From Candidatus Methanoperedens sp. (GTDB taxonomy: Archaea > Halobacteriota > Methanosarcinia > Methanosarcinales > Methanoperedenaceae), in the NCBI GenBank assembly GCA_027460525.1, contig JAPZAS010000036.1, forward strand, positions 1 to 64,000: 64,000 nt of DNA, written 5' to 3'. A program made the position numbers and the translations under genes. How positions within the stretch are numbered: position 1 is the stretch's first letter; every line of letters begins with the position of its first letter. Shown here in pieces: positions 1-64,000 of the stretch. The notes under the pieces were generated by a model. That model was not told the origin of the DNA and ran no database searches. It worked only from the letters and a program-made list of their open reading frames with translations.

Positions 1-1
1 G

Positions 2-193
2 CTGGTGCAGATGGGTCACGAAGTAACCGTCTACTGTCGAACTTACTTCACGCCGTCGCTTCCCGAATACCACGGGATGCGGCTGGTACGACTGCCCACC
101 ATCCGGTCAAAACATCTGGAGACTGTGGTGCACACGCTGCTGAGCAATTATGGATACTGGCTTTGCTCCTCGGGCTGCATATGTACCTTCTGA
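2..193 (+). pseudogene. Glycosyltransferase fragment (DUF1972-like N-terminal region), broken at its 3' end
   Basis: The reading frame is open at the window edge and stops at 193. Residues reading GHEVTVYCR and then RLPTIRSKHLETVVHTLLS resemble the N-terminal region of GT4-type glycosyltransferases of the DUF1972 kind, where the activated-sugar acceptor fold begins. After HTLLS the frame loses similarity and stops within 15 codons, so several hundred residues are missing. Shifting frame near position 142 gives a hydrophobic tail (LWILALLLGLHMYLLIYIGL) ending in TAA at 208-210. That tail looks like the last membrane helix of a different protein. I infer a deletion joining two genes. The family call rests on a short segment. 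Confidence 0.5.
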
Positions 194-211
194 TATACAT
201 AGGCCTCTAAG

Positions 212-1036
212 ATGTTCATACAGGAGAAGATTCCATGGATGGGGGATATATCATTACGAATAAGGGAAGTTGCTGGTTCTGATTATGCCTCATGTAGGAT
301 ACAGAAAGGGCTTTCACTTTCCTTCGGCGATATTGACCTGGCTGAAGAAGGAACAGGGTTCGGAGTCCCCGTACTCAAGTTCGGGCACAAAGCAATTTTT
401 CCGGGCTGTGCTCGCATAACTAAAAACATAGAGAAGGATAAAACCTCATTAACCATTGATTATGACCTCAATCTTTGGGAAAGGATGGCTGTGAAGGGTA
501 AGAAAATAAACAGCAGGACTTTTTACGAGATGAAGGGGTTTCTCTCCTCTTTGCACAGGGAATGTCCTCACCTTCGTAAAATACTCACCCATGCCTCCAG
601 CATCGCAAGGCGCACCTTCGGCATAGTAACGCGATTTGAGGAAATACCTTCTCGCGGCATTGTGCAGGTGCTCTACATAATCCGCGCAGGGAATATCCAT
701 ATCAGCGTGGATACAAGCAGGGTGAAGAAATATAATTGCACAGGGATAATGCTCATGAACGAGCAGGGTGCAAACTATTTTGATAAGTACCGCGATTCAA
801 GCGGATTATCTCTCAAAGGAAATGCGATAGGGACATGGGATGAGACTTTTGCGGACGAGGCATCATTTGAGGATACCAACCACAGACTTGAATTTACATT
901 GCAGAAGGTGGCTGGAGCAAGGATATTCCGGGGAAGGGAACTTGTGCCGGGCAGGCTTGCATGGTCAGGGCTTGCCTATTCGATACCTCCGGATACACCT
1001 AATTTTTCTTATAATATCAGGATGGTATGCAGGTAA
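212..1036 (+). CDS. Conserved hypothetical protein upstream of a B12 radical SAM enzyme
   Basis: A 274-residue soluble protein that I do not recognise. It has no signal peptide or membrane helix, and only scattered cysteines. It ends one base before the ATG of the downstream radical SAM gene, so the two are very probably co-transcribed, and an accessory role with that enzyme is possible. The start is uncertain: 212 has no clear ribosome-binding site, and a second ATG lies at 239. Because the DNA just upstream looks like a deletion junction, the true N-terminus may be lost. A heteropolysaccharide or lipid connection would be guesswork from the glycosyltransferase fragment next door. Confidence 0.6.
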   Translation: MFIQEKIPWMGDISLRIREVAGSDYASCRIQKGLSLSFGDIDLAEEGTGFGVPVLKFGHKAIFPGCARITKNIEKDKTSLTIDYDLNLWERMAVKGKKINSRTFYEMKGFLSSLHRECPHLRKILTHASSIARRTFGIVTRFEEIPSRGIVQVLYIIRAGNIHISVDTSRVKKYNCTGIMLMNEQGANYFDKYRDSSGLSLKGNAIGTWDETFADEASFEDTNHRLEFTLQKVAGARIFRGRELVPGRLAWSGLAYSIPPDTPNFSYNIRMVCR

Positions 1037-1037
1037 A

Positions 1038-2402
1038 ATGACCTCTGTTCTTTTGATATATCCATATTTTAATCCCCCGAACAACAGGTCTATCTTCCGT
1101 TTCCCTCCTCTCGGAGTGGGCTATGTGGCATCCAGTCTCAGGAATGCAGGGTACGATGTTGAAATACTTGACTGCACCTTCATGAACAGAGAGGATGCGA
1201 TGAAGGCTGCCCGTGCTTGTGGCGCAGATGTGGCTGGGATATACTGCATGGTGACAATGCGTGAGGAGTGCATAAGGTTTGCAAGAGCCTTACGGAACAA
1301 GTGTGACCTTCTTGTTGCAGGCGGGCCACTGCCGTCGTGCGATCCCCTTCCCTTTATGGAGGATTTCGATGTTGTGGTCAGGGGAGAAGGGGAAAAGGCA
1401 ATGGCAGAGGTAGTCCGTGCTTATGAAAGCGGCAGCGATTTTGAATCCGTACAGGGAATCGTATGCAGGAGAAAGAACACGATGAGAGGAGAAAAAAGTA
1501 CGGCTGCAATTGTTTTCACAGCCTCAAGAAAATTAGAGGCACATCTTGATGAAATAGCGTTTCCCGCGAGGGATTTACTCCAGAACAACAAATACATCGG
1601 GTATTCGAAGAGAAGGTTCGGGCATGCTACCACCACGATAATCACGACAAGGGGCTGTCCGTTCAGATGCGAGTTCTGCAGCAACGCGGTCTTCGGTATT
1701 TCATATCGTGAGAGGTCGCCTGAGAATGTGCTTCTTGAGGTGGAAGAGGCGCTCTCATATGGATATGACCGCATCCACTTTGCAGATGACGTATTTACGC
1801 TTAACAGGGAAAGAATTCTTAAGTTTTGCGAGGAGATCAGGAAGCGAGAGCTTGATTTCAAATGGGAATGCCTGGGCAGGGTGGACTCCATCGACAGGGA
1901 GATTGCAGCTTTGATGAAGGAGGCGGGTTGCGACAGGATATTCTTCGGGATAGAATCCGGCAATGACAGGATATTGAAGATGATGAAAAAAAAAATCACG
2001 GTAGATAATGCGCGCAGGGCTGTGGAGGCTGCCCATTCGGCTGGGATTCGCACGGGGGCTTTTTTCATTCTCTGTTATCCCGGGGAGACCGATGACACAG
2101 TGCTCGATACTTTAAGTTTTTCCACATCCCTTCCTCTTGATTACCTTTCATTCACAGTGCCCTATCCACTGCCCGGTACTCTCCTTTATGAGAGGGTGAA
2201 GCACAGGATTAAAAAGGAATGGAAAGTCCCGGAGGGTATTTGGGACCATGTGCTTATCTATGACGATGAATTCTCCGAGATAAAAATGAATTTTGCGATT
2301 CTTAAAGGGCAGGCGCAGTTCGGGATGAGAAGGAAATTAGGGAGCTTTGCTGTGAAACCTTTTGAGATGCTGACGGATGCTGTTTTTAGGGTTATGAAGT
2401 AG
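1038..2402 (+). CDS. B12-binding radical SAM protein
   Basis: A 454-residue enzyme with an N-terminal cobalamin-binding Rossmann-type domain (residues about 1-150, beginning SVLLIYPYFNPP with a PPLGVGYVASSLR segment typical of the family). The radical SAM domain follows, with the CxxxCxxC cluster motif TRGCPFRCEFCSN near residues 203-213. GIESGNDRILKMMKKK and GAFFILCYPGET are further family signatures. Members catalyse radical methylations or rearrangements in lipid, hopanoid or natural-product pathways; the substrate cannot be read from sequence. The ATG at 1038 is chosen because it follows the upstream stop (1034-1036) by one base and begins exactly at the conserved domain. An in-frame extension back to 840 overlaps the upstream gene and is rejected. 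Confidence 0.88.
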   Translation: MTSVLLIYPYFNPPNNRSIFRFPPLGVGYVASSLRNAGYDVEILDCTFMNREDAMKAARACGADVAGIYCMVTMREECIRFARALRNKCDLLVAGGPLPSCDPLPFMEDFDVVVRGEGEKAMAEVVRAYESGSDFESVQGIVCRRKNTMRGEKSTAAIVFTASRKLEAHLDEIAFPARDLLQNNKYIGYSKRRFGHATTTIITTRGCPFRCEFCSNAVFGISYRERSPENVLLEVEEALSYGYDRIHFADDVFTLNRERILKFCEEIRKRELDFKWECLGRVDSIDREIAALMKEAGCDRIFFGIESGNDRILKMMKKKITVDNARRAVEAAHSAGIRTGAFFILCYPGETDDTVLDTLSFSTSLPLDYLSFTVPYPLPGTLLYERVKHRIKKEWKVPEGIWDHVLIYDDEFSEIKMNFAILKGQAQFGMRRKLGSFAVKPFEMLTDAVFRVMK

Positions 2403-2507
2403 GAATGCGCATATCGGGTTCTTTGACAATATACCAAAAACTCATATACGTTACAATCGGTAAACTGGGCTATTGAGAGTTTGAAGATGCGATTAGTGGT
2501 GTTTTAA

Positions 2508-2828
2508 ATGGTGATTTTGGATCCGTGCGTCCGGCTGAAGACGATTCAGAAGCAGCTTATCCCTGCAATCATTAACAGTGCCAGGTTTGAAATTGAGACT
2601 CTGGACATCAGAGCAGCCATTGAGAAAAATCTGCCCGCTCTCGAAGAAGATTGCTACGAGCTTGCGGATAGATGCGAGAAGGCTTTCCCGGAGTGCGGGA
2701 AGGAAATTGAGCTGTGCAGAAAGGAAAGGATAAAGGAACTGTTCCAGGATGCCAGGGATAAGCTCGAAAAGATATGGGAAGAGAAGGAGAAGAAGAAAGA
2801 GGCGCAGGAAGCTGAAGCTGCTCAATGA
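2508..2828 (+). CDS. Small hypothetical protein with C-terminal charged coiled coil
   Basis: A 106-residue protein of unknown function. The first 45 residues are mixed and the rest is strongly helical and charged, ending in an uninterrupted Glu/Lys/Ala stretch (about residues 75-106) that should form a long helix or coiled coil. Four cysteines (CYELADRC, ECGKEIELC) could bind metal or form disulfides. It sits alone between the radical SAM gene and gatCAB, with about 100 bp on either side. The coding bias and length against an antisense open frame of similar size favour this strand. Confidence 0.55.
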   Translation: MVILDPCVRLKTIQKQLIPAIINSARFEIETLDIRAAIEKNLPALEEDCYELADRCEKAFPECGKEIELCRKERIKELFQDARDKLEKIWEEKEKKKEAQEAEAAQ

Positions 2829-2887
2829 GAAAGAGCCGGGAGGGATAGGGTTAAAGATTGTGAGGAGGAAAAAGGAGGCGTAAAGAT

Positions 2888-2910
2888 GGAACCGCGGATG
2901 AACGCAGATT
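2888..2910 (+). repeat. Single copy of a dispersed 'aaccgcggatgaacgcagat' repeat unit
   Basis: The intergenic string ggaaccgcggatgaacgcag resembles the short phrase (variants of gaaccgcagatgaacgcaga) that recurs in intergenic DNA of many archaeal and bacterial genomes. It lies in the gatC upstream region, just before the probable TATA box (tttatatgg near 2915). One copy in this window proves nothing by itself; identification comes from recall of the motif. Confidence 0.4.
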
Positions 2911-2963
2911 TAATGTTTATATGGTAAGGCTTATTACACTTAATTCAAATTGCAGAGAGCATT

Positions 2964-3254
2964 ATGATATCCAAAAAAGACCTTGAGCACATAGCATGGT
3001 TATCCCGCCTTGAATTAAGCGAGGAAGACAAGGAAAAATACACGCCCAAACTTAATTCGGTTCTTGATTATTTCGGGGAGCTTGATGAGGTAGATACGGA
3101 AGGTGTTGAACCTGCATACCACATCCTGCCGATGAACAATGTTTTCAGGGACGATGTTGAAAATGTCCCCACACGCTCGCTGCCGCAGGAGGAAGTGCTT
3201 TCCAATGCCCCGAAAAAGCAGGATGGTTTCTTCAAAGCTCCAAGGATGATGTAA
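2964..3254 (+). CDS. gatC: Asp-tRNA(Asn)/Glu-tRNA(Gln) amidotransferase subunit C
   Basis: A 96-residue subunit of the GatCAB complex, which amidates Glu-tRNA(Gln) and/or Asp-tRNA(Asn) made by non-discriminating synthetases. The N-terminal helix (EHIAWLSRLELSEEDKEKY) and the C-terminal extended segment with the DDVE/P-x-R pattern match GatC, which wraps round GatA and stabilises it. Length is normal for the family. It is first in a gatC-gatA-gatB operon with end-to-start spacing of zero. A TATA-like element near 2915-2923 lies about 45 bp upstream. Confidence 0.95.
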   Translation: MISKKDLEHIAWLSRLELSEEDKEKYTPKLNSVLDYFGELDEVDTEGVEPAYHILPMNNVFRDDVENVPTRSLPQEEVLSNAPKKQDGFFKAPRMM

Positions 3255-4673
3255 ATGGTAAGTATCAATGAGCTGAAAGAAAGAATCCATGCCGAGTCTT
3301 CTCTCGAAATTGTTCTTGAGTATTTTGAGAAGATAGAATCCAGCAGACTGAATGCCTTTATCACCCAGGCAAAAGAAAGTGCGCTTTCCCGTGCCAGGGA
3401 AATAGATTCAGAAGGTCATGATGGAGCCCTTGCAGGCATACCTGTGGCAATCAAGGACAATATTTCCACAAAAGGTATCCAGACCACCTGTGCCTCAAAG
3501 ATTCTGACAGGCTATGTCCCTCCATACGATGCCCATGTTATCGAGAGGCTAAAAGAAGCTGGCGCAGTGATTATAGGCAAGACAAATATGGACGAGTTTG
3601 CCATGGGTACCTCTACTGAGACAAGTTTCTACGGTGCTACAAGGAACCCGTGGAACCTGGATAGGGTGCCAGGGGGGTCTTCCGGAGGCAGCGCAGCAGT
3701 AGTTGCAGGAGGAGAAGCGCCGCTTGCCCTCGGTTCCGATACAGGCGGCTCTGTCCGCTGCCCTGCTTCGTTCTGCGGCATTGTCGGATTAAAACCAACA
3801 TACGGCGTTGTATCCCGCTATGGGCTTATCGCCTATGCCAACTCACTTGAGCAGATAGGACCGTTTGCCACGAATGTCCGCGACCTTGCAGCGCTTTTTG
3901 ATGTAATCTCTGGTTACGACCCTCGCGACTCCACATCCGTAGCGCGAGAAACAAATTATTCGTCAGCATTAAGAAACGATGTAACTGGTTTAAAAATAGG
4001 GGTGCCTGAAGAATATTTTGGGGAAGGAACGGATGAAAATGTGGAAAAAGCTGTCTGGGATGCGATTCATACGCTTGAAGACCTCGGAGCAAGCCGAATG
4101 AAAGTAAAGATGCCACATACGAAATATGCACTTTCTGCATATTACATAATAGCCATGAGCGAAGCCTCTTCCAACCTTGCGCGCTTTGACGGCATGAGAT
4201 ACGGTCTCAGGACTGAGGATTCGGACTGGCATACCACATTCTCGCAGGCGAGGGCAGCAGGGTTTGGAGACGAAGTAAAGCGAAGGATTCTTTTAGGCAC
4301 ATACGCACTCTCTGCAGGGTATCATGACAAGTATTATTTAAAAGCCCTGAAGGTAAGAACTCTAATAAAGCAGGATTTTGAGCGCGCATTCAGGGATGCG
4401 GATGTCCTTATCACGCCCACAATGCCTTATCCTGCATTCAAACTCGGGGAAAAAATAGATGACCCGCTCTCGCTGTATCTCGCAGATGTGGATACCGTGC
4501 CCATAAACCTTGCCGGCGTTCCCTCTATTTCAGTGCCGTGCGGCTTTTCAGAAGGGCTTCCAATCGGGATGCAGATAATCGGGAAGCATTTTGATGAAAC
4601 CACGATATTGCGCACTGCTTATACGTTTGAAGAGAATACGGATTTCCATACCAGAAGACCGGAGGGATTGTAA
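3255..4673 (+). CDS. gatA: Asp-tRNA(Asn)/Glu-tRNA(Gln) amidotransferase subunit A
   Basis: A 472-residue amidase-signature enzyme that releases ammonia from glutamine for the GatB reaction. The amidase signature [14 protein letters not shown] is followed by the catalytic serine region [16 protein letters not shown]. The catalytic lysine lies in [12 protein letters not shown], completing the Ser-cisSer-Lys triad. [14 protein letters not shown] and a C-terminal [11 protein letters not shown] segment are typical. The ATG immediately follows the gatC stop and the gene overlaps gatB by one base (TAATG), implying translational coupling. No irregularities seen. Confidence 0.97.
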
Positions 4674-6256
4674 TGTATGAAAATCCTGACGGCGTGAAAA
4701 TCGGGCTTGAGGTGCACGTGCAGTTGAACAAACTCAGGACCAAGGTATTCTGCGGATGTACCACCGATTATCACAACGACCCACCTAACTCCCATGTGTG
4801 CCCTGTGTGCCTGGGGCTTCCCGGCGCCATGCCTGTGATAAATAAAAAGGCAGTGGAAGCAGCCATAAAAGTTGGACTGGCTCTCCGCTGCAAGATAGAG
4901 GAGCATACGCAGTTTTATCGAAAGAACTACTATTATCCCGACCTTCCGAAAGGCTTCCAGATAACGCAGTATGATTTCCCGATTTCAAGCCAGGGCTATA
5001 TCACCATAGAGGGCGAGGGCGGGGAACATACAGTCAGGATTACACGTGCCCATCTGGAAGAAGACCCGGGAAGGCTTGTGCATGAGGGCACAATCGAGAA
5101 ATCAAAGTATACGCTTATCGATTACAACCGCTCAGGAATGGCGCTTCTTGAGGTTGTGAGCGAGCCAGACCTCAGGAGCCCGAAAGAGGCGCGGCGATAT
5201 CTCGACAAGCTTCGAAACATACTTGAATATCTCGACGTTTTCGACGGCAATCTTGAAGGCGCCTTGCGTGTGGATGCCAATATCTCCATAATGGGAGGGC
5301 AGCGCGCCGAGATCAAGAATATAAGCTCGCATAAAGGGGCAGAGCGGGCGCTGCTGTATGAAATCGTGAGGCAGAAGAACGTGCTGCGCCGCGGCGGCGT
5401 TGTGGTGCTGGAGACGCGCCATTTTGATGAGGCGCGGGAGATCACACTTTCCATGCGTTCTAAGGAAGAGGCGCACGACTACCGCTATTTCCCTGAGCCT
5501 GACCTCGTGCCCCTCAAGATTTCAGGATGGGCGCCCGCGATAAAGGAGACGCTGCCAGAGCTGCCGGATGCGAGGCGGATGAGGTTTGTGGAGCAGTATG
5601 GGATTATGGATGACCATGCCAAGGCGCTGACATCTGAGATTAGGCTGGCAGAATTTTATGAAGATGTAGCAAAGAGAGCAGCCCCCAAAATGGCTGCCGT
5701 GTGGATATGCGATGTGCTGAAAGGCGAATTGAATTACCGTGATGCATCTTTTAATGTCTACAAAGAGCCACCGAATTGTTGGAATTGCGGCAAAAGAATG
5801 TTCTTGGAAAATGATAGATTTAATTGTGCATGTGGGGCATTTAGGGATAAAAATAATATTTTTATTATTCGAACACAAAAACCAGAAACCCCTGAGCGTG
5901 AACTAACATCAAAAGATATGTTAGATATACTTGATTTCTTGTTAAACAATAAAATCTCAGAAGATGGTGCAGTAGAAACCATAAGAGCCATTCTTGAGAA
6001 AGCCATACCGAAAGTGCCATCGAAGGAAAAAGTTAGTGAAATAGTTAAAGAAAAGGGATTGCTAAAAGTGGAAGGGAACATCGTGGAGACCGCGGCGCTT
6101 GAGGCGATAAAGGAGAACCCACAGGCTGTGGCTGATTACAGAGCCGGAAAGGAAAAGGCGCTCAACTCGCTTGTGGGCGCGGTGATGAAGAAGACAAAGG
6201 GCAGGGCAGATGCGCGGGCGGCGAGGGAAGTGCTGCTGGGGAAGCTGGGAAAGTAA
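4673..6256 (+). CDS. gatB: Asp-tRNA(Asn)/Glu-tRNA(Gln) amidotransferase subunit B with an inserted cysteine cluster
   Basis: A 527-residue GatB, about 30-50 longer than usual. The catalytic cradle domain (residues 1-300; KIGLEVHVQLN, HVCPVCLGLPG, YPDLPKGFQITQYDFP) activates the aminoacyl-tRNA and amidates it. The C-terminal helical/YqeY-like tail (GKEKALNSLVGAVMKKTKGRAD) binds tRNA. Between WICDVLKGELNYRD and the tail is an extra segment of about 40 residues with C369-x2-C372 and C385-x-C387, which looks like a small zinc knuckle. From roughly 5740 to 6065 the DNA is conspicuously AT-rich, with codon use unlike the rest of the gene, so this part may have been acquired by recombination. The core function is secure. 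Confidence 0.95.
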   Translation: MYENPDGVKIGLEVHVQLNKLRTKVFCGCTTDYHNDPPNSHVCPVCLGLPGAMPVINKKAVEAAIKVGLALRCKIEEHTQFYRKNYYYPDLPKGFQITQYDFPISSQGYITIEGEGGEHTVRITRAHLEEDPGRLVHEGTIEKSKYTLIDYNRSGMALLEVVSEPDLRSPKEARRYLDKLRNILEYLDVFDGNLEGALRVDANISIMGGQRAEIKNISSHKGAERALLYEIVRQKNVLRRGGVVVLETRHFDEAREITLSMRSKEEAHDYRYFPEPDLVPLKISGWAPAIKETLPELPDARRMRFVEQYGIMDDHAKALTSEIRLAEFYEDVAKRAAPKMAAVWICDVLKGELNYRDASFNVYKEPPNCWNCGKRMFLENDRFNCACGAFRDKNNIFIIRTQKPETPERELTSKDMLDILDFLLNNKISEDGAVETIRAILEKAIPKVPSKEKVSEIVKEKGLLKVEGNIVETAALEAIKENPQAVADYRAGKEKALNSLVGAVMKKTKGRADARAAREVLLGKLGK

Positions 6257-6351
6257 TTTTTTTGTTCTCAAGACAATGAATAGAGTGGATATAGATTTAA
6301 GATTGAAATACCAATGAGTCGTTATTATAATAGTTTACGAGATGGTAACTA

Positions 6352-7533
6352 ATGTTTGGGAATGCACGCTCTTCTGTGATTAAATTTTTTGATTATTTAG
6401 AGAAGAATCCAAGTGATGCAGTTTCGTTTTATGCACTTTTTTTTGGCTTAATGACCCTATTGATAGCTTCAAAAAAGGATACTAATGTAGATCTAGGATT
6501 GCTGTATGTTTTGGGTATTGTTTCGATTATCGCAGGTTTTGTTTTTGGACTGGATATTATTTTGCGTAAAAAATTTAAAAATAAATTTTTAACAAATAAA
6601 ATTGATTTTATGGTGAATATTTTATTTATTATAATATTTATTCCACAATTAATTAGATCAAATTCTAAGTCCGTTTCGTTTATCTTGATGTTAATAATAG
6701 TTGTGTATTCATTACGTGTTGTACTTTTTTCCTATTTTATGTTCGCATGGAGATTAAATAAGTCATCGGAAGAAGATAAAAAATTCAATGCATCAACTTA
6801 TTCATTTGTATTTACATTATTCCCTTTATTAACTTCTTCGAGTATTGATTTTTTGTTTTTTAAAGTTTTCATACTTTTCTTGGCTTATGGTATTTATTAT
6901 TTGGTAAGGGAAAGATATTTACCTGAATCTATTAAATCCTCTATGGAGGGAAATATAACTTATAAAAAAAGTGTTTTTTCAGAAGTTTGGAGTATGGGTC
7001 TTTTGGTTATGTATATTATATTATTAATGTTTTTATTGTTTTATTTTAATGTCTTAGTAGTTTCTGAAACCCAGCCCACTCTCTATTATTTTTATTCCAC
7101 TGCAGCGCAAGTATTTGCGGCGCTTCTTGGGATTGTTGTAATGTTTAGCATATTAATTTTGCAAAAAGAAGAAAAACAGCATGCTGATAGGAGAAGAATC
7201 TTAAAAAAGGGACTTAAAGGATTTACGATATTATATATCATAATCATAGTTTTATCCATCACTGGAATTGTAATAAAAGACACTATTAATTTCAATCCAA
7301 TAGAAAAAATGCCCGATATGCCTAATCTTAGTGTATTTAGGGATGTATTAAATGTGGGGATTTTTGAATTAATATTCTTAATGATCCCAGTAGCGTTATT
7401 ATATCTTTACGCAATGATATCTTCATTTTTAAACTGGGAAGCTACATTTGAAATTAAGCAAGGTCAAAAAATCCTTTCAGATACAATTAAAGAAGCCAGT
7501 GGAGCAGATACGATCAAAATAGAAGTTAAATAG
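6352..7533 (+). CDS. AT-rich polytopic membrane protein, unknown function
   Basis: A 393-residue protein with about nine or ten hydrophobic segments (for example LIIVVYSLRVVLFSYFMFAW and VFAALLGIVVMFSILILQ) separated by short charged loops, and a short cytoplasmic-type C-terminal tail. I do not recognise a family. Base composition is far more AT-rich than the surrounding genes and resembles the AT-rich tract within gatB just upstream, suggesting recent transfer. The ATG at 6352 is followed directly by hydrophobic sequence. There is no partner gene close enough to suggest an operon. Confidence 0.6.
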   Translation: MFGNARSSVIKFFDYLEKNPSDAVSFYALFFGLMTLLIASKKDTNVDLGLLYVLGIVSIIAGFVFGLDIILRKKFKNKFLTNKIDFMVNILFIIIFIPQLIRSNSKSVSFILMLIIVVYSLRVVLFSYFMFAWRLNKSSEEDKKFNASTYSFVFTLFPLLTSSSIDFLFFKVFILFLAYGIYYLVRERYLPESIKSSMEGNITYKKSVFSEVWSMGLLVMYIILLMFLLFYFNVLVVSETQPTLYYFYSTAAQVFAALLGIVVMFSILILQKEEKQHADRRRILKKGLKGFTILYIIIIVLSITGIVIKDTINFNPIEKMPDMPNLSVFRDVLNVGIFELIFLMIPVALLYLYAMISSFLNWEATFEIKQGQKILSDTIKEASGADTIKIEVK

Positions 7534-7580
7534 AATTTATCCTAGGTCATCCAATATTAACCTTTTCTTTTTTTGGTATT

Positions 7581-7655
7581 GCGCCGCCCCTCTTCTGCAA
7601 ACTCCCGCTGGCACAGCCGCACTCGCCGACGGCGCCGCCGAGCCACGCATCGCCA
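7581..7655. repeat. GC-rich interspersed repeat, copy A (upstream of the TumA/TumE-like pair)
   Basis: A GC-rich block in AT-rich intergenic DNA. Positions 7606-7635 are identical over 30 bp to 8455-8484; the shared core contains gcacagccgcactcgcc and the near-palindrome cgccgacggcg. The two copies lie in direct orientation and bracket the toxin-antitoxin pair at 7718-8405. Similarity outside the core is loose (gcgcc...cctc...caaac). It looks like a dispersed genomic repeat rather than coding DNA. Confidence 0.75.
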
Positions 7656-7717
7656 GCAATGTTCCAATTTTATTCAAGCAACCTTTATAACGTTAAAAGC
7701 CAATGCATATTACAGTT

Positions 7718-8035
7718 ATGTCCTCCGAATACGTGAAAGCCATAAATTCCCAACTCTCCCACGGTCTTGAGTTCGAGAAAAAATATATAGAGTCCACTAT
7801 AAATAAAATGTTAAAGGTAGAGCTGGGCATGGTCAAGCGCGAGCTCAAGCAGTTCAAGAACTCGCTTGCTGATTTTGAAAAACGCCACAAAATGAGCTCA
7901 GACGAATTTTACGAGAAATTCAAGGCAGGCAAACTTGGGGATGACAGGGAATACCTAAAATGGTATGCTTATAAGGATACATTCAACAAGCTCATGGAAC
8001 GGTTAAAGGAGATTGAAAAGGTAGTTCATGCTTGA
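7718..8035 (+). CDS. TumA-like antitoxin candidate
   Basis: A helical, charged protein of about 105 residues (YVKAINSQLSHGLEFEKKYIES near the N-terminus). It precedes and overlaps by 8 bp a DUF6516/TumE-type gene. In known TumE-TumA loci the partner is a small helical protein, so an antitoxin role is inferred mainly from position. An upstream ATG at 7703 would add five residues. A TATA-like element (cctttataac, near 7681-7690) is better spaced for a short-leader transcript starting translation at 7718. No DNA-binding fold is obvious, so it may neutralise by direct binding. Confidence 0.6.
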   Translation: MSSEYVKAINSQLSHGLEFEKKYIESTINKMLKVELGMVKRELKQFKNSLADFEKRHKMSSDEFYEKFKAGKLGDDREYLKWYAYKDTFNKLMERLKEIEKVVHA

Positions 8036-8405
8036 GAACTTCCTTGCTGATCTCAAGGCATCTTTAACCGCATCTCCGATTGTTAAGGATATTGAGATAC
8101 TTGATGAATTCATCACCTCTGTTTCTGGATTTTTGGATTGCAGGGTTCTGATGATTGATGGGTCAGAACTATTTGTTTCTGAATATATCACTATTCTTAA
8201 GGACAGGATAAAACGCGATAAATATTCGTATCATCTCCAAAAAAATGATGAACTTATAATAAGATGGGACAATGCGCCTCATCATAGAGAAGTTTCCACT
8301 TTTCCAGACCATGTGCACAGGAAAGATGGAGTTCATGAGTCAAAAGAGATGACCGCGGAAGATATACTGGAAGAGCTTTCAGTGATAGTTCAGGAAGGAT
8401 TTTAA
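8028..8405 (+). CDS. TumE/DUF6516-family toxin-like protein
   Basis: A 125-residue protein. The segment KYSYHLQKNDELIIRWDNAPHHREVSTFPDH matches the hallmark of the DUF6516/TumE family (Y-H-x-Q, RWDNAPHH, and a P-x-H-x-H at the end). This conserved histidine/aspartate patch is thought to be the toxic active site. The N-terminal part (CRVLMIDGSELFVSEYI) is the usual first beta-rich half. The start overlaps the upstream gene by 8 bp, typical of toxin-antitoxin operons. The 30-bp direct repeats on both sides suggest the pair moved or was inserted as a unit. Length is normal, with no sign of decay. Confidence 0.72.
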   Translation: MLENFLADLKASLTASPIVKDIEILDEFITSVSGFLDCRVLMIDGSELFVSEYITILKDRIKRDKYSYHLQKNDELIIRWDNAPHHREVSTFPDHVHRKDGVHESKEMTAEDILEELSVIVQEGF

Positions 8406-8429
8406 GAAATAATAAACTCCTATTCGGTC

Positions 8430-8495
8430 GCGCCTCCCTCCCTCACACAACCCACGCTGGCACAGCCGCACTCGCCGACGGCGCTCCCGAAGCGC
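8430..8495. repeat. GC-rich interspersed repeat, copy B (downstream of the TumA/TumE-like pair)
   Basis: Second copy of the GC-rich element. Positions 8455-8484 are identical to 7606-7635. It lies between the end of the TumE-like gene (8405) and the AbrB promoter, in the same orientation as copy A. A more diverged GC-rich block at 29481-29541, on the opposite strand, shares agccgcac, gcgcctcc and a cggcgc end and may be a third, degraded copy. Confidence 0.75.
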
Positions 8496-8547
8496 TCACA
8501 TCTTCTTCTCAAGCTCGGTAGGAGTTATTGCTGCTTTCTCTACGCCG

Positions 8548-8579
8548 TTTTTAAATACTATTATTAAATAGTATTATTT
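8548..8579 (+). promoter_or_regulatory. Promoter and probable autoregulatory operator of the AbrB-type gene
   Basis: A TATA-like stretch (ttttaaatac, about 8548-8557) lies some 25 bp before the ATG at 8580, fitting a leaderless transcript. A 7-bp perfect inverted repeat, aatacta (8554-8560) and tagtatt (8569-8575), overlaps its downstream edge. AbrB/MazE-type antitoxins commonly bind such repeats to repress their own promoters; binding here is inferred. Confidence 0.5.
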
Positions 8580-8828
8580 ATGACAACCGTGACTGTTACG
8601 CGACATGCACAAATAACCATCCCGAAAAAGATAAGGGAAGCACTTGGGATCAGAGGAGGAGAGAAAGTTGATGTGTCTCTTGATAACGGAAAAATCATTG
8701 TGAGAAAAACTATACCCAGAATAAAGGAGTTCTGCGACTTTCTGCCCCAAGATTTCACTATTGTACTTGAAAAAATGCGAAAAGATTCCAGTATTCGTAA
8801 TTTTACAAAACCAAGGTCTCCTTATTGA
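8580..8828 (+). CDS. AbrB/MazE-type swapped-hairpin DNA-binding protein (orphan antitoxin?)
   Basis: An 82-residue protein whose first 45 residues are a SpoVT/AbrB domain (TRHAQITIPKKIREALGIRGGEKVDV). This is the dimeric DNA-binding fold of MazE-, VapB- and PrlF-like antitoxins. The C-terminal 35 residues (FLPQDFTIVLEKMRKDSS) would be the toxin-binding tail. No PIN, MazF or other toxin gene follows; the next gene is a convergent M50 protease whose 3' end overlaps by 7 bp. It is therefore an orphan antitoxin or a free-standing regulator. An inverted repeat over its promoter suggests autoregulation. Confidence 0.78.
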   Translation: MTTVTVTRHAQITIPKKIREALGIRGGEKVDVSLDNGKIIVRKTIPRIKEFCDFLPQDFTIVLEKMRKDSSIRNFTKPRSPY

Positions 8829-9436
8829 AGAATAAAAAACAAGACAATCGCCGGAATTCCTATCATCGCCCATAATACCGGGTTGTAGCGCCACACTTTT
8901 GCACCATCAAGCGGTCCGAAAGGTATCATGTTGAATCCTGCAAGGAACACATTGATAAAGGCGCCCCTACTGAGAACCTCGTATGCTAGGCCAGAAGGCA
9001 TAACGAAGAATGAAGCGGTAATAAAAGATACCGCAAGTATAAGATTCACTATCGCACCAGAAACCGAGATGTATGCAAACTCCTTTGCGCTCTGGAGAGA
9101 CTCCCAGTAGCGGTCTTCAGGCGGGCTGTACAACGCTCTTTTGCCGCGAATCATTACAGCACCAGGTGCAGCGAATACGAAATTACCTTTAGTGACAAAA
9201 GAAAGACCAAGCGCTAAAAGAAGACCCATTGGACTTGCTTCATAGTCAGCAACATAGCCATATTTTTGAGCTGTGAATTTATGGGCTAGTTCATGTAGCA
9301 TGAAACCTATCCCCACTCCAAAAGCTGATATTAACAGTGTTTCACGACTTAAACTGGGATAGGGAGTAAACGCAATAGTTAGAACTATTAGGGATGCAAC
9401 GAGATGCACTATCTCCCTTGAACTGCTCCTATCCAT
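8822..9436 (-). CDS. M50-family (site-2-protease-like) membrane metallopeptidase
   Basis: A 204-residue integral membrane protein with about five hydrophobic segments. The zinc-binding HExxH motif is present as MLHELAHKFTAQKYGY near residues 46-61. The third ligand region appears as NMIPFGPLDGAKVW near residue 170, the NPxxPLDG-type motif of site-2 proteases. Such enzymes cleave membrane-spanning substrates, often regulators. It is a compact form without PDZ or CBS domains. It stands alone on the minus strand, so the substrate is unknown. Confidence 0.85.
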   Translation of the reverse strand: MDRSSSREIVHLVASLIVLTIAFTPYPSLSRETLLISAFGVGIGFMLHELAHKFTAQKYGYVADYEASPMGLLLALGLSFVTKGNFVFAAPGAVMIRGKRALYSPPEDRYWESLQSAKEFAYISVSGAIVNLILAVSFITASFFVMPSGLAYEVLSRGAFINVFLAGFNMIPFGPLDGAKVWRYNPVLWAMIGIPAIVLFFILQ

Positions 9437-9466
9437 AGCCTAAAAATACAGTTAAAAACATATAAA

Positions 9467-9787
9467 CTATACCATGCCGCACGCGAAGTTTGACAATAAC
9501 TCGTCTTGCTGAGGGCTTTTCACACCATAGAGGCACTGGCGCGCATCCTTATAATAGAGCCGCTCTTCAAGGATGCCTTCCTTTTTTAACCTGCTCAAGG
9601 CATAGCGCACCGTTCGCGGGGGCAAGTAACTCTCAGCCACGAGCTCTTTCTGCGTAAGAAGACCTTTGTATTCAAGCACCTTGAAAACGAGTTTAACCGA
9701 AGGGGATAACTGTCCTATCTTTCGGGTGTAAACGTCCTGAACGGCTGCGGTTTCGGAATAAAGGTATTTATCCATCGTTTTTGCCAT
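9467..9787 (-). CDS. MarR-like winged-helix transcriptional regulator
   Basis: A small DNA-binding protein of about 106 residues. The central segment (LVFKVLEYKGLLTQKELVAESYLPPRTVRYALSRLKKEGIL) is a classical winged helix-turn-helix with a recognition helix around PPRTVRYALSRL, followed by the wing (EERLYYKDARQCLYGV). No ligand-binding domain is attached. An upstream ATG (9805) is in frame. A TATA-like cgatttaaat at 9811-9820 lies about 30 bp before 9787, favouring the internal ATG. An aggca/tgcct inverted repeat at about 9825-9839 sits just upstream of the TATA and could be its operator. Confidence 0.75.
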   Translation of the reverse strand: MAKTMDKYLYSETAAVQDVYTRKIGQLSPSVKLVFKVLEYKGLLTQKELVAESYLPPRTVRYALSRLKKEGILEERLYYKDARQCLYGVKSPQQDELLSNFACGMV

Positions 9788-9933
9788 ATAAATATAAAGA
9801 TGCATTGATACGATTTAAATCTTTAGGCAAAATATGCCTCTATAATAAGGAATAATAACTTCCAACCAGCAGCGCTATTAATGCATCAAACCACATGTAG
9901 ATTATATGGTACTGTGCTGGGGTAAGTATTCAT

Positions 9934-12135
9934 CTACAAGACCTTGGGCTTAGTCTTCCTGGCATCCTGCACCCACTGCTGAACATTTTCCAGAGGCGGC
10001 AATTGCTTCACCAAAGATTGTGCCTTGTTAACTTGGCTTAACAAATTTGCCAGTTCACACGGGTCGCTTACCTTCTTAAGAGCATCAAGCGAGCCCACAT
10101 CTGCAGCTTCCAGCAGGTTGGCATACTGTGTGTTCCCTACGATGCGCATCAGATCAGCCAGGAGCGCCCACCGCCGCAGGAGCGTGGTGCTGATGCCGAG
10201 CTTTTTCGCCAGCTCTTCCCGTAATGATGGTGTATCAGCCTTCAGGATCAGGTCGCAGTGCGAGAATATTCCCTCCTCTTTAAGTTGCCTGGCGTAAGCC
10301 TCCCTGATAATTGCCAAGCCTGCTAAGGGTAACAGGTCAGAAGTGTCAGGTACGGAAGTTCCATACTTCTTGATAATTTCATCAAATTTAGTCTTTGTCT
10401 CCTTAAACTCACGTACTCCTTTCAACGAAGGGTCTTTTTGAGCCCACTGGACGAGGGTGCCTCCTCTTTCGAGGGCGTACTCCAGATGGAATAATGCTTC
10501 TTGATATGCCTTAGTTGAAGAGTATTTCTTCTTTTCATTATCACCAACATGGGAATAGTAGCAGGCCAGGTTATACCGGCTCCTGTAAGAGAGTTTTTTT
10601 TGGTTGATGCTCGTGATCTGGGTCTCAGCCTCCTTTATATTGTCCTTGCCCACCAGGATTCCCGCATACAGGATAACCGCCATCGGATAGAACGATATCA
10701 GGAACTCTTTCAATGCCTTGTTTTTACTTTTCTCCAGTTCATTGATAGTTTCCCGGATTGCTTTCACCAACATCTTCGCTTCCTCCTCTGCCTTGGACAG
10801 GTCGCCTTTGTACCCGCTGGTGGCAGCCAACTGGTATTCAGCCTTGTACCACACAATCTTATCTGGTTTAGTGTCTTTTCTTACCAGCTCCAGTCGCTCC
10901 AGCGCTCGTTCATATTCTCCTGCTTCTGTATCCATAACTCCCAGGTTGAATAGTGCCTCCAAATTGTTCTCATGTCTGTTCAGCACATTCAGAAACATTA
11001 GCCTCGCTTTGTCATCTTTACCTTCTATCCTCCAGCGCATGCCGGCTCGTAAGTAAGCGTAACTCTGCCAGTCATTAATGCCTCTATGAGCAGACTTCCC
11101 AGCATCTTCCATAGCAGCTCTCAATTGGAAGTGGGCCCAGATTGCTGCCGGTTCGACCAAGCAATAGTACGGCACCGGGTCATTGTCCTTCACCGCGGAC
11201 TGTGTCGCTGTCGGGTCGTAATCTTTCTGCCAGATCGTAATGTTACTCAGGATATTCCCAGTCTGGTTCTCCACAATAGACAATGTCAACCCAGCACCGC
11301 TATCCCCCGGCTTCTCCAAATAACCTGATAGAGTAATCACATTCGAAGGAATTATCCACTCAATCAAGTCCGACATGATCTTTATCTGCGGCGATACCGA
11401 CTTAACGTCAACAGGAATTTTAGGGAGCATTTCGGCCTCCACTAGATGCACATGTGCACCCCCACTGGTTTCTAACTGCATAAGCGACTCTTCCATCATC
11501 GCTCCCATTCCTTTCCCTATTTCAAGTCCCGTTGCTCCTTTGTCGAAGTCCTGGATGTCCAATCGTGGCTCCTTATAGAAGCTCCGTAACCATGGCCAAA
11601 TCCGAGATATCAGGATGTATAGTCCCAGCAGGAAGATTACAATCTCGCCCACAGGCTGTCCCCATCGCCCTATCCAGCTTCGGGCATCTCGCCAATAGGG
11701 TATATTCCCTCCAGGTAAATATTCCAGAGCCTGCTGAGCCTCCGTGAATGTCTGGTTTTTCTTTAAGGCTTCGATATAAGCATTGCGGGCTAAATCCACT
11801 TGACTGGCATTCTCATACGCCCGACCTAACTCGTAGGAATTTATTGCCTGTGCGCGCTGCGATTCATTGATTCCATTCAATGCGCAGTCAAGTTTTGGGT
11901 CTTGTTTCAGCAAAGCAGTATAATTAGTCAGGGCATCGTCATACAGCTGTGCCTTAAGCAATGCATCGGCTGCATCGCATTGTCCCTGCGCTGCCGCACC
12001 GTTTGTGAGCAGCAATGCCGCAACCAATAGCGTAAACACATATCCTGAAACCCTTACATTCACAGACATCCGCATAGATATTTCATATATAGCTCTTCTG
12101 GACGAACTCAATTTTCCCATGCATCGTATTTTCAT
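9934..12135 (-). CDS. Membrane-anchored TPR protein with C-terminal DUF4332 helix-hairpin-helix domain
   Basis: A protein of about 733 residues. An N-terminal hydrophobic segment (YVFTLLVAALLLTNGAAAQG) serves as signal or anchor, then two or three TPR-like repeats (YDDALTNYTALLKQDP, LARNAYIEALKKN), then a second membrane helix (EIVIFLLGLYILISRIWPWL). A region of unknown fold follows, then more TPRs (NNLEALFNLGVMDTEAGEYERAL), and finally a segment resembling DUF4332 (KLGISTTLLRRWALLADLMR and GNTQYANLLEAADVGSLDAL), a helix-hairpin-helix-like domain. It probably scaffolds proteins at the membrane. The ATG at 12135 has a ggtggg ribosome-binding site; a start at 12147 is possible. It is divergent from orc1. 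Confidence 0.75.
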   Translation of the reverse strand: MKIRCMGKLSSSRRAIYEISMRMSVNVRVSGYVFTLLVAALLLTNGAAAQGQCDAADALLKAQLYDDALTNYTALLKQDPKLDCALNGINESQRAQAINSYELGRAYENASQVDLARNAYIEALKKNQTFTEAQQALEYLPGGNIPYWRDARSWIGRWGQPVGEIVIFLLGLYILISRIWPWLRSFYKEPRLDIQDFDKGATGLEIGKGMGAMMEESLMQLETSGGAHVHLVEAEMLPKIPVDVKSVSPQIKIMSDLIEWIIPSNVITLSGYLEKPGDSGAGLTLSIVENQTGNILSNITIWQKDYDPTATQSAVKDNDPVPYYCLVEPAAIWAHFQLRAAMEDAGKSAHRGINDWQSYAYLRAGMRWRIEGKDDKARLMFLNVLNRHENNLEALFNLGVMDTEAGEYERALERLELVRKDTKPDKIVWYKAEYQLAATSGYKGDLSKAEEEAKMLVKAIRETINELEKSKNKALKEFLISFYPMAVILYAGILVGKDNIKEAETQITSINQKKLSYRSRYNLACYYSHVGDNEKKKYSSTKAYQEALFHLEYALERGGTLVQWAQKDPSLKGVREFKETKTKFDEIIKKYGTSVPDTSDLLPLAGLAIIREAYARQLKEEGIFSHCDLILKADTPSLREELAKKLGISTTLLRRWALLADLMRIVGNTQYANLLEAADVGSLDALKKVSDPCELANLLSQVNKAQSLVKQLPPLENVQQWVQDARKTKPKVL

Positions 12136-12227
12136 AGCACCCACCATCTAAATATAATGTTTAATTCAATATTTTTAAAAGTTTTATTTATATCTACCGT
12201 TCTCACGGGGCTCTAATGACAAAATCC

Positions 12228-12270
12228 TGCGAAGTACCCGAAAATACCTTCGCAAAGCTTATTTAAAGCT
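12228..12270 (+). promoter_or_regulatory. Inverted repeat and TATA element upstream of orc1 (possible origin or autoregulatory element)
   Basis: The 153-bp gap between the TPR gene and orc1 holds a perfect 7-bp inverted repeat, tgcgaag (12228-12234) and cttcgca (12248-12254). A TATA-like cttatttaaagc at 12258-12269 follows, about 25 bp before the orc1 ATG, implying a leaderless transcript. Archaeal Orc1/Cdc6 often binds repeats beside its own gene, which may lie near a replication origin. I see no canonical origin-recognition-box array, so the origin role is speculative. Confidence 0.4.
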
Positions 12271-12288
12271 AAGTGAAAGTAATATCAC

Positions 12289-13395
12289 ATGAAAGACCTT
12301 CTCGCGTGGGACCAGACATTATTCAAAGACAGCGAGCTCTTCGAGCTTGACCACGTACCCGAGCATTTTCTCCACAGGGATGCGCAGTTGCAGGCTCTGA
12401 TGTACAGCATCCGTCCTGGGCTGGGCGGCTCTCGACCCCTGAACTCCCTGTGCATCGGCGCTCCCGGCACAGGCAAGACCACGGCTGTGCTTAAGATTTT
12501 CGAGGAAATAGAGAAGCACACGCCTAAAATAATCCCGGTGCTTGTGAACTGCCAGGTAAATTCCACAAGATATGCCGTGTATTCCCAGATTTTCAAGAAG
12601 CTTATAGGGTATGCTCCTCCTTCATCCGGCGTTTCTTTCAAAAAGATTTTCAGCGAAGTGGTAAAACACATCGCTGAGCGCGAGAAAGTGCTTGTGGTAG
12701 CGCTCGATGACATGAATTATCTTTTCTACGAGAATGAGGTCAATGAGGTGCTTTATTCGCTGCTGCGGGCGCACGAGACGCATCCAGGAGCGCGTGTGGG
12801 CGTTATAGCAGTACTGAGCGATACAGGCGTTCCGCATCTGCTTGACCCGAAAGTGGAATCCGTGTTTTTGCCTGAGGAGATAAAATTCCCGCAGTATTCA
12901 TACGATGAAATAAAAGATATCCTGTCAAACCGCGCAAAGCTCGGGTTTTATCCAAACGTGCTTGATAGCGGCGTTCTTGAGAAGATTACAGAACACACAT
13001 TTGCTCTCGGGGATTTACGTGTGGGGATAGACCTCTTAAAACGCGCCGCTCTTAACGCAGAGCGCCGTGCAAGCAGGACGATAGCCCCGCAGGATGTTGA
13101 GACTGCCTATGAAAAATCGCGGCTTGTGCACCTTTCGTATATGATGCGGGCGTTGAAAAAGGATGAGAAGATTCTTCTTGGACTGATAGCCGATTTCCCG
13201 CAGTCCAATTCAGGCGAGCTTTATGAGAGGTTCCACTCAAAGACCGCCCTCGGCTACACGCGCTTCTATGAGATGCTGAACAAGCTCGGCTCTGTCAAAC
13301 TAATAGATGCTGATTTTACAGGCAAGGGGGAGCGCGGGAGAAGCAGAGTGGTAAAGCTTCGGTATCATCCTGAGGAAGTCCGTGCAAGGCTGTGA
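12289..13395 (+). CDS. orc1: Orc1/Cdc6 replication initiator
   Basis: A 368-residue AAA+ protein that recognises origin repeats and helps load the MCM helicase. Walker A is GAPGTGKTTAVL (about residues 60-71) and Walker B is VVALDDMNYLF. Sensor regions lie in VGVIAVLSDTGVPHLLDPKV. The C-terminal winged helix (residues about 280-368) includes NSGELYERFHSKTALGYTRFYEML. Length is normal for archaeal Orc1. It is transcribed alone and divergently from the TPR gene, with a TATA box and inverted repeat directly upstream. Many archaea have several paralogues; whether this is the main initiator cannot be judged. Confidence 0.93.
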   Translation: MKDLLAWDQTLFKDSELFELDHVPEHFLHRDAQLQALMYSIRPGLGGSRPLNSLCIGAPGTGKTTAVLKIFEEIEKHTPKIIPVLVNCQVNSTRYAVYSQIFKKLIGYAPPSSGVSFKKIFSEVVKHIAEREKVLVVALDDMNYLFYENEVNEVLYSLLRAHETHPGARVGVIAVLSDTGVPHLLDPKVESVFLPEEIKFPQYSYDEIKDILSNRAKLGFYPNVLDSGVLEKITEHTFALGDLRVGIDLLKRAALNAERRASRTIAPQDVETAYEKSRLVHLSYMMRALKKDEKILLGLIADFPQSNSGELYERFHSKTALGYTRFYEMLNKLGSVKLIDADFTGKGERGRSRVVKLRYHPEEVRARL

Positions 13396-13472
13396 GTTCA
13401 CTATCCGCGATACTTTTTGATGTAAAAAGAATTATATAAGAGTAATAACAATATCAATATAGAGGGTACAAC

Positions 13473-13838
13473 ATGTCAATACTGGACGTAACTGAAGATC
13501 AGATATTCCATACGTTAGGAAGAGGAAAGGATCCGAATTTTAAGCCGATAGAGAAAGTCAGGCCTGTAATAACCAAACCAAAGAAAACATATGCACTTAA
13601 CCAGACTATCAAAACTGCACAGATGGTGAAAGCAACGCAGATGCCGACAGTTCAGGCTCAGCCTGTGATATCAATCCCTTCATCGCAAGTCGATGATGAC
13701 CCTGTGAAGAAGCTCACGGCAGATCTGGATGAACTGAACAACCGTGTCGCGGGGCTTCAGAAAATGGTAAAATGGTACATAGTTCCGCAGTTTGTAGTCG
13801 TTCTGGTTTTATTCTTCGCTCTTGTAGCGAAGGGTTAA
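13473..13838 (+). CDS. Hypothetical tail-anchored membrane protein
   Basis: A 121-residue protein of unknown function. The first 75 residues are polar and probably disordered, rich in Lys, Pro, Thr and Gln. A short coiled-coil-like stretch follows (KKLTADLDELNNRVAGLQKM), then one C-terminal membrane helix (VPQFVVVLVLFFALVA). This topology is that of a tail-anchored protein with its body in the cytoplasm. A gagggt ribosome-binding site precedes the ATG. It lies alone between orc1 and apgM. Confidence 0.6.
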   Translation: MSILDVTEDQIFHTLGRGKDPNFKPIEKVRPVITKPKKTYALNQTIKTAQMVKATQMPTVQAQPVISIPSSQVDDDPVKKLTADLDELNNRVAGLQKMVKWYIVPQFVVVLVLFFALVAKG

Positions 13839-13966
13839 ACAGTTCCATTCTTAAATTTCCGTGAATCTTTAGATTTTGAAAATAAGGTTATCTCTGATTT
13901 TAGAATTTTTGACAGATATTTCAGATCAACCGATATTTTATTGTATTAGCATTCTTTATTGAGGAT

Positions 13967-15136
13967 ATGAAATACATCGTCCTTGTAGGAGACGGGATGG
14001 CGGATTATCCCATCCCTGAGCTCGGCGGCATCACGCCCCTTCAGGCTGCAAATATCCCGAACATGGATTTTATCGCCAAGCATGGAAAATGCGGTGTTGC
14101 TAAAACTATACCTGAGAATATGCCCGCAGGGAGCGATGTGGCGAATCTTTCCATACTGGGATATGACCCAGCACAATATTATTCAGGACGCGGTCCTCTT
14201 GAAGCTGCAAGCATCGGAATAACACTTGGAAGTGATGATGTGGCTTTCCGGTGCAATCTCATCACGGAGAAGGAAGGAACGATTGCCGATTACAGCGCGG
14301 GGCATATTTCAAGCGAAGAAGCCAAGAGCCTTATCGAGGCCGTTGATGAGGAACTCGGAACCCAGGGGAAATTTTATGCAGGGGTGAGTTACAGGCATCT
14401 GCTTGTAATGAAAAAAGGCGAAAAGGCACAATGTACACCGCCTCACGATGTGGTCGGGCAGTCAGTAGATGATTGCCTGCCGCGCGGGGAGGGCTCGGAG
14501 ATTCTGATAGCTCTCATAAAAGCATCAAAACCAATACTTGAAAACCATGAAATCAATATGAAGCGAAGAAAAGCCGGGAAGAACATAGCCAACCTTATCT
14601 GGCCATGGGGGCAGGGAAGGGCGCCGAACATGCCTCGATTTGCGGACTTATTCGGAGTTTCAGGCTCGATTATCTCGGCAGTGGATTTATTAAAAGGTAT
14701 CGGGAAGTATGCCGGTCTTGATATCATAAATGTTCCCGGGGCTACGGGATATCTGGATACCAACTTTTCCGGTAAAGCAGCGTATGCCCTCCGTTCGCTA
14801 AAAGACCATGAATTTGTGCTTGTGCATGTGGAGGCGCCTGACGAAGCAGGACATATGGGAAATATAGAAGCAAAGATAAAGGCAATTGAGGATTTTGATG
14901 AGAAAGTGGTTGGAGGCATGTTGAATGAACTTGCCGGGGACTATAGTATTATGGTATTGCCAGACCATTTCACCCCCATTTCTGTGAGAACGCACACAGG
15001 AGAGCCAGTTCCTTTTGCGATATATTCTTCCACTGAAAGCGCGGATTATGTGGACAGGTTTGATGAGTTCGCAGCAAAAGAGGGTGTTTTTGGATCTGTG
15101 GAAGGACACAGGCTGATGAATTTGCTTATTAAGTAA
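13967..15136 (+). CDS. apgM: Cofactor-independent phosphoglycerate mutase, archaeal type
   Basis: A 389-residue enzyme interconverting 3- and 2-phosphoglycerate in glycolysis and gluconeogenesis. It belongs to the alkaline-phosphatase superfamily. The N-terminal metal-binding motif [11 protein letters not shown], the catalytic-serine region [16 protein letters not shown], and the C-terminal metal ligands in [13 protein letters not shown] and VLPDHFTP are all present. Length is normal for ApgM. The SemiSWEET gene follows after 11 bp, so co-transcription is likely. Confidence 0.95.
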
Positions 15137-15147
15137 AAAAGAGAGAC

Positions 15148-15411
15148 ATGAGTATGGAATGGTATTTAATAGGAATTGCCGCTGCCGTGCTTACAACTTT
15201 CGGGTTCGTGCCGCAGATAATAAAAATGCACAGCATAAAATCTGTAAAGGACGTGAGCCTTGTTACATTGTTCCAGTTCAGCGCAGGCGTAGTGCTCTGG
15301 ACTCTGTATGGGATTCATCTTGGGGATAATATCATTATTGTGGCCAACGCGGTCAGTTTTATAACACTTGTTGTGGCAATAGCTTTATATTATTATTACA
15401 ATCGAAAATAA
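15148..15411 (+). CDS. SemiSWEET-type sugar transporter (PQ-loop, three helices)
   Basis: An 87-residue membrane protein with three transmembrane helices. The PQ-loop motif GFVPQIIKMHSIKSVKDVS follows the first helix and is diagnostic of SemiSWEETs, which dimerise to form a bidirectional uniporter for sugars or related small molecules. The remaining helices are FQFSAGVVLWTLYGIHLG and VANAVSFITLVVAIALYYYY. It sits between apgM and a methyltransferase with very short gaps. The substrate cannot be inferred. Confidence 0.85.
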   Translation: MSMEWYLIGIAAAVLTTFGFVPQIIKMHSIKSVKDVSLVTLFQFSAGVVLWTLYGIHLGDNIIIVANAVSFITLVVAIALYYYYNRK

Positions 15412-15418
15412 TAAAACC

Positions 15419-16015
15419 ATGATATCCGGTATAGAAAAGTTCTACTGCAAATCGCGGCTTCATGCATATATCTGGAGATACCTGGCAAATAAGCTCTTAC
15501 CTGCTTTAATACCGTATTTTCCGTCTTCTCCTTTTGTTCTTGAAATAGGAACGGGGCAGGGACTTGGAGCTATTTTTCTGGCTGAAAAATTGAAATATTC
15601 AAGGTTTATAGCCATTGATTACGAACGCGATATGGTGGAAACTGCGATCTGGAATGTCAATAACAGAGGTCTTCAGGACAGGATAAGAGTGGAATGGGGG
15701 GATGCGGTCAGCCTGAATTTCCAGGAAAGCAGTTTCGATGCTGTTGTCTCGATAACAGTGCTCCATCATGTGCCGGGTTATGAAAAAGCGATTTTTGAGG
15801 CGGCTCGCGTGTTGAAGCGGGGAGGATTTTTCATGATTGTGGATTTAGATTTCAAGGCAAGTATTTTTCCAAGGTTCGATGTTCTAATCGGAGGGGCTGT
15901 CAGTACAGTTTCATGGGAGCAGGTTTCTTTGGCTTTGCAAAATGCGGGGTTTGATGTATTAAAGATAGAGCGCTATGGCATGGGTATGTTCGCTTCGGTT
16001 GCCGTGAAGCTATAA
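15419..16015 (+). CDS. Class I SAM-dependent methyltransferase
   Basis: A 198-residue methyltransferase of the Methyltransf_11/UbiE-like type. Motif I is FVLEIGTGQGLGAIFLAE (about residues 39-56), followed by the acidic residue binding SAM ribose (FIAIDYERDMVETA). The motif IV region is FDAVVSITVLHHVPGYEKA. It starts 7 bp after the SemiSWEET stop. No substrate-recognition domain is attached, so methyl acceptor and pathway are unknown. Confidence 0.85.
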   Translation: MISGIEKFYCKSRLHAYIWRYLANKLLPALIPYFPSSPFVLEIGTGQGLGAIFLAEKLKYSRFIAIDYERDMVETAIWNVNNRGLQDRIRVEWGDAVSLNFQESSFDAVVSITVLHHVPGYEKAIFEAARVLKRGGFFMIVDLDFKASIFPRFDVLIGGAVSTVSWEQVSLALQNAGFDVLKIERYGMGMFASVAVKL

Positions 16016-16064
16016 AATAGTTAAAATAAAAAAAGCTAAGTACATACCAGACATTGCTACCTTG

Positions 16065-16955
16065 ATGCTCCCACTTACTCTAACAGGATTGAAACTCAAA
16101 AACCCGTTCATGCTTGCAGCAGGCATCATGGGTACAACAGGCGGCTCTTTGAAACGAGTAGCCGAAAGCGGAGCGGGTGCGGTTGTAACAAAATCCATCG
16201 GGGCGGAGCCGAAGGCAGGTCACAGCAACCCGACTATGGTAGAGGTGGACTGCGGCTACCTGAATGCCATGGGTCTTCCCAATCCTTCATACAGGAATTT
16301 CCAGGATGAAATAGAAAAAGCAAAAGAAGGAGGCGTGCCTGTGATTGCAAGCATATTCGGCGGAGAGCCAGATGAATTCAGAGAGGTAGCAAAGGCACTT
16401 TGCCCGGATGCATTTGAACTCAATGTGAGCTGCCCGCATGCCCATGGCTATGGGACTGAAGTAGGCACGGATCCAGTTCTTGTTGAAGAAATCACAAGGG
16501 CAGTCAAAAGCACCGTCGAAGTCCCGGTCTGGGTGAAGCTAACGCCTAATGTCACCGATATAACCAGAATCGGAGTGGCAGCGCAGCAGGGCGGAGCTGA
16601 TGCCGTTGTGGCAATCAACACTGTGAGGGGGATGGCAATCGATATCGAAAGCGGCTATCCCCTACTTGGCAACAAATTCGGCGGGCTTTCTGGTCGCGCC
16701 ATAAAACCCGTTGCAATAAAATGCGTTTACGACCTCTTCAAAACCCTTGATATACCTGTAATAGGCGTGGGCGGTATTTCTTCCTTTCGGGACGTTATCG
16801 AGTTCGTCATGGCAGGCGCCAGGGCAGTTGAGATCGGCTCTGCTGTGGGGAATAATGTCAATATTTTCGATGATGTCTCCTCCTGCATGGAAGCATTTTT
16901 AGAAGAAAAAGAATGGACATTGAATGACATATACGGGATGGCGCATGAAGTATGA
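16065..16955 (+). CDS. pyrD: Dihydroorotate dehydrogenase B, catalytic subunit
   Basis: A 296-residue FMN-dependent TIM-barrel enzyme oxidising dihydroorotate to orotate in pyrimidine biosynthesis. Family signatures include LKNPFMLAAGIMGTTGGSLKR at the N-terminus, ELNVSCPHAHGYG with the catalytic-cysteine-type loop, VWVKLTPNVTDI, and GVGGISSFRDVIEFVMAGA plus VEIGSAV near the phosphate site of FMN. The ATG at 16065 is preferred to a TTG three bases upstream. It overlaps pyrK by four bases, so the type 1B heterotetramer subunits are translationally coupled. Confidence 0.95.
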   Translation: MLPLTLTGLKLKNPFMLAAGIMGTTGGSLKRVAESGAGAVVTKSIGAEPKAGHSNPTMVEVDCGYLNAMGLPNPSYRNFQDEIEKAKEGGVPVIASIFGGEPDEFREVAKALCPDAFELNVSCPHAHGYGTEVGTDPVLVEEITRAVKSTVEVPVWVKLTPNVTDITRIGVAAQQGGADAVVAINTVRGMAIDIESGYPLLGNKFGGLSGRAIKPVAIKCVYDLFKTLDIPVIGVGGISSFRDVIEFVMAGARAVEIGSAVGNNVNIFDDVSSCMEAFLEEKEWTLNDIYGMAHEV

Positions 16956-17698
16956 AACCTGTTAATGTTGCGATCACAAAGGTTGTGGAGGAGACCCCGA
17001 CAATCAGGACTTTTTTCTTCGATACCAGTTTTGAATTAATCCCGGGGCAGTTCGTGATGGTGTGGATCCGGGGAGTGGATGAGATACCGATGGCGCTTTC
17101 CTATGAGAATGCGATAACAGTCCAGAAAGTCGGACATGCAACATCAGCGCTGTTTGAACTTGGTGAATGCGATTCTCTTGGCATAAGAGGACCTTTTGGC
17201 AACGGCTTTGAGATTAAGAAAGGGCATATCCTGCTGATCGCTGGCGGAGTAGGGGCAGCCCCTTTGGCACCGCTTGCTGAAAAGACAGGCTCAGCGGGAA
17301 TTAAGGTCACAACTCTGCTCGGCGCAAAAACAAAAGATGAACTGCTGTTCAGGGAGCGCTTTGAAGCTGTCGGCGAAATGCGGATTGCCACGGATGACGG
17401 CTCTGAGGGAGAGCGCGGATTTGTGACCGAGTTGCTCGAAGCGCGGGAAAGATACAGCCAGATATACTGCTGCGGTCCCGAGGCTATGATGAAAAAGGTT
17501 CTCGATGAGGTTGCTCCATCGAAGGCGCAATTCAGCCTTCATCGCTATATTAAATGCGGCATTGGGATATGCGGGGCGTGCTGCGTGGATGGGTTGCGTG
17601 TGTGCAGGGATGGGCCTGTATTTTCAGGAGAGGTTTTGAAGAATACCGAGATCGGGGTTTACAGAAGGAATGAGTGCGGGGAGAGGGTGAAGGTGTAG
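16952..17698 (+). CDS. pyrK: Dihydroorotate dehydrogenase electron-transfer subunit
   Basis: A 248-residue iron-sulfur flavoprotein passing electrons from PyrD to NAD+ or another acceptor. A ferredoxin-reductase-like FAD domain (about residues 1-95; PGQFVMVWIRG) precedes the NAD-binding domain (LLIAGGVGAAPLAPL). A C-terminal [2Fe-2S] loop reads YIKCGIGICGACCVDGLRVC, with four cysteines spaced as in PyrK. Start and length are normal, and it shares an ATGA overlap with pyrD. Confidence 0.95.
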   Translation: MKPVNVAITKVVEETPTIRTFFFDTSFELIPGQFVMVWIRGVDEIPMALSYENAITVQKVGHATSALFELGECDSLGIRGPFGNGFEIKKGHILLIAGGVGAAPLAPLAEKTGSAGIKVTTLLGAKTKDELLFRERFEAVGEMRIATDDGSEGERGFVTELLEARERYSQIYCCGPEAMMKKVLDEVAPSKAQFSLHRYIKCGIGICGACCVDGLRVCRDGPVFSGEVLKNTEIGVYRRNECGERVKV

Positions 17699-17722
17699 CG
17701 GCAGCAGGCGATCGATGTTTTC

Positions 17723-18709
17723 CTAATCCATCCTCGCATCCACCACCACATGCCACACGCCCGGCGCGTACTTCTTTATTCTTCGCATCCCGATAATCTC
17801 CACCTTTCGCCCCTCTTTCTTCGCAGCCTCAATTATCCTCTCGGCAGGGCGGCGCTCTATCTCCTCAGGCACTGCCTCATGGTAATGAAGAATCCCGCCT
17901 GGCAAGAGTGCGCGAATACCCTGCGGAAGATATTCATGCGCGTCCAGATATCCCATTATCACCCTGTCCGCTATCCCGCGCGGAGTAACAATAGCGCAGT
18001 CCCCGGGTACAGGTTCAATTATATCCTCAACGTTGTTAAGGCTGATATTCTCCTTCAAATAACCAGATGCTGCAGGATTGATTTCTACAGCGAATATCTT
18101 TTTTGGTTTTGAATGTACCGCCATTGGTATGGAGAAATACCCGATGCCTGCGAACATATCCACGACAACTTCACCCCTCCACAGTTTGCTCATGCGCTTT
18201 CTTTCAGCGAGGTTTCCCTGCGAATACATGAACTGCATGGCATCGAGCTTAAAAAGGCAGCTATTTTCCTTGTGAATGGTTTCTGTTTTTTCCCCTGCAA
18301 TGATTTCCCGCTGTGGCTGCCTCATTTTGCCATTTATTCCGTGGTCGAGAAGAACCGTCATGCATCTTGGATAAAGGGATAAAAGCGCCTTCCCTATCTT
18401 TGCTTTTCGATTCTCCAGTTCGGCTCGAAGCGAAATTATGATAATATCCCCGAGAATCTGCCATCCTGAGGGCAAAAGTTTTTTCTCGTACTCCGGTATA
18501 TCAAGAATATCGCCAAGTGTCTTTTTCGGGAAATAGAATTCAGGATTTTCCTGCTCGATGAAGGGATAACCGGTGGTGTTGGTTTTTACCGGGATTTCAA
18601 CAAAGCCATTCTTTTCAATAAGCTTTCTTGTTTTATCAAGCCCATCCCCTGAAAGCATTTGTTGCCTTATGGTTTCAGCTTCTTCACCGCTGACAAGAAC
18701 AGCCTTCAT
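17723..18709 (-). CDS. taw2: tRNA(Phe) wyosine aminocarboxypropyltransferase (Taw2/TYW2)
   Basis: A 328-residue class I SAM enzyme of the Trm5/TYW2 family. An N-terminal region about 120 residues long precedes the Rossmann domain, with motif I VVDMFAGIGYFSIPMAV and the following VEINPAASGYLKENI. The region where Trm5 methylases carry an NLP-type motif reads MGYLDAHEYLPQGI here, favouring TYW2, which transfers the aminocarboxypropyl group of SAM to 4-demethylwyosine-37. A Taw1 gene lies at 44.7 kb, supporting the pathway. It overlaps hom by 4 bp. A Trm5-type m1G37 methylase is the main alternative. Confidence 0.85.
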   Translation of the reverse strand: MKAVLVSGEEAETIRQQMLSGDGLDKTRKLIEKNGFVEIPVKTNTTGYPFIEQENPEFYFPKKTLGDILDIPEYEKKLLPSGWQILGDIIIISLRAELENRKAKIGKALLSLYPRCMTVLLDHGINGKMRQPQREIIAGEKTETIHKENSCLFKLDAMQFMYSQGNLAERKRMSKLWRGEVVVDMFAGIGYFSIPMAVHSKPKKIFAVEINPAASGYLKENISLNNVEDIIEPVPGDCAIVTPRGIADRVIMGYLDAHEYLPQGIRALLPGGILHYHEAVPEEIERRPAERIIEAAKKEGRKVEIIGMRRIKKYAPGVWHVVVDARMD

Positions 18710-19701
18710 GAATTTCTTACAATATACAGGATATCGCTCAGGATTGAGCTTGCGGTCTCAATCGAACCCGCCCCTTTCCCGCTGATGGTGATTCTTCCTG
18801 CAAGGTCTGTGAGTATGGACGCAACGTTCAATGTGCCTCCCACAGCAAGCGGATGCCTCTTCGGGACAAGCCGCGGCGCGACTGTGAGCTTATTCCCTGC
18901 CTCGCATACGAGTTTCACCACGTAATTATTCTTATTCGCAAGCTCAAGTGCTTCGGGCGTGATTTTGGTGATGCCTGTAACCTCAACATCCCTGTATGTT
19001 GCATCCTGCCCGAAAATGGAGTTTGCGATAATCACCAGTTTGCAGGCTGAATCAATGCCCTCCACATCATACGTGGGGTCTGCTTCCGCTATCCCGAGCT
19101 CCTGCGCCTCTTTCAGCACAAGTTCATAGGGCATCCTCTCCTCTGCCATCCTCGTAAGGATGTAATTGCAGGTGCCGTTGAGTATGCCTTCAATCCCGAT
19201 GACGGTATTTCCAGCCAGAGCTTCATGGATAAGGTTGAAAATCGGAACTGCCCCGCCCACGGTAGCCTCATATCGAAAGTACAGCCCGTTATCCTCGGCT
19301 GCTTCCTTTAACTCGGTAAAGCGCAGTGCAAGAGGACCTTTATTTGAGGTGACAACATGCCTCCCGACTGCGAACGCAGCAAGCATGTTACTTAAACCCG
19401 GCTCCCCGTTTTCGATATTGGTGGGAGTAACTTCCACCACAATGTCATGCTCTACATCGCGGATAATATCAAGGGAAATCTCTTTTCCTTTTGCAACAGT
19501 GCCTTTCTGTTTTTTTCTCCTAAGCGCACTTTCAAGATCAATTCCCTTTGTATTTATTTCGCTGCCTTTTGAATCCGATATCCCGACAACGCGCAGGTCG
19601 ATGCCCTGCTCAATAAGAAGCTCCTTTTTTGCAAGGAGCGAGCGCGCCACTCCCTGTCCAACAGCGCCGAACCCGATGATGGATATCCTGACTGTCTTCA
19701 T
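18706..19701 (-). CDS. hom: Homoserine dehydrogenase
   Basis: A 331-residue NAD(P)-dependent enzyme reducing aspartate semialdehyde to homoserine for threonine and methionine synthesis. The nucleotide-binding site is ISIIGFGAVGQGVARSLL. The substrate-binding domain holds TSNKGPLAL and GTCNYILTRM, and EADPTYDVEGIDSACKLVI is a strong family signature. The ATG at 19701 has a ggaggg ribosome-binding site and overlaps the upstream ACT gene's stop as ATGA; an in-frame extension to 19737 lies inside that gene. The C-terminal ACT domain of some homologues is absent and is supplied by the neighbouring gene. Confidence 0.95.
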   Translation of the reverse strand: MKTVRISIIGFGAVGQGVARSLLAKKELLIEQGIDLRVVGISDSKGSEINTKGIDLESALRRKKQKGTVAKGKEISLDIIRDVEHDIVVEVTPTNIENGEPGLSNMLAAFAVGRHVVTSNKGPLALRFTELKEAAEDNGLYFRYEATVGGAVPIFNLIHEALAGNTVIGIEGILNGTCNYILTRMAEERMPYELVLKEAQELGIAEADPTYDVEGIDSACKLVIIANSIFGQDATYRDVEVTGITKITPEALELANKNNYVVKLVCEAGNKLTVAPRLVPKRHPLAVGGTLNVASILTDLAGRITISGKGAGSIETASSILSDILYIVRNS

Positions 19702-20267
19702 GTTCCCTCCGAATTTGATGAATCCGATGATATCCATTCTTTCTCGACGGGTTCATCAAAATTCAACCTTATGGGTTCTATCATGAGCAGGTCTTTTTTA
19801 TGCGCCACTTCACGAAGAATGTCAAGAGCCTTGCCCAGTTCTTTCTTGCCCACTGCATTGATGACAAGATATGCGGATGAAGCCTTCTCTATTGCAGGCA
19901 TGGAGAGCGACATGTCCACAACTTCTGCAAAACCAGTGGAATCTATTTTGTCTATGGTATCTCCCAGGTCTGAATGAACAATGTGCCCTATAAGGATTAC
20001 AGAAACCGCAGATCTCAGCCTTTCTTCCCCCACCCTTGCTACCTTCACGCCGCTGTTCTCAAGCCGTTCTATGAGTTTATCCAGAACCCTGTGTTCAATC
20101 TCAAACCTGACCTGTACGGGTATTGCCCCTCTCGGGGTTTTCTCGTCGTGCTGGTGTACCACGCTCATAATGTTGCCGTGTAATTCTGATATAGGTGAAA
20201 GCGCTAAAACAAGCTGCCCCGGAATATCCTTGAGTTCAAGGGTCATGGAAACAATCATGACCCCCAC
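19698..20267 (-). CDS. ACT-domain amino-acid-sensing protein, probable regulator of Hom
   Basis: A 189-residue protein beginning with an ACT domain (MTLELKDIPGQLVLALSPISELHGNIMSVVHQHD, about residues 8-75). A second alpha/beta segment follows (KASSAYLVINAVGKKELGKALDILREV). ACT domains bind amino acids and act allosterically. It is upstream of and overlaps hom, which lacks its own ACT domain, so it most likely mediates threonine or methionine feedback on homoserine dehydrogenase. That role is inferred from operon structure. Confidence 0.85.
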   Translation of the reverse strand: MGVMIVSMTLELKDIPGQLVLALSPISELHGNIMSVVHQHDEKTPRGAIPVQVRFEIEHRVLDKLIERLENSGVKVARVGEERLRSAVSVILIGHIVHSDLGDTIDKIDSTGFAEVVDMSLSMPAIEKASSAYLVINAVGKKELGKALDILREVAHKKDLLMIEPIRLNFDEPVEKEWISSDSSNSEGT

Positions 20268-20308
20268 TATGCAGAGGTGAGTAATAAGTTTTTTTGGTGG
20301 CTACGGTA

Positions 20309-20782
20309 CTATTTGTTGATGTCTTTCAATGCAAGCATTCCACCTGTTGCAGCCGCCATCCCGCCTATTACTACTGCATATAGCCCGTAACCGATACTGG
20401 ACTGAATAGTTTCTCCTAAAATTGACCCTGAGAATAAACTAACATCCCGAAGGCTCCAGAGATTGACCGCCCCTCCGCCTATTATAAGGATGCCGCATGC
20501 AATCAATGCCAAACTTTGTAACTTCCCCCTTAGAACAAGCGATATTGCGAGGCTTGCGATTCCAAGGGCAAGGACTCCTATTCCCTGGAATTCCCAGTTA
20601 GTATTTTTACCAATGAGCCCCAGCAGCATGCCGCTTCCACTTATTGAGAAAAGACCGCTCACCGAGAGGTTGGATGTTGCGCTTGTTGCACTGAACCAGG
20701 GGAGAAAGACACTGATAATAGAGATTATTCCACCGACTATGGCCAGGATCTCTGCATTTACGATACAGTTCTTAGGTTCCAT
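20309..20782 (-). CDS. Four-helix membrane protein, unknown function
   Basis: A 157-residue protein with four predicted membrane helices: ILAIVGGIISIISVFLPWF, then IGVLALGIASLAISLVL, SLALIACGILIIGGGAVNLW, and YGLYAVVIGGMAAATGGML. Small-residue-rich helices and the FLPWF end of helix 1 resemble many small archaeal membrane proteins of unknown role. A Gly/Ser-rich loop lies between helices 1 and 2. The gene is monocistronic, on the minus strand, 40 bp downstream of the ACT gene's start region but oriented the same way, so a shared promoter is not obvious. Confidence 0.6.
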   Translation of the reverse strand: MEPKNCIVNAEILAIVGGIISIISVFLPWFSATSATSNLSVSGLFSISGSGMLLGLIGKNTNWEFQGIGVLALGIASLAISLVLRGKLQSLALIACGILIIGGGAVNLWSLRDVSLFSGSILGETIQSSIGYGLYAVVIGGMAAATGGMLALKDINK

Positions 20783-20860
20783 CCGTGCAGTCCTATGCTT
20801 TCCTTATATAAATTCATTACCACTTGGCCCTTTATCGGATCAAATCTACCATCAAAGCTT

Positions 20861-20982
20861 TCACTCCCTCTCCTTCACAAGCGCCTCAACCACCGAAGGG
20901 TCTGCCAGCGTTGTGACATCCCCGAGATTATGAATATGCGCTTTTCCTCAAGTAATGATTCAATCGTGTTTTCCTCTACCAT
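20861..20982 (-). pseudogene. Collapsed acetyl-CoA synthetase gene: 5' and 3' ends joined out of frame
   Basis: On the minus strand, ATG at 20982 (with ggtga eight bases upstream) begins MVEENTIESLLEEKRIF, which resembles the start of archaeal AMP-forming acetyl-CoA synthetases. In another frame the same short segment, ending at 20861, reads LGDVTTLADPSVVEALVKER and then stop, matching the C-terminus of that enzyme. About 600 central codons are missing and the two ends are fused out of frame. This is what an internal deletion would leave. The identification rests on recalled terminal motifs; no catalytic part remains. Confidence 0.6.
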
Positions 20983-21000
20983 ATTTCACCTGCTCAAGAG

Positions 21001-21233
21001 CTTAATTTACAGTTGTCATTAAATAGATTGTCCAGACCTGAACATAGTTGTGATAGAATTTTAAGTAATATTCATATCTTATTAAGGCTAAAAACTGTGA
21101 ATAACTGTTTTTTGTCTAAAAAATACTACCCCTTTGTTTCAACTGGAAAATAACCTCTATTTAAACTCAAAGCTTATATAGCATAACTACCATCTATTCA
21201 CATGTAGTTCACAACAAATATTTCACCCAGAAG
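21001..21233. other. AT-rich divergent promoter region
   Basis: Non-coding DNA between the acs remnant (minus) and the gene at 21308 (plus). A TATA-like cttatatagc at about 21173-21182 fits transcription of the plus-strand gene from near 21205. An aactac/gtagtt inverted repeat (21185-21190 and 21204-21209) spans the likely start site. Elsewhere the region shows only AT-rich sequence, presumably including the former acs promoter. Confidence 0.4.
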
Positions 21234-21302
21234 GACATCGGAGGGGAATCCGGATGTTCTGCTGTTCGCCTCGATGGGGCGAACAGCCCTCCTATTTTTG
21301 AG
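21234..21302 (+). promoter_or_regulatory. Structured 5' leader RNA with pseudoknot potential
   Basis: Between the probable transcription start (near 21205) and the ATG at 21308 are two stem-loops. The first (21234-21258) pairs gacatcgga with tccggatgtt around a GGGGAA loop. The second is a perfect 10-bp stem, gctgttcgcc (21261-21270) with ggcgaacagc (21278-21287). In addition ggaggg (21240-21245) can pair with ccctcc (21287-21292), just before the ribosome-binding gagg, giving an H-type pseudoknot or a switch. It fits no riboswitch class I know. Confidence 0.5.
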
Positions 21303-21307
21303 GCATA

Positions 21308-21826
21308 ATGAAAATACGTCTTGAAATCGAAGGAAAAAATGCAGGCAGCTTGAATTATAAAGGGCAAGATGCGGCAGAGCTTGCGGTAAATTATCTAAAT
21401 TCAATCGAAGCCGATGAAATGTTCATTCATCTGGTTAAGGACGACGGCACGAGAGCAGATGCTAGGTTCGAAGGCGAATTCCTTGCGATATCTGCAGCTA
21501 AATTTATAATATCGGCTGCAAAAACTAAAATTGAGCTGCAGGAAACAACATTTTCGACCGGTATTGACGGTTCACAGTCTCTCACGCTGAAAGAGCGTCT
21601 GGAGATGTTTTTGCGATTTGAATATCCAAGGGTCTGGTTCTCATCCCTTGATGTGAAAAGGCAATATGAGAGCGTTTACGGGAAGATTAACCTGAGCACC
21701 GTATCCACGTATCTTGCACGGATGTATCGTGACAATATACTTCTGCGGAAAGGAAATCGCAACCAGAGGGAATACAAGATTAGAGATGGAAGTACCCTTC
21801 CAGGTATGGAAGTGCTGGCAGAATAA
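21308..21826 (+). CDS. Hypothetical protein with C-terminal winged helix
   Basis: A 172-residue protein that I do not recognise by name. The N-terminal half (residues 1-75) is an alpha/beta segment. The C-terminal half (about 90-160) reads like a winged helix-turn-helix: SLTLKERLEMFLRFEYPRVWF, SSLDVKRQYESVYGKINLSTVSTYLARMYRDN, and then a basic wing LLRKGNRNQREYKI. It is probably a DNA- or RNA-binding regulator. The gene has gagg six bases before the ATG and an unusual structured leader, so its synthesis may be regulated at translation. Confidence 0.65.
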   Translation: MKIRLEIEGKNAGSLNYKGQDAAELAVNYLNSIEADEMFIHLVKDDGTRADARFEGEFLAISAAKFIISAAKTKIELQETTFSTGIDGSQSLTLKERLEMFLRFEYPRVWFSSLDVKRQYESVYGKINLSTVSTYLARMYRDNILLRKGNRNQREYKIRDGSTLPGMEVLAE

Positions 21827-22164
21827 TAAACGGGTTGATGAGCTGACCTTTTTTTCAAAGGCTCACAGCACCCTCGCAACACTGAATTTGTGTTGGCTTT
21901 GCCGTGAATCGCGCTCCATGCGCTTTCTTAATTAGCACCCTAAACAGGAGAAATCCCAGTCGAACCACTTTCCTTTTAGACCTTGAATGGTCACGGGGCA
22001 TTTACACCCTGGAAACTTGGATTTATATTCCAATGTGGTTTTCCTGCCGATCCCTGCTAGCTCATCATAGCGTGCACCTTATTGCAGTGCAATAAGGTAA
22101 ATAATTATGTTGTTTTGTGGCGATTAATAGTTTTCGATAACAAAAATGATAAAAGATAAGATAA
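21827..22164. other. Gene-free 338-bp gap between convergent genes
   Basis: This gap contains a possible terminator hairpin for the plus-strand gene at about 21840-21864 (ccttt/aaagg with flanking gag/ctc and an internal T-run) and the perfect palindrome described separately at 22076-22098. A 63-codon open frame at 21904-22095 spans the palindrome and lacks a ribosome-binding site or protein-like composition, so it is not called. Nothing else recognisable is present. Confidence 0.45.
22076..22098. repeat. Perfect 23-bp palindrome (11-bp arms, one-base centre)
   Basis: Arms accttattgca (22076-22086) and tgcaataaggt (22088-22098) are exact reverse complements around a single g at 22087. It lies between the 3' ends of two convergent genes. 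No T-run of terminator type follows, and a one-base centre cannot form a normal hairpin loop in RNA without opening the middle pairs. A protein-binding or recombination site is therefore as likely as a terminator. Confidence 0.6.
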
Positions 22165-22392
22165 CTAACTGTTAATGGTTTCAAGCTTGAACATCACGTT
22201 CAAACCCTGCAGTGTAACCTGGACTTTATCACCAAAACGCAGGATCTCTTCTACATTCACATTTTTCCCCCATTCATAGACATAATCGTGGGTGCCCTGC
22301 ATTGGCTTAAACCCAAGGGACATAAGACGCTGATTAATCTCAGACGGCTTTGCTCCTTCACTATTAAACCATACGATTAGATAGCTTCTCAT
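22165..22392 (-). CDS. Small conserved hypothetical protein
   Basis: A 75-residue protein with a beta-rich pattern (SYLIVWFNSEGAKPSEINQRLMSLGF ... HDYVYEWGKNVNVEEILRFGDKVQVTLQGLNVMFKLETI), suggesting a small ferredoxin-like alpha/beta fold. I do not recognise the family. It is followed on the same strand, 39 bp further upstream, by another small protein of similar scale (22432-22710), and the two may form an operon. Cas2-like character was considered because of the length and fold pattern, but there are no other cas genes and no repeats. Confidence 0.55.
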   Translation of the reverse strand: MRSYLIVWFNSEGAKPSEINQRLMSLGFKPMQGTHDYVYEWGKNVNVEEILRFGDKVQVTLQGLNVMFKLETINS

Positions 22393-22431
22393 AGTTTCCC
22401 TTATTATTTTAATGTTTTATCATGTTTTTGG

Positions 22432-22710
22432 TCATTCTCCAGCATATCCCAACTCAGCTAATAGATTTTTTGCTACATCAAGGGAATCTTCTTTACTTTT
22501 TGCTTTGATGAGCATCCTGCCGCTGGGGTACATTGAGATTTCAACTCCCTTATAATCCAACAGTAATATATGTTTTGTCGCTACCCTTGTATTCAAAACG
22601 CGGCTTGCGCTAATCAGGTCGATTTTGATATTGGTACTAACTTCAAACGCTGTTCTGCCTGAACACAATCTGGCTGAAATTACCATATTTCTTATTTCTG
22701 CCAGATGCAA
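22432..22710 (-). CDS. TBP-like-fold small protein
   Basis: A 92-residue protein. The segment KHILLLDYKGVEISMYPSGRMLIKAKSKEDSLDVAKNLL recalls one half of the TATA-binding-protein saddle, where GVEISVYPSGRML-like strands recur. The N-terminal half (ISARLCSGRTAFEVSTNIKIDLISASRVLN) could supply the remaining strands of one repeat. Stand-alone half-TBP proteins are seen in archaea without assigned function. Nucleic-acid binding is plausible but not shown. Divergent from the secreted-protein gene at 22752, with only 41 bp between, so they share a promoter region. Confidence 0.55.
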   Translation of the reverse strand: MHLAEIRNMVISARLCSGRTAFEVSTNIKIDLISASRVLNTRVATKHILLLDYKGVEISMYPSGRMLIKAKSKEDSLDVAKNLLAELGYAGE

Positions 22711-22751
22711 AGGAAATATATAAGCATGCGTACAAACTCAATGAAAATATT

Positions 22752-23264
22752 ATGCTCAGGTTGCGAACTGTTTTATATTTATTTTTATTAATACCTGTGG
22801 CATCGGCAGCCAGCGATAGCCTGTTGAATGGAACCAGTATTTATCTTGCCACAGGTGATTCCTATGGGCTGTACCAGGGGTATGTACTGACTCTAAAAAG
22901 TGTAAGTGGTGATTCTGTCTGGCTTCAATTAACAGAAGATGATAACATTGTAAAAAGTGAAATCGTGGCTATTAAAGGTTATTTCACGTACAATAAAACC
23001 AACAGGACGATACTATCTATTAAAGTTGATAATATATATTCGGGTTCATCTGAACAAAACCTTGTTTCGCTATTCCCTGTTTATCAGTATACCGATCCCG
23101 GGAAGCCTTTGCCGAATATAACAAGAGCAATACCAAAAGATACCCAGAATTCAGTTAATGACAGCTCATCTGTTAGAATATCTACTCCAAGAGAACCGGT
23201 ATTCTGGTCAGTGGGAATAGTTTTCATTCTAATTCTTTTGTATATCATGCGTAAATACTGGTGA
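22752..23264 (+). CDS. Secreted, C-terminally membrane-anchored surface protein (S-layer-domain-like)
   Basis: A 170-residue protein with an N-terminal signal peptide (LRTVLYLFLLIPVASA). An extracellular beta-rich domain follows with several N-glycosylation sequons (for example NGT, NKT, NRT). A C-terminal membrane helix (VFWSVGIVFILILLYIM) is followed by basic residues. The extracellular part (GDSYGLYQGYVLTLKSV and SVWLQLTEDDNIVKSE) resembles the repeated domain of methanosarcinal S-layer-related proteins. It is probably a cell-surface protein facing outwards; its role is unknown. Confidence 0.65.
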   Translation: MLRLRTVLYLFLLIPVASAASDSLLNGTSIYLATGDSYGLYQGYVLTLKSVSGDSVWLQLTEDDNIVKSEIVAIKGYFTYNKTNRTILSIKVDNIYSGSSEQNLVSLFPVYQYTDPGKPLPNITRAIPKDTQNSVNDSSSVRISTPREPVFWSVGIVFILILLYIMRKYW

Positions 23265-23281
23265 TTATGAAAAACTTTAGG

Positions 23282-23477
23282 AAGGTTTTATCAAAAACCT
23301 TTGCGTCAGTTTACACCGCACAACCGTCACGTCAGTTGACGCCGTACGACTGTCACGCCAGACGCTTGCGTATCCACCTATTGCTACGCAATACGTGTGT
23401 GCATCCTCAAGGGGCGCGACCCTTGACATATGGCATCGCCATACGTGGATTCATAAAACGAGGGATGGCTTTATGAA
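23282..23477 (+). promoter_or_regulatory. Leader of pelA with five consecutive stem-loops, one covering the start codon
   Basis: The 208-bp gap before pelA contains perfect inverted repeats: aaggtttt/aaaacctt (23282-23301), ttgcgta/tacgcaa (23366-23391), tcaaggg/cccttga (23407-23426), tatggc/gccata (23429-23443), and ttcataaa/tttatgaa (23450-23477). The last encloses the pelA ATG (23473-23475) in its 3' arm and leaves gaggga in its loop. This could be an RNA regulatory leader or a dispersed stem-loop repeat that inserted here; the sequence alone cannot decide. Confidence 0.5.
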
Positions 23478-24522
23478 GGTCTTGAAAAAAGAACTCAGGT
23501 TCAATGAAGGGGAGATTTCACTTATTACCGAATCCCTGGACGATCTCTGGCATCTCAAATATATCCTTGAGCCACACGACATCGTTTACGCATTCACCAA
23601 ACGGCGAATAGAAGGCGCCACAGACAAACTGAGGCCCGAAAAGGCTGATAAAAAAACCATCCGCCTTGGAATAGAGGTTGAGAAAGTCGAGTTCCACAGG
23701 TTCTCAAACCGCCTGCGCGTGCACGGGATTATTGCAGAGGGGGGGATTGATGCAGGCGCTTATCACACGCTTAACATCGAGGAAGGGACTAATCTTTCAA
23801 TAATCAAGCAATGGAAGAACGACCAGCTTGAAAGGCTCAGGGAAGCCGAGCTTGCAGCCAGGCGCCCCAGGGTAATAATCGCAACAATAGAGGAAGGAGA
23901 GGCTTGCATAGGAGTGGTGAGGCAGTACGGGGTGGAGGAATCCTCGTCGCTTGAGCAGTCGCTTGGGAAAGGCGAAGGCAATAAACGGAACGAGTTCTTC
24001 GGTGAATTTGCGTCGCAATTAAAATGGGCAGCGGAAAAGGTGGAAGCTGTGATCCTTGCCGGACCAGGGTTCACGAAAGAGGATTTTCTGGATTTTTTAA
24101 AGACAAAAGAACCTGAACTTGCAAAAAAAATACTTCTTGAGGATACCTCCTCCATCGGTGTATCTGGTTTCCAGGAGGTGCTGCGGCGCGGCGCAGTTGA
24201 CAGGATAATGGAGGAATCCAGGATCGGAAGGGAGGCAAAACTCATCGAGGAATTGATGAAGGAAATATCAATAGAGGGCAAGGCTGCTTATGGTATGGAA
24301 GAGGTACGAAATGCGCAAAGCATGGGTGCTATCGAGACGCTGCTTATCACGGATGAGCTGCTCCGTACAGAGCGCGAGGGTAAGACCATTGATATTTTTT
24401 TAAAAGATGTTGAACATTCCCAGGGGAGAATTGTGGTATTCAGCACTGAATTTGAGCCGGGAAAAAAGCTTGAATCCCTTGGAGGCATTGCGGCGCTTCT
24501 CAGGTTCAAGGTGGCTGCATGA
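23473..24522 (+). CDS. pelA: Pelota (Dom34), mRNA surveillance and ribosome rescue factor
   Basis: A 349-residue archaeal Pelota, the eRF1-like factor that enters stalled ribosomes with aEF1A and ABCE1 to split them. The N-terminal Sm-like domain (MKVLKKELRFNEGEISLITES...DDLWHLKYILEPHDIVYAFTKRR), the central domain, and the C-terminal L7Ae-like domain (YGMEEVRNAQSMGAIETLLITDELLR) are in order. The GGQ motif of release factors is absent, as expected. The ATG at 23473 matches the family start; an extension to 23395 reads through the hairpin-rich leader and is rejected. It overlaps the DUF434 gene by 4 bp. Confidence 0.95.
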   Translation: MKVLKKELRFNEGEISLITESLDDLWHLKYILEPHDIVYAFTKRRIEGATDKLRPEKADKKTIRLGIEVEKVEFHRFSNRLRVHGIIAEGGIDAGAYHTLNIEEGTNLSIIKQWKNDQLERLREAELAARRPRVIIATIEEGEACIGVVRQYGVEESSSLEQSLGKGEGNKRNEFFGEFASQLKWAAEKVEAVILAGPGFTKEDFLDFLKTKEPELAKKILLEDTSSIGVSGFQEVLRRGAVDRIMEESRIGREAKLIEELMKEISIEGKAAYGMEEVRNAQSMGAIETLLITDELLRTEREGKTIDIFLKDVEHSQGRIVVFSTEFEPGKKLESLGGIAALLRFKVAA

Positions 24523-25187
24523 GCCTTGAGCATGCTGACGCTGATATACGCTACCTCCTCGACAGAGGCTATCCTCCCGGAGGTGCGGTGGCTTTTGTAT
24601 GCAACCACTATCGCCTGAACGATGAGGCAAGGTTTCTTCTTTCACGGGCTGTTATCTCAAGGTCTGTTGCAGAGAAAAGAAGGGGGAAATTTCTGCCATG
24701 CGGTGCAATAAAAGGAAATAAGATCTTGATTGATGGATACAACATCGTAATCGGGATGGAAAGCGTTCTCAATAAAGAGGCTTTTCTGTGCGATGATGAT
24801 GTTATCAGGGATATTAAGGGTATTTTCAGGAATTTTAAGGCTTCTGAAAACACCCAGGAAGCGGTTGAGCTTATACTGCAGTTTTTGAAGGAAAATAATC
24901 CGGATTATGTCTCGTTTATTCTGGATTCCCAGATCAGCAAGAGCGGTTTGTTTGCAAAGATGCTGAAGGAGAGAATCCAAGATTTTGGATTGATAGGAGA
25001 GGCAAAGACCTCAAAGCATGTGGATTATGATTTGAAACGTTCTAAAGATATTGTCGCATCAAGCGATGGGGTGATAATCGATGCCGCAGAAAAGGTGGTA
25101 AATTTTCTCTCCTGCCTTGTATCAGGATACCCGCATCTCGGGGCAAGTGTTGCCAGGATAAGCGATTTTTCAGGGCAAATATCATGA
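24519..25187 (+). CDS. DUF434/DUF5616 protein with nuclease-like (NYN/PIN) aspartate pattern
   Basis: A 222-residue protein with an N-terminal DUF434 domain (residues 1-60; HADADIRYLLDRGYPPGGAVAFVCNHY). The C-terminal domain begins KILIDGYNIVIGMESVL, a pattern typical of NYN/PIN-like ribonucleases (D72-G-Y-N). Further acidic residues suit a metal site: D136 in FILDSQ, D169/D171 in VDYDLKRS, and D183/D188 in ASSDGVIIDAA. It overlaps pelA by 4 bp (ATGA), so it is made together with Pelota. An endonuclease acting on mRNAs of stalled ribosomes is my inference; no activity is known to me. Confidence 0.8.
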   Translation: MSLEHADADIRYLLDRGYPPGGAVAFVCNHYRLNDEARFLLSRAVISRSVAEKRRGKFLPCGAIKGNKILIDGYNIVIGMESVLNKEAFLCDDDVIRDIKGIFRNFKASENTQEAVELILQFLKENNPDYVSFILDSQISKSGLFAKMLKERIQDFGLIGEAKTSKHVDYDLKRSKDIVASSDGVIIDAAEKVVNFLSCLVSGYPHLGASVARISDFSGQIS

Positions 25188-26053
25188 AAAAAATCGGAAT
25201 TGCAGTAACTGACCCGCATGACTGGACTGGTGTTGCTCTCTGTAATGCCGTTAAGCATTACGGCATGAATCCAGTGAAATTCAGCTTCAGTGAAGCGACC
25301 TCGAATATCTCATCAGGCTTCATATACGCAGGCAAAAGCGATTTAACAACACTCGATGCAGTCGTCGTTCGCGACCTCGGACCTGCCACAAATAGCGATG
25401 CTGCTTTCAGATTCGATATCATATGCCATCTCAAAGAGCTTGGAATCCCGGTTATCAACTCGCCTGAAGCAATAGCAAAAGCTGCGAACAAGTACGTCTC
25501 AAGCTTTTTGTTCCAGAGAAATGGCATCCCGACGCCGAAAACTGTGGTTACAAACAACATGCGTGAGGCTATCGGTGCGCTCTCTTCCTTTACCTGCGCT
25601 GTGGTGAAGCCTGTTTTCGGCTATAAAGGCATAGATGTGGAACGGGTAGAGGATAACGATAATGGTAGGCGAAGGCTTAAAGCTCTGCTTGAAAAAAACG
25701 CTTTTCTCTACATGCAGGAATTCATACCCAATCCGGGCAGGGACATCAGGGTATTTGTGGTGGATAACAGGGTTGTGGGTTCGATATACAGGGTTGCACC
25801 AGCCGGAGGATGGATAAATAACCTGAGCCAGGGAGGCAGTGCGAAGCCCTGCATATTGACCGATGAGCAGAAAAGATTGGGCTTAAAAGCCACAAAAGTA
25901 ATAGGCACGGTTTATGCAGGCGTGGATATTATAGAGGGGGATAAGGATTATGTTATTGAGATCAATGGAACGCCTTCCGGGAAAGGTATATTCGAGGCTT
26001 GCGGAGTGGATGTGACGATGAAGATTGCGGAGTATTTATACCACTTGATATAA
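25184..26053 (+). CDS. mptN: ATP-grasp ligase, MptN-like tetrahydromethanopterin:alpha-L-glutamate ligase
   Basis: A 289-residue RimK-superfamily ATP-grasp enzyme. NKYVSSFLFQRNGIPTPKTVV precedes the ATP lid (AVVKPVFGYKGIDVERV), then FLYMQEFIPNPGRDIRVFVV, and the metal-binding VDIIEGDKDYVIEINGTPSG. It most resembles MptN, which adds glutamate to tetrahydromethanopterin to give tetrahydrosarcinapterin in Methanosarcinales. CofF or RimK-type specificity cannot be excluded. It overlaps the DUF434 gene by 4 bp, which looks like operon packing rather than shared function. Confidence 0.8.
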   Translation: MKKIGIAVTDPHDWTGVALCNAVKHYGMNPVKFSFSEATSNISSGFIYAGKSDLTTLDAVVVRDLGPATNSDAAFRFDIICHLKELGIPVINSPEAIAKAANKYVSSFLFQRNGIPTPKTVVTNNMREAIGALSSFTCAVVKPVFGYKGIDVERVEDNDNGRRRLKALLEKNAFLYMQEFIPNPGRDIRVFVVDNRVVGSIYRVAPAGGWINNLSQGGSAKPCILTDEQKRLGLKATKVIGTVYAGVDIIEGDKDYVIEINGTPSGKGIFEACGVDVTMKIAEYLYHLI

Positions 26054-26085
26054 TTAATGATAGTACATAAAAGGAGGACAAAACA

Positions 26086-26691
26086 ATGGTAACACCAAAG
26101 TTGCTTTATGTATCTGAACAAACACCACAGGGTCCGCATACGCTGGATATTTACTCCCGCCTGCTTGATGACCAGAAAATATTCCTCACAGGTGATATCA
26201 ATGAGGATACGGCAGAAAGCATCATCGCACAGCTTCTTTATTTAGAGGCGAAAGAATTCGAAGGCGATCTCCACTTTTACATAAACAGTCCTGGAGGAGT
26301 GATTGCTGCAGGTCTTGCCATCTACGATACCATGCAGTGCATCAAATGCAGTATCGAAACCATCTGTATTGGACAGGCAGCCTCGATGGCTGCGATTTTG
26401 CTGGCAGCGGGAGCCGAGGGGAAAAGGGTGGCGTTTCCCAATGCACGAATGATGATACACCAGCCCCTTGGCGGCGCACAGGGACAGGCATCGGATATAG
26501 AAATTCAGGCGAAAGAGATGAACAGAATCAAGAAACGTCTGGATGAAATCCTGGTTTATCACACAGGGCAGCCCATGAAGGTCATAGAGAGAGATACTGA
26601 CAGGGACTTCTTCTTTACAGCAGAAGAGGCAGTGGAGTATAGGCTGATTGATAGAATAGTGAGAGCTGGTGAGGGAGTGGCGAAGAAATGA
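26086..26691 (+). CDS. clpP: ClpP-family ATP-dependent serine protease subunit
   Basis: A 201-residue cytoplasmic ClpP peptidase. The catalytic triad is S100 ([15 protein letters not shown]), H125 ([11 protein letters not shown]) and D174 ([12 protein letters not shown]), with the same spacing as E. coli ClpP (97, 122, 171). YINSPGGVI is the substrate-strand loop. Archaea usually rely on the proteasome, and no ClpX/ClpA partner is nearby, so it was probably acquired from bacteria. It sits 85 bp upstream of rqcH. In bacteria RqcH-made Ala tails are degraded by ClpXP, so the adjacency may be functional. Confidence 0.93.
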
Positions 26692-26776
26692 AATCCCAAG
26701 TTCAAGGGATTTTTGCAATTCGATGAATCCCACTGCAACCCGTTAACTTAAGTTAATTCAGGTAGCAATAGCCTTA

Positions 26777-28738
26777 ATGAAACAGGAAATGTCAAGCGTG
26801 GACGTGGCAGCAATAATCAGGGAGCTGCGTCCCCGCCTTCTCGATGCTAAAATCGAAAAGATATACCAGCATTCTCAGGATGAAATGAGAATTGGATTGC
26901 ATATTTTCAAGGAAGGAAGGGCAAATCTTGTAATCGAAGCCGGAAGGCGCCTGCACCTCACAAAACATCCTGAGACTGCGCAAAAGTTCCCTCAATCTTT
27001 TCCCATGCTGCTTCGAAAGCACCTGAGCGGAGGAAGGATAGCCGATATTTCGCAGTATGATTTTGACCGCATAATCGAACTCCAAATCCAGCGCGGCGAG
27101 GATAGGACAATACTGCTGATCGAGCTTTTTTCACGAGGCAATATCATTTTGTTGGACTCTGAAAAACGGATAATACTGCCGCTAAAATCCATCAGCTTCA
27201 GGGACAGGAAGGTGATACGGGGAGAGGTCTATGAGCTTCCGCAGGCGCAGCTAAGCCCTGTCACAGCTACGCTGGATAATTTAAAAGAGATGTTCTCTCG
27301 ATCAGACTCTGATATCGTCAGGACTCTGGCGACACGCATGAACATGGGAGGGCAGTATGCTGAAGAACTCTGCCTCCGCGCCGGGGTTGAAAAGAATACG
27401 CTTGCGCGGCAGCTGGGCGATGTTGCATCTCTCCTGAGCGCTCTTTCGGATGTTTTCAAGCCTCTTGCCGCAGACCTGAAACCTAATATTGTACTGAAAG
27501 AGGGAAAGCCGATAGACGTACTCCCCTTTCCGCTGTCCCAGTACGAAAAAAACGAGAAGAAATATTTTGGCACTTTTAATGAGGCGCTGGATGAATATTT
27601 CAGCACGGGAGCCGAGAAAAAGGGTGCGGAGGTAAAAGAGGGAAAAGAGATAAAACCGGAAAAGCTCGGGGTGTATGAGTACCGGCTGCAGAAACAGATG
27701 CAGGCACTGGCGAAGTTCAGGGATGAGGAAAGAAATCTGGTGCATAAGGGCGAACTGATATACGGGAATTATCAGACCATCGATGGAATCCTGAACGCCA
27801 TCAGGACTGCAAGGGATAAGGGATATTCATGGGACGATATCAAGAGCATCCTTAAAAAATCTGATATGCCTGAAGCCGGGGCGATCAAATCCATCAATCC
27901 AGACAAAGGGACTGTTAACGTAACTCTTGATAATGAAGAAGTTGAACTTGATATCAAACTCTCAGTGACGCAAAATTCCCAGGTCTATTACGATAGATCA
28001 AAAAAACTATCCTCAAAGATAAAAGGGGCGCTTCTGGCAATCGAGGCTACAAAAAACTTAACAGGAAAAGAAGAGGCTCCGAAGACCCGGCTGAAACTCC
28101 CTGTGCACAAACAGAAATGGTTCGAGCAGTTCAGGTGGTTTTTCTCCTCTGACGGGTTCCTTGTGATAGGCGGAAGGGATGCAGAGAGCAACGAAAATGT
28201 CGTGAAGAAATATCTTGAGAAGCGGGATATCTTCTTCCACGCCCATGTCTCTGGTTCGCCTGCCGTGGTCATCAAAACGGAAGGAAAAGAGGTTCCAGAA
28301 ACCACGCTCACGGAAGCGGCGCAGTTTACGGTATCGTATTCGGGCATCTGGAAATCAGGACAGGTGAGCGGGGACTGCTACTGGGTATTACCCGAGCAGG
28401 TCTCAAAGACGCCGGAATCAGGAGAGTATGTGGCAAAAGGGGCTTTTGTGATCCGGGGCAAGCGCAACTATTACAAGGATGTCATGCTGGGCGCTGCTCT
28501 TGGCATTATGCTTAACGAGGGGAAACGACTGATAGGAGGACCTGTGAGCGCAATCCGAAACAGGGCGCAGTTTGTTATCGAGGTAGAGCCTGGGGAGTTT
28601 AACCAGAACGACCTTTCAAAGAAGATTTACAGGGTGCTTGGCGATAAATTCGAGGATAAAAAATTTATTAAGACTATTGCCTCGCCAGACAGGATTGCAA
28701 TGTTTTTGCCGCCGGGCGGGTCGAGGGTGAAGGAATAA
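26777..28738 (+). CDS. rqcH: RqcH/NFACT ribosome-associated quality-control factor
   Basis: A 653-residue NFACT protein of the RqcH/Rqc2/NEMF family, which binds 50S subunits carrying stalled peptidyl-tRNA and adds C-terminal tails. The NFACT-N domain is at the start (VDVAAIIRELRPRLLDAKIEKIYQ), with the D97-R98 pair in QYDFDRIIEL as in bacterial RqcH. HhH and coiled-coil regions follow (about 180-480). The NFACT-R domain is near 500-600 (KWFEQFRWFFSSDGFLVIGGRDAESNE, DIFFHAHVSGSPAVVIK). Start may instead be the ATG at 26789. It lies close to Pelota and directly after ClpP, marking a rescue locus. Confidence 0.94.
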   Translation: MKQEMSSVDVAAIIRELRPRLLDAKIEKIYQHSQDEMRIGLHIFKEGRANLVIEAGRRLHLTKHPETAQKFPQSFPMLLRKHLSGGRIADISQYDFDRIIELQIQRGEDRTILLIELFSRGNIILLDSEKRIILPLKSISFRDRKVIRGEVYELPQAQLSPVTATLDNLKEMFSRSDSDIVRTLATRMNMGGQYAEELCLRAGVEKNTLARQLGDVASLLSALSDVFKPLAADLKPNIVLKEGKPIDVLPFPLSQYEKNEKKYFGTFNEALDEYFSTGAEKKGAEVKEGKEIKPEKLGVYEYRLQKQMQALAKFRDEERNLVHKGELIYGNYQTIDGILNAIRTARDKGYSWDDIKSILKKSDMPEAGAIKSINPDKGTVNVTLDNEEVELDIKLSVTQNSQVYYDRSKKLSSKIKGALLAIEATKNLTGKEEAPKTRLKLPVHKQKWFEQFRWFFSSDGFLVIGGRDAESNENVVKKYLEKRDIFFHAHVSGSPAVVIKTEGKEVPETTLTEAAQFTVSYSGIWKSGQVSGDCYWVLPEQVSKTPESGEYVAKGAFVIRGKRNYYKDVMLGAALGIMLNEGKRLIGGPVSAIRNRAQFVIEVEPGEFNQNDLSKKIYRVLGDKFEDKKFIKTIASPDRIAMFLPPGGSRVKE

Positions 28739-28748
28739 TGAGTATACA

Positions 28749-28774
28749 CTTTGCGTTCTTTGCGCCCTTTGCGA
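28749..28774 (+). repeat. 'ctttgcgttctttgcg' interspersed repeat, copy 1
   Basis: The intergenic stretch contains ctttgcgttctttgcgcc followed by ctttgcga, a run of near-heptameric ctttgcg units. The first 18 bases recur exactly at 29573-29590. Variants of this phrase are scattered in the intergenic DNA of many archaea and bacteria; what spreads them is not known to me. Confidence 0.6.
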
Positions 28775-28904
28775 TGGATTCGCCAAGCAGCGACTGATGC
28801 GGACTCGTACGAACTGGTCGAGTTCGTTGTTTTTTGTTAAGTTTTGGGGCACTGGTGATTGGTCGGTTTAAGAGAGCACCAAAACCAGTTTTAATAAACT
28901 AAAA

Positions 28905-29081
28905 TCATGCCGGAACTGCCTTCGACTTTTTACTTTTAGCACCCGCCGCACTTTTATCGCCGGCATATTTTATCTCAACTACGTGACCTTTTATAAGAGG
29001 ACCCCACTTTTTATCAATCTCTGGATCGCTCTCTATTTCCTTTATAAGGTCTTCCTCATCTTTGGCTGTGAATTTTCTCAT
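28905..29081 (-). CDS. Probable antitoxin partner of the BrnT-like gene
   Basis: A 58-residue protein beginning RKFTAKDEEDLIKEIESDPE and ending in a Lys/Ala-rich tail (DKSAAGAKSKKSKAVPA). The acidic helical N-terminus and position, 4 bp after the BrnT-like gene, suggest a toxin-antitoxin partner, with the toxin first as in brnT-brnA. No DNA-binding fold is clear in so short a chain. The ATG at 29081 follows a sensible gap; an extension to 29135 would overlap the toxin gene. Confidence 0.55.
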   Translation of the reverse strand: MRKFTAKDEEDLIKEIESDPEIDKKWGPLIKGHVVEIKYAGDKSAAGAKSKKSKAVPA

Positions 29082-29085
29082 TGTA

Positions 29086-29373
29086 TTACCTTTTAACCAT
29101 TTCCCTATATAACCTTTTGCGACTCTCTGGGGCATCGTATGCTGTAATTAAAAGCATCTCATCTCCTCCCACCGGTTCTAAGACTAACACCAGAATCCGC
29201 CCATACGATTCTCCCAACACTAAATATCTTAAAACTCCTTTTACTATCCTCCTTTGGATGGTAAAATATCCTGCTAAAACTTTATGAACTTCGGATAGGT
29301 CAATTCTATGCTTTGCTATATGCCATATAGTGTCTTCATCATATACTAACTTAATTTTTTTCCAATCAACCAT
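29086..29373 (-). CDS. BrnT-like ribonuclease toxin candidate
   Basis: A 95-residue protein. Its layout matches the BrnT/RelE-like toxin fold: an N-terminal strand with HIAKHRIDLSEVHKVLAGYF (as in the NxxKHGVxFEEA helix of BrnT), then RRIVKGVLRYLVLGESYGRILVLVLEP, and a C-terminal LLITAYDAPESRKRLYREMVKR with basic residues typical of the mRNA-binding face. The call is by pattern only; similarity to BrnT is distant, and DUF4258 would be an equally fair name. Toxin precedes antitoxin. It lies between two copies of the ctttgcg repeat. Confidence 0.6.
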   Translation of the reverse strand: MVDWKKIKLVYDEDTIWHIAKHRIDLSEVHKVLAGYFTIQRRIVKGVLRYLVLGESYGRILVLVLEPVGGDEMLLITAYDAPESRKRLYREMVKR

Positions 29374-29480
29374 CAAACAGAGGATGATATTCAGCCCTTT
29401 AATACTTTCTAATTGCCTTTTTACTGCGCCCTATAGTTTTAATGTCTATGCTGACCCTGCTCTCCTCCAATATAATCTCA

Positions 29481-29541
29481 ACCGCGCGCCGGCGGGGCGG
29501 GCGGTGCGGCTGGGGGCTACATGGGTTTGCGGAGGCGCCGC
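29481..29541 (-). repeat. GC-rich block, possible diverged third copy of the 7.6/8.4-kb repeat
   Basis: An unusually GC-rich 60-bp stretch (cgcgcgccggcggggcgggc onwards) in otherwise AT-rich intergenic DNA. Read on the minus strand it shares gcgcctcc, caaac, agccgcac and a cggcgc end with the exact repeat at 7606-7635 and 8455-8484, in the same order. Like them, it borders a toxin-antitoxin pair. The match is patchy, so the relationship is tentative. Confidence 0.3.
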
Positions 29542-29572
29542 AGATTTATAATTTTTGTAATATACTTATAAG

Positions 29573-29592
29573 CTTTGCGTTCTTTGCGCCTT
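29573..29592 (+). repeat. 'ctttgcgttctttgcg' interspersed repeat, copy 2
   Basis: Positions 29573-29590 repeat exactly the 18 bases at 28749-28766, in the same orientation, and run into cttcggtggg beside the 3' end of the PAPS-reductase-like gene. The two copies bracket the BrnT-like toxin-antitoxin pair about 0.8 kb apart. Confidence 0.6.
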
Positions 29593-29605
29593 CGGTGGGT
29601 GACAA

Positions 29606-31483
29606 CTACCCGAACTTCACCACAGGGCATGCCCATGTGCATTTCCCGCAGCGGGTGCATTTCCCGTTGAGCCTTGCTGTTCCATTGACGCTGATCGCCC
29701 GCACCTCGCACTGTCCCACGCACACACCGCATCCCGTGCATGCCAGCGCTCGCCTTATTGTCTTTTCCGCAAGCCCGATTAATTCCCTTGTCTTTTCTGC
29801 GTCGCTGCCTCTTGCAACCACCGTCCCGCTGGCATAAACATGGACATTATCCTCTCCGCGTTGAGTAAGTATAACGCCGTCAATCGAGTTTGTATCTCCG
29901 ATTACACCGAGCAGCCCCGTCTCTTCTATCAGAGGGAGATTTAACGGCATTCCGAAACTGCCTTCTGCTGTAACCCCGCCTGCCCTGCAGGGTCGGTATC
30001 CAACCACCACGGTAAATTTAACTGGCTTTTTCTCATGCTTCCGGACAAGGTTTATGCCCTTTTTCTCAGCCATCATTCTAATCGATTTTGGAAGAACCTG
30101 CCAGCGCCAGAAGCCGTATGTCACCCACTCCTGCGGCAGCCCGTTGTGCAAAGCATGTTCTTTGAGGTATTTTTCAAGCTTTTCATACAATTCGGGATGT
30201 ATTTCACCCAGCCGAGAAAAATCAGCCATGCTTGCCGAGGGACACAGCCAGCATCCTATCCTGTCGAATCCCTCTTCGTACAGAGGATTGTATTTTGCCT
30301 TTTTCCAGAAAAGGTACAGCCATACATGCAGTGCTGTCCAGTTTTGAATAGGCGTGGCAGCTATCTGATTCCCTACCCAGGGATTCTTCCAGATATGTTC
30401 GCTGTTAGCCCTTATTTCGCTTTCGTATTTTCGCTGGCCTATGAATGTCAGGCAGCCGTTTTCATAGTTTTCCTCTATGATCTGCGTTATAGCCCCGAGC
30501 TTGCACACCTTGCAGCACCATCTGGCTTCAACTGTGGGAGGTCCGAAATTATCTATTGCCTGCCAGAAAGACTCGCCTGAGGAGCGCAGCTTCAAAGGCA
30601 AAGAAAGCTCCTCTGCTATCTGTCTTACATTATCAACAGTCTCCCTGAATTCAAGACCGGTGTCGGCAAAAAGGATATCGAACTCCGGCACGGCATCGCG
30701 CACAAGAAGCACTGTTGCAAGGCTGTCTTTCCCGCCTGAGTACGAGACTGTAACAGGTCTGTTGGTGGTTTCTGCCACGTTTTTTATGAAGCTGTGTGCT
30801 TTTTCCTCCATTTTTTTCAGTATATGTATATTCGCCTGCACAGCATCGTCCCATGTCCTTTTTTGTTCCGGATATGATTGCCCTATAGCTTGCGGTTTGC
30901 CGTTCCAGCGCGTTTTTACAGCCATGCCCTTCTCATGCGTGAGCATCCTCTCTGCGCTCATCCTGGCTCTTCCAGTAGCGATAACCTCTTTTTGCGGCGT
31001 CAGTACAATGACCTCGTCATCCTCCATGATGCCGGCATCCGCATCGTTCACGCCCGGCGCAAGCACCGAAGCCCCTTTTATGATAAAATCTACCGCACCC
31101 CTGTCCACAATTATCCATTTCTTCCCGCTGGCAAGAAGCCTTGCCCCGTCAAGCCTTGGGATGAATACCCATTCCATCTTTTCAAGTTCAAAGCGCAGCG
31201 AACCCATCACTGCGCCGTCAAAAATCACCTCATCCATCCTGTCCTCGTAGGGCGCCTTGTTCAGCACCACGAGCCTGCTCATTGGTATGAGTTGTACCCC
31301 GAACTGTTTTTCTGTCGTCCTGTTAATAAGGTCAATATCGTATTGGAAAGCGGGTCTCACATCACCAGGAGGGGTTATATCGATTTTTTTGGTGGCAGCT
31401 GTGCAGGCGCAGGTTTTCCCGAGTACTGGCAGGTTGCAGGAAGGGCACCAGTGCAGGAGGAGTTCGCCGAGGTAATGGGTCAC
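29606..31483 (-). CDS. Multidomain PAPS reductase-like/ferredoxin protein
   Basis: A 625-residue protein combining several parts. At the N-terminus is a zinc-ribbon-like segment (WCPSCNLPVLGKTCAC). A PUA-like region with ADAGIMEDDEVIVL follows near 130-180. A PP-loop adenylyl-sulfate/PAPS-reductase domain comes next (TVSYSGGKDSLATVLLV, near 255) with WCCKVCK and RIGCWLCPS cysteine pairs. At the end is a two-cluster ferredoxin domain (CTGCGVCVGQCEVRA, CTRCGKCTWACP). It probably works in sulfur assimilation or thiolation, with electrons supplied internally. The start is GTG at 31483, two bases after the ilvC stop, so the pair form an operon. Confidence 0.85.
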   Translation of the reverse strand: MTHYLGELLLHWCPSCNLPVLGKTCACTAATKKIDITPPGDVRPAFQYDIDLINRTTEKQFGVQLIPMSRLVVLNKAPYEDRMDEVIFDGAVMGSLRFELEKMEWVFIPRLDGARLLASGKKWIIVDRGAVDFIIKGASVLAPGVNDADAGIMEDDEVIVLTPQKEVIATGRARMSAERMLTHEKGMAVKTRWNGKPQAIGQSYPEQKRTWDDAVQANIHILKKMEEKAHSFIKNVAETTNRPVTVSYSGGKDSLATVLLVRDAVPEFDILFADTGLEFRETVDNVRQIAEELSLPLKLRSSGESFWQAIDNFGPPTVEARWCCKVCKLGAITQIIEENYENGCLTFIGQRKYESEIRANSEHIWKNPWVGNQIAATPIQNWTALHVWLYLFWKKAKYNPLYEEGFDRIGCWLCPSASMADFSRLGEIHPELYEKLEKYLKEHALHNGLPQEWVTYGFWRWQVLPKSIRMMAEKKGINLVRKHEKKPVKFTVVVGYRPCRAGGVTAEGSFGMPLNLPLIEETGLLGVIGDTNSIDGVILTQRGEDNVHVYASGTVVARGSDAEKTRELIGLAEKTIRRALACTGCGVCVGQCEVRAISVNGTARLNGKCTRCGKCTWACPVVKFG

Positions 31484-31485
31484 AT

Positions 31486-32481
31486 CTAATCTTTCTTAAG
31501 CCACGGCATCATGGCGCGAAGCTCCTTCCCGACCTTCTCTATCTGGTGCTCATTCTCCTGTCTCTCAAGCGCGGACAAAACGGGTCTGTTCGTTTTTCCT
31601 TCAAGCACGAACTCACGGGCGAATTCACCGCTCTGTATCCTGCGAAGCGCTTCTTTCATTGCCTGGCGCGACTGCTCATTTATTATCTTGGGACCTACAG
31701 TTAAGCCGCCGTACTCTGCGGTATTGGATACATAATACCACATCTTGCTCAAGCCCCCCTCATGTATCAGGTCAACTATGAGCTTTAATTCGTGCAATGT
31801 TTCAAAGTACGCAATCTCTGGCTGGTATCCTGCTTCAACGAGTGTTTCAAAAGACGCCTTTATCATGCTCGTGCATCCGCCGCACAGGTCAACCTGCTCG
31901 CCAAAGAGGTCGGTCTCGGTTTCTTCCCTGAACGTGGTCTCTATCACGCCTGCGCGCGTGGCACCGATTCCTTTTGCGTAAGCCATGCCGATGTCCCATG
32001 CATGTCCTGATGCATCCTGGTATATTGCAAGAAGTGCAGGAACGCCTATGCCTTCGGTATATGCGCGCCTCACAAGGAAGCCTGGACCTTTTGGTGCGAC
32101 CATTATCACATCCACGTTCCTGGGCGGCACGATCTGGTTATAATGGATGTTAAAGCCGTGCGAGAAACACAGCGTTTTGCCTTCACTCATGTTCGGCGCA
32201 ATCTCGGTTGCATAGATAGCAGCCTGTATCTCATCGGGCACAAGCATCTGGATTAAATCTCCCTTTTTTGCTGCATCAGCCATTGTCATGACCGTAAGCC
32301 CGTCTGTCTTTGCCTGCGCCCATGACTCGCCTCCCTTCCTCACGCCCACGATGACATCCAGCCCGGAATCGTGCAGGTTCTGTGCCTGTCCCGCGCCCTG
32401 GCTGCCGTAACCTATAACAGCAATGGTCTTATCTTTCAATCCGCTTAAATCTGCATCCTTCTCATAGAATATTTTTACCAT
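31486..32481 (-). CDS. ilvC: Ketol-acid reductoisomerase
   Basis: A 331-residue class I enzyme of valine, leucine and isoleucine biosynthesis, rearranging and reducing acetolactate or acetohydroxybutyrate with NAD(P)H and magnesium. The nucleotide site is [21 protein letters not shown]. Substrate and metal residues lie in [19 protein letters not shown] and [17 protein letters not shown]. The ATG at 32481 has aaggt upstream and matches the usual [11 protein letters not shown] start; an in-frame extension to 32535 is rejected. It is divergent from ribH. Confidence 0.96.
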
Positions 32482-32594
32482 AGTTATACCTTCTTTTCTC
32501 CTTTCATACATTAAGAGGGGATATAAATGTTTCATAAATCAAATAGTAAAATATATAGACATACCGAATGATATACCAAACTCAAGGTGCTAAA

Positions 32595-33005
32595 ATGAGT
32601 ATTAAACTAGGATTCGTGGTTTCAGAATTCAATCGTGATTTAACAATCCAGATGGAGACCCTTGGAAAGGAGCATGCTGCTTTTCTTGGAGCCTCGGTTG
32701 AGAAAATTTTATACGTCCCGGGAGTTTTTGATATGCCTCTGGCAGTAAAGAAACTCGCAGAGGATGAGAATATCGATGCAGTAGTAACAATCGGATGCGT
32801 TATACAGGGAGCAACCAAACACGATGAGATAGTAATACAGCACGCCTCACGGAAGATAGCAGACCTTGCTCTTGAATATAAAAAGCCTGTAACGCTTGGA
32901 ATCTCAGGACCCGGCATGAGCCGGCTTGATGCACACGAGCGTGTAGAATATGCAAAACGGGCGGTCGAAGCAGCCATTAAAATGGTTAAAATGTTAAAAG
33001 AATAA
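32595..33005 (+). CDS. ribH: 6,7-dimethyl-8-ribityllumazine synthase
   Basis: A 136-residue enzyme condensing the ribityl-aminouracil with dihydroxybutanone phosphate in riboflavin synthesis. Signatures are [31 protein letters not shown] (substrate site) and [18 protein letters not shown] (catalytic loop with histidine). Length suits the archaeal form. The ATG at 32595 has a ggtg ribosome-binding site six bases upstream; the earlier in-frame ATG at 32568 lacks one. Confidence 0.94.
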
Positions 33006-33115
33006 GGCAGCATTAAAAGCGGCGCTATTGCAAATATTTATCGTCAGGATAAAATCAATCCAGCATAACATATAAACACAACAAAACACATAGTTAACAT
33101 AAGGGAGGATTACGT

Positions 33116-33667
33116 ATGGAAGTCAAGATGCCGGTAAAAGAAATAATGACAAGGGATGTCGTGACAATAGATATCAAAAGTGATGTTCAGCACTTAGCCA
33201 GAAAATTGCTTGAATATGATGTTGGCAGTGTCATCATCACGGATAAAAGCCAGCCTGTGGGAATAGTCACAGAGCGCGATATTGTCAGGAAAATCGTATC
33301 CAGGAATCTCAATCCGGATGATATTTCCATCAAAGAATTGATGACAACTCCTCTTTTAACCATACCTGCAACAGAGGACGTCACAGGTGCCATGCACATG
33401 ATGTTAAAAATGCAGATACGGCGATTGCCGGTTGTTGAAACTGGAAAGCTCGTTGGTATCGTCACCGATATGGATCTCATCGCAGTTTCAGCAGAAATGG
33501 GAAGTATCTTTTCCGATCTTATCAAAATGCATCGGGAAAAGATTTCGATAGAAACCCCGCAAAAGATTCTTCGCGGCATCTGTGAGGAATGCGGGGATAA
33601 TGTGGATAACCTGTTCCTCGTTGATGGAAAGCTCCTTTGCGAAAGCTGCAGAGAGACCCTGGAATAG
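33116..33667 (+). CDS. CBS-domain pair protein with C-terminal zinc ribbon (CBS array gene 1)
   Basis: A 183-residue protein with two CBS motifs (KEIMTRDVVTIDIKSDV...VGIVTERDIVRKIV and KELMTTPLLTIPATEDV...VGIVTDMDLIAVSA). These form a Bateman module that binds adenosyl ligands such as AMP, ATP or SAM. A C-terminal zinc ribbon follows (ICEECGDNVDNLFLVDGKLL with a second CxxC, ESCRE). The zinc ribbon sets it apart from its four neighbours. It heads a run of five CBS genes and has its own upstream TATA-like element (cataacatataaac, near 33064-33077). Confidence 0.88.
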   Translation: MEVKMPVKEIMTRDVVTIDIKSDVQHLARKLLEYDVGSVIITDKSQPVGIVTERDIVRKIVSRNLNPDDISIKELMTTPLLTIPATEDVTGAMHMMLKMQIRRLPVVETGKLVGIVTDMDLIAVSAEMGSIFSDLIKMHREKISIETPQKILRGICEECGDNVDNLFLVDGKLLCESCRETLE

Positions 33668-33719
33668 CAAGCAGAATTTTAAATAACATATTTATACACG
33701 AGAAAAGGAGTAAGAGGCT

Positions 33720-34493
33720 ATGAAAGTGCAAGATGTAATGACAAAGAATCCTGTTTTTGTACACGACTCGGATTTTATGACACATGCGCGCCAGGTGATG
33801 AGGGATAGAAATTATCGTACGCTGCCTGTGGTGGATTCCAAGAAAAGAGTAATCGGAATCCTGAACGAAAAGGAAATATTAAACATATATTCCACTAAAT
33901 CCAACGTTACTGTGGAAGGTTATGCATCCGAGTTCCCGTTTGTCTTTCCTGATGCGGAAATGATGCAGGCTGCAAGATTGATGATAGAGTCAGGACTCGG
34001 GCGCGTTCCAGTGCTGAAATCCGGGCAGGACAAGACACTGGTAGGCATTCTTAGCATGGTGGATATATTCAGGAACCTGAACCTTGACAAGATTCCCTCA
34101 AAAAAGGTTTCTGAAATAATGACCACCGATGTTAAAACATGCTCTCCAAAGGACAATATAGCCAAGGTCTGGCTCAACATGAAAGAGACAGGTTTTTCTG
34201 GATATCCAGTGGTAAAAAACGATGAACTCATAGGCATGGTAACCCGGCGCAATATAATCAAAGCTGGCTATGCGAGAATCGAAAGGGAAGATGAGCACGG
34301 CACCAAATCTACCATGTCCCCGTCTGTTGAAAAGATCATGAGCACTCCGGCTTATTCTTTAGCTCCAGAAACGGGTTTAAAGGAAGCGATTCAGGCATTC
34401 ATGAAGCTTGATGTAGGCAGGCTTTCCGTGGTCAATGACGGAAAACTTGTAGGTATAGTTGATAGGAACGATATAATAAAAGCGTTCGTTTAA
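33720..34493 (+). CDS. Four-CBS-domain protein (CBS array gene 2)
   Basis: A 257-residue protein made almost wholly of four CBS motifs: residues about 1-55 (MKVQDVMTKNPVFVHDSD), 65-120, 130-190 (VSEIMTTDVKTCSPKDN) and 205-257 (VEKIMSTPAYSLAPETG ... VGIVDRNDIIKAFV). No catalytic or DNA-binding domain is attached, so it is a sensor or regulatory subunit expected to bind nucleotides. It is followed after 9 bp by the next CBS gene. The ligand cannot be told from sequence. Confidence 0.88.
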   Translation: MKVQDVMTKNPVFVHDSDFMTHARQVMRDRNYRTLPVVDSKKRVIGILNEKEILNIYSTKSNVTVEGYASEFPFVFPDAEMMQAARLMIESGLGRVPVLKSGQDKTLVGILSMVDIFRNLNLDKIPSKKVSEIMTTDVKTCSPKDNIAKVWLNMKETGFSGYPVVKNDELIGMVTRRNIIKAGYARIEREDEHGTKSTMSPSVEKIMSTPAYSLAPETGLKEAIQAFMKLDVGRLSVVNDGKLVGIVDRNDIIKAFV

Positions 34494-34502
34494 AGGTGTT
34501 TT

Positions 34503-35435
34503 ATGAATATCAGGAATAAAACTAAAAAAGGGCAACAGGATCCCAGAGGGTATATGCGGAACATGGCGCCAATTGATTTTAAATCCAGGATTTCCGAGAG
34601 ATCGGGAGATATAATGACCATTGCGTCAAGGGAAGTGGTGACAATTCCGCCCACGACGCCGATAATAGACGCTGTAAAAACCATGCTTGGTAGAGGTTTC
34701 AGGAGACTTCCAATCGCCGATGCAGGTACCAACCGCTTGAAAGGAATAGTGACCTCGCAGGATATCGTAGATTTTCTTGGAGGGGGCAAAAGAAATTTGA
34801 TTGTAAAGAACAGCTTCAAAGGGAATTTACTTTCCGCCGTCAACGCCAGTATCAGCGAGATTATGGAAGAAAATGTTGTCTCCCTTAATGAAAAAGATTC
34901 GCTAAAGGATGCCTTGAATACAATGCTAACAGAAAATATAGGAGGCATACCTATCACTGATGGTGAAGGAAGGGTGTCCGCCATAATCTCAGAAAAGGAC
35001 TTTGTCTTTTTCGTCTCGGGTATTGTCACAGGCAAGACCGTGGACGACTACATGAGTAAGAAAATAGTGACCGCGCCGTCCGAGATGTCGGTTGGGACTG
35101 CGACCAAATCCATGATAAATAATGGTTTCAGGAGGCTTCCTATTATCAAGGATAATGTCCTTATAGGCATAATAACAGCTTCGGATATCATGCGTTTCTT
35201 GGGAAGCGGGGATATTTTTAACAAGCTTATAACTGGCAATGCAAAAGAGGTATTTGAGGTACCCATCCGCACCCTCATCAGAAGGGATGTTGTTTACACA
35301 AGGTCTGAGATAGACCTCGGGGAAGCTGCTGGCGTTATGCTGGATAAGAACGTAGGCTCGCTTCCAGTGCTTGAGGAAGGCGAATTGAAAGGGATTATAA
35401 CCGAGCGTGATTTTGTCCGGGCATTGGCAGAGTAG
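34503..35435 (+). CDS. Four-CBS-domain protein (CBS array gene 3)
   Basis: A 310-residue protein with a basic N-terminal extension of about 35 residues (RNKTKKGQQDPRGYMRNMAP), then four CBS motifs. These include GDIMTIASREVVTIPPTTPI, SEIMEENVVSLNEKDSL, VDDYMSKKIVTAPSEMSV and IRTLIRRDVVYTRSEIDL, each ending in a KGIVTS/IGIITASD-type strand. The basic extension could contact nucleic acid or a partner. It is tightly spaced with both neighbours (9 bp each side), indicating co-transcription. Confidence 0.88.
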   Translation: MNIRNKTKKGQQDPRGYMRNMAPIDFKSRISERSGDIMTIASREVVTIPPTTPIIDAVKTMLGRGFRRLPIADAGTNRLKGIVTSQDIVDFLGGGKRNLIVKNSFKGNLLSAVNASISEIMEENVVSLNEKDSLKDALNTMLTENIGGIPITDGEGRVSAIISEKDFVFFVSGIVTGKTVDDYMSKKIVTAPSEMSVGTATKSMINNGFRRLPIIKDNVLIGIITASDIMRFLGSGDIFNKLITGNAKEVFEVPIRTLIRRDVVYTRSEIDLGEAAGVMLDKNVGSLPVLEEGELKGIITERDFVRALAE

Positions 35436-35444
35436 GAGTATGAT

Positions 35445-36317
35445 ATGAAAATCAAGGATATAATGAGTTCACCGGTCTATGTGGTATCGCCTGATGAAAA
35501 CGTGGCAAGAGCCAGAAACCTGATGCTTCGCCATAAGATCGGAAGGCTTGTAATCATCGAGAATAATAAGCCCATCGGGATAGTGACAAAAAAAGACATA
35601 AGCAGAAGGCTTAACCAGGCTGAACCCCAATGGCGGCGCCGCCCAATTGACCACATACCTGTAAAAAAGGTTATGACCGAGAGCATGATAACGATATTTC
35701 CCGATGCAACGCCCAAGCAGCTCGCTGAACTGATGAGTGAGAATAATATAGGAGGGCTGCCCGTTGTCAACAATAAAAATGAAGTGATAGGAATAGCCAC
35801 AAAGTGGGATCTAATCAGGTATTTCTCAGAATTAGATCTTCCGCTGAAAGTCAAGGATTTGAAAATCGAGTCAGCCCTTACGGTTCACAGGCATCATACC
35901 ATCAGCCACATTCTTCACGAACTCGATGCGAATTCAATGGATAGAGCCGTTGTTCTTGAGGATAACGATATGCCTGTGGGAATCATTACAAGTTCAAATC
36001 TTGCTTTCACAGAAATGAAAGATAAAAAAGGGGGTCTGCCTCAAAAGGAGATAAAGATGACCCGTAAGGAGAGCGCCGCAGGAAAAAAACAATACAGGTA
36101 TATAAGCGAAGTGCCGCTCGTTGCTGAAGATATCATGTCAAGCCCTCTTATTACCATTAAAAGCGACGACCTTGCAACGCATGCCGCAGGCATAATGGTT
36201 AGAGAGAGAATCAACGGGCTGCCTGTGCAGGGCAATGGGATTATGGGGATACTGACAGGAGAGAACATTGTAAAATCAATAATGACAATGTTTGATGAAC
36301 CCGTCGAAAAGAGTTGA
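35445..36317 (+). CDS. Four-CBS-domain protein (CBS array gene 4)
   Basis: A 290-residue protein with CBS motifs starting MKIKDIMSSPVYVVSPDENV and VKKVMTESMITIFPDATP, a more diverged third (KDLKIESALTVHRHHTIS), and a fourth (AEDIMSSPLITIKSDDLA). Between the third and fourth lies a basic, Lys-rich linker (KEIKMTRKESAAGKKQYRY). There is no effector domain. It starts 9 bp after the previous gene; a 33-bp gap separates it from the next. Confidence 0.87.
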   Translation: MKIKDIMSSPVYVVSPDENVARARNLMLRHKIGRLVIIENNKPIGIVTKKDISRRLNQAEPQWRRRPIDHIPVKKVMTESMITIFPDATPKQLAELMSENNIGGLPVVNNKNEVIGIATKWDLIRYFSELDLPLKVKDLKIESALTVHRHHTISHILHELDANSMDRAVVLEDNDMPVGIITSSNLAFTEMKDKKGGLPQKEIKMTRKESAAGKKQYRYISEVPLVAEDIMSSPLITIKSDDLATHAAGIMVRERINGLPVQGNGIMGILTGENIVKSIMTMFDEPVEKS

Positions 36318-36350
36318 ATATTATTGGGTTCATCAAAGTGAGATGATAAC

Positions 36351-37148
36351 ATGAAAATAAAAGACATTATGAAAGAACCACTTTCGGTCCATAAATCGGA
36401 TAAGATTTCACATGCTATGCAATTGATGGATAAGCATGATACGCGCAGGCTGCTCGTAATAAACGGCAGCGAACTTCTGGGCGTGATTACGGTGAGGAGC
36501 ATTGCCAGCAAACTCGGGACGTGGAAGACTTCAAATCTTCCGGCATCTTCGCTCCATGTTGCAGCCGCCACGACGGATATGTTCAGAAAGGTGCTTCCTG
36601 ATACAAGTATTGAGGATGCAATTGCGCTGATGGACAGAACAGGCGGGATTCTCGTTGTGAGTGATAACAGTAATATCCTGGGATGGGTGACACCTCATGA
36701 GATCCTGAAAACGGCTAAAGCTGTGAAAGGGTATGCTGCTGAAATCATGAAGGAACCCATATCAGTAAGTCCCGCGGACAGGGTCTCGCATGCAAGGCGC
36801 ATCATGCTGGATAACGATATCGGAAGGCTTCCTGTGATCGAGAACGTCGATGTGGTGGGAATCGTAACAGAAAAGGATGTGGCAAGAGCAATGATGAATT
36901 TCAGGGCTCTCGTACCCGATAACCAGCAGGATGGAAGGATTCGCAACCTCATCGTGGAGGATATCATGACCCGCAACGTGAAATCTGTCAGGACGAATAC
37001 TCCCATATCCGAGGTCATATCTCTAATGCTGAATGAAAACATAGGCGGAGTACCTGTTTTGAATCTCAAGGACGAAATTGTGGGTGTTATCAGCAGGAGA
37101 GGGATTATCAGGCATCTTGCCGTGATGACCCCTTCCAAAAAAGGATGA
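36351..37148 (+). CDS. CBS-domain protein overlapping the RNA ligase gene (CBS array gene 5)
   Basis: A 265-residue protein with CBS motifs MKIKDIMKEPLSVHKSDKIS, a diverged second one (FRKVLPDTSIEDAIALMDR), AAEIMKEPISVSPADRVS and VEDIMTRNVKSVRTNTPI. The last ends IVGVISRRGIIRHLAV. Its stop overlaps the start of the RNA ligase (ATGA at 37145-37148), so the two are translationally coupled. That overlap is the clearest hint that the CBS proteins regulate, or are regulated with, RNA ligation. Confidence 0.87.
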   Translation: MKIKDIMKEPLSVHKSDKISHAMQLMDKHDTRRLLVINGSELLGVITVRSIASKLGTWKTSNLPASSLHVAAATTDMFRKVLPDTSIEDAIALMDRTGGILVVSDNSNILGWVTPHEILKTAKAVKGYAAEIMKEPISVSPADRVSHARRIMLDNDIGRLPVIENVDVVGIVTEKDVARAMMNFRALVPDNQQDGRIRNLIVEDIMTRNVKSVRTNTPISEVISLMLNENIGGVPVLNLKDEIVGVISRRGIIRHLAVMTPSKKG

Positions 37149-38320
37149 ATAGGATGAGACAGGATGTCTCAGAACTGGTTAATAAATTAGATGTTGAAAA
37201 GATATCAAGGCTGCTTGAAATCCCTGAGCACAGGATAACCGGAGCGCTAAAGAGAAAGACGCTGCAGTATGTTCGCTCAAAGCCTGAGTTATTCAGGTTT
37301 GATAAACCCATTTCTTCAGCCGAAGGTGGCACAGCCGTATTCATAGAGCCGTTCGATATAGTACGCGGTTTTCCTAAGATATCGCGCACATTGTTGCTTT
37401 ATCCGGCTTTGACGAAACAATTCTCTTCATGCAGAAAAGTGGTGGTGGAAGAGAAGATGAACGGTTACAATGTTCGCGTGGCGCTTGTAGGGGATGCGCT
37501 TGTTGGGCTCACGCGTGGGGGTTTTGTATGTCCTTATACCACAGAGAAAGCCAATGACTTAATCGGGCTTGAATTTTTCCGGGACAATCCTGAGCTGGTG
37601 CTGTGCGGGGAGATGGTTGGTCCGGACAGTCCTTATGTGCCTAAATCCTTTTACGATATCGAGTCGCTTGAATTTTTCGTTTTCGACATACGGGAGAAGA
37701 TAACGGGGAAGCCCATGCCTGTGATGAAGCGCAGGGAGCTTATGGAGGAGTACGGGATAAAATCAGTCAGGCTTTTTGGGGAATTCGATGTAAACGAGGC
37801 GCATATTGAGATTGCGAAAATTATCAGGGAACTGGGCAGTGCAATGCATGAAGGGGTGGTTATCAAAGACCCTGAGATGTTTCTGCCTCCTGTGAAGTAC
37901 ACAAGCTCTCAGAGCAACTGCGCCGACCTGAGATACGCTTTTGAATTCTACAACGACTTTGGCAGGGATTTTTTCTTCGGGCGGGTGTGCAGGGAAGCCT
38001 TCCAGTCTGTGGAGTGGGGCGAGGATGAGGGTTCATTGAGCACGCGATGCCTCCAGCTCGGGGAGAGTATTCTCATGCCCATGATTAAGACCATTAAGAA
38101 GAAAAAAGCGGGCGAAAGAATCGCTGAGAACGTGCAGATAAGGGTGAGGAGCCTGGATACTGTTAAGAAATTCGAGGAGTACCTGAGAATGCTCGGGGTG
38201 GATGCTGTGTTTGAAGAGCCGGAGCAGGTAGGAAATGAATACCTTGTGAGGATTAAAAGGATAAACCAGAGCACCAACGACAAGACCGAGGCGATACTGG
38301 GCGGTCAGTTGTGGAGTTGA
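37145..38320 (+). CDS. ATP-dependent RNA ligase, archaeal Rnl3 type
   Basis: A 391-residue nucleotidyltransferase. The ligase motif I is EEKMNGYNVRV with the AMP-accepting K104. Downstream motifs include LVLCGEMVGPDSPYV (motif III/IIIa region), LEFFVFDIREK and EGVVIKDPEMFLPPVKYT (motifs IV and V). The C-terminal domain (residues 270-391) resembles the dimerisation region of Pyrococcus-type RNA ligases, which circularise or join 5'-phosphate and 3'-OH RNA ends. It is the last gene of the CBS run and is convergent with trpS. In vivo substrate unknown. Confidence 0.9.
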   Translation: MNRMRQDVSELVNKLDVEKISRLLEIPEHRITGALKRKTLQYVRSKPELFRFDKPISSAEGGTAVFIEPFDIVRGFPKISRTLLLYPALTKQFSSCRKVVVEEKMNGYNVRVALVGDALVGLTRGGFVCPYTTEKANDLIGLEFFRDNPELVLCGEMVGPDSPYVPKSFYDIESLEFFVFDIREKITGKPMPVMKRRELMEEYGIKSVRLFGEFDVNEAHIEIAKIIRELGSAMHEGVVIKDPEMFLPPVKYTSSQSNCADLRYAFEFYNDFGRDFFFGRVCREAFQSVEWGEDEGSLSTRCLQLGESILMPMIKTIKKKKAGERIAENVQIRVRSLDTVKKFEEYLRMLGVDAVFEEPEQVGNEYLVRIKRINQSTNDKTEAILGGQLWS

Positions 38321-38326
38321 AAAAAT

Positions 38327-39616
38327 TCAGGGGTATTTCAGACCGAACTCACTTAACCTCTCTTTCGCAATCTTCCTCTTTTCCTGATGTTCCTTCAAAA
38401 ATTCGCGCATGAGCTCTGCAACATATTTCTTGCACTTTCCGCACACCCTTGTTCCTCCCACGCAGTCCTTATAAACCTCAAGAAGCTCGTTGTCGTCTTC
38501 AATTAGATGGTAGAGCAATAATTCATGCACCGTGCATACATCAGGCTCGCCTCCGAGCTTCTTCTGCTCCTCCAGCGTCACCCTTCCGCCTGTCTTTGCG
38601 CGCAGAACCTTCTTTTCCCCATCTTCGGGCAGGTCTGTGAGGGCTATGTAGCTCTCAGGGACGCTGCTTGACATCTTGCCACCCTGTAAGCCTGTCATGA
38701 ACTTGTGGTATGTAGAGGCGGGAGACATGAAGGCATAACCTCCGTATTTAAGTTCAACTTCCCTGACCACAGGTTCGACCTCATCCAGACTTCGTGTTAA
38801 AACATCCACATGCTCTTCGTAGAGCTTGCCGCCTGTGCGCTTTGCTATCTCAGATAGAGCCTTTTCCGGGGCAGCTTTCCCTCGTACGCTTATAAATTCC
38901 TTTTCTGCTCCGTTTCTTTTCTCCACAACGAACATATTCATCTTATACGCAAGACCGCGCGTCAGCCTGATATGCGGGTCCTGGTCTGCGCCCACGGGAA
39001 TCACCACAGGTTTTGGTCCTCCAAATTCTTTTAATTGCGGATGCAGTATGTCTGCGCTCTGCGTGAGCGCACTTACCATGTGCGAGATGTTCGTCTCGCC
39101 GTTGAAACCATAGATGGCTGACATCTCTGAAAAATTGGCTTTTATGCCAAGCTCGAAAGCCAGGCTTTTAACAATATCGGATTTTGACTGGAAGTAAATA
39201 TGTGCTCCTGGTTCAAGACCGAGGGCTATAGCGCTTAAAATATAATCTTTACCCAGATCCTCGCATTCCTTCCAAGTTTTACCTCTCACAGCATGCGCCT
39301 CCATGTCAGCTATAGCCAGAAACACATCCCCGCCCTGCTGCTGGTGCCAGATAATCTCCTCCATCACCATCTTATGCCCGAGATGCGCCTTACCCGAAGG
39401 CATGAATCCGCTCAGGGCTGCAAAAGGTTTCCCTGAAAGCATCGCCTCGAGGACAGTTTCATAACTCCTGTGTCCGAAAATAACATGCCTGCGCATGTAT
39501 CTGTGCGGGGTGGGTATTTTTCCAAGAAGGTCATCGAACCTTGATATACCGAACTCGTCAAAGAGTTTAGAATAATTATCTATCTTAACTGCGCCCCATG
39601 GGTCGAGGGTTGTCAT
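38327..39616 (-). CDS. trpS: Tryptophanyl-tRNA synthetase
   Basis: A 429-residue class I synthetase of the archaeal/eukaryotic type, charging tRNA(Trp). The HIGH equivalent is [15 protein letters not shown], and the KMSKS loop is [26 protein letters not shown] is typical of the family. A C-terminal [12 protein letters not shown] adds a cysteine pair of uncertain role. The ATG at 39616 has gagg upstream, and a TATA-like tttacatatc near 39639-39648 provides its own promoter. An apparent separate small RNA ends upstream of that promoter. Confidence 0.95.
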
Positions 39617-39690
39617 GCCCTCTATTCTGGGTTTGTAGATATGTAAAGGTTATTGTGGTTAGGTTCTGTCAAGCTGTTACAACATGCCTG

Positions 39691-39808
39691 AAAAAAAGGA
39701 GGATTGTCCGAGGGGGGATTTTCGCCCCCTAATAGCAACAGAGGAGCTACCCATAGGAGGTGGGCTCGGACACTGGGCTATAATTATCATCATCATTATG
39801 CCCATAAT
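39691..39808 (-). ncRNA. Candidate structured small RNA or leader upstream of trpS
   Basis: On the minus strand, a TATA-like ttaaatatta (about 39827-39836) could start a transcript near 39808. It would contain a tataattat/ataattata hairpin (39779-39812), then an outer stem gtccgag/ctcggac (39765-39771 with 39706-39712) enclosing a strong aggggg/ccccct hairpin (39711-39730) and a weaker stem. It would end at an uninterrupted T7 (39691-39697), which resembles an archaeal terminator. The trpS promoter lies downstream of that. It matches no RNA family I recognise; an attenuator for trpS is an alternative. Confidence 0.4.
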
Positions 39809-39898
39809 TATACCATACATATACCTGTAATATTTAAGGCTTTCTATTAAATTTAAAAAAAATTAGAAAGTATTAATTTTTGACCGGAAAAGATTGCT

Positions 39899-40561
39899 TC
39901 ATTTTATATTTTCCCTTATACTCCTTGCAATCTCATCGAACGCAGGCGGTCTTATCTGGAAAACATCAATGCCTTCAGGGAACTCGATCGGTCTTCCATC
40001 GGTTATGATAAAGACGCCGTTAGCATTTTCCGGCAGTTCATTTATTATTTTCGAGGCAAGCTTGCCCATCTCATCCTGCGTTTCCTGAATCTTTTTTACA
40101 AGATAGTTCCTCCAGCCTTCAAAATCGATATCCTTGCCGTAAAAGCCCTTATGGATTTCTTCGATCTCTGGAAAGAATGATTTGGAATATTCCTCAAAAA
40201 GCAGCTTCGACCGCATAATATATTCTCTTTTATCGATTCCCCTGAGCTTTGCGCCTTTATCCACCAGATTCTTTATTAATTTGTAATGGCTGCTTTCTTT
40301 TTCGAATTTATCGAAAAATTCTATTCCTATTTTCTCATCGTCGTTAATCCCTTCGAGATACAGCACGCTGATATCTCCATAAGTTGGGATGAAATAGTCT
40401 ATTTTTTCCCTGACCTCGCTCCAGAACCGCTCAACCTTTGCAGTATCGAGCTTAAATTGGAAAGCCATTTCTTCTAAGGGCAGCGTCGGAACCACGTAGA
40501 GTTTGCGTTTTGCTGTGAAGCCTTTCGCTTCAGGTTTTTCTATTTTACCAAGCTCAGTCAT
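39899..40561 (-). CDS. Conserved hypothetical soluble protein
   Basis: A 220-residue protein with no membrane segments and no motif that I recognise. It is charged and mixed alpha/beta, with KRKLYVVPTLPLEEMAFQFK near the start, an acidic SVLYLEGINDDEKIGIEFFDKF, and a C-terminal GVFIITDGRPIEFPEGIDVFQIRPP. The repeated references to variable hydrophobic strands followed by acidic loops hint at a Rossmann-like or TraB-like fold, but the evidence is too thin for a name. It is alone between the trpS leader and the macro-domain gene on the same strand. Confidence 0.6.
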   Translation of the reverse strand: MTELGKIEKPEAKGFTAKRKLYVVPTLPLEEMAFQFKLDTAKVERFWSEVREKIDYFIPTYGDISVLYLEGINDDEKIGIEFFDKFEKESSHYKLIKNLVDKGAKLRGIDKREYIMRSKLLFEEYSKSFFPEIEEIHKGFYGKDIDFEGWRNYLVKKIQETQDEMGKLASKIINELPENANGVFIITDGRPIEFPEGIDVFQIRPPAFDEIARSIRENIK

Positions 40562-40598
40562 ATTATAACTCTTATTATCCTGAAAATATAAACATTAT

Positions 40599-41165
40599 TC
40601 ATGCTGTTTTAAGCGAATCAAGAATCTCTTTTAATGCCCCTTCATAGGTTCGAAGGTCATGCTGGCTGTGAAGCACAAACCTCACCTCTTCAAACCCATT
40701 ATTTTTCTCAAGGAATTCCACAACAGCCCTGACGGCGACTCTGCTTGCCTTCTCGATCTGGTACCCGTATGCGCCTGTGCTGATGGACGGGAATGAGATA
40801 ATCTTTAATCCCATCTTCTGGGCAAGATCAAGGCTGCTAATATAAGCCTGAGCAAGCAATTCCGGCTCTCCTCCATCTCCCCCGCTCCAGATTGGTCCGA
40901 CAGTATGGATAACTTTTTTTGCTTTCAGTTTTCCTCCTGTTGTCATCACAGCTTTACCTGTGGGCAGACCATCAGGGTATAATGTCTGTCTGATAATTTT
41001 GCACTCTTTCAATATCTCCGCTCCCCCTTTCCTGTGTATGGCACCATCCACCCCACCCCCTCCAAGAAGGCTGGGATTTGCTGCATTGACTATGGCATCG
41101 GTATCCTGTTCAGTGATGTCTCCAAGTACGAGGATTATTCTTGTGGTTCCAGTAATGGTTTCCAT
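40599..41165 (-). CDS. Macro-domain protein (O-acetyl-ADP-ribose deacetylase type)
   Basis: A 188-residue macro domain occupying the whole chain. LVLGDITEQDTDAIVNAANPSLLGGGGVDGAIH is the ADP-ribose-binding start, with the catalytic Asn/Asp region NAAN...GGGGVDGAI. GPIWSGGDGGEPELLAQAYI and FPSISTGAYGYQIEKA complete the binding pocket. MacroD-like enzymes hydrolyse O-acetyl-ADP-ribose or remove ADP-ribose from proteins. No sirtuin or ART gene is near. It is divergent from vapBC. Confidence 0.92.
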   Translation of the reverse strand: METITGTTRIILVLGDITEQDTDAIVNAANPSLLGGGGVDGAIHRKGGAEILKECKIIRQTLYPDGLPTGKAVMTTGGKLKAKKVIHTVGPIWSGGDGGEPELLAQAYISSLDLAQKMGLKIISFPSISTGAYGYQIEKASRVAVRAVVEFLEKNNGFEEVRFVLHSQHDLRTYEGALKEILDSLKTA

Positions 41166-41239
41166 TATTTGTTGAGATGGAATCGCTTATTTTAATTCTT
41201 TTGGTGCATATTCTCAGCTCGATAGCTATATATATTTTC

Positions 41240-41255
41240 GTAACACATGTGTTAC
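41240..41255. promoter_or_regulatory. Perfect 16-bp palindrome, probable VapBC operator
   Basis: gtaacacatgtgttac at 41240-41255 is a perfect palindrome two bases before the vapB ATG (41258). A TATA-like gctatatata lies just upstream, near 41225-41234. Its position between the TATA box and the start codon of an RHH antitoxin fits autorepression by VapB or VapBC; binding is inferred. Confidence 0.6.
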
Positions 41256-41257
41256 AT

Positions 41258-41494
41258 ATGGACACTACTATCAGGAACATAGACCCTTTCGTTTACAAAA
41301 GATTGAAAGAAAAAGCAGCAGCAGAGGGCTTATCCATTGGGGATGCGGTCACAAAAGCTGTCAGTGAATGGTTAGGTCTTGCGAAAAAAAAGAAGAAAAG
41401 TATCCTTGAAATCAAACCAGAACATTTTGGCTACCTGTATCGAAATTTGAGTGAAGAGATCGATGAGGTACTGTATAAAAAGGAGACGGCTTGA
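41258..41494 (+). CDS. vapB: VapB-type ribbon-helix-helix antitoxin
   Basis: A 78-residue antitoxin. The N-terminal ribbon-helix-helix (MDTTIRNIDPFVYKRLKEKAAAEGLSIGDAVTKAVSEWL) binds DNA. The C-terminal tail (IKPEHFGYLYRNLSEEIDEVLY) should fill the VapC active-site groove. The ATG at 41258 is chosen over an in-frame ATG at 41177 because it starts the RHH and follows the operator palindrome. The stop overlaps the vapC start. Confidence 0.85.
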   Translation: MDTTIRNIDPFVYKRLKEKAAAEGLSIGDAVTKAVSEWLGLAKKKKKSILEIKPEHFGYLYRNLSEEIDEVLYKKETA

Positions 41495-41898
41495 TATTCC
41501 TGGATTCCAGTGCAATTATTGCGTATAAAAATGCAGATGATGTAAATCACAAAAAGGCTGTTGAGATTTTTCAAAAACTTAATGAAGGAAAATACGGCAT
41601 TGGAATTATTTCAGAATTTATATTCTCAGAAGTCACAACAGTTCTTGCGCTAAGGAAAAGCATTGATGCTGCTAAAGAAGTAGGAAATGTTTTACTAAAT
41701 GCCAAAGAAATCGAAATAATGAAAGCGAGCGACGTATTTGAGAGGGCATGGGAAATCTTCATAAATCAAGAAAATACGGCTCTGAGCTTTGTTGATGCTT
41801 CCAATCTTGCATGCATGGAACAGAAGAGGATAAAGAAGATTGCAACTTTTGACAAGGATTTCCTAAAAATAAGCGAAGTTGAGGCTGTGACTGGTTGA
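41491..41898 (+). CDS. vapC: VapC-type PIN-domain ribonuclease toxin
   Basis: A 135-residue PIN-domain toxin. Metal-binding acidic residues lie in IFLDSSAIIAYK (D5), SEFIFSEVTTVLAL (E), and the paired LSFVDASNLACME and ATFDKDFLKI. VapC toxins cleave tRNA or rRNA to stop translation. It starts with TTG at 41491, overlapping the vapB stop as TTGA, with aggag six bases upstream. The weak start codon may hold toxin synthesis below antitoxin synthesis. No sign of damage. Confidence 0.88.
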   Translation: MIFLDSSAIIAYKNADDVNHKKAVEIFQKLNEGKYGIGIISEFIFSEVTTVLALRKSIDAAKEVGNVLLNAKEIEIMKASDVFERAWEIFINQENTALSFVDASNLACMEQKRIKKIATFDKDFLKISEVEAVTG

Positions 41899-41916
41899 AG
41901 GTGCTTGTATCAGCAA

Positions 41917-42519
41917 TTACTTACTTAGAAATTCCTTAACTACCGATTCAACTTCCTGTGCTACAACTTTAAATTCCCTTCCCGCATCTATTACAACGAA
42001 CCTTTTCGGCTCCCTTTTCGCGAGTGCCAAAAAATTCTCCTGCACCTTTTTCAGGAACTCGATTTTTTCAAACTTTGTATGGTTCCCCCGAACACCGCAA
42101 CGCGAAACCGCAACACCTGGGTCTATTGTAAGCAGGACGGTCAGATCCGGAACAATCGTCCAGCCTTTATGAATTTTTTGTATCCATTCCATCGGATCAT
42201 CGAAAAGACTTGAAAGCGTGGCGCCCTGATAGGCATACCTGCTGTCAGAATACCTGTCTGAGATTACTATTTTTCCTTCTTCGAGAGCGGGTCTGATTAC
42301 TTTGGCTATATGCTCCGCATGGTCGGCTACAAATAGAAACAGCTCAGCCAGAGGGTCAGCCTCAGAGCCTATTGATTTTTTAACTGCCTTTCCAATCCAG
42401 CTTTGGGTTGGCTCCTTTGTAAAAACAGCTTCAGTGAATTTAGTTTTCAGCATTTTTGCAATGCTGGTTTTTCCTGTCCCGTCAATTCCTTCAAGAGTGA
42501 TTAGTTTTCCTTTTGACAT
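41917..42519 (-). CDS. tmk: Thymidylate kinase
   Basis: A 200-residue P-loop kinase phosphorylating dTMP to dTDP. The Walker A loop is ITLEGIDGTGKTSIAKML. The DR(Y/H) motif appears as VISDRYSDSRYAYQGATL, and TVLLTIDPGVAVSRC corresponds to the conserved D-P-x2-(A/S)-x2-R segment before the lid. Length is normal. The gene is monocistronic, convergent with vapC. Confidence 0.94.
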   Translation of the reverse strand: MSKGKLITLEGIDGTGKTSIAKMLKTKFTEAVFTKEPTQSWIGKAVKKSIGSEADPLAELFLFVADHAEHIAKVIRPALEEGKIVISDRYSDSRYAYQGATLSSLFDDPMEWIQKIHKGWTIVPDLTVLLTIDPGVAVSRCGVRGNHTKFEKIEFLKKVQENFLALAKREPKRFVVIDAGREFKVVAQEVESVVKEFLSK

Positions 42520-42622
42520 TCTGGCTATATATCGCAGTTTTAATGAAAAAGCTTATCCATTTTCCAAATAGTTTTAATTGTAATAGATTAAGTGAGATTA
42601 AAGCTTTAAAGATGCTGGTAAA

Positions 42623-42955
42623 ATGAAGAAAAAAATTCCTCAAACAATAAAAACAATTTTAGCTGAAGCCAAAAAGCGCCTTAAGCAAATCTACGGAGAT
42701 AAACTAAAAGATATTATTTTATATGGTTCCTATGCCCGTGGAGATTTTACTGAGGGTTCGGATATAGATATTATAATTCTTTTAGAAGATATGAAAGAAC
42801 CAATCGCCGAGCGCAAAAAATATTTCGATGCAATTTGGGAATTAGATCTGAAATACGATACGCTGATTTCTATAATCCCGTTCAAGGAGGAAGAATACAG
42901 AACGAGAAGATTACCGCTTATACTCAATGCAAAAAGAGAAGGATTTTCTTTATGA
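42623..42955 (+). CDS. MNT-type minimal nucleotidyltransferase (orphan MntA-like)
   Basis: A 110-residue minimal nucleotidyltransferase with the polymerase-beta signature ILYGSYARGDFTEGSDIDIII (G35-S36 ... D47-x-D49). Proteins of this kind are MntA antitoxins that AMPylate HepT toxins, or stand-alone transferases. No HEPN gene is adjacent: the next gene is yjbQ-like, 15 bp downstream, and the previous is tmk on the other strand. It is therefore either an orphan antitoxin or has another target. Confidence 0.85.
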   Translation: MKKKIPQTIKTILAEAKKRLKQIYGDKLKDIILYGSYARGDFTEGSDIDIIILLEDMKEPIAERKKYFDAIWELDLKYDTLISIIPFKEEEYRTRRLPLILNAKREGFSL

Positions 42956-42970
42956 ACGAGGGAAATATCT

Positions 42971-43384
42971 ATGGACATCAAGACCACAGCCCGCACTGAA
43001 CTCATCGAGATAACCGACCGAGTACGCGCAATAGTAAAAGAAAGCGGCGCAAAAGACGGCATCTGCGTCATCTCTACGCGTCACACCACAAGCGGGATAA
43101 TAGTTAACGAGAACGAGCGCGGGTTAAGAAGCGATATACTGGCGATGTTAGAAACGCTTGTCCCTGAGAATAGAAATTACGCCCACAACCAGATAGACAA
43201 TAATGCCGATTCGCATCTTAGAGCAGTCCTTCTTGGCAATAGTGAGATTATACCAGTTGAAGATGGACATCTCATTCTCGGAACGTGGCAGAGTATATTC
43301 TTTGTGGAACTCGATGGACCGAGAAACCGCAGCGTGAATGTAAAAATAATAGGGGGTTTGATGAACCCATCTAAAAATGAATGA
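42971..43384 (+). CDS. YjbQ/UPF0047 family protein
   Basis: A 137-residue protein of the UPF0047 family. ISTRHTTSGIIVNENERGLRSDI carries the conserved histidine and asparagine, and DNNADSHLRAVLLGNSEIIPV the second set. GTWQSIFFVELDGPRNRSVNV is the C-terminal signature. Members have weak thiamin-phosphate synthase activity, but their main role is uncertain. Length is typical and it is complete. It starts 15 bp after the nucleotidyltransferase gene. Confidence 0.9.
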   Translation: MDIKTTARTELIEITDRVRAIVKESGAKDGICVISTRHTTSGIIVNENERGLRSDILAMLETLVPENRNYAHNQIDNNADSHLRAVLLGNSEIIPVEDGHLILGTWQSIFFVELDGPRNRSVNVKIIGGLMNPSKNE

Positions 43385-43405
43385 ATAAAATCAGGTTCAT
43401 CAAAG

Positions 43406-44602
43406 CTAGAAAGTATCCAGCTCTCCTCTGGTAATCATCTCTGTAATCTTTGTGATATCCGCCAGCCTCCTGTCTATGATGGCTTCTGACTCTGATTTGA
43501 TGACTTTCATATTCGCACCGTCTTGGGGTATCACCTGGGCGCTGGCAATCAGAGGCTGGTCAATGGGCTTCCCAATCTGTGAAAGGATGCGGATGTACAC
43601 GTCCTCAATCCCTGAAACATTCTCTGCAATATCTTTTGCTATCTGGTTGGAGAGAAGGTTGTACAGCTTGCCTACATGGTTTATCGGGTTCTTGCCGCTT
43701 GTGGCTTCCATGCTCATCGGTCTGTTCGGGGTAATCAGTCCGTTGCACCTGTTCCCCCGCCCTACCGAACCATCATCACCCATCTCGGCTGAAGTCCCCG
43801 TAACTGTGAGATAAACCGAGCCGGTTTTTTCATCATCGCCTGTGTTAACGAATACCTCGACCTCGCGGTCTGTATATTCCGCTGCAAGGTCGCAGATTTT
43901 ATTGCGCAGTTCCTCTTTTATTGAAAAATAGTGGTCCTGGTCATCGATATGTTTTCCTATCATCGCACATGCCACTGTGAGAGTTATGTCATCGTTCTTT
44001 CTCATACCCATAACCTTGATATCAGTTCCAATTGCAGGGATTTCTTTCTTGAAATTCAACACCATCTGCCGCTCGGTGTTATACACAATCTGCTCCACCT
44101 CAGAGAAGGGGGCATGTCCCACGCCAAAAGAAGTATCATTAGCCATAGGAGCTTTTCCGCGTTTGAACACACTCTGGAGGTCGGTTGAGCCCACGCCGAG
44201 TTTGCAGTCGATTATAACATCATGTTCTGAATCGATGTCAGGAAGTGTGGTTCTCAGGTATTGTTTTGCGGCTCTTACTGCCGTGGTGTCGGTTGGGATT
44301 TTTATGCCCTCGAATTCTTTTGTAGCTCTCCCTACAAGGAGAACATAAATCGGTGAAATGAGTTCCCCGCCTTTATATTGCGGGCAGGAACGTCCTGCCA
44401 CAACTTCAACCTGGTCGGTGTTGTGATGAAGCACTGTTCCGCATTTTTTAATATATTCGTTGCACAGCGCCCGGCTTACCGCCTCTGCAAAGCCGTCAGC
44501 CATGCTGTCTGGGTGCCCGACCCCTTTTCTCTCTACAATTTCAATTTCCTGTTTTTCGATTGGAGTTTGTGTGATTTTTTCAACGCGAATATTTCTTGCC
44601 AT
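43406..44602 (-). CDS. mat: S-adenosylmethionine synthetase, archaeal type
   Basis: A 398-residue archaeal methionine adenosyltransferase, making SAM from methionine and ATP. VERKGVGHPDSMADGFAEAVSRAL carries the catalytic histidine-aspartate segment. TSFGVGHAPFSEVEQIV, GDDGSVGRGNRCNGLITPNRPMS and SGKNPINHVGKLYN are the archaeal-specific motifs, distinct from bacterial MetK. Length is normal. The product feeds the radical SAM, Taw1 and Taw2 enzymes encoded in this window. Confidence 0.96.
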   Translation of the reverse strand: MARNIRVEKITQTPIEKQEIEIVERKGVGHPDSMADGFAEAVSRALCNEYIKKCGTVLHHNTDQVEVVAGRSCPQYKGGELISPIYVLLVGRATKEFEGIKIPTDTTAVRAAKQYLRTTLPDIDSEHDVIIDCKLGVGSTDLQSVFKRGKAPMANDTSFGVGHAPFSEVEQIVYNTERQMVLNFKKEIPAIGTDIKVMGMRKNDDITLTVACAMIGKHIDDQDHYFSIKEELRNKICDLAAEYTDREVEVFVNTGDDEKTGSVYLTVTGTSAEMGDDGSVGRGNRCNGLITPNRPMSMEATSGKNPINHVGKLYNLLSNQIAKDIAENVSGIEDVYIRILSQIGKPIDQPLIASAQVIPQDGANMKVIKSESEAIIDRRLADITKITEMITRGELDTF

Positions 44603-44723
44603 TAGATTACCTCAAAGGTTTTTCTCCATTTGATGTCATTTTGTATATAATAACTTTCGGTTTGAGGTAAGTCTATTAATCATCCTTTAATATTATGCGG
44701 ATAAAAGAACCAATTACCAGATA

Positions 44724-45644
44724 ATGACTTCAATCACGGAATCCACCCAAACCCTCCTCAAAAAACATGGCTACCACCTTGCAGGCACTCACGGCGCAGT
44801 AAAAACATGCCTTTGGCTGAATAAAAGCCTGCGCGGCGAAGGAGCTTGCTACAAATCCAGGTTCTACGGGATAACTTCGCACCGCTGCATCCAGATGACT
44901 CCCATCCTTGCATGCAACCAGAGGTGTCTTCACTGCTGGCGCGCAATTGAGATGCCTGTGGAAGTCCCAGAGGAATTGGATTCGCCTGAAGAAATAGTGA
45001 AGAGCTGCCTTGCTGAGCAGCGCCGTTTAATTTCAGGATACGGCGGCTCAGAATTCATGGATAAGGAGAAGTGGATAGAGGCATTTGCACCAAAGCATGT
45101 AGCAATTTCGCTCTCAGGCGAGTCCACGCTCTATCCGTATCTGCCTGAACTGGTTGATGAGTTCCATAAAAAGGACATGACCACATTTGTGGTAACCAAT
45201 GGTACGAATCCTGATATGGTAGGCAAAATCAAACCCACGCAGCTTTATATCAGCCTCAATGCACCTGATAAAGAAACGTACTTGAAAGTATGCGCTCCAC
45301 TCGGGGATACGTGGGAGAGCATAAAGCAGTCACTGGAAATTATGAAAGATTCAAAAACAAGGACTGCGGTCAGGCTAACCTTGACCAAGGGTATCAATAT
45401 GATGAATCCTGATGGTTTTGCGCATCTGATAGGGACTGCTGAACCTGATTATGTGGAGCTGAAAGCTTACATGCACCTTGGCTTTTCAAGAAAGCGTTTG
45501 TCTTTGAACAACATGCCCTCCCATGAAGAAGTGCTGGATTTTTCAGGAAAGGTAGCACAAGCCCTCGGTTACTGCATCGCTGATGAATCCAGGAATAGCC
45601 GGGTAGTACTCCTTTCAAAAGACGGGATAAGGCATGGTATATGA
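44724..45644 (+). CDS. taw1: 4-demethylwyosine synthase (Taw1/TYW1), radical SAM
   Basis: A 306-residue radical SAM enzyme condensing m1G37 of tRNA(Phe) with pyruvate carbons to form the tricyclic wyosine core. The SAM cluster motif is C64-x3-C68-x2-C71 (ILACNQRCLHCWRA). C29, C42 and C55 have the 13-residue spacing of the second [4Fe-4S] cluster in known Taw1. ISLSGESTLYPYLPEL and FVVTNGTNPDMV are further signatures. With Taw2 at 17.7 kb it supplies two steps of the pathway. It begins a likely run with scpA 42 bp downstream, although scpA has its own TATA box. Confidence 0.95.
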   Translation: MTSITESTQTLLKKHGYHLAGTHGAVKTCLWLNKSLRGEGACYKSRFYGITSHRCIQMTPILACNQRCLHCWRAIEMPVEVPEELDSPEEIVKSCLAEQRRLISGYGGSEFMDKEKWIEAFAPKHVAISLSGESTLYPYLPELVDEFHKKDMTTFVVTNGTNPDMVGKIKPTQLYISLNAPDKETYLKVCAPLGDTWESIKQSLEIMKDSKTRTAVRLTLTKGINMMNPDGFAHLIGTAEPDYVELKAYMHLGFSRKRLSLNNMPSHEEVLDFSGKVAQALGYCIADESRNSRVVLLSKDGIRHGI

Positions 45645-45686
45645 CAAAATCCTTATGTGCTTTTATATGCTTATATCCATGCAAAT

Positions 45687-46379
45687 ATGACTGAAGGAGA
45701 GGCTGAGGTAACTTCCAGTGAAGACATACTGGAAGAACCTATTGAGATTCTGGTGACCCTTGCTAAAAACGGGGAGATCGACCCGTGGAATATCGATATA
45801 GTCGAGGTCACGGATAAGTTTTTACGGCATGTAGAAGAGCTTGAAAAGATGGACCTGCGTGTTTCCGGAAGGACTCTTCTGTACGCAGCCATATTGCTGC
45901 GCATGAAATCCAATATACTTGTGGAAGTGGAAGAGCCGCAAGATATGATAGAAGATGATTCTGTGCAATTTGAAATCACCGATTATCCCGTGCCTGCAAT
46001 GCCTCTTCGCCGCTCATCCAACCGCCCTGTCACACTTGAGGAATTGCTGTCAGAGCTCAAGAAGGCTGAGGCATTAGAAAAGAAAAGGATGGAGCGCTTT
46101 AAAAACAAAACAGAAGAGCGCCGCATCACCATCGAGGAAGTGCTTTCATTTGCCCATGAAGAAGACATTGAAAGCAGGGTTGGGAGAATGAGAGATTTAT
46201 TGAATGAACTCTTTGAGAAACAAAAGTATATAAAATTTTCAGATCTCTCAACTCCGCTTGACAGGACAGGACGTGTAGTGGCTTATCTTGCCCTTCTCTT
46301 CCTTGCCACAAAGAAGGAAATCTGGCTTGAACAGGAAGAACTTTTTGGTGAACTTTACATCAGGAGACAAGCCATATGA
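45687..46379 (+). CDS. scpA: Segregation and condensation protein A (kleisin)
   Basis: A 230-residue kleisin that bridges SMC heads in chromosome condensation. The N-terminal SMC-binding part reads EEPIEILVTLAKNGEIDPWNIDIVEVTDKF, then LRVSGRTLLYAAILLRMKSNIL. The C-terminal winged helix (TGRVVAYLALLFLATKKEIWLEQEELFGELYI) binds the other SMC head. The ATG at 45687 is chosen because a TATA-like ttttatatgc lies about 25 bp upstream. It overlaps scpB by 4 bp. No smc gene lies in the window. Confidence 0.93.
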   Translation: MTEGEAEVTSSEDILEEPIEILVTLAKNGEIDPWNIDIVEVTDKFLRHVEELEKMDLRVSGRTLLYAAILLRMKSNILVEVEEPQDMIEDDSVQFEITDYPVPAMPLRRSSNRPVTLEELLSELKKAEALEKKRMERFKNKTEERRITIEEVLSFAHEEDIESRVGRMRDLLNELFEKQKYIKFSDLSTPLDRTGRVVAYLALLFLATKKEIWLEQEELFGELYIRRQAI

Positions 46380-47470
46380 GTGGTGATAAGGAGATTATAG
46401 AAGCAGCCCTATTTGCATCAGGTGACCCGCTGGATATAGAACAGCTTCGCAGGTTATTAAGGGGAAAGAACGCCAGGGAATTGATCCAGCAGTTGATGGA
46501 TGAGTATGCGCAGCGGGGCAGCGCTATCGAGATAAGGGAGATTGAGGGAAGGTTCGTGATGCAGGTCAAGCCCGAATATGCGGAAAAGGTCAGATCGGTC
46601 GCGCCAAAAGAGCTGCGCTCGCCAGTGCTGCGCACGCTGGCTATGATAGCGTATCACCAGCCTCTCACGGTGGCTGAGCTTGTATACAGGAGGGGGGCTG
46701 CTGCATACGACCATGTAAGGGAACTTGAGGAGAACGGTCTGGTATCAGCCACGCCGCAGGGCAGGACGCGCCTTCTTCAGACAACGACGAGGTTTGCCGA
46801 GTATTTCAACCTCGATTCCACCGAACCTGAGGCCATAAAGCGCAAGATTATAGAACTTGCCCGCGAGCAGAAGATGGGGCTTGATAAGTGGCTCGGGAAG
46901 CAGGGGATTGGCGTCACGGCGATGTATGAATCATTGATGGCACTCTCTGGAATTGAAGAATATGAGGTGATAAATCCGTATACTCCCACGGACGAAACGC
47001 GCGACAGGCTGGCTGAACTGGGCGTGCTTGTGATACCTAAAGGTTATGAAGAGCGAGTGAGAGGATACTTTGACGGAAGGATAATTGAGGTCTCAGGTGC
47101 AACATTTGAGGAACTGATTAATTCGGTTAATATTCTTGCTGAGTACGGCAGTAAAAGGAAAGTCAGGGAGAGTATAGAATACATCTCGGGATTGAAGGAT
47201 GAGTATATAGAAAAAGCCTATGCCATAGGGGCAAAAGTTGCGCCGCAGACTGAAATGGTGTCGCGTATGGTCAGTGAGCTGCGCCTGGGGATTTCCTCGG
47301 ATGGCGTGAAAATTGCGCCTGATTATGGCACGTCAAGTAAAGGCAAAGAGATTGGAAGTGGGGCTGATATTCTTATTCCCACACATAAGAATGCGGAAGT
47401 GGACATTGTTAAAAGGATATGCCAGAGATATGATGCCGTGATCGAGGGATTAAAAAGTGTAAAGAGGTAA
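46376..47470 (+). CDS. scpB: Segregation and condensation protein B with long C-terminal extension
   Basis: A 364-residue protein. Residues 1-180 are ScpB, two winged helices that bind the ScpA linker (KEIIEAALFASGDPLDIEQL, PVLRTLAMIAYHQPLTVAEL, YDHVRELEENGLVSATPQGRT). ScpB proteins are usually about 170-220 residues, so the remaining ~185 residues are an extra domain (VINPYTPTDETRDRLAELGVLVIP ... YFDGRIIEVSGATFEELINSV). That domain is mixed alpha/beta and I cannot assign it. The overlapping start with scpA suggests stoichiometric production. Confidence 0.9.
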   Translation: MSGDKEIIEAALFASGDPLDIEQLRRLLRGKNARELIQQLMDEYAQRGSAIEIREIEGRFVMQVKPEYAEKVRSVAPKELRSPVLRTLAMIAYHQPLTVAELVYRRGAAAYDHVRELEENGLVSATPQGRTRLLQTTTRFAEYFNLDSTEPEAIKRKIIELAREQKMGLDKWLGKQGIGVTAMYESLMALSGIEEYEVINPYTPTDETRDRLAELGVLVIPKGYEERVRGYFDGRIIEVSGATFEELINSVNILAEYGSKRKVRESIEYISGLKDEYIEKAYAIGAKVAPQTEMVSRMVSELRLGISSDGVKIAPDYGTSSKGKEIGSGADILIPTHKNAEVDIVKRICQRYDAVIEGLKSVKR

Positions 47471-47473
47471 ATG

Positions 47474-47776
47474 TTATTCCACTTCGACCTTTATTCCACC
47501 CACATGCGGAACGATAAAGTTGTATATAATAGCTATTATTGCGCTGCCGATGAAACCAAGTATGAAAAACGCTACTGGATAGGCGACTATAGCAAGAACT
47601 CCTATACCCCGTGCCATCATTGCAGATGGCCCGGCATAGTAGGGCGCAAGGCTCATCATGGCTCCGATGAACAGAGCCTCGATAATACCTACAATGAGAC
47701 CAAGCACAGCCTCTATTAATCCTATCGTCAGCGCAAAGGGGATTACCTCTATTTTTTTAATTGTCTTTTGTTCCAT
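47474..47776 (-). CDS. Small archaeal membrane protein
   Basis: A 100-residue protein with a short basic N-terminus (MEQKTIKKIEVIPF) and two or three hydrophobic helices (ALTIGLIEAVLGLIVGIIEALFIGAMM, IGVLAIVAYPVAFFILGFIGSAIIAIIYNF). It ends in VPHVGGIKVEVE. This layout is common to a family of archaeal proteins of unknown function. It is convergent with scpB, their stops three bases apart. No operon partner. Confidence 0.6.
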   Translation of the reverse strand: MEQKTIKKIEVIPFALTIGLIEAVLGLIVGIIEALFIGAMMSLAPYYAGPSAMMARGIGVLAIVAYPVAFFILGFIGSAIIAIIYNFIVPHVGGIKVEVE

Positions 47777-47965
47777 AAAGCTAACCTCATTTCATTAATT
47801 GCAGTGGTCTTTGTATGCACACAAGAAGTCTTCGATGCTCATTTAAAATCCTTTCACCAAAGAATTCCATCTATTACCACCAAGATTTTAAGAAGTTTTG
47901 TCCGTTATATACTTTTGCTTAATTAAATAGTTTGGAATGTGGAGGTCGAGCAGTTCAAGACGTTT
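47777..47965. other. Intergenic DNA without a recognised element
   Basis: About 190 bp between the small membrane protein's start and the 3' end of the FAD reductase, both on the minus strand. I find no convincing open frame, no hairpin with a T-run and no repeat shared with the rest of the window. It should contain the promoter of the membrane-protein gene. Confidence 0.4.
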
Positions 47966-49306
47966 TCACCTGCCTTTCTCCAGTTTCCTCACAGCAAAAT
48001 CCGAAGCCTTATTCAGCACATCATAATTCTCGGCAAGCATGGGGCAGTAAGCCATTTCTGTCTGGCTGAGAGTATAGACGTCTATACCGCATTTTATCGC
48101 AAGAGAGATGACATTTATGCGCGCCCCGGCTCCTTCCCCGACGACCTGACCACCCAGGACTTTTCCTGTTTTCGCATCCGCAATAATCTTGACCGTGATA
48201 TCCTTTGCGCCGGGATAATAATCAGGCTTATTTTTCCCGTGGGCTTTTCCTGAGATTATCTTATATCCAGCAGACTGAGCAAAGAACTCATTAAAACCTG
48301 TAGCTGCAACCTCAAGTTTTCCTATAAGCGAAGCAAAAGTCAAAAGTGCCCCTTCATACGTATCATACCCGCCAGCTGCATTAGTGCCTGCAACCATTCC
48401 CTGCCTGTAAGCCGCTGAGGATAACTGCATAACCGTGGGTCTGTGATCGATAAGACTCACGGTTTCAGTGCAATCCCCGACTGCATAAATCCCTTTGGCA
48501 TTTGTTTCCATCCTTGCATTTGTTTTAATGCCCCATCTTCCAGTTTCAATACCTGCATTTCTTGCCGTGTCAAGGTTTGCTCTTACCCCTGAAGCAAGAA
48601 CCACCATATCCGTTTCGATAATTTCATCCCCGATTGAAACAGATTCAACAGGCGAGCCGTTTACACTGCTGACGGTTTTATTGAATAACAATTTAATCTG
48701 GCTTTCCTCAACCGACTGCTCCACCACCTTTGCCATATCCCTGTCAAGGGCGCGAGGGAAAGCATGAGAAAGCATCTCCACCACAGCAACATCAAGCCCA
48801 TTTTTCCTCAAAGCAGCGGCAATCTCAAGACCTATTGGTCCTGCTCCCACGACCACTGCTTTTTTTGCATTTTTGGCATGCTCTATGATTTTTCGTGCGC
48901 TCTCAATATCATGAAGGACAAAAACCCCTCTATCAATATTTTCTTTTGCACCTTTTATCGAAGGGATGAAAGGCTCAGCACCAGAGGCAATTATGAGCGA
49001 GTCGTATGGAACCGATACAATCTCACATGTTTTCAGGTTCTTTACCACGACCTTTTTCTCAGCAGAATTAATTGCCTGCGCTTCATGCTCCAGCAGTTTT
49101 GTTATTTGCTTATCATCCGGCAGGGAGAATCTAAGGTCATCAAGGCTTACTATGCCTTCTATTGCAAAGGGCATCCCGCAGGGAGAAAACATCTCATAAG
49201 CTCTTTTCTCGATAATTGTGATGGAAGATTTACTGTCAGTTCTTCGTGCAGCCAGGGTGGCTGCAAAACCACCGCTTCCAAGACCTATTATTACTATATT
49301 TGCCAT
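47966..49306 (-). CDS. FAD-dependent pyridine nucleotide-disulfide reductase (CoA-disulfide reductase/NADH oxidase type)
   Basis: A 446-residue flavoprotein. The FAD site is IVIIGLGSGGFAATLAARR. The active-site cysteine is C43 in MFSPCGMPF, as in CoA-disulfide reductases and NADH oxidases. The NAD(P)H site is AVVVGAGPIGLEIAAALRKNG, and a second FAD contact is GIYAVGDCTETVSL. The C-terminal dimerisation domain is present. Substrate may be CoA disulfide, polysulfide or oxygen; the sequence does not choose. It is monocistronic and divergent from the KaiC gene. Confidence 0.9.
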   Translation of the reverse strand: MANIVIIGLGSGGFAATLAARRTDSKSSITIIEKRAYEMFSPCGMPFAIEGIVSLDDLRFSLPDDKQITKLLEHEAQAINSAEKKVVVKNLKTCEIVSVPYDSLIIASGAEPFIPSIKGAKENIDRGVFVLHDIESARKIIEHAKNAKKAVVVGAGPIGLEIAAALRKNGLDVAVVEMLSHAFPRALDRDMAKVVEQSVEESQIKLLFNKTVSSVNGSPVESVSIGDEIIETDMVVLASGVRANLDTARNAGIETGRWGIKTNARMETNAKGIYAVGDCTETVSLIDHRPTVMQLSSAAYRQGMVAGTNAAGGYDTYEGALLTFASLIGKLEVAATGFNEFFAQSAGYKIISGKAHGKNKPDYYPGAKDITVKIIADAKTGKVLGGQVVGEGAGARINVISLAIKCGIDVYTLSQTEMAYCPMLAENYDVLNKASDFAVRKLEKGR

Positions 49307-49425
49307 GCTTGTTCATTAATGCCAAACTAATTATAACTTTTCAATTGTCTCCTGCCTTCTCTACCAAAACTATAAATAATATTCAAAGCATACAAATAAC
49401 TACATAATTACGAGACTAAGGTAAG

Positions 49426-50310
49426 ATGAAGAAGGGTCGGATTTCAACTGGGATATATGGTCTTAATGACCTGATGGGCGGAGGCTTTCGAGAGAACACC
49501 ATCAATATTATCCGTGGAGGGACTGGCGTTGGGAAAACCACCTTTGCATTGCAGTATTCCCTTTTCGGTCTTGATCGAGGGGAAAAGGTGATATACGTTT
49601 CCTTTGAGATGTCGGAGGAACAAATTATCCGTGATTGCACGGACATGGGGTGGGGAGTTATCAAAGATTATATTGAAGACGGAAGTCTAAAAATAATCAA
49701 AGTTTTTGGAGAGAATCTTACTTTTCCATCGCTGGATATTGTGGAGATAGTTAAAAAATCGATAATTGCTTTAAACCCCAGAATAGTAATTGATCCCCTC
49801 ACCTATCTTACCTTTTATTCTGAGAAAGAGAAACGGAAATCCCTGAGCACAATCTTTCAAGAGCTGCGCAAACTGGGAACTGTCGTGATGGTGCTCGAAG
49901 AAGCTGTGGATGGAAACCAGGAAGGCTCTGCAATGCCATTGTATCTTTCAGATACCGTGATACATCTCCAGAACCTGGGTTTTGGTGAAATGTACGATAG
50001 AACATTGAGAATTATGAAGCATCGCGGTTCAAAACACGGAGAGGGGCTTTACCCATATTCCATAGAAAATGGTCTTGGAATTGTGCTCCATGCTTCTGAA
50101 AAACAAATAGAACGAGTGAAATCTAATACTAAATTCGATGAACAGTTTGAAGAGGCAATCGAAAAAACAAAATCTATGGGTGCATTGGGAGAAAAATTGT
50201 CAGCAAAGATAAAGGCTTTGCAGAGGAACTGGACGCATGATAACGATCCATCGCCAATTCTCAAGCTGGTTTTGGAAGAAGAGAAAAAAGGATATGGCAA
50301 AAGAAGTTGA
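49426..50310 (+). CDS. KaiC/Rad55-like RecA-superfamily ATPase
   Basis: A 294-residue single-domain KaiC-like ATPase. TGIYGLNDLMGGGFRENTINII leads to a canonical Walker A, GGTGVGKTT (residues 31-39), and Walker B is PRIVIDPLTYLTF. A paired carboxylate of KaiC type occurs at SFEMSEEQI. The C-terminal 60 residues are helical and may recruit partners. Such archaeal ATPases act in signalling or motility control. Its 3' end overlaps the roadblock gene by 17 bp. A TATA-like ctataaataa near 49369-49378 precedes it. Confidence 0.85.
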   Translation: MKKGRISTGIYGLNDLMGGGFRENTINIIRGGTGVGKTTFALQYSLFGLDRGEKVIYVSFEMSEEQIIRDCTDMGWGVIKDYIEDGSLKIIKVFGENLTFPSLDIVEIVKKSIIALNPRIVIDPLTYLTFYSEKEKRKSLSTIFQELRKLGTVVMVLEEAVDGNQEGSAMPLYLSDTVIHLQNLGFGEMYDRTLRIMKHRGSKHGEGLYPYSIENGLGIVLHASEKQIERVKSNTKFDEQFEEAIEKTKSMGALGEKLSAKIKALQRNWTHDNDPSPILKLVLEEEKKGYGKRS

Positions 50311-50647
50311 AGAAACTCTTGATGGGCTTTATGAAATCGAAGGGGTCGAGGCATGTATACTCTACAGAATAGACGGCATGCCCATATCCATCAGAACCCC
50401 GGGATACAGAGAGCATCTCTTGAAGACCATGTTCTGGCTTGAGAAGCAGATCGGGCATGTGCTCGGGCAGATGAACCGAGAGGGGCTCCAGGAGACCATT
50501 TTTTATTTCAGGAATAACAGGATTCTGATCGCTCCTTCCTCGAAGTCCACTGTGCTGGTTACGATTGCTGAGGCGGAGGCGAACCAGCAGCTTATTTCAC
50601 TGGAAACGCTTCGGGCGACCAAGATTATTGAGGAATGTGTGGCTTAA
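50294..50647 (+). CDS. Roadblock/LC7-domain protein
   Basis: A 117-residue roadblock protein (EVEETLDGLYEIEGVEACILYRIDGMPIS ... GLQETIFYFRNNRILIAPSSKSTVLVTIAEAEANQQ). These dimeric proteins bind and regulate small GTPases or scaffold signalling complexes. The ATG at 50294 has aaaagg upstream and starts inside the KaiC gene (17-bp overlap); an in-frame ATG at 50237 is rejected because it adds a basic segment not seen in the family. It probably partners the KaiC-like ATPase. Confidence 0.88.
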   Translation: MAKEVEETLDGLYEIEGVEACILYRIDGMPISIRTPGYREHLLKTMFWLEKQIGHVLGQMNREGLQETIFYFRNNRILIAPSSKSTVLVTIAEAEANQQLISLETLRATKIIEECVA

Positions 50648-50858
50648 GATACTGGTTGATAGAGAATTATTTAATCAGTCTAATTTAAAATTTGATCAAT
50701 CTATTACATGCGAATAAAGTGAAATCTCTCTTGTGTCTGTCCATAACGAATCTGTCATCATCATCATAAGTTATATATATTCTATTAAACAATATAATTG
50801 AATGTTCAGGACAGATGATAGGGAAGATTTATTGTCAGAATAAAAAAAGGTAGTAAAA

Positions 50859-52232
50859 ATGAAATCAGTTACTCTTTTCAGTAATAAGAAGGACTATAAG
50901 CAGGCTGCAAATGAAATCGTCGAGCTGGCTCATGAACGTTTGGATTTTAAGCCCGACCTTATTTTATTCTATGCCACGTTAAAGTACAATGGCAAATACC
51001 AGACAATGCTGGATATATTCCATGAGGAGTACGGCGACATACCGCAAATCGGCGCCTCAGTTGATGGGATGATTTATCCCGACGACATGAGGATGGACGG
51101 TGCTGCGTTGGTGCTGTGCAAGGACAAAGATGCAAAGGTACGCGTGGATGGGGTTAGAGAAAAAGGCGCAATCGAATCTGCGGAAAAGCTTGCAAAAAGA
51201 GTGAAATGTGAGACGGGTGCTGTTGTGCTTCATTTCCCTCTGGTGCATGTGCCTGGGGCGCTCAAGTCTGCGGAGTTTTATGCTAAGGGTTATTATTATA
51301 GTAAGATGTGCAAAGGAACGAGTCAGGGAAAACAGAAAGAATATGCTGGGAAATTTGCCGATTACTGCAATAAAGAAAATATCTTCTACCTGCCTCCCAC
51401 GGTGTTAAGCATATTCGCAAAGCATACGGGTTACAAAGTCCCTATCATAGGCATAAACGTGATGCATACGCAGGTAAGATTTGACTCCCCACATATATTC
51501 TGCAATTTCGAGGATATTGACGGGGGCATTGCGGCACTGACGGTAGAGAAAAATAATATAAATGCTGTTTATGATGATATATTTCCTGAGAAGGGAAGTA
51601 CGTTTGAAGAAACGAAAGATATAGTACGAAAAAAATTCACAATATTGAAAGAATTTAAAGCAAGTTTTGAGAAAAGTGTGTTAATTTCGCTGGACGGGGT
51701 GCCGCCGATGAACGCTGTGAAAAATCTGACAGCAGTATCCACGAAAAAAGAAGACGATTTATTAACGCAAATGGGCAAAGGAGACTTTCAAGTTCAGACA
51801 CCATACATGCTAATATTCTTTACCAAAAAACCAAAAGGAGTGGTTCTTGTGGGTGCCGGCTCTTATTATCCTTTTGATCTTTACCCATTTTTTATCAATG
51901 TTTCAGATTACTATGACGATGTATTCCTCGGATACGAATTTATAGATTTTAAGTCCAATGACTTTATATCCAGTTTGAGGCATCTCAGGCAAAATGGTGA
52001 TTTCAAATTCTTCTGTATAGATGTTGGAACAATCTCAGCTTTTGGAGAGAAAATTTTTAGTTATAAGGATGAAGTAAAAAAATTGGCAAAGGAAAATTAT
52101 TTTGGTATAATAACCGAAGCTCCTTCTGTATACCTTCCAAACGGGATGAAAAAAAGGAATTATATTTCTGAAGCAGAAGACAACATCTTCTTCACATCTG
52201 CTGGAACAAATGTTTGTTTAGAGATTAACTGA
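50859..52232 (+). CDS. FIST-domain-like sensory protein
   Basis: A 457-residue soluble protein. The N-terminal third fits a FIST_N pattern: FKPDLILFYATLKYNGKYQTMLD, then IPQIGASVDGMIYPDDMRMDGAALVL, where FIST proteins have a GxST/GE-type loop. The remainder would hold FIST_C-like strands (TPYMLIFFTKKPKGVVLVGAG). FIST domains sense small ligands, possibly amino acids, in signalling systems. It stands 211 bp after the KaiC-roadblock pair, with a TATA-like tatatatatt near 50772. The 3' half is AT-richer. Family call is moderate. Confidence 0.55.
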   Translation: MKSVTLFSNKKDYKQAANEIVELAHERLDFKPDLILFYATLKYNGKYQTMLDIFHEEYGDIPQIGASVDGMIYPDDMRMDGAALVLCKDKDAKVRVDGVREKGAIESAEKLAKRVKCETGAVVLHFPLVHVPGALKSAEFYAKGYYYSKMCKGTSQGKQKEYAGKFADYCNKENIFYLPPTVLSIFAKHTGYKVPIIGINVMHTQVRFDSPHIFCNFEDIDGGIAALTVEKNNINAVYDDIFPEKGSTFEETKDIVRKKFTILKEFKASFEKSVLISLDGVPPMNAVKNLTAVSTKKEDDLLTQMGKGDFQVQTPYMLIFFTKKPKGVVLVGAGSYYPFDLYPFFINVSDYYDDVFLGYEFIDFKSNDFISSLRHLRQNGDFKFFCIDVGTISAFGEKIFSYKDEVKKLAKENYFGIITEAPSVYLPNGMKKRNYISEAEDNIFFTSAGTNVCLEIN

Positions 52233-53136
52233 AAGCTCCTGCTCCCAAAAGGATTATGGAAAAATAGGTTGTAACAACCATTATTTTGATGCGCTTGATA
52301 TCTCCAGTTTCAAGTATCCAGTTTTTTTTTGTGAAGTACCAAAAAGTATTTTTCATAAAGTAAAAAAATGGGATAGTAATCAGCAATATACTGCGGCTGA
52401 AAATATTCAAAGCGATGGAGTTTAAGATAACTATATAATATAGAAGCAAAAAAATACATGATAGTTGAAAAAGCCTTGATGGTGAAAAGACGACACCAAA
52501 AGTTTTTAATTTAGCTTTTCTGTCTCCTGATATGTCTTTTAAATCCTTTAGTAATACAACAGAAATTCCAAAAAATAAAAATGCTAAAGCTAATACAAGA
52601 CCAGTTGTATTGAAATTAGAATAGATAAGCCATATACTAAGTGTATAAACAGGATATGCAACACTGTAGGTTATTAACTCGCCAACATAATGAGTTTTTA
52701 ATCTAAAACCAAATATTTTTTTTAAAAAAATATTATCTGAGTACCACCATGTAATCAATGTCCAGATAAAAAAAAATAGATATACAGGTCTTCCGACTCT
52801 TATAGAAATATAATAAACACTAATCAATGATACTATATATAATATTAAAGATAATATCACGGCAGAACGATATGAAATTATTTTCTGGGTTAATGCATTT
52901 TTTTTACCTTGTGCGAAATCTTCCTTTAGATCATTAGTGTGATTCCATATGTTAGATGCAAAACTTGATAAAAGACATACTCCCACTCCAGCGGTAAGAG
53001 AGAATATATGAAATGCAATCGAATCATTAAACTTATTTGATAATAGAAAGATTACTATCGCAAAAAATGGTATAGGGGAAAATAGCGAATAGGGGGTATA
53101 ACACAACTTTATTATTTCTAGCAATTTTTTCGGCAT
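52225..53136 (-). CDS. UbiA-family prenyltransferase
   Basis: A 303-residue membrane enzyme with about eight or nine helices. The first aspartate-rich motif is NHTNDLKEDFAQGKKNAL and the second is KDLKDISGDRKAKLKTFGV, both binding the prenyl diphosphate via magnesium. UbiA enzymes prenylate aromatic rings (quinones, haem O) or make archaeal ether lipids; the acceptor cannot be told. The gene is AT-rich compared with its neighbours. A short GG-ending peptide gene and a hairpin lie directly upstream on the same strand. It overlaps the FIST gene's 3' end by 8 bp. Confidence 0.85.
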   Translation of the reverse strand: MPKKLLEIIKLCYTPYSLFSPIPFFAIVIFLLSNKFNDSIAFHIFSLTAGVGVCLLSSFASNIWNHTNDLKEDFAQGKKNALTQKIISYRSAVILSLILYIVSLISVYYISIRVGRPVYLFFFIWTLITWWYSDNIFLKKIFGFRLKTHYVGELITYSVAYPVYTLSIWLIYSNFNTTGLVLALAFLFFGISVVLLKDLKDISGDRKAKLKTFGVVFSPSRLFQLSCIFLLLYYIVILNSIALNIFSRSILLITIPFFYFMKNTFWYFTKKNWILETGDIKRIKIMVVTTYFSIILLGAGAFS

Positions 53137-53150
53137 CGAAAAGAGGGGAA

Positions 53151-53172
53151 ACTTCCGCAGGTCTGCGGAAGT
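53151..53172 (-). terminator. Hairpin between the small peptide gene and the UbiA gene
   Basis: acttccgca (53151-53159) and tgcggaagt (53164-53172) form a perfect 9-bp stem with a four-base loop. On the minus strand it follows the 29-codon gene by about 20 bp and is followed by a pyrimidine-rich ttcccctctttt before the UbiA start. It could terminate the short transcript or control read-through into UbiA. Confidence 0.5.
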
Positions 53173-53190
53173 ATATTTATTTAAGATAAT

Positions 53191-53280
53191 TCATCCGCCG
53201 TATAGTTTTACACCCTTGAACATCTCTTCCGCTACCTTCTCATCCTCTTTTCTCTGTGATTTCTGTTTCTCGTTTTTCAT
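53191..53280 (-). CDS. 29-residue peptide ending in Gly-Gly
   Basis: A short open frame starting MKNEKQKSQRKEDEKVAEEM and ending in FKGVKLYGG. It has a strong ribosome-binding site (aaggagcg) seven bases before the ATG, unusual for a chance frame. The N-terminal 20 residues are highly charged and helical. A C-terminal di-glycine is the feature that conjugated or adenylated proteins (ubiquitin-like SAMPs, ThiS/MoaD) share, but this chain is far too short for that fold. It is upstream of UbiA with a hairpin between. Function unknown; RiPP precursor or small regulator are possibilities. Confidence 0.5.
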   Translation of the reverse strand: MKNEKQKSQRKEDEKVAEEMFKGVKLYGG

Positions 53281-53443
53281 TTTTTATCGCTCCTTATTTT
53301 CTTGCCCATGAAGGGCAACCTTTCTTATGGCATGTGTCAATATAAAATAATACTAAATATAGTTAAGAAATTATATTAAGAAAAATAATTAAGAAACTCT
53401 GCTCAGTGAATTTATTTATACCATTTCAGCACTTTTAACATTC

Positions 53444-53647
53444 ATGTCCAAATCAGGAGAAATCGCAGACAAAATTCTTGCAGAACTTAGAGAAGGAAAA
53501 AAGATTAGTGTAAATGAACTTGGAAAAAAAGTACCATTAACAAATAAGATAATTCTCGATCTTCTGAAAGAGTGCGGGCTTATTGAGTTGAAAAACGGAG
53601 AGGTCAGAATAACGGAGTTCGGCTCTGAATTGCTTACTTTAGAATGA
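53444..53647 (+). CDS. Small winged-helix DNA-binding protein
   Basis: A 67-residue protein made of a single winged helix: EIADKILAELREGKKISVNELGKKVPLTNKIILDLLKECGLIELKNGEVRITEFGSELL. The recognition helix is around LTNKIILDLLKECG. No other domain. Its 3' end overlaps the convergent gene at 53634-53861 by 14 bp; both encode small winged helices. A TATA-like tatttatacc at 53411-53420 lies about 25 bp before the ATG, suggesting a leaderless transcript. Confidence 0.7.
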   Translation: MSKSGEIADKILAELREGKKISVNELGKKVPLTNKIILDLLKECGLIELKNGEVRITEFGSELLTLE

Positions 53648-53861
53648 CTTCTTTAGCTTTATTTAAAAATATTTTTCCTTTTTCTGTTGTTGTATATTTA
53701 TCCGACTCATTCTCTATAAGACCATGCTTTTGCAGCAGCGCTAGATATTTGTCAGCAAGCTTAAAATTAAGGTTTGCTTTATAGACAATGCTCGTTTTAT
53801 TAACACTCGCAATAGCAATATCCAGAATGTCAACAATAATATCTAGACTGTTTCTTCGCAT
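53634..53861 (-). CDS. Small winged-helix DNA-binding protein (ArnR/PadR-like size)
   Basis: A 75-residue winged helix: RNSLDIIVDILDIAIASVNKTSIVYKANLNFKLADKYLALLQKHGLIENESDKYTTTEKGKIFLNKAKEVI. The pattern I-x-DIL...TxIVYKANLNFKxxxxYLxxLxxxGLI...YxxTxKGxxFL is that of a common archaeal family of minimal regulators. It overlaps the convergent winged-helix gene by 14 bp and is divergent from the signalling operon at 54150, 288 bp away, so it could regulate that operon. Confidence 0.75.
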   Translation of the reverse strand: MRRNSLDIIVDILDIAIASVNKTSIVYKANLNFKLADKYLALLQKHGLIENESDKYTTTEKGKIFLNKAKEVILK

Positions 53862-54149
53862 ATTTAACCTTCCCTTGATACATCACAGTAGGTACTCCTA
53901 TTTATAAGTTATGATTATTATCGCGATGATGATAATAAATATTATCTACATAAATAAATATATATGGTAGTAGCAGTGATACTTGTACCCGCATTCATAG
54001 AAATGTAGGTTTGGTGGGAATAAATGGAAAAAGAGAGCCCGTTTGGTACACTAAGGAACACATATTTACAAAATAAACATATCCATTTCTACATATCTAT
54101 TTATATATAACAAACTCTAAATAGTAATATCTGAGTACTAGGGCATACG
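53862..54149. promoter_or_regulatory. Upstream region of the Rad55/GTPase/roadblock operon
   Basis: A 288-bp AT-rich gap between divergent genes. A TATA-like tatttatatataac (about 54099-54112) lies some 40 bp before the ATG at 54150. An imperfect inverted repeat rich in atc/gat (attattatcgcgatgatgat, 53909-53928) lies nearer the winged-helix gene and could be an operator. No open frame with a ribosome-binding site is evident here. Confidence 0.4.
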
Positions 54150-54854
54150 ATGAGTGACTATACACTTGGCATCAAGGAACTGGATGAAGCAATCGGTGGC
54201 ATAAAGAAAGGCTCGAATATCATGTTTATCGGCCCTCCGATGAGCGGAAAAGAAGCCATCCTGAACTACATAGTGTATCACGGCGCTACAAAAAATGAAA
54301 ATGCAATAATAACAGTAACCACGCGCGAATCCGCAACCCACATCCTGGACTGGTTCAAAGAAAACAAGTTAGCCCTTCCCATGTCAAGAATCGGGATAGT
54401 TGACTGCGTTACAAAAACGCTTGGCGGCGCTGCGGTTGATAGTGAAAACATTAAAATCGCAAGCAGTCCGGTTGATTTAACTGGAATCGGGGTAAAAATC
54501 AGCCAGTTTTTTGAGGAATTCTTTATGAAAAAGAATACCCGAAAGATCCAGCTTCATATCAATTCGCTTTCTACAATATTGATGTATTCAAACATTCAAA
54601 CTGTTTTCAGGTTTCTCCATGTATTTACAGGACGCATTAAAGCAGCCGGGGCTATTGGAATATATGTGATAGAGAGCGGTATGCATGACGCGCAGGCGAT
54701 AGCAACCTTAAAACAGTTATTTGATGGCATGATAGAGATAAAATCTGAGAACGATAAGAATCTCATAAGGATTGCCGGGCTATCCTCAAAACCCACCCCC
54801 TGGTTTGAATACGAGATTGAGGGAGCTAGTGTCAAGATATTGAGGGGAAAATAA
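54150..54854 (+). CDS. Rad55/KaiC-like ATPase with altered P-loop (operon gene 1)
   Basis: A 234-residue RecA-superfamily protein (TLGIKELDEAIGGIKKGSNIMFIG). Its Walker A reads GPPMSGKEAI (residues 28-37), with glutamate where serine or threonine normally binds the magnesium ion. The remainder keeps the fold (AIITVTTRESATHILDWFKE, LQLHINSLSTILMYSNIQT), but the usual Walker B acidic residue is replaced by HINSLS. It may bind nucleotide without ordinary hydrolysis. It is followed one base later by the RecA/GTPase fusion gene. Confidence 0.8.
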   Translation: MSDYTLGIKELDEAIGGIKKGSNIMFIGPPMSGKEAILNYIVYHGATKNENAIITVTTRESATHILDWFKENKLALPMSRIGIVDCVTKTLGGAAVDSENIKIASSPVDLTGIGVKISQFFEEFFMKKNTRKIQLHINSLSTILMYSNIQTVFRFLHVFTGRIKAAGAIGIYVIESGMHDAQAIATLKQLFDGMIEIKSENDKNLIRIAGLSSKPTPWFEYEIEGASVKILRGK

Positions 54855-54855
54855 C

Positions 54856-56025
54856 ATGGTAGAAACCGGGATACCAAAATTGGATGAATTCCTCGGTGGG
54901 GGTATACCTAAAGGCAAGAGTCTTGTATATTGTAATCAACCTGGCGTTGAAGGCGAGATTTTTGGGCTGCAAACTATTTATAGTAATCTAAAAAACGGCG
55001 GTACCGGTGTTTTCGTAGTATCGAGTACCATGCCCGAAATTATGAAGGGTCAATTTAAGGAGTTCGGTTGGGATATCACTCCATTTAATGAGAGGCTGTT
55101 TTTTGTCGATGCTTATAATCCTTTAATAGGGGCACCTTCTAAAGAAAAATATGTTATTTCAAGTCCAGACAACATCGACAATTTCAGTAAGATAATAATA
55201 GATGTAATGCAAGAATTGCCGCCAAGCACTATAGTATTCGGTTCCCTATCCACCATAATGGATTTATGCGGAGAGAAGGAAACTATCGAGGCTGTAAAGT
55301 CTTGGAACAAAATGGCAATGCTGTACGACCATGTCATTGTTTATAATTTCACTGCATGGCCATATTCTCAGGAAACCCTGAACTTAATAAAAGGAGATTT
55401 ATTCAATGCCGTCATATCTATCGGTGGCATAGCTGAACGTGTCATCTTCGGTCAGTATTTCGGGATACTCAGGTCAGACTGGGTAAATGAAACAAAGAAA
55501 TCCATGCTTTTCAGGGTATTGCGCCCCGGAGGAATAAAATTATACATACCAAAGATACTTGTGACAGGACCTTTTGATGCCGGGAAATCCACGTTTGTGC
55601 ATGCCCTTTCAACACGTGCTATATCCGTTGACAGGCTGGGGACAACAATCGCCATGGACCATGGTCATCTCGATTATAAAGGTTTCAGCGCAGATATTTT
55701 CGGAACGCCAGGACAGGAGAGGTTTGATCCAATCATAAAACTAATAAGCGGCGAATCTATGGGTGTTTTTCTTGTTGTGGATTCCACAAATCCAGCGGAT
55801 TTTGTTCGAGCAAAGCAGATGCTTGAGATTACAAAGTCCTATGGGCTGCCATATGTTGTGGTTGCAAATAAGCAGGATTCACCCGGTGCTCTTACGCCTG
55901 AAGAAATAAGAAAGCAGTTCAATTTGCCCGACGATGTTCCTGTCGTTCCAGCGGTTGCGAAGGATAAAATCGGCGTGTTTGAGGCATTTGAAGTCTTGAT
56001 AGAAAAAATAACGGGAGGAACTTGA
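54856..56025 (+). CDS. Fusion of a degenerate RecA/KaiC-like domain with a MglA/Arf-like small GTPase (operon gene 2)
   Basis: A 389-residue fusion. Residues 1-225 are Rad55/KaiC-like (TGIPKLDEFLGGGIPKGKSLVY), but the P-loop position reads CNQPGVEGEI, without the lysine. Residues 230-389 are a complete small GTPase: G1 GPFDAGKST (238-246), G3 DIFGTPGQERF (280-290) with Gln287 at the Ras-Gln61 position, G4 NKQD (338-341), and G5 VAK (367-369). It is nearest to MglA/Arf/SRbeta-type GTPases. Its stop shares a base with the roadblock gene. I know of no characterised protein of this architecture. Confidence 0.88.
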   Translation: MVETGIPKLDEFLGGGIPKGKSLVYCNQPGVEGEIFGLQTIYSNLKNGGTGVFVVSSTMPEIMKGQFKEFGWDITPFNERLFFVDAYNPLIGAPSKEKYVISSPDNIDNFSKIIIDVMQELPPSTIVFGSLSTIMDLCGEKETIEAVKSWNKMAMLYDHVIVYNFTAWPYSQETLNLIKGDLFNAVISIGGIAERVIFGQYFGILRSDWVNETKKSMLFRVLRPGGIKLYIPKILVTGPFDAGKSTFVHALSTRAISVDRLGTTIAMDHGHLDYKGFSADIFGTPGQERFDPIIKLISGESMGVFLVVDSTNPADFVRAKQMLEITKSYGLPYVVVANKQDSPGALTPEEIRKQFNLPDDVPVVPAVAKDKIGVFEAFEVLIEKITGGT

Positions 56026-56393
56026 TGCCTGATACTATTGATATGGTTGACAAACTGCTTGCAGACTTGAAGAATATCGGGGGAGTGGAAGCCTGTGCTG
56101 CCGCCAGTCGCGACGGGTTGCTTATTCGTGCCATTATGCAAAAAGAATTATTTGTAGATTCCCTGGCTGCAATGTCTGCTACCATACTCGGCGCTGCCGA
56201 GACTGCCACTACACATGTGGAAAAAGGGGTGCCCAATCGGGTTATTGTGGAAACCGATTACGGAAGATTAGTTGTTATTGGCGCAGGGCCCAAAGCACTG
56301 CTGATTCTTCTTGCAAGTCAGGATACTGGACTGGGTTTAATCCTTCTGGAACTTGAAAAATCGGCAAAAAAGCTCAAAGATATATTGGCATGA
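56025..56393 (+). CDS. Roadblock/LC7 (MglB-like) protein (operon gene 3)
   Basis: A 122-residue roadblock domain: MVDKLLADLKNIGGVEACAAASRDGLLIRA, SLAAMSATILGAAETATTHVEKG, RVIVETDYGRLVVIGAGPKALLILLASQDTGLGLI. It is close in pattern to MglB-type proteins that activate MglA GTPases. Its ATG (ggagg six bases upstream) overlaps the GTPase-fusion stop as TGATG; a TTG three bases upstream is less likely. It overlaps yhbY by 4 bp, tying the signalling genes to a ribosomal-protein operon. Confidence 0.9.
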   Translation: MPDTIDMVDKLLADLKNIGGVEACAAASRDGLLIRAIMQKELFVDSLAAMSATILGAAETATTHVEKGVPNRVIVETDYGRLVVIGAGPKALLILLASQDTGLGLILLELEKSAKKLKDILA

Positions 56394-56644
56394 ACAAACA
56401 AAAAAGCAAGGCAGAGGGTACTTCTCTTGACGCTACTATTCATGTCGGTAAATCAGGCATAGAGCCTGTGGTTGAAGAGCTAAAAAACCAGTTGAAGATT
56501 AAGGAGATGGTGAAAGTAAAATTCCTCAAAACCGCCATTATTGAAATTGGGAAACATGAGCTTTCAGAAAAACTTGCAAACCTTACAGATTCGGAACTTA
56601 TTGAGGTCAGGGGAAATACTGCAGTATTTCGCCGAAAAAGGTAA
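56390..56644 (+). CDS. YhbY/CRM-family RNA-binding protein
   Basis: An 84-residue KH-like CRM domain. DATIHVGKSGIEPVVEELKNQLK has the G-K-x-G loop, then EMVKVKFLKTA, and LTDSELIEVRGNTAVFRRKR with the conserved RGN...RRK end. YhbY-type proteins bind pre-50S particles in ribosome assembly. In archaea the gene usually precedes rps19e, as it does here (57 bp). It starts inside the roadblock gene's last codons (ATGA). Confidence 0.9.
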   Translation: MNKQKSKAEGTSLDATIHVGKSGIEPVVEELKNQLKIKEMVKVKFLKTAIIEIGKHELSEKLANLTDSELIEVRGNTAVFRRKR

Positions 56645-56701
56645 ATACTATCCGACAAATACTAAAGACCTCCTTAGTGATAATTTTATGGAGGATCAAC
56701 A

Positions 56702-57151
56702 TTGACAACAGTATATGATGTGCCTGCCGAGATGCTTATAAATAAGGCAGCACAGAAATTAAAAAATGACCAGAAAGCCAAGCCCCCCGAGTGGGCACGT
56801 TTTGCCAAAACTGGCGCTCATAAAGAACTTTCCCCGGATAACTCCGACTGGTGGTTTATCAGATGCGCTTCGATATTAAGACGCATCTATATAGATGGTC
56901 CTGTCGGGGTCTCTCGCCTGCGGAGCTTCTACGGCGGGCGGCACAGGAATGGAGTAAAGCCCATCCACTTTTCAAAAGGGAGCGGCTCCGTTGCAAGAGA
57001 GGCACTGCAGCAGCTTGAAAAAGCCGGGTTTGTGAAAACCCAAAAAACAGGCAGGATAATTTCTAAGGACGGGCAGTCGTTTTTGGATAATACAGCAAAT
57101 GAGGTTAAATCAGAGCTTGTCAAATCCAATCCGGCTGTTGCCAAATATTAG
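56702..57151 (+). CDS. rps19e: Ribosomal protein eS19
   Basis: A 149-residue small-subunit protein found only in archaea and eukaryotes. TVYDVPAEMLINKAAQKL, PEWARFAKTGAHKELSPDNSDWWFIRCASILRRIY and SRLRSFYGGRHRNGVKP are the signature segments. Translation appears to start with TTG at 56702: ggagga lies six bases upstream, and the sequence MTTVYDVPAEML matches the usual N-terminus, with no suitable ATG nearby. It lies between yhbY and the PDCD5 gene, a conserved archaeal order. Confidence 0.96.
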   Translation: MTTVYDVPAEMLINKAAQKLKNDQKAKPPEWARFAKTGAHKELSPDNSDWWFIRCASILRRIYIDGPVGVSRLRSFYGGRHRNGVKPIHFSKGSGSVAREALQQLEKAGFVKTQKTGRIISKDGQSFLDNTANEVKSELVKSNPAVAKY

Positions 57152-57195
57152 ATAAGACCTGGAACCCCGAATTTAATTGATGGGGGCTGAGGAAC

Positions 57196-57534
57196 ATGGA
57201 TGAGGAACTCGAAGAGATAAAAAGACGTAAGCTTGAACAGTTGCAGCAGCAGCAGTACGGCGCGCAGGCACAGGCAGTCCAGCAGGAACAGGCTCGCGCC
57301 GAGTATGAGGCAAAGAAGCAGGCAATACTGCGCCAGATACTCACGCCTGAGGCGAGGGAGCGGCTAAGTACGCTTAGGATGACCAGACCCGAGCTTGTGG
57401 AGAGCGTGGAGGCGCAGTTAATAGCGCTTGCACAGAGCGGGAGGCTTCAGACCAAGATAGATGATGCCAAGCTCAGGGCGCTGCTTGTCCAGTTGCAGCC
57501 GAAAAAGAGAGAGATGCAGATCATCAGGAAGTGA
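57196..57534 (+). CDS. PDCD5-family DNA-binding protein
   Basis: A 112-residue protein of the PDCD5/TFAR19 family. It has an N-terminal charged helix ([22 protein letters not shown]) and a three-helix core ([42 protein letters not shown]), ending [13 protein letters not shown]. Archaeal members bind double-stranded DNA or assist protein folding. Its position after rps19e is conserved. The usual continuation (rpl39e, rpl31e, eif6) is missing, and its 3' end overlaps cysS, suggesting a rearrangement point just downstream. Confidence 0.93.
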
Positions 57535-58738
57535 ACAATCTCAATCCAAGTACCGAATCAAAGCTCCTGAAAGTTTCAAGAATCTTTTCCGATGATTTTT
57601 TGTCTGGATTCATCCTGCTGACATCATCCGTAAACTCTTCCATCACTTTTAACGCCTTTCCCGTGTTAAGGTTATCATCCAAAGCCTGCTCAAATTTTTT
57701 CATGACTTTGCTTGCTATTTTCCCAGCATCATCCTCACCATTAGCTTTCCCAAGTCTTTCAATGGTGCTGCGAAGCTTTTCAAGTTTTCTCCCGGCCCCC
57801 ACAAGCCCCTCGAATGTGAAATTCAGCCGTCTCCTGTAACTTATAGAAAGGAGCAGGTACTTTATCGCCATCGGCTCAAATCCCATTTCAAGAAGCTCTC
57901 GTAACGTGTAGAAATTGCCTGCTGATTTTGACATCTTCTTTCCATTAACCATAAGATGCCTGATGTGGAGCCAGTATTTTGATGGGTTTTCTCCGAATGC
58001 ACCGAAATTCTGGGCTATAACGTTCTCATGATGCGGAAAAATATTATCCACTCCTCCGGCATGTATATCAAAATGCGTGCCAAGATGCTTGGAACACATG
58101 GCTGAACACTCTATATGCCAGCCGGGTCTTCCTTTTCCAAGCTCTGTTTCCCAGAAAACCTCCCCATCCTCCTTCTCGTATGATTTCCAGAGGGCAAAAT
58201 CCGAGATTATAGATGTAGACTCACCCCATTCATCGCGTTTTATTTTTTTCTCCCCCCTCCTGAGCTTCAAATGCGAGAGCTTTCCCCAGCCTTTGAATTT
58301 TGAGACATCGTAGTATACAGAGCCGTCATATCCGCTATAGGCATAGCCATTCTCCATGAGTTTCTTTATTATCCCAACGATCTCCTGTACATGTTCTGTA
58401 GGTTTTGGAAAAACATCAGCCGGCAATAAATTTAATGTTTCCATATCCTCAAAAAATACCTTTGAATAATATTCGGTCAAATCCCGAAGCGCCTTTCCTT
58501 CCTTTTTGGCAGTTTCTATGGCTTTATCCTCGATATCAGTTAAATTCATCACCCGCTTTACTCTATAGCCTCTGAATCTCAAGTACCTCACAAGCACATC
58601 CTCGAATATGAAAGTCCTGAAATTCCCGATGTGCGCATATTGGTAAACCGAAGGACCGCATGTGTATATTCCTACAACATCCCCAAGAGGCTGGAATTTT
58701 TCTTTTTTTCTGGTAAGGGTATTAAAAAGCTTGAGCGT
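57524..58738 (-). CDS. cysS: Cysteinyl-tRNA synthetase, with no canonical start codon and a short C-terminus
   Basis: A class I synthetase of about 404 residues. The frame reads [14 protein letters not shown], then [15 protein letters not shown] (HIGH motif and zinc cysteine), [27 protein letters not shown] (zinc ligands) and [10 protein letters not shown] (KMSKS). The usual N-terminal methionine falls on ACG at 58736-58738, eight bases after aggagg. There is no ATG, GTG or TTG between the upstream in-frame stop and residue 47. The protein ends [12 protein letters not shown], about 60 residues before most homologues, losing the terminal anticodon-binding region. Catalytic parts are intact. 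Either a non-AUG start or sequence error. Confidence 0.85.
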
Positions 58739-58740
58739 GG

Positions 58741-59499
58741 TTACATCCTCCTGAAACTCAACACTCCAAGGATCATCATAATAGCTGAAAAAACCATCAT
58801 TACTGCGATGTCAAGATAGAATGGAAAATGATTGATACCAAGGATAATGCCGCGCACTGCATCCACCCCATACGTTAAAGGATTGTATTTTATCAGCGTG
58901 CTAAGCCATGGGGGTGTATTTTCCAGTGTAAACAGGGCGTTGCTGAAGAAAAACATGGGCCACATGACAAAGTTAATCACAAGCCCAAAGCCTTCGGGAC
59001 TCTGCAGGTTCGCCCCTATCACCAGTCCAATGCTTACCATTGCAACGGAGATTAAAAGGAGCATGAGAAACGCTTCAATGATTTTGATTGGCGTCAATGG
59101 GATACTTATTAAAAGACCGATTATCAGAAGAAATACGACCTGCACCATTGCATCTGTTGCTCCGCCGAGAACCTTTCCCGCGAACACGCTGGCTCTTGAA
59201 ACAGGCGCTACCAGCACTTCTTTTAGAAAATCAAGCTTCCGGTCCCAGATTATGTATATCCCGTAGAACAGTGATGTGAACAATACCGCCATGACCACTA
59301 TCCCGGGATAGATAAAAACCTGGTAAGGTAACCCCTCGATAGATTTCAGGTTCGCCCCTATACCCGTTCCGAAACCGAATATCCAGAGAAGCGGTGAGAC
59401 CGCTGAAGATACGAGCCGTTCCTTCTCCCTGACATAGATCTTAGCCTCACGAAGCCAGACTGCGTACATTCCTTCAAATTCATTCATAAGCTGACTCAT
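58741..59499 (-). CDS. ABC-2 type transporter permease (DrrB-like)
   Basis: A 252-residue permease with six predicted helices (LVSSAVSPLLWIFGFGTGIG, FIYPGIVVMAVLFTSLFYGIYII, VVFLLIIGLLISIPL and others). It has the ABC-2 signature NPLTYGVDAVRGIILG near the C-terminus. Partners with the ATP-binding protein upstream to export lipids, drugs or polysaccharide. Its start overlaps the upstream gene by 4 bp. Its last codons (agg agg atg taa) also supply the only ribosome-binding site for cysS, so the two are translationally linked. Confidence 0.92.
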   Translation of the reverse strand: MSQLMNEFEGMYAVWLREAKIYVREKERLVSSAVSPLLWIFGFGTGIGANLKSIEGLPYQVFIYPGIVVMAVLFTSLFYGIYIIWDRKLDFLKEVLVAPVSRASVFAGKVLGGATDAMVQVVFLLIIGLLISIPLTPIKIIEAFLMLLLISVAMVSIGLVIGANLQSPEGFGLVINFVMWPMFFFSNALFTLENTPPWLSTLIKYNPLTYGVDAVRGIILGINHFPFYLDIAVMMVFSAIMMILGVLSFRRM

Positions 59500-60449
59500 C
59501 TTTTCATCACCCTTTCCCAGAAACCTCCTTCTGCTTCACCTTCGCGTATCTCCCTGCCTGTGTAGTGCAGGAACACATCGTTGAGCGTCCCGCTTCTTAC
59601 TTCCACAAAATCTATGGGGCCAGTGTGGGTGAGAAGGTCCTGAAGATGTTTGCTTGCATCCTTGATCGAAAGATGGAGCAAACCATCTTTTTCCTGAAGG
59701 TTTCTTACATAATCAAGCTTTTTGATTTTTTCGATATCAGGATTCTTCTGTTTAAGTTTCACCATGTCCCCCACTATCTGGTTCTTGAGCGCCTCCGGCG
59801 AATCAAGCACTACTATCTTCCCGTAATCGATTATCGCAACTCTGCCGCATAGCTGTTCCGCCTCCTCCATGTAGTGTGTCGTGAGCATGACAGTCATGCG
59901 CTCCTTTTTAGCCAGATCCTGGATATATTCCCAGATATGTTCCCTTGTCTGCGGGTCAAGACCCAGTGTGGGTTCATCGAGGAAAAGGATTTTTGGGTGG
60001 TGCATTATCCCGCGCGCCAGTTCAAGACGCCTCCGCATGCCGCCTGAATATGTATTGACAAGGTCATCTGCGCGTTTCTCAAGATTTACAAGGGACAATA
60101 CCTCAGCTATGCGCTGCTTTCTTATCCTCTTCGGCACCCCGAAAAGCAGATTGTGCATGGAAAGATTCTCCCGTCCCGTGAGAAGGTCGTCCACACTCGG
60201 CTGCTGGAATACTATGCCTATGGATTTCCTGACTTTCGAGGATTCCCTGACAATATCAAAACCGTTAACCCACGCCTTGCCCGATGTGGGCTTTAAAATA
60301 GTGCAGAGCATTGAAATAAGGGTTGTCTTGCCTGCACCGTTCGGACCGAGGAGCCCGAAGATCTCACCCTCTTCCACATGCAGGTTTAGGTTGTCTACCG
60401 CTGTTAGTTTCCCGTATTTTTTGCTGAGAGCTTCGGTTTTGATGACCAT
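59496..60449 (-). CDS. ABC transporter ATP-binding protein (DrrA-like)
   Basis: A 317-residue ATPase of the DrrA/daunorubicin-resistance type. Walker A is GLLGPNGAGKTTLISML, the signature NTYSGGMRRRLELARG, Walker B KILFLDEPTLGLDP, and the switch histidine lies in MLTTHYMEEAEQL. A C-terminal regulatory region of about 80 residues (DYVRNLQEKDGLLHLSIKDASKHLQDLL) is typical. With the overlapping permease it forms a two-gene exporter operon. Substrate unknown. Confidence 0.94.
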   Translation of the reverse strand: MVIKTEALSKKYGKLTAVDNLNLHVEEGEIFGLLGPNGAGKTTLISMLCTILKPTSGKAWVNGFDIVRESSKVRKSIGIVFQQPSVDDLLTGRENLSMHNLLFGVPKRIRKQRIAEVLSLVNLEKRADDLVNTYSGGMRRRLELARGIMHHPKILFLDEPTLGLDPQTREHIWEYIQDLAKKERMTVMLTTHYMEEAEQLCGRVAIIDYGKIVVLDSPEALKNQIVGDMVKLKQKNPDIEKIKKLDYVRNLQEKDGLLHLSIKDASKHLQDLLTHTGPIDFVEVRSGTLNDVFLHYTGREIREGEAEGGFWERVMKR

Positions 60450-60489
60450 AGCACCAATTATGAATGTGAAGGATAAAAATCTGATGGAA

Positions 60490-60852
60490 TTATAGCCGAA
60501 CTACACCCTTTGCGCTCTCGACTTTAATTTCTCTCTCATTATTAAACACATCAACTTTGCCAGTTATCCTTACACTGTCCCCGGCTTTTACAGCATTATA
60601 CACGTCCTTCGCTCCTTTATCCCTCGATATAAAAACATTGATATTGAGATTTGAGAGCTTGAGGATGAGATTCTCACCGGTTTTCGTCATCTGTTTGGAA
60701 AGTATCGTTCCTTCCACATACACGCGTTCCCCGGGCTTTGAATCAGACGAATAAGCAAGAGTTTGCGTTGCAAAACCAAAATAACCGATAATAAGTGAAA
60801 GTACTGCCATAACCATCAGTACTACAACCACCTTTTCTTCCTTCTGCATCAT
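60490..60852 (-). CDS. Membrane-anchored OB-fold protein
   Basis: A 120-residue protein. An N-terminal membrane helix (KVVVVLMVMAVLSLIIGYFGF) is followed by an OB-fold domain (GERVYVEGTILSKQMTKTGENLILKLSNLNINVFISRD ... AGDSVRITGKVDVFNNEREIKV) of the tRNA-anti/nucleic-acid-binding type. The topology places the OB-fold outside if the helix acts as a signal anchor, so sugar or peptide binding is as likely as nucleic acid. One base separates it from the FKBP gene's stop, so they are co-transcribed. Confidence 0.75.
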   Translation of the reverse strand: MMQKEEKVVVVLMVMAVLSLIIGYFGFATQTLAYSSDSKPGERVYVEGTILSKQMTKTGENLILKLSNLNINVFISRDKGAKDVYNAVKAGDSVRITGKVDVFNNEREIKVESAKGVVRL

Positions 60853-60853
60853 G

Positions 60854-61729
60854 CTATTGTATGGACTTCAGGGTCACATTGAAAATCAATGTCTTCCCCG
60901 CAAATTCAGGATTCTGATCCATTATTATGGACGTTTCATTGAAACTGACCTTCATCGGAATCATCTGTCCAAACATGTTTTGGGTTGTAATCACAGTATC
61001 TGGAATGGGATTATGTCTCAGCGTGATATTCACGTTATTCAAACCAACCACTGTGGTGTTCCACGGAGCACCCTGTAACTGAATGATTTCGTTCTTGCTA
61101 ACATTAGCTTTTATTGTAATGTTTTTTTCGTCAATTTTTATTACGGTCTCATTCCACGGCGCTCTTGATTGCCAAATATTATCTCCTAATTTAAGATTAT
61201 AGGATACCGACACATTGGAAGTAATATTCAGGATTGTCATATTAATATTCGTCCCAGGGATTGTGACGATTTCGCCGATGTTGTGGTTTGGACCTAATGT
61301 GCTCTCAAACTGGTTACGGGGAACTTCTAAAACCTTTGGTAACACTTGTGTCGCTGATATATTTTCTATTACTGGTATTATCTGCATCAACACAGGATTA
61401 ATTAAACCGTATGCTTTTTCTGGCGGAATCCTTAAAGTTCTTGACTCGCCGATCTTCATTCCCACTACACCTTCATCAAGTCCTTTGATAACCTTCCCTT
61501 TCCCTACTGTGAAATTAAGCGGTTTATATATCCTGCCTTGAGCGAACACATTATTTTCTATTGCTACCTTCTCATTCGAAGTATCGAAGACCTTCCCGTC
61601 AGGCAGACTTCCTATGTAATCAACAGAAATATTATCACCGTTTTTCACTTCGGTTTTCACTGTTTTCTGCGCCAGACAGCCGCTGAACAATACCGCGGCT
61701 GCGAGTAAAAGAATTAAGAATTTTTTCAT
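60854..61729 (-). CDS. FKBP-type peptidyl-prolyl isomerase lipoprotein
   Basis: A 291-residue secreted protein. The signal peptide KKFLILLLAAAVLFSGC ends in a lipobox with C18, so it is probably lipid-anchored outside the cell. The FKBP domain covers about residues 30-130 (GDNISVDYIGSLPDGKVFDTS, FTVGKGKVIKGLDEGVVGMKIGESRTLRIPPEKAYG), with an insert-in-flap portion after it. The remaining ~150 residues are Asn/Thr-rich and contain many glycosylation sequons. The start at 61729 has ggtg upstream; the longer frame to 61807 is rejected. It folds or chaperones exported proteins. Confidence 0.88.
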   Translation of the reverse strand: MKKFLILLLAAAVLFSGCLAQKTVKTEVKNGDNISVDYIGSLPDGKVFDTSNEKVAIENNVFAQGRIYKPLNFTVGKGKVIKGLDEGVVGMKIGESRTLRIPPEKAYGLINPVLMQIIPVIENISATQVLPKVLEVPRNQFESTLGPNHNIGEIVTIPGTNINMTILNITSNVSVSYNLKLGDNIWQSRAPWNETVIKIDEKNITIKANVSKNEIIQLQGAPWNTTVVGLNNVNITLRHNPIPDTVITTQNMFGQMIPMKVSFNETSIIMDQNPEFAGKTLIFNVTLKSIQ

Positions 61730-61823
61730 TGTAATCACACCTTCACAAAGATGATAACATATAAGTAATTTGTGATATTTCATAGAAAGATATTTTAGAT
61801 AATCCATTCATCAAGGCAATACA

Positions 61824-62852
61824 ATGCAAATCCCACCTTTTCTTTTGCCGGTTGTTACTCTGGCGATAAGTTTCATCATAGCCAATGTTATAAATCTGAT
61901 TTTAAGGATATTAACAAAAAAAGCTGAAAAGACCGGCACTAAAATTGACGATATTATTTTACATGCCATCGGAAGACCCCTTTACATATTGGTTATTGTT
62001 GCAGGCATATACTATGCGATTCATCAGACACCGTATCTTGGAGATTGGATAGATAAATTTGATGCAGGATACAAGTACAGGCACTTTATTCTCACTATTT
62101 TCGGGACATGGACTGTTGCCACACTTGCAAAAGGATTCATAAGAGAATACGGTTACGAATTGGCAGCCAGGACAGACGGGCATGTGGATGAAAGGCTTGT
62201 AGCCCTTGCCGACATGTCTGCAATGTACATCATCTGGTTTCTTGGTATTCTGATCGCCCTTGACGCGGTTGGAGTGCAGATAACACCTCTCATAACTGGC
62301 ATGGGAATCGCGGGTCTTGCGATCGCCCTCGCTGCGCAGAATTTGCTTTCAAATGTGTTCGGAGGCGTTACTATCACCCTTGACCAGCTCTACAAGGTAG
62401 GAGACAGGGTGGAGATGGGAAGTGTTTATGGCGATGTCTATGACATAAAACCCAGATACACCAAGATAAAAACGCTTAATAATACCATTATAACAATCCC
62501 CAATTCCAGGGTGATTAACGAGCAGATAATCAATTATGCATTCCCTGATACCACGACGCGGGTTAAAATCCCGATTAGTGTGGCTTATGGGACAGACCCC
62601 AGGAAAGTGGATGAGCTCCTGCTTGACATAGCAAATAGAACACCACTTGTCCTGAAACACCCAAAACCTCTTGTCCGTTTTACAGAATATGCCAATTCCT
62701 CACAGAATTTCGAGCTTCTTGTATGGATTGGACATTACGACGACAGGCATCCTGTCCTGGACTGGATTTTCAGGGAGATGTTCACCCGATTCAAGAAGGA
62801 AGGTATCGAGATACCATTTAACCAGATGGATGTACATATAAAGAAAGATTGA
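61824..62852 (+). CDS. mscS: MscS-family mechanosensitive channel
   Basis: A 342-residue channel protein. Four or five N-terminal membrane helices (LPVVTLAISFIIANVINLILRIL onwards) precede the pore helix GMGIAGLAIALAAQNLLSNVFGGVTI. A cytoplasmic beta domain follows (YKVGDRVEMGSVYGDVYDIKPRYTKIKTLNNTIITIPNS) and the vestibule C-terminal part. The GxxGxAxxxAxQ helix packing motif is intact. It releases solutes on osmotic downshock. It is followed one base later by a small membrane-protein gene. Confidence 0.92.
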   Translation: MQIPPFLLPVVTLAISFIIANVINLILRILTKKAEKTGTKIDDIILHAIGRPLYILVIVAGIYYAIHQTPYLGDWIDKFDAGYKYRHFILTIFGTWTVATLAKGFIREYGYELAARTDGHVDERLVALADMSAMYIIWFLGILIALDAVGVQITPLITGMGIAGLAIALAAQNLLSNVFGGVTITLDQLYKVGDRVEMGSVYGDVYDIKPRYTKIKTLNNTIITIPNSRVINEQIINYAFPDTTTRVKIPISVAYGTDPRKVDELLLDIANRTPLVLKHPKPLVRFTEYANSSQNFELLVWIGHYDDRHPVLDWIFREMFTRFKKEGIEIPFNQMDVHIKKD

Positions 62853-62853
62853 A

Positions 62854-63267
62854 ATGAACATTACACGAAAATCAATCCTATCGATGGGAAGCGGGATTGT
62901 ACTCGCATGCGGGTTAATTGTTATTCTTGTTCTTATATCTGCGCCTTTTTCCTCTCGTTTTTCCTTGCCGGTTCAAAAGAGCGTACCGTATTTTATTTTC
63001 GTTCTCTCGTTGCTTGTGATAGCGCCTGTGATTGCACGAAGGTTGAACCGCCTTGCTGATATAAAGAGAGTATTAGGCTGGACTTTCATCGGAATCGGGA
63101 TGGAATTTATTGCTTTTCCGGTTTCTTTTCTATTCGTTGTAAAATCAGCGAATTCCACCGGTGCTTTAATGGCAAGTGCAATGATATTTATCTATTCTGT
63201 ACTTTTTGGGATGCCCGCAGGATTGATATGCATTGCTATCGGGATATTCCTGATAAAAAGTGGATAA
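62854..63267 (+). CDS. Four-helix membrane protein downstream of MscS
   Basis: A 137-residue protein with four hydrophobic segments (GSGIVLACGLIVILVLISAPF, VPYFIFVLSLLVIAPVIA, VLGWTFIGIGMEFIAFPVSFLFV, MIFIYSVLFGMPAGLICIAIGIFLI). I do not recognise a family. Spacing of one base from MscS suggests co-expression. A membrane-stress role is possible from context only. Confidence 0.6.
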   Translation: MNITRKSILSMGSGIVLACGLIVILVLISAPFSSRFSLPVQKSVPYFIFVLSLLVIAPVIARRLNRLADIKRVLGWTFIGIGMEFIAFPVSFLFVVKSANSTGALMASAMIFIYSVLFGMPAGLICIAIGIFLIKSG

Positions 63268-63268
63268 C

Positions 63269-63346
63269 ATGACAGAAGACGACGAGCTTGCCCTGATAAG
63301 AAGGAAAAAACTTGAAGAATTGATGAAACGGCAGAAGAGCGACTAA
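63269..63346 (+). CDS. 25-residue peptide, possibly an N-terminal remnant
   Basis: A short frame reading TEDDELALIRRKKLEELMKR followed by QKSD and stop. It starts one base after the previous gene's stop. The charged helix resembles the N-terminus of several archaeal proteins (thioredoxin-like proteins and PDCD5 begin DELEEIRRKKLEEL-like). It may be the start of such a gene whose remainder was lost, or a true small protein. No ribosome-binding site is obvious beyond the coupling with the upstream stop. Confidence 0.35.
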   Translation: MTEDDELALIRRKKLEELMKRQKSD

Positions 63347-63415
63347 GCCCCTCTAACGGAAAACAAGCGTTCGTGGGCGCACCGCCTTTTATCGAGGCAT
63401 TGCGGCAGGCAGTGG

Positions 63416-63877
63416 TTAAATCTCAAAAGGAATACGTTCAATCCTCCCGCCTCTTAGGTCACTGAACTCCACCCCTCCTTGTACCCCCGAAATTTCAATG
63501 CCGTCAAATTCATCGCTGCCGCATAATATATCCTGTTCAGGATGCGTCCCTGGAATTATGCTGCAGCTGATCCGTGTCCTGTCGCCGGCAGAAACCACAA
63601 TCTTCAGGCGCTTTGATGCAGGATGTTTTTTTGGCAGGACGATGAAAGGCGAACCCACTTCACGAATCATATAAAGCACGCACTTTAATCCGTTTATGGT
63701 TGTTTTATCAGCCCCGAATCCAGAGGCTACAAGCAGGTCGTCGGGTTCCAGCGCCAGGAGTATCTCCTCCTTCTCAGTTTCCAGGAAAAATTGGTTTTTC
63801 TCCCCTACTTTGACTATACCCAGGGTGCCTTCTTTTCCCCGCAAAAGAAGCATCTCATCATTATTGAGTGGGATCAT
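63416..63877 (-). CDS. Conserved hypothetical protein
   Basis: A 153-residue soluble protein of unknown function. The first 95 residues are beta-rich (MLLLRGKEGTLGIVKVGEKNQFFLETEKEEILLALEPDDLLVASGFG). A C-terminal segment (SIIPGTHPEQDILCGSDEFDGIEISG) contains a possible metal-binding His-Pro-Glu-Gln-Asp and one cysteine. It overlaps by three bases the 3' end of the zinc-ribbon gene that runs off the window edge, so the two form an operon. Confidence 0.6.
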   Translation of the reverse strand: MIPLNNDEMLLLRGKEGTLGIVKVGEKNQFFLETEKEEILLALEPDDLLVASGFGADKTTINGLKCVLYMIREVGSPFIVLPKKHPASKRLKIVVSAGDRTRISCSIIPGTHPEQDILCGSDEFDGIEISGVQGGVEFSDLRGGRIERIPFEI

Positions 63878-64000
63878 TATTCTTCAGCACACAGGCTCAC
63901 GTTTGCCGAATGACAGGAGGGGCATCTTAATTTATGTCCAAAGCCCTTGAACTCGTTATTGCAATCTCCGCACTTGTAATATTTAGCATCTGCATCCAGT
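63877..64000 (-). CDS. Zinc-ribbon protein, C-terminal part (runs off the window)
   Basis: The visible 40 codons read DADAKYYKCGDCNNEFKGFG, then HKLRCPSCHSANVSLCAEE and stop. Two CxxC pairs 18 residues apart make a classic zinc ribbon, as in small archaeal transcription- or translation-linked proteins and FmdB-like regulators. The start lies beyond position 64000. The stop overlaps the start of the hypothetical gene at 63877 (TAATG on the minus strand), implying co-translation. Confidence 0.65.
   Translation of the reverse strand, partial: LDADAKYYKCGDCNNEFKGFGHKLRCPSCHSANVSLCAEE

Follow-up and report, generated by a model that had tools for sequence, protein, structure and literature searches.

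A three-gene cassette in a Methanoperedens genome

The window analysed here is a 64,000-nucleotide stretch of a Candidatus Methanoperedens sp. contig, and its host genome, 2.44 Mb in size, belongs to the Methanoperedens group and has named relatives at 81-88% identity. At positions 54150-56393 it carries a single locus of three tightly packed genes, as called from open reading frames and Pfam matches. Gene 1 (54150..54854, + strand) encodes a 234-residue KaiC-like protein of the DUF7504 type. After a gap of one base follows gene 2 (54856..56025, +), whose 389-residue product joins a KaiC/RecA domain to a small GTPase. Gene 3 (56025..56393, +) encodes a roadblock/LC7 protein of 122 residues when read from the ATG at 56025, which overlaps the TGA of gene 2 by one base; a TTG in the same frame lies at 56022. 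A preliminary description, made from the letters of the sequence, had proposed three genes joined by overlaps or a one-base gap. The open reading frames bear out this layout, and the motifs on which the description relied are all present: GPPMSGKE in gene 1, and CNQPGVEGEI, GPFDAGKST, GTPGQERF and NKQD in gene 2.

A fourth gene, absent from that description, starts within the end of gene 3. This YhbY/CRM-domain gene (56390..56644, +; open reading frame and Pfam) overlaps gene 3 by four bases and is followed by S19e-like and then PDCD5-like genes, both named by eye from their sequence. The YhbY/CRM gene is likely co-transcribed with the cassette and lies outside the switch proper. No sensor gene was found beside the window's own cassette.

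Gene 2 joins a degenerate KaiC domain to an intact small GTPase

The N-terminal half of gene 2 (about residues 1-225; 54856..55530, +) adopts a predicted RecA-type KaiC fold. It matches Pfam KaiC (4.6e-19), and its best solved matches are the KaiC-like proteins PH0284 and PH0186. Modelled with AlphaFold2, gene 2 reached a mean pLDDT of 90 and a pTM of 0.82, with a pLDDT of about 95 in the KaiC domain, and the top fold match of the model was PH0284 (TM 0.86 by target). The P-loop of this domain is replaced by PGVEGE in the window, and the Walker-B aspartate is also lost. The RecA-type domain lacking its P-loop lysine that had been described is thus confirmed, with a second motif missing as well; the accompanying proposal that it is nucleotide-bound finds no support, as both nucleotide-binding motifs are gone. 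All 109 distinct fusions that we collected have lost the P-loop, and most copies, the window's included, have lost the Walker-B aspartate. The loop that stands in for the P-loop is itself conserved from order to order, mostly as PGVEG[D/E]. Judged by these motifs, the pseudo-KaiC state is general across the fusions, and the scaffold role suggested earlier for the domain gains support as that of a presumably non-hydrolysing partner.

Pseudo-KaiC domains of the gene 2 type were also seen apart from the GTPase. One is joined to a weak carbon-nitrogen hydrolase (nitrilase-like) match (L075, 8045-9697), and stand-alone copies occur in Methanoperedens loci L076-L079.

The C-terminal half of gene 2 (about residues 226-389; 55531..56025, +) is a small GTPase domain of the MglA type. 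It matches the Pfam Arf/Ras families at 1.6e-11 to 8e-10, with Arf at 1.6e-11, and NCBIfam small_GTP at 9.4e-15; its best solved matches are Arf, Rab and MglA GTPases. The motifs GPFDAGKST, GTT (the TT lying in G2), GTPGQERF and NKQD are intact, which together with the Pfam matches confirms the complete small GTPase reported before. Across the 109 fusions GK[S/T] is kept, accompanied mostly by GTPGQ (97 of the 108 fused copies counted) and NKxD. The domain has GTPGQ in G3 and threonine, not arginine, in G2, as in MglA Groups 2-5 (PMC4316618). It departs from the stand-alone, single-domain form of MglA-type GTPases, however, in that all members of its clade are fused to a pseudo-KaiC domain. 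In the phylogenetic tree all fused GTPase domains group in one clade (support 99/96), with the stand-alone relatives from archaea and bacteria outside it, and a single fusion event is therefore likely. Roadblock genes also accompany the four bacterial GTPase relatives that were examined.

The cassette is conserved across Halobacteriota

The search for the fusion covered Halobacteriota genomes and plasmids. Within the class, 73 of 238 genomes have it. They include almost every genome of the window's genus, the majority in two further families of the order (f3 and f4) and a few elsewhere; in the large family f5 it is confined to genera g14 and g27. Methanosarcina-type relatives have neither fusion nor roadblock. 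The fusion was also found in family f10, which we take to be Archaeoglobaceae, in f15, taken here as Methanocellaceae, and in f17, f20 and f27, presumably Methanomicrobiales, at about 30-34% identity. On plasmids, all the GTPases retrieved lacked the KaiC half, and gene 3 had no match. We considered the fusion as a marker of anaerobic methane oxidisers and rejected the idea, given its occurrence in these presumed Archaeoglobaceae, Methanocellaceae and Methanomicrobiales.

The order gene 1-gene 2-gene 3 accompanies 71 of the 109 fusion genes. Eight show the reversed order gene 3-gene 2-gene 1 and belong to a paralogous cassette that is about 40% identical; the roadblock gene lies upstream of gene 2 in two cases, and downstream without a visible gene 1 in three. 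A further 24 consist of gene 1 and gene 2 without a visible roadblock, comprising 20 Methanomicrobiales loci, three Methanoperedens second copies and one locus at a contig end. In the remaining one, L116, the roadblock is part of the fusion protein itself. The preliminary description had staked its reading on conserved linkage, and the three genes do stay together in relatives across Halobacteriota. Linkage to YhbY is kept in Methanoperedenaceae, as it is in several further families of that order, and was not seen in the Archaeoglobaceae or Methanomicrobiales loci examined. Nearly all Methanoperedenaceae loci, and some of another family, have the S19e-like and PDCD5-like genes together with YhbY behind gene 3.

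Gene 1 is degenerate in some lineages

Gene 1 matches Pfam DUF7504 (2e-26) and KaiC (1.5e-7), so that its earlier label of Rad55-like was a loose one, while the altered P-loop noted with it stands. In the window the P-loop reads GPPMSGKE and the Walker-B aspartate is replaced by asparagine (INSLST), leaving neither Walker A (GKE) nor Walker B (INS) intact. A gene 1 homologue adjoins 106 of the 109 fusion genes, and at least one of the remaining three is at a contig edge. Methanosarcinales copies mostly have GKE or GKD, with asparagine in place of the Walker-B aspartate, and Methanomicrobiales copies have lost the P-loop lysine. Among the Archaeoglobaceae and reversed-paralogue copies examined, most have GKS and all have the Walker-B aspartate. 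Gene 1 thus appears degenerate in some lineages only, unlike the generally dead KaiC domain of gene 2. Because these residues are kept in the Archaeoglobaceae and reversed-paralogue copies, the protein may be a working ATPase there. We also noticed a Methanocellaceae cassette (L114, 6274-7935) that contains the fusion and roadblock genes, with gene 1 not detectable.

The roadblock protein is probably paired with the fusion

Gene 3 had been read as a roadblock protein, an assignment that holds with a Pfam Robl_LC7 match of 3.7e-11 and PDB roadblock matches of 1.3e-16 and 1.7e-15; its sequence match to MglB is weak (E 0.6). The protein carries an Arg-Asp-Gly motif. It thus combines a Robl_LC7 domain, the Asp-Gly pair and a gene coupled to that of the GTPase, like the roadblock partners of Groups 2-5.

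In one Methanocellaceae genome the pseudo-KaiC domain, GTPase and roadblock form a single protein of 523 residues (L116; Robl_LC7 7.7e-13), which is predicted to fold confidently as one chain (pLDDT 88.5, pTM 0.83). For the alignment behind this model only, genes 2 and 3 were joined across the stop codon where the two lie in frame. Fusion and roadblock occur together in 73 of the 238 class genomes, the fusion alone in none, a roadblock alone in 5 and neither in 160, a count uncorrected for shared ancestry. Each of the 15 Archaeoglobaceae genomes with the fusion has exactly one roadblock match, adjoining the fusion (15/15), and those without it have one roadblock or none. The system is at its simplest in this family, where a genome that carries it has a single fusion gene and a single roadblock gene. 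Since the two genes adjoin except in Methanomicrobiales and certain second copies, are naturally fused in L116, co-occur across the class and include the sole roadblock in 15/15 Archaeoglobaceae, the predicted pairing of the roadblock with the fusion GTPase is well supported. Where no roadblock adjoins, 8 of 23 copies have an altered GTPGQ motif, among them all three roadblock-less second copies of Methanoperedens; where one does, 3 of 85 copies have it (Fisher p = 1.5e-4, uncorrected for shared ancestry). The earlier suggestion of a roadblock-regulated small GTPase acting as a switch draws support from the conserved linkage and the intact motifs.

The pairing need not be exclusive. In the window's genome four roadblock genes pass the Pfam cut-off, and gene 2 is the single Arf-family match; therefore one switch may serve several roadblocks, the fusion being their shared target. 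Most fusion-bearing genomes of the class also encode several roadblocks, so the GTPase may have partners besides gene 3. No roadblock was detected in one fusion-bearing Methanomicrobiales genome (G436), which argues that a roadblock is not always needed.

A proposed G-protein switch on a KaiC scaffold

We consider it probable, from sequence and predicted structure, that the three genes specify an MglA/MglB-type (conservon-like) G-protein switch of archaea, with a KaiC scaffold and a roadblock regulator. The GTPase domain of gene 2 would be the switch. A homodimer of gene 3 would contact it and set its nucleotide state, most likely as a GTPase-activating protein (GAP) and possibly as an exchange factor; one or other of these activities is the most likely role for gene 3 because of its homology to the MglA/MglB and Mfp systems. 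The KaiC domain of gene 2, with its ATP-binding residues lost, would act as a scaffold or input domain that presents the GTPase. KaiC/RecA domains pack against each other, and this one probably pairs side by side with the gene 1 protein as a heteromer.

Input would arrive via other proteins, which is the direction of signalling that we infer. In four f3 loci the reversed paralogue has PAS-protein genes upstream; in the two loci scanned these are multi-PAS genes, and in one case a further PAS gene, which has a STAS match, comes next. Small proteins take the place of the PAS genes in the f4 loci, and the two scanned had no Pfam match. The PAS/STAS proteins are probably sensors that feed the paralogous cassette. 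More tentatively, a pseudo-KaiC/KaiC heteromer might relay sensory input to the attached Ras-like GTPase, in a separate and ancient archaeal class of switch on which several roadblocks act. If so, a KaiC heteromer, and not a kinase or receptor, would be the relay in this class of archaeal G-protein signalling.

Relation to known systems

Like MglA/MglB of Myxococcus and Thermus, the cassette sets a small GTPase of the MglA kind beside a roadblock protein, and it shares with Groups 2-5 the GTPGQ motif, the G2 threonine and the roadblock Asp-Gly pair. It differs in the N-terminal pseudo-KaiC domain of the GTPase and in the companion KaiC-like gene 1. An archaeal group of MglA-type GTPases, mainly from methanogens, has been described as being without conserved neighbours (PMC4316618). 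The actinobacterial conservons (CvnA-D; Mfp) likewise contain a GTPase-roadblock operon, and sensor-like genes lie upstream in the paralogue of the cassette; in the mycobacterial system the roadblock MfpD is reported to act as a GAP on its GTPase, MfpB (PMC13343842). However, neither DUF742 (CvnC) nor a histidine kinase (CvnA) was found among the window-locus proteins scanned, and, unlike conservons, the cassette includes KaiC-like proteins, with its fused GTPases in a separate clade.

According to PMC5847659, which cites Makarova 2017, archaeal KaiC-like hubs include an inactivated iKaiC joined to signalling domains. The fusion resembles these proteins in linking an inactivated KaiC domain to a signalling domain and differs in that its partner is a small GTPase. 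Asgard archaea have small GTPases and roadblock proteins, and some of their small GTPases carry a roadblock, a longin or another additional domain (PMC10933270, in excerpt). In contrast to the cassette, the excerpt mentions no KaiC domain in these GTPases, and their cores resemble eukaryotic Rab/Rag. Our literature search found neither the fusion nor the cassette described; Makarova 2017 lies outside that search and may list the fusion.

Both halves of the system are of known kinds, namely GTPases under roadblock control and inactivated KaiC domains attached to signalling domains. To our knowledge, Ras-like switches are seldom discussed for non-Asgard archaea, and the proposal that KaiC proteins serve archaea as signalling hubs has come without a well-defined mechanism of output. 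The cassette would give a KaiC-type hub both a defined output, the GTPase, and a defined regulator, the roadblock.

Alternative readings

The roles of the two halves of gene 2 could be exchanged, with the KaiC half as the true effector, for example binding a ligand or partner via the PGVEG loop, and the GTPase and roadblock gating it. The conservation of that loop across orders and the stand-alone or nitrilase-linked pseudo-KaiC domains of Methanoperedens favour this arrangement, but no ligand or effector is known, and we regard it as unlikely. A regulator of polarity or motility, functionally analogous to MglA/MglB and positioning the type IV pilus or archaellum machinery, strikes us as improbable. 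The GTPase and roadblock are of the right kind for it, and archaeal pilus loci repeatedly have KaiC-like ATPases and roadblock proteins in their vicinity (PMC4858521). However, pilus genes were not recognised in the cassette loci examined, and T2SSE pilus/archaellum ATPases are present in 24/24 genomes tested, with or without the fusion, so that their presence is uninformative either way.

The tight packing with the YhbY, S19e-like and PDCD5-like genes, including the four-base overlap, could mean that the cassette senses or tunes ribosome assembly, and Methanomicrobiales cassettes adjoin an apparent diphthine synthase gene (identified from the start of its sequence). Yet the ribosomal linkage is lineage-limited, being absent in the examined Archaeoglobaceae locus and in the PAS-linked paralogue, and unrelated neighbours are often packed in strings of short archaeal genes; we give such a translation-linked role little credence. 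The clock-like role in the preliminary description found no support, and we dropped it, having found nothing in its favour. A KaiC-type device for timing or phosphorylation, built as a mixed ring of gene 1 and the KaiC half of gene 2 that turns over ATP in cycles, is hardly credible. It would account for the KaiC fold and for the nucleotide-binding residues that gene 1 keeps in some lineages, but every homologue of gene 2 has a dead KaiC domain, degenerate copies of gene 1 mark Methanosarcinales (the window included) and Methanomicrobiales, the KaiC domains are single, and KaiA and KaiB were not recognised in the loci examined.

Neighbouring and related loci

Several other loci with roadblock genes were noticed. 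A second signalling locus (L181, 4675-9763, on contig C32 of G000, outside the window) is kept in another family (L183, 4768-10001). It comprises a roadblock gene, a two-domain KaiC ATPase with its first P-loop intact, two small probable membrane proteins, a HAMP/PAS histidine kinase and a response regulator. A roadblock gene adjoins or lies near a proteasome-type (PAN-like) AAA ATPase in two families (L180, 4149-5835, G000 contig C34; L185, 2263-4368), and another is beside a YGR210-like Obg-family GTPase gene (L182, 3-1480, G000 contig C23).

Within the window, 3.5 kb upstream of the cassette, a divergent roadblock-like protein (50237-50647; E 0.03, below the cut-off) is followed by a FIST-domain protein (50859-52232); among the loci examined both occur only in the close relative L031. 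Nearer to the cassette, two small winged-helix genes (53444-53647, +; 53634-53861, -) overlap tail to tail, one of them clearly of the Sso10a chromatin protein family.
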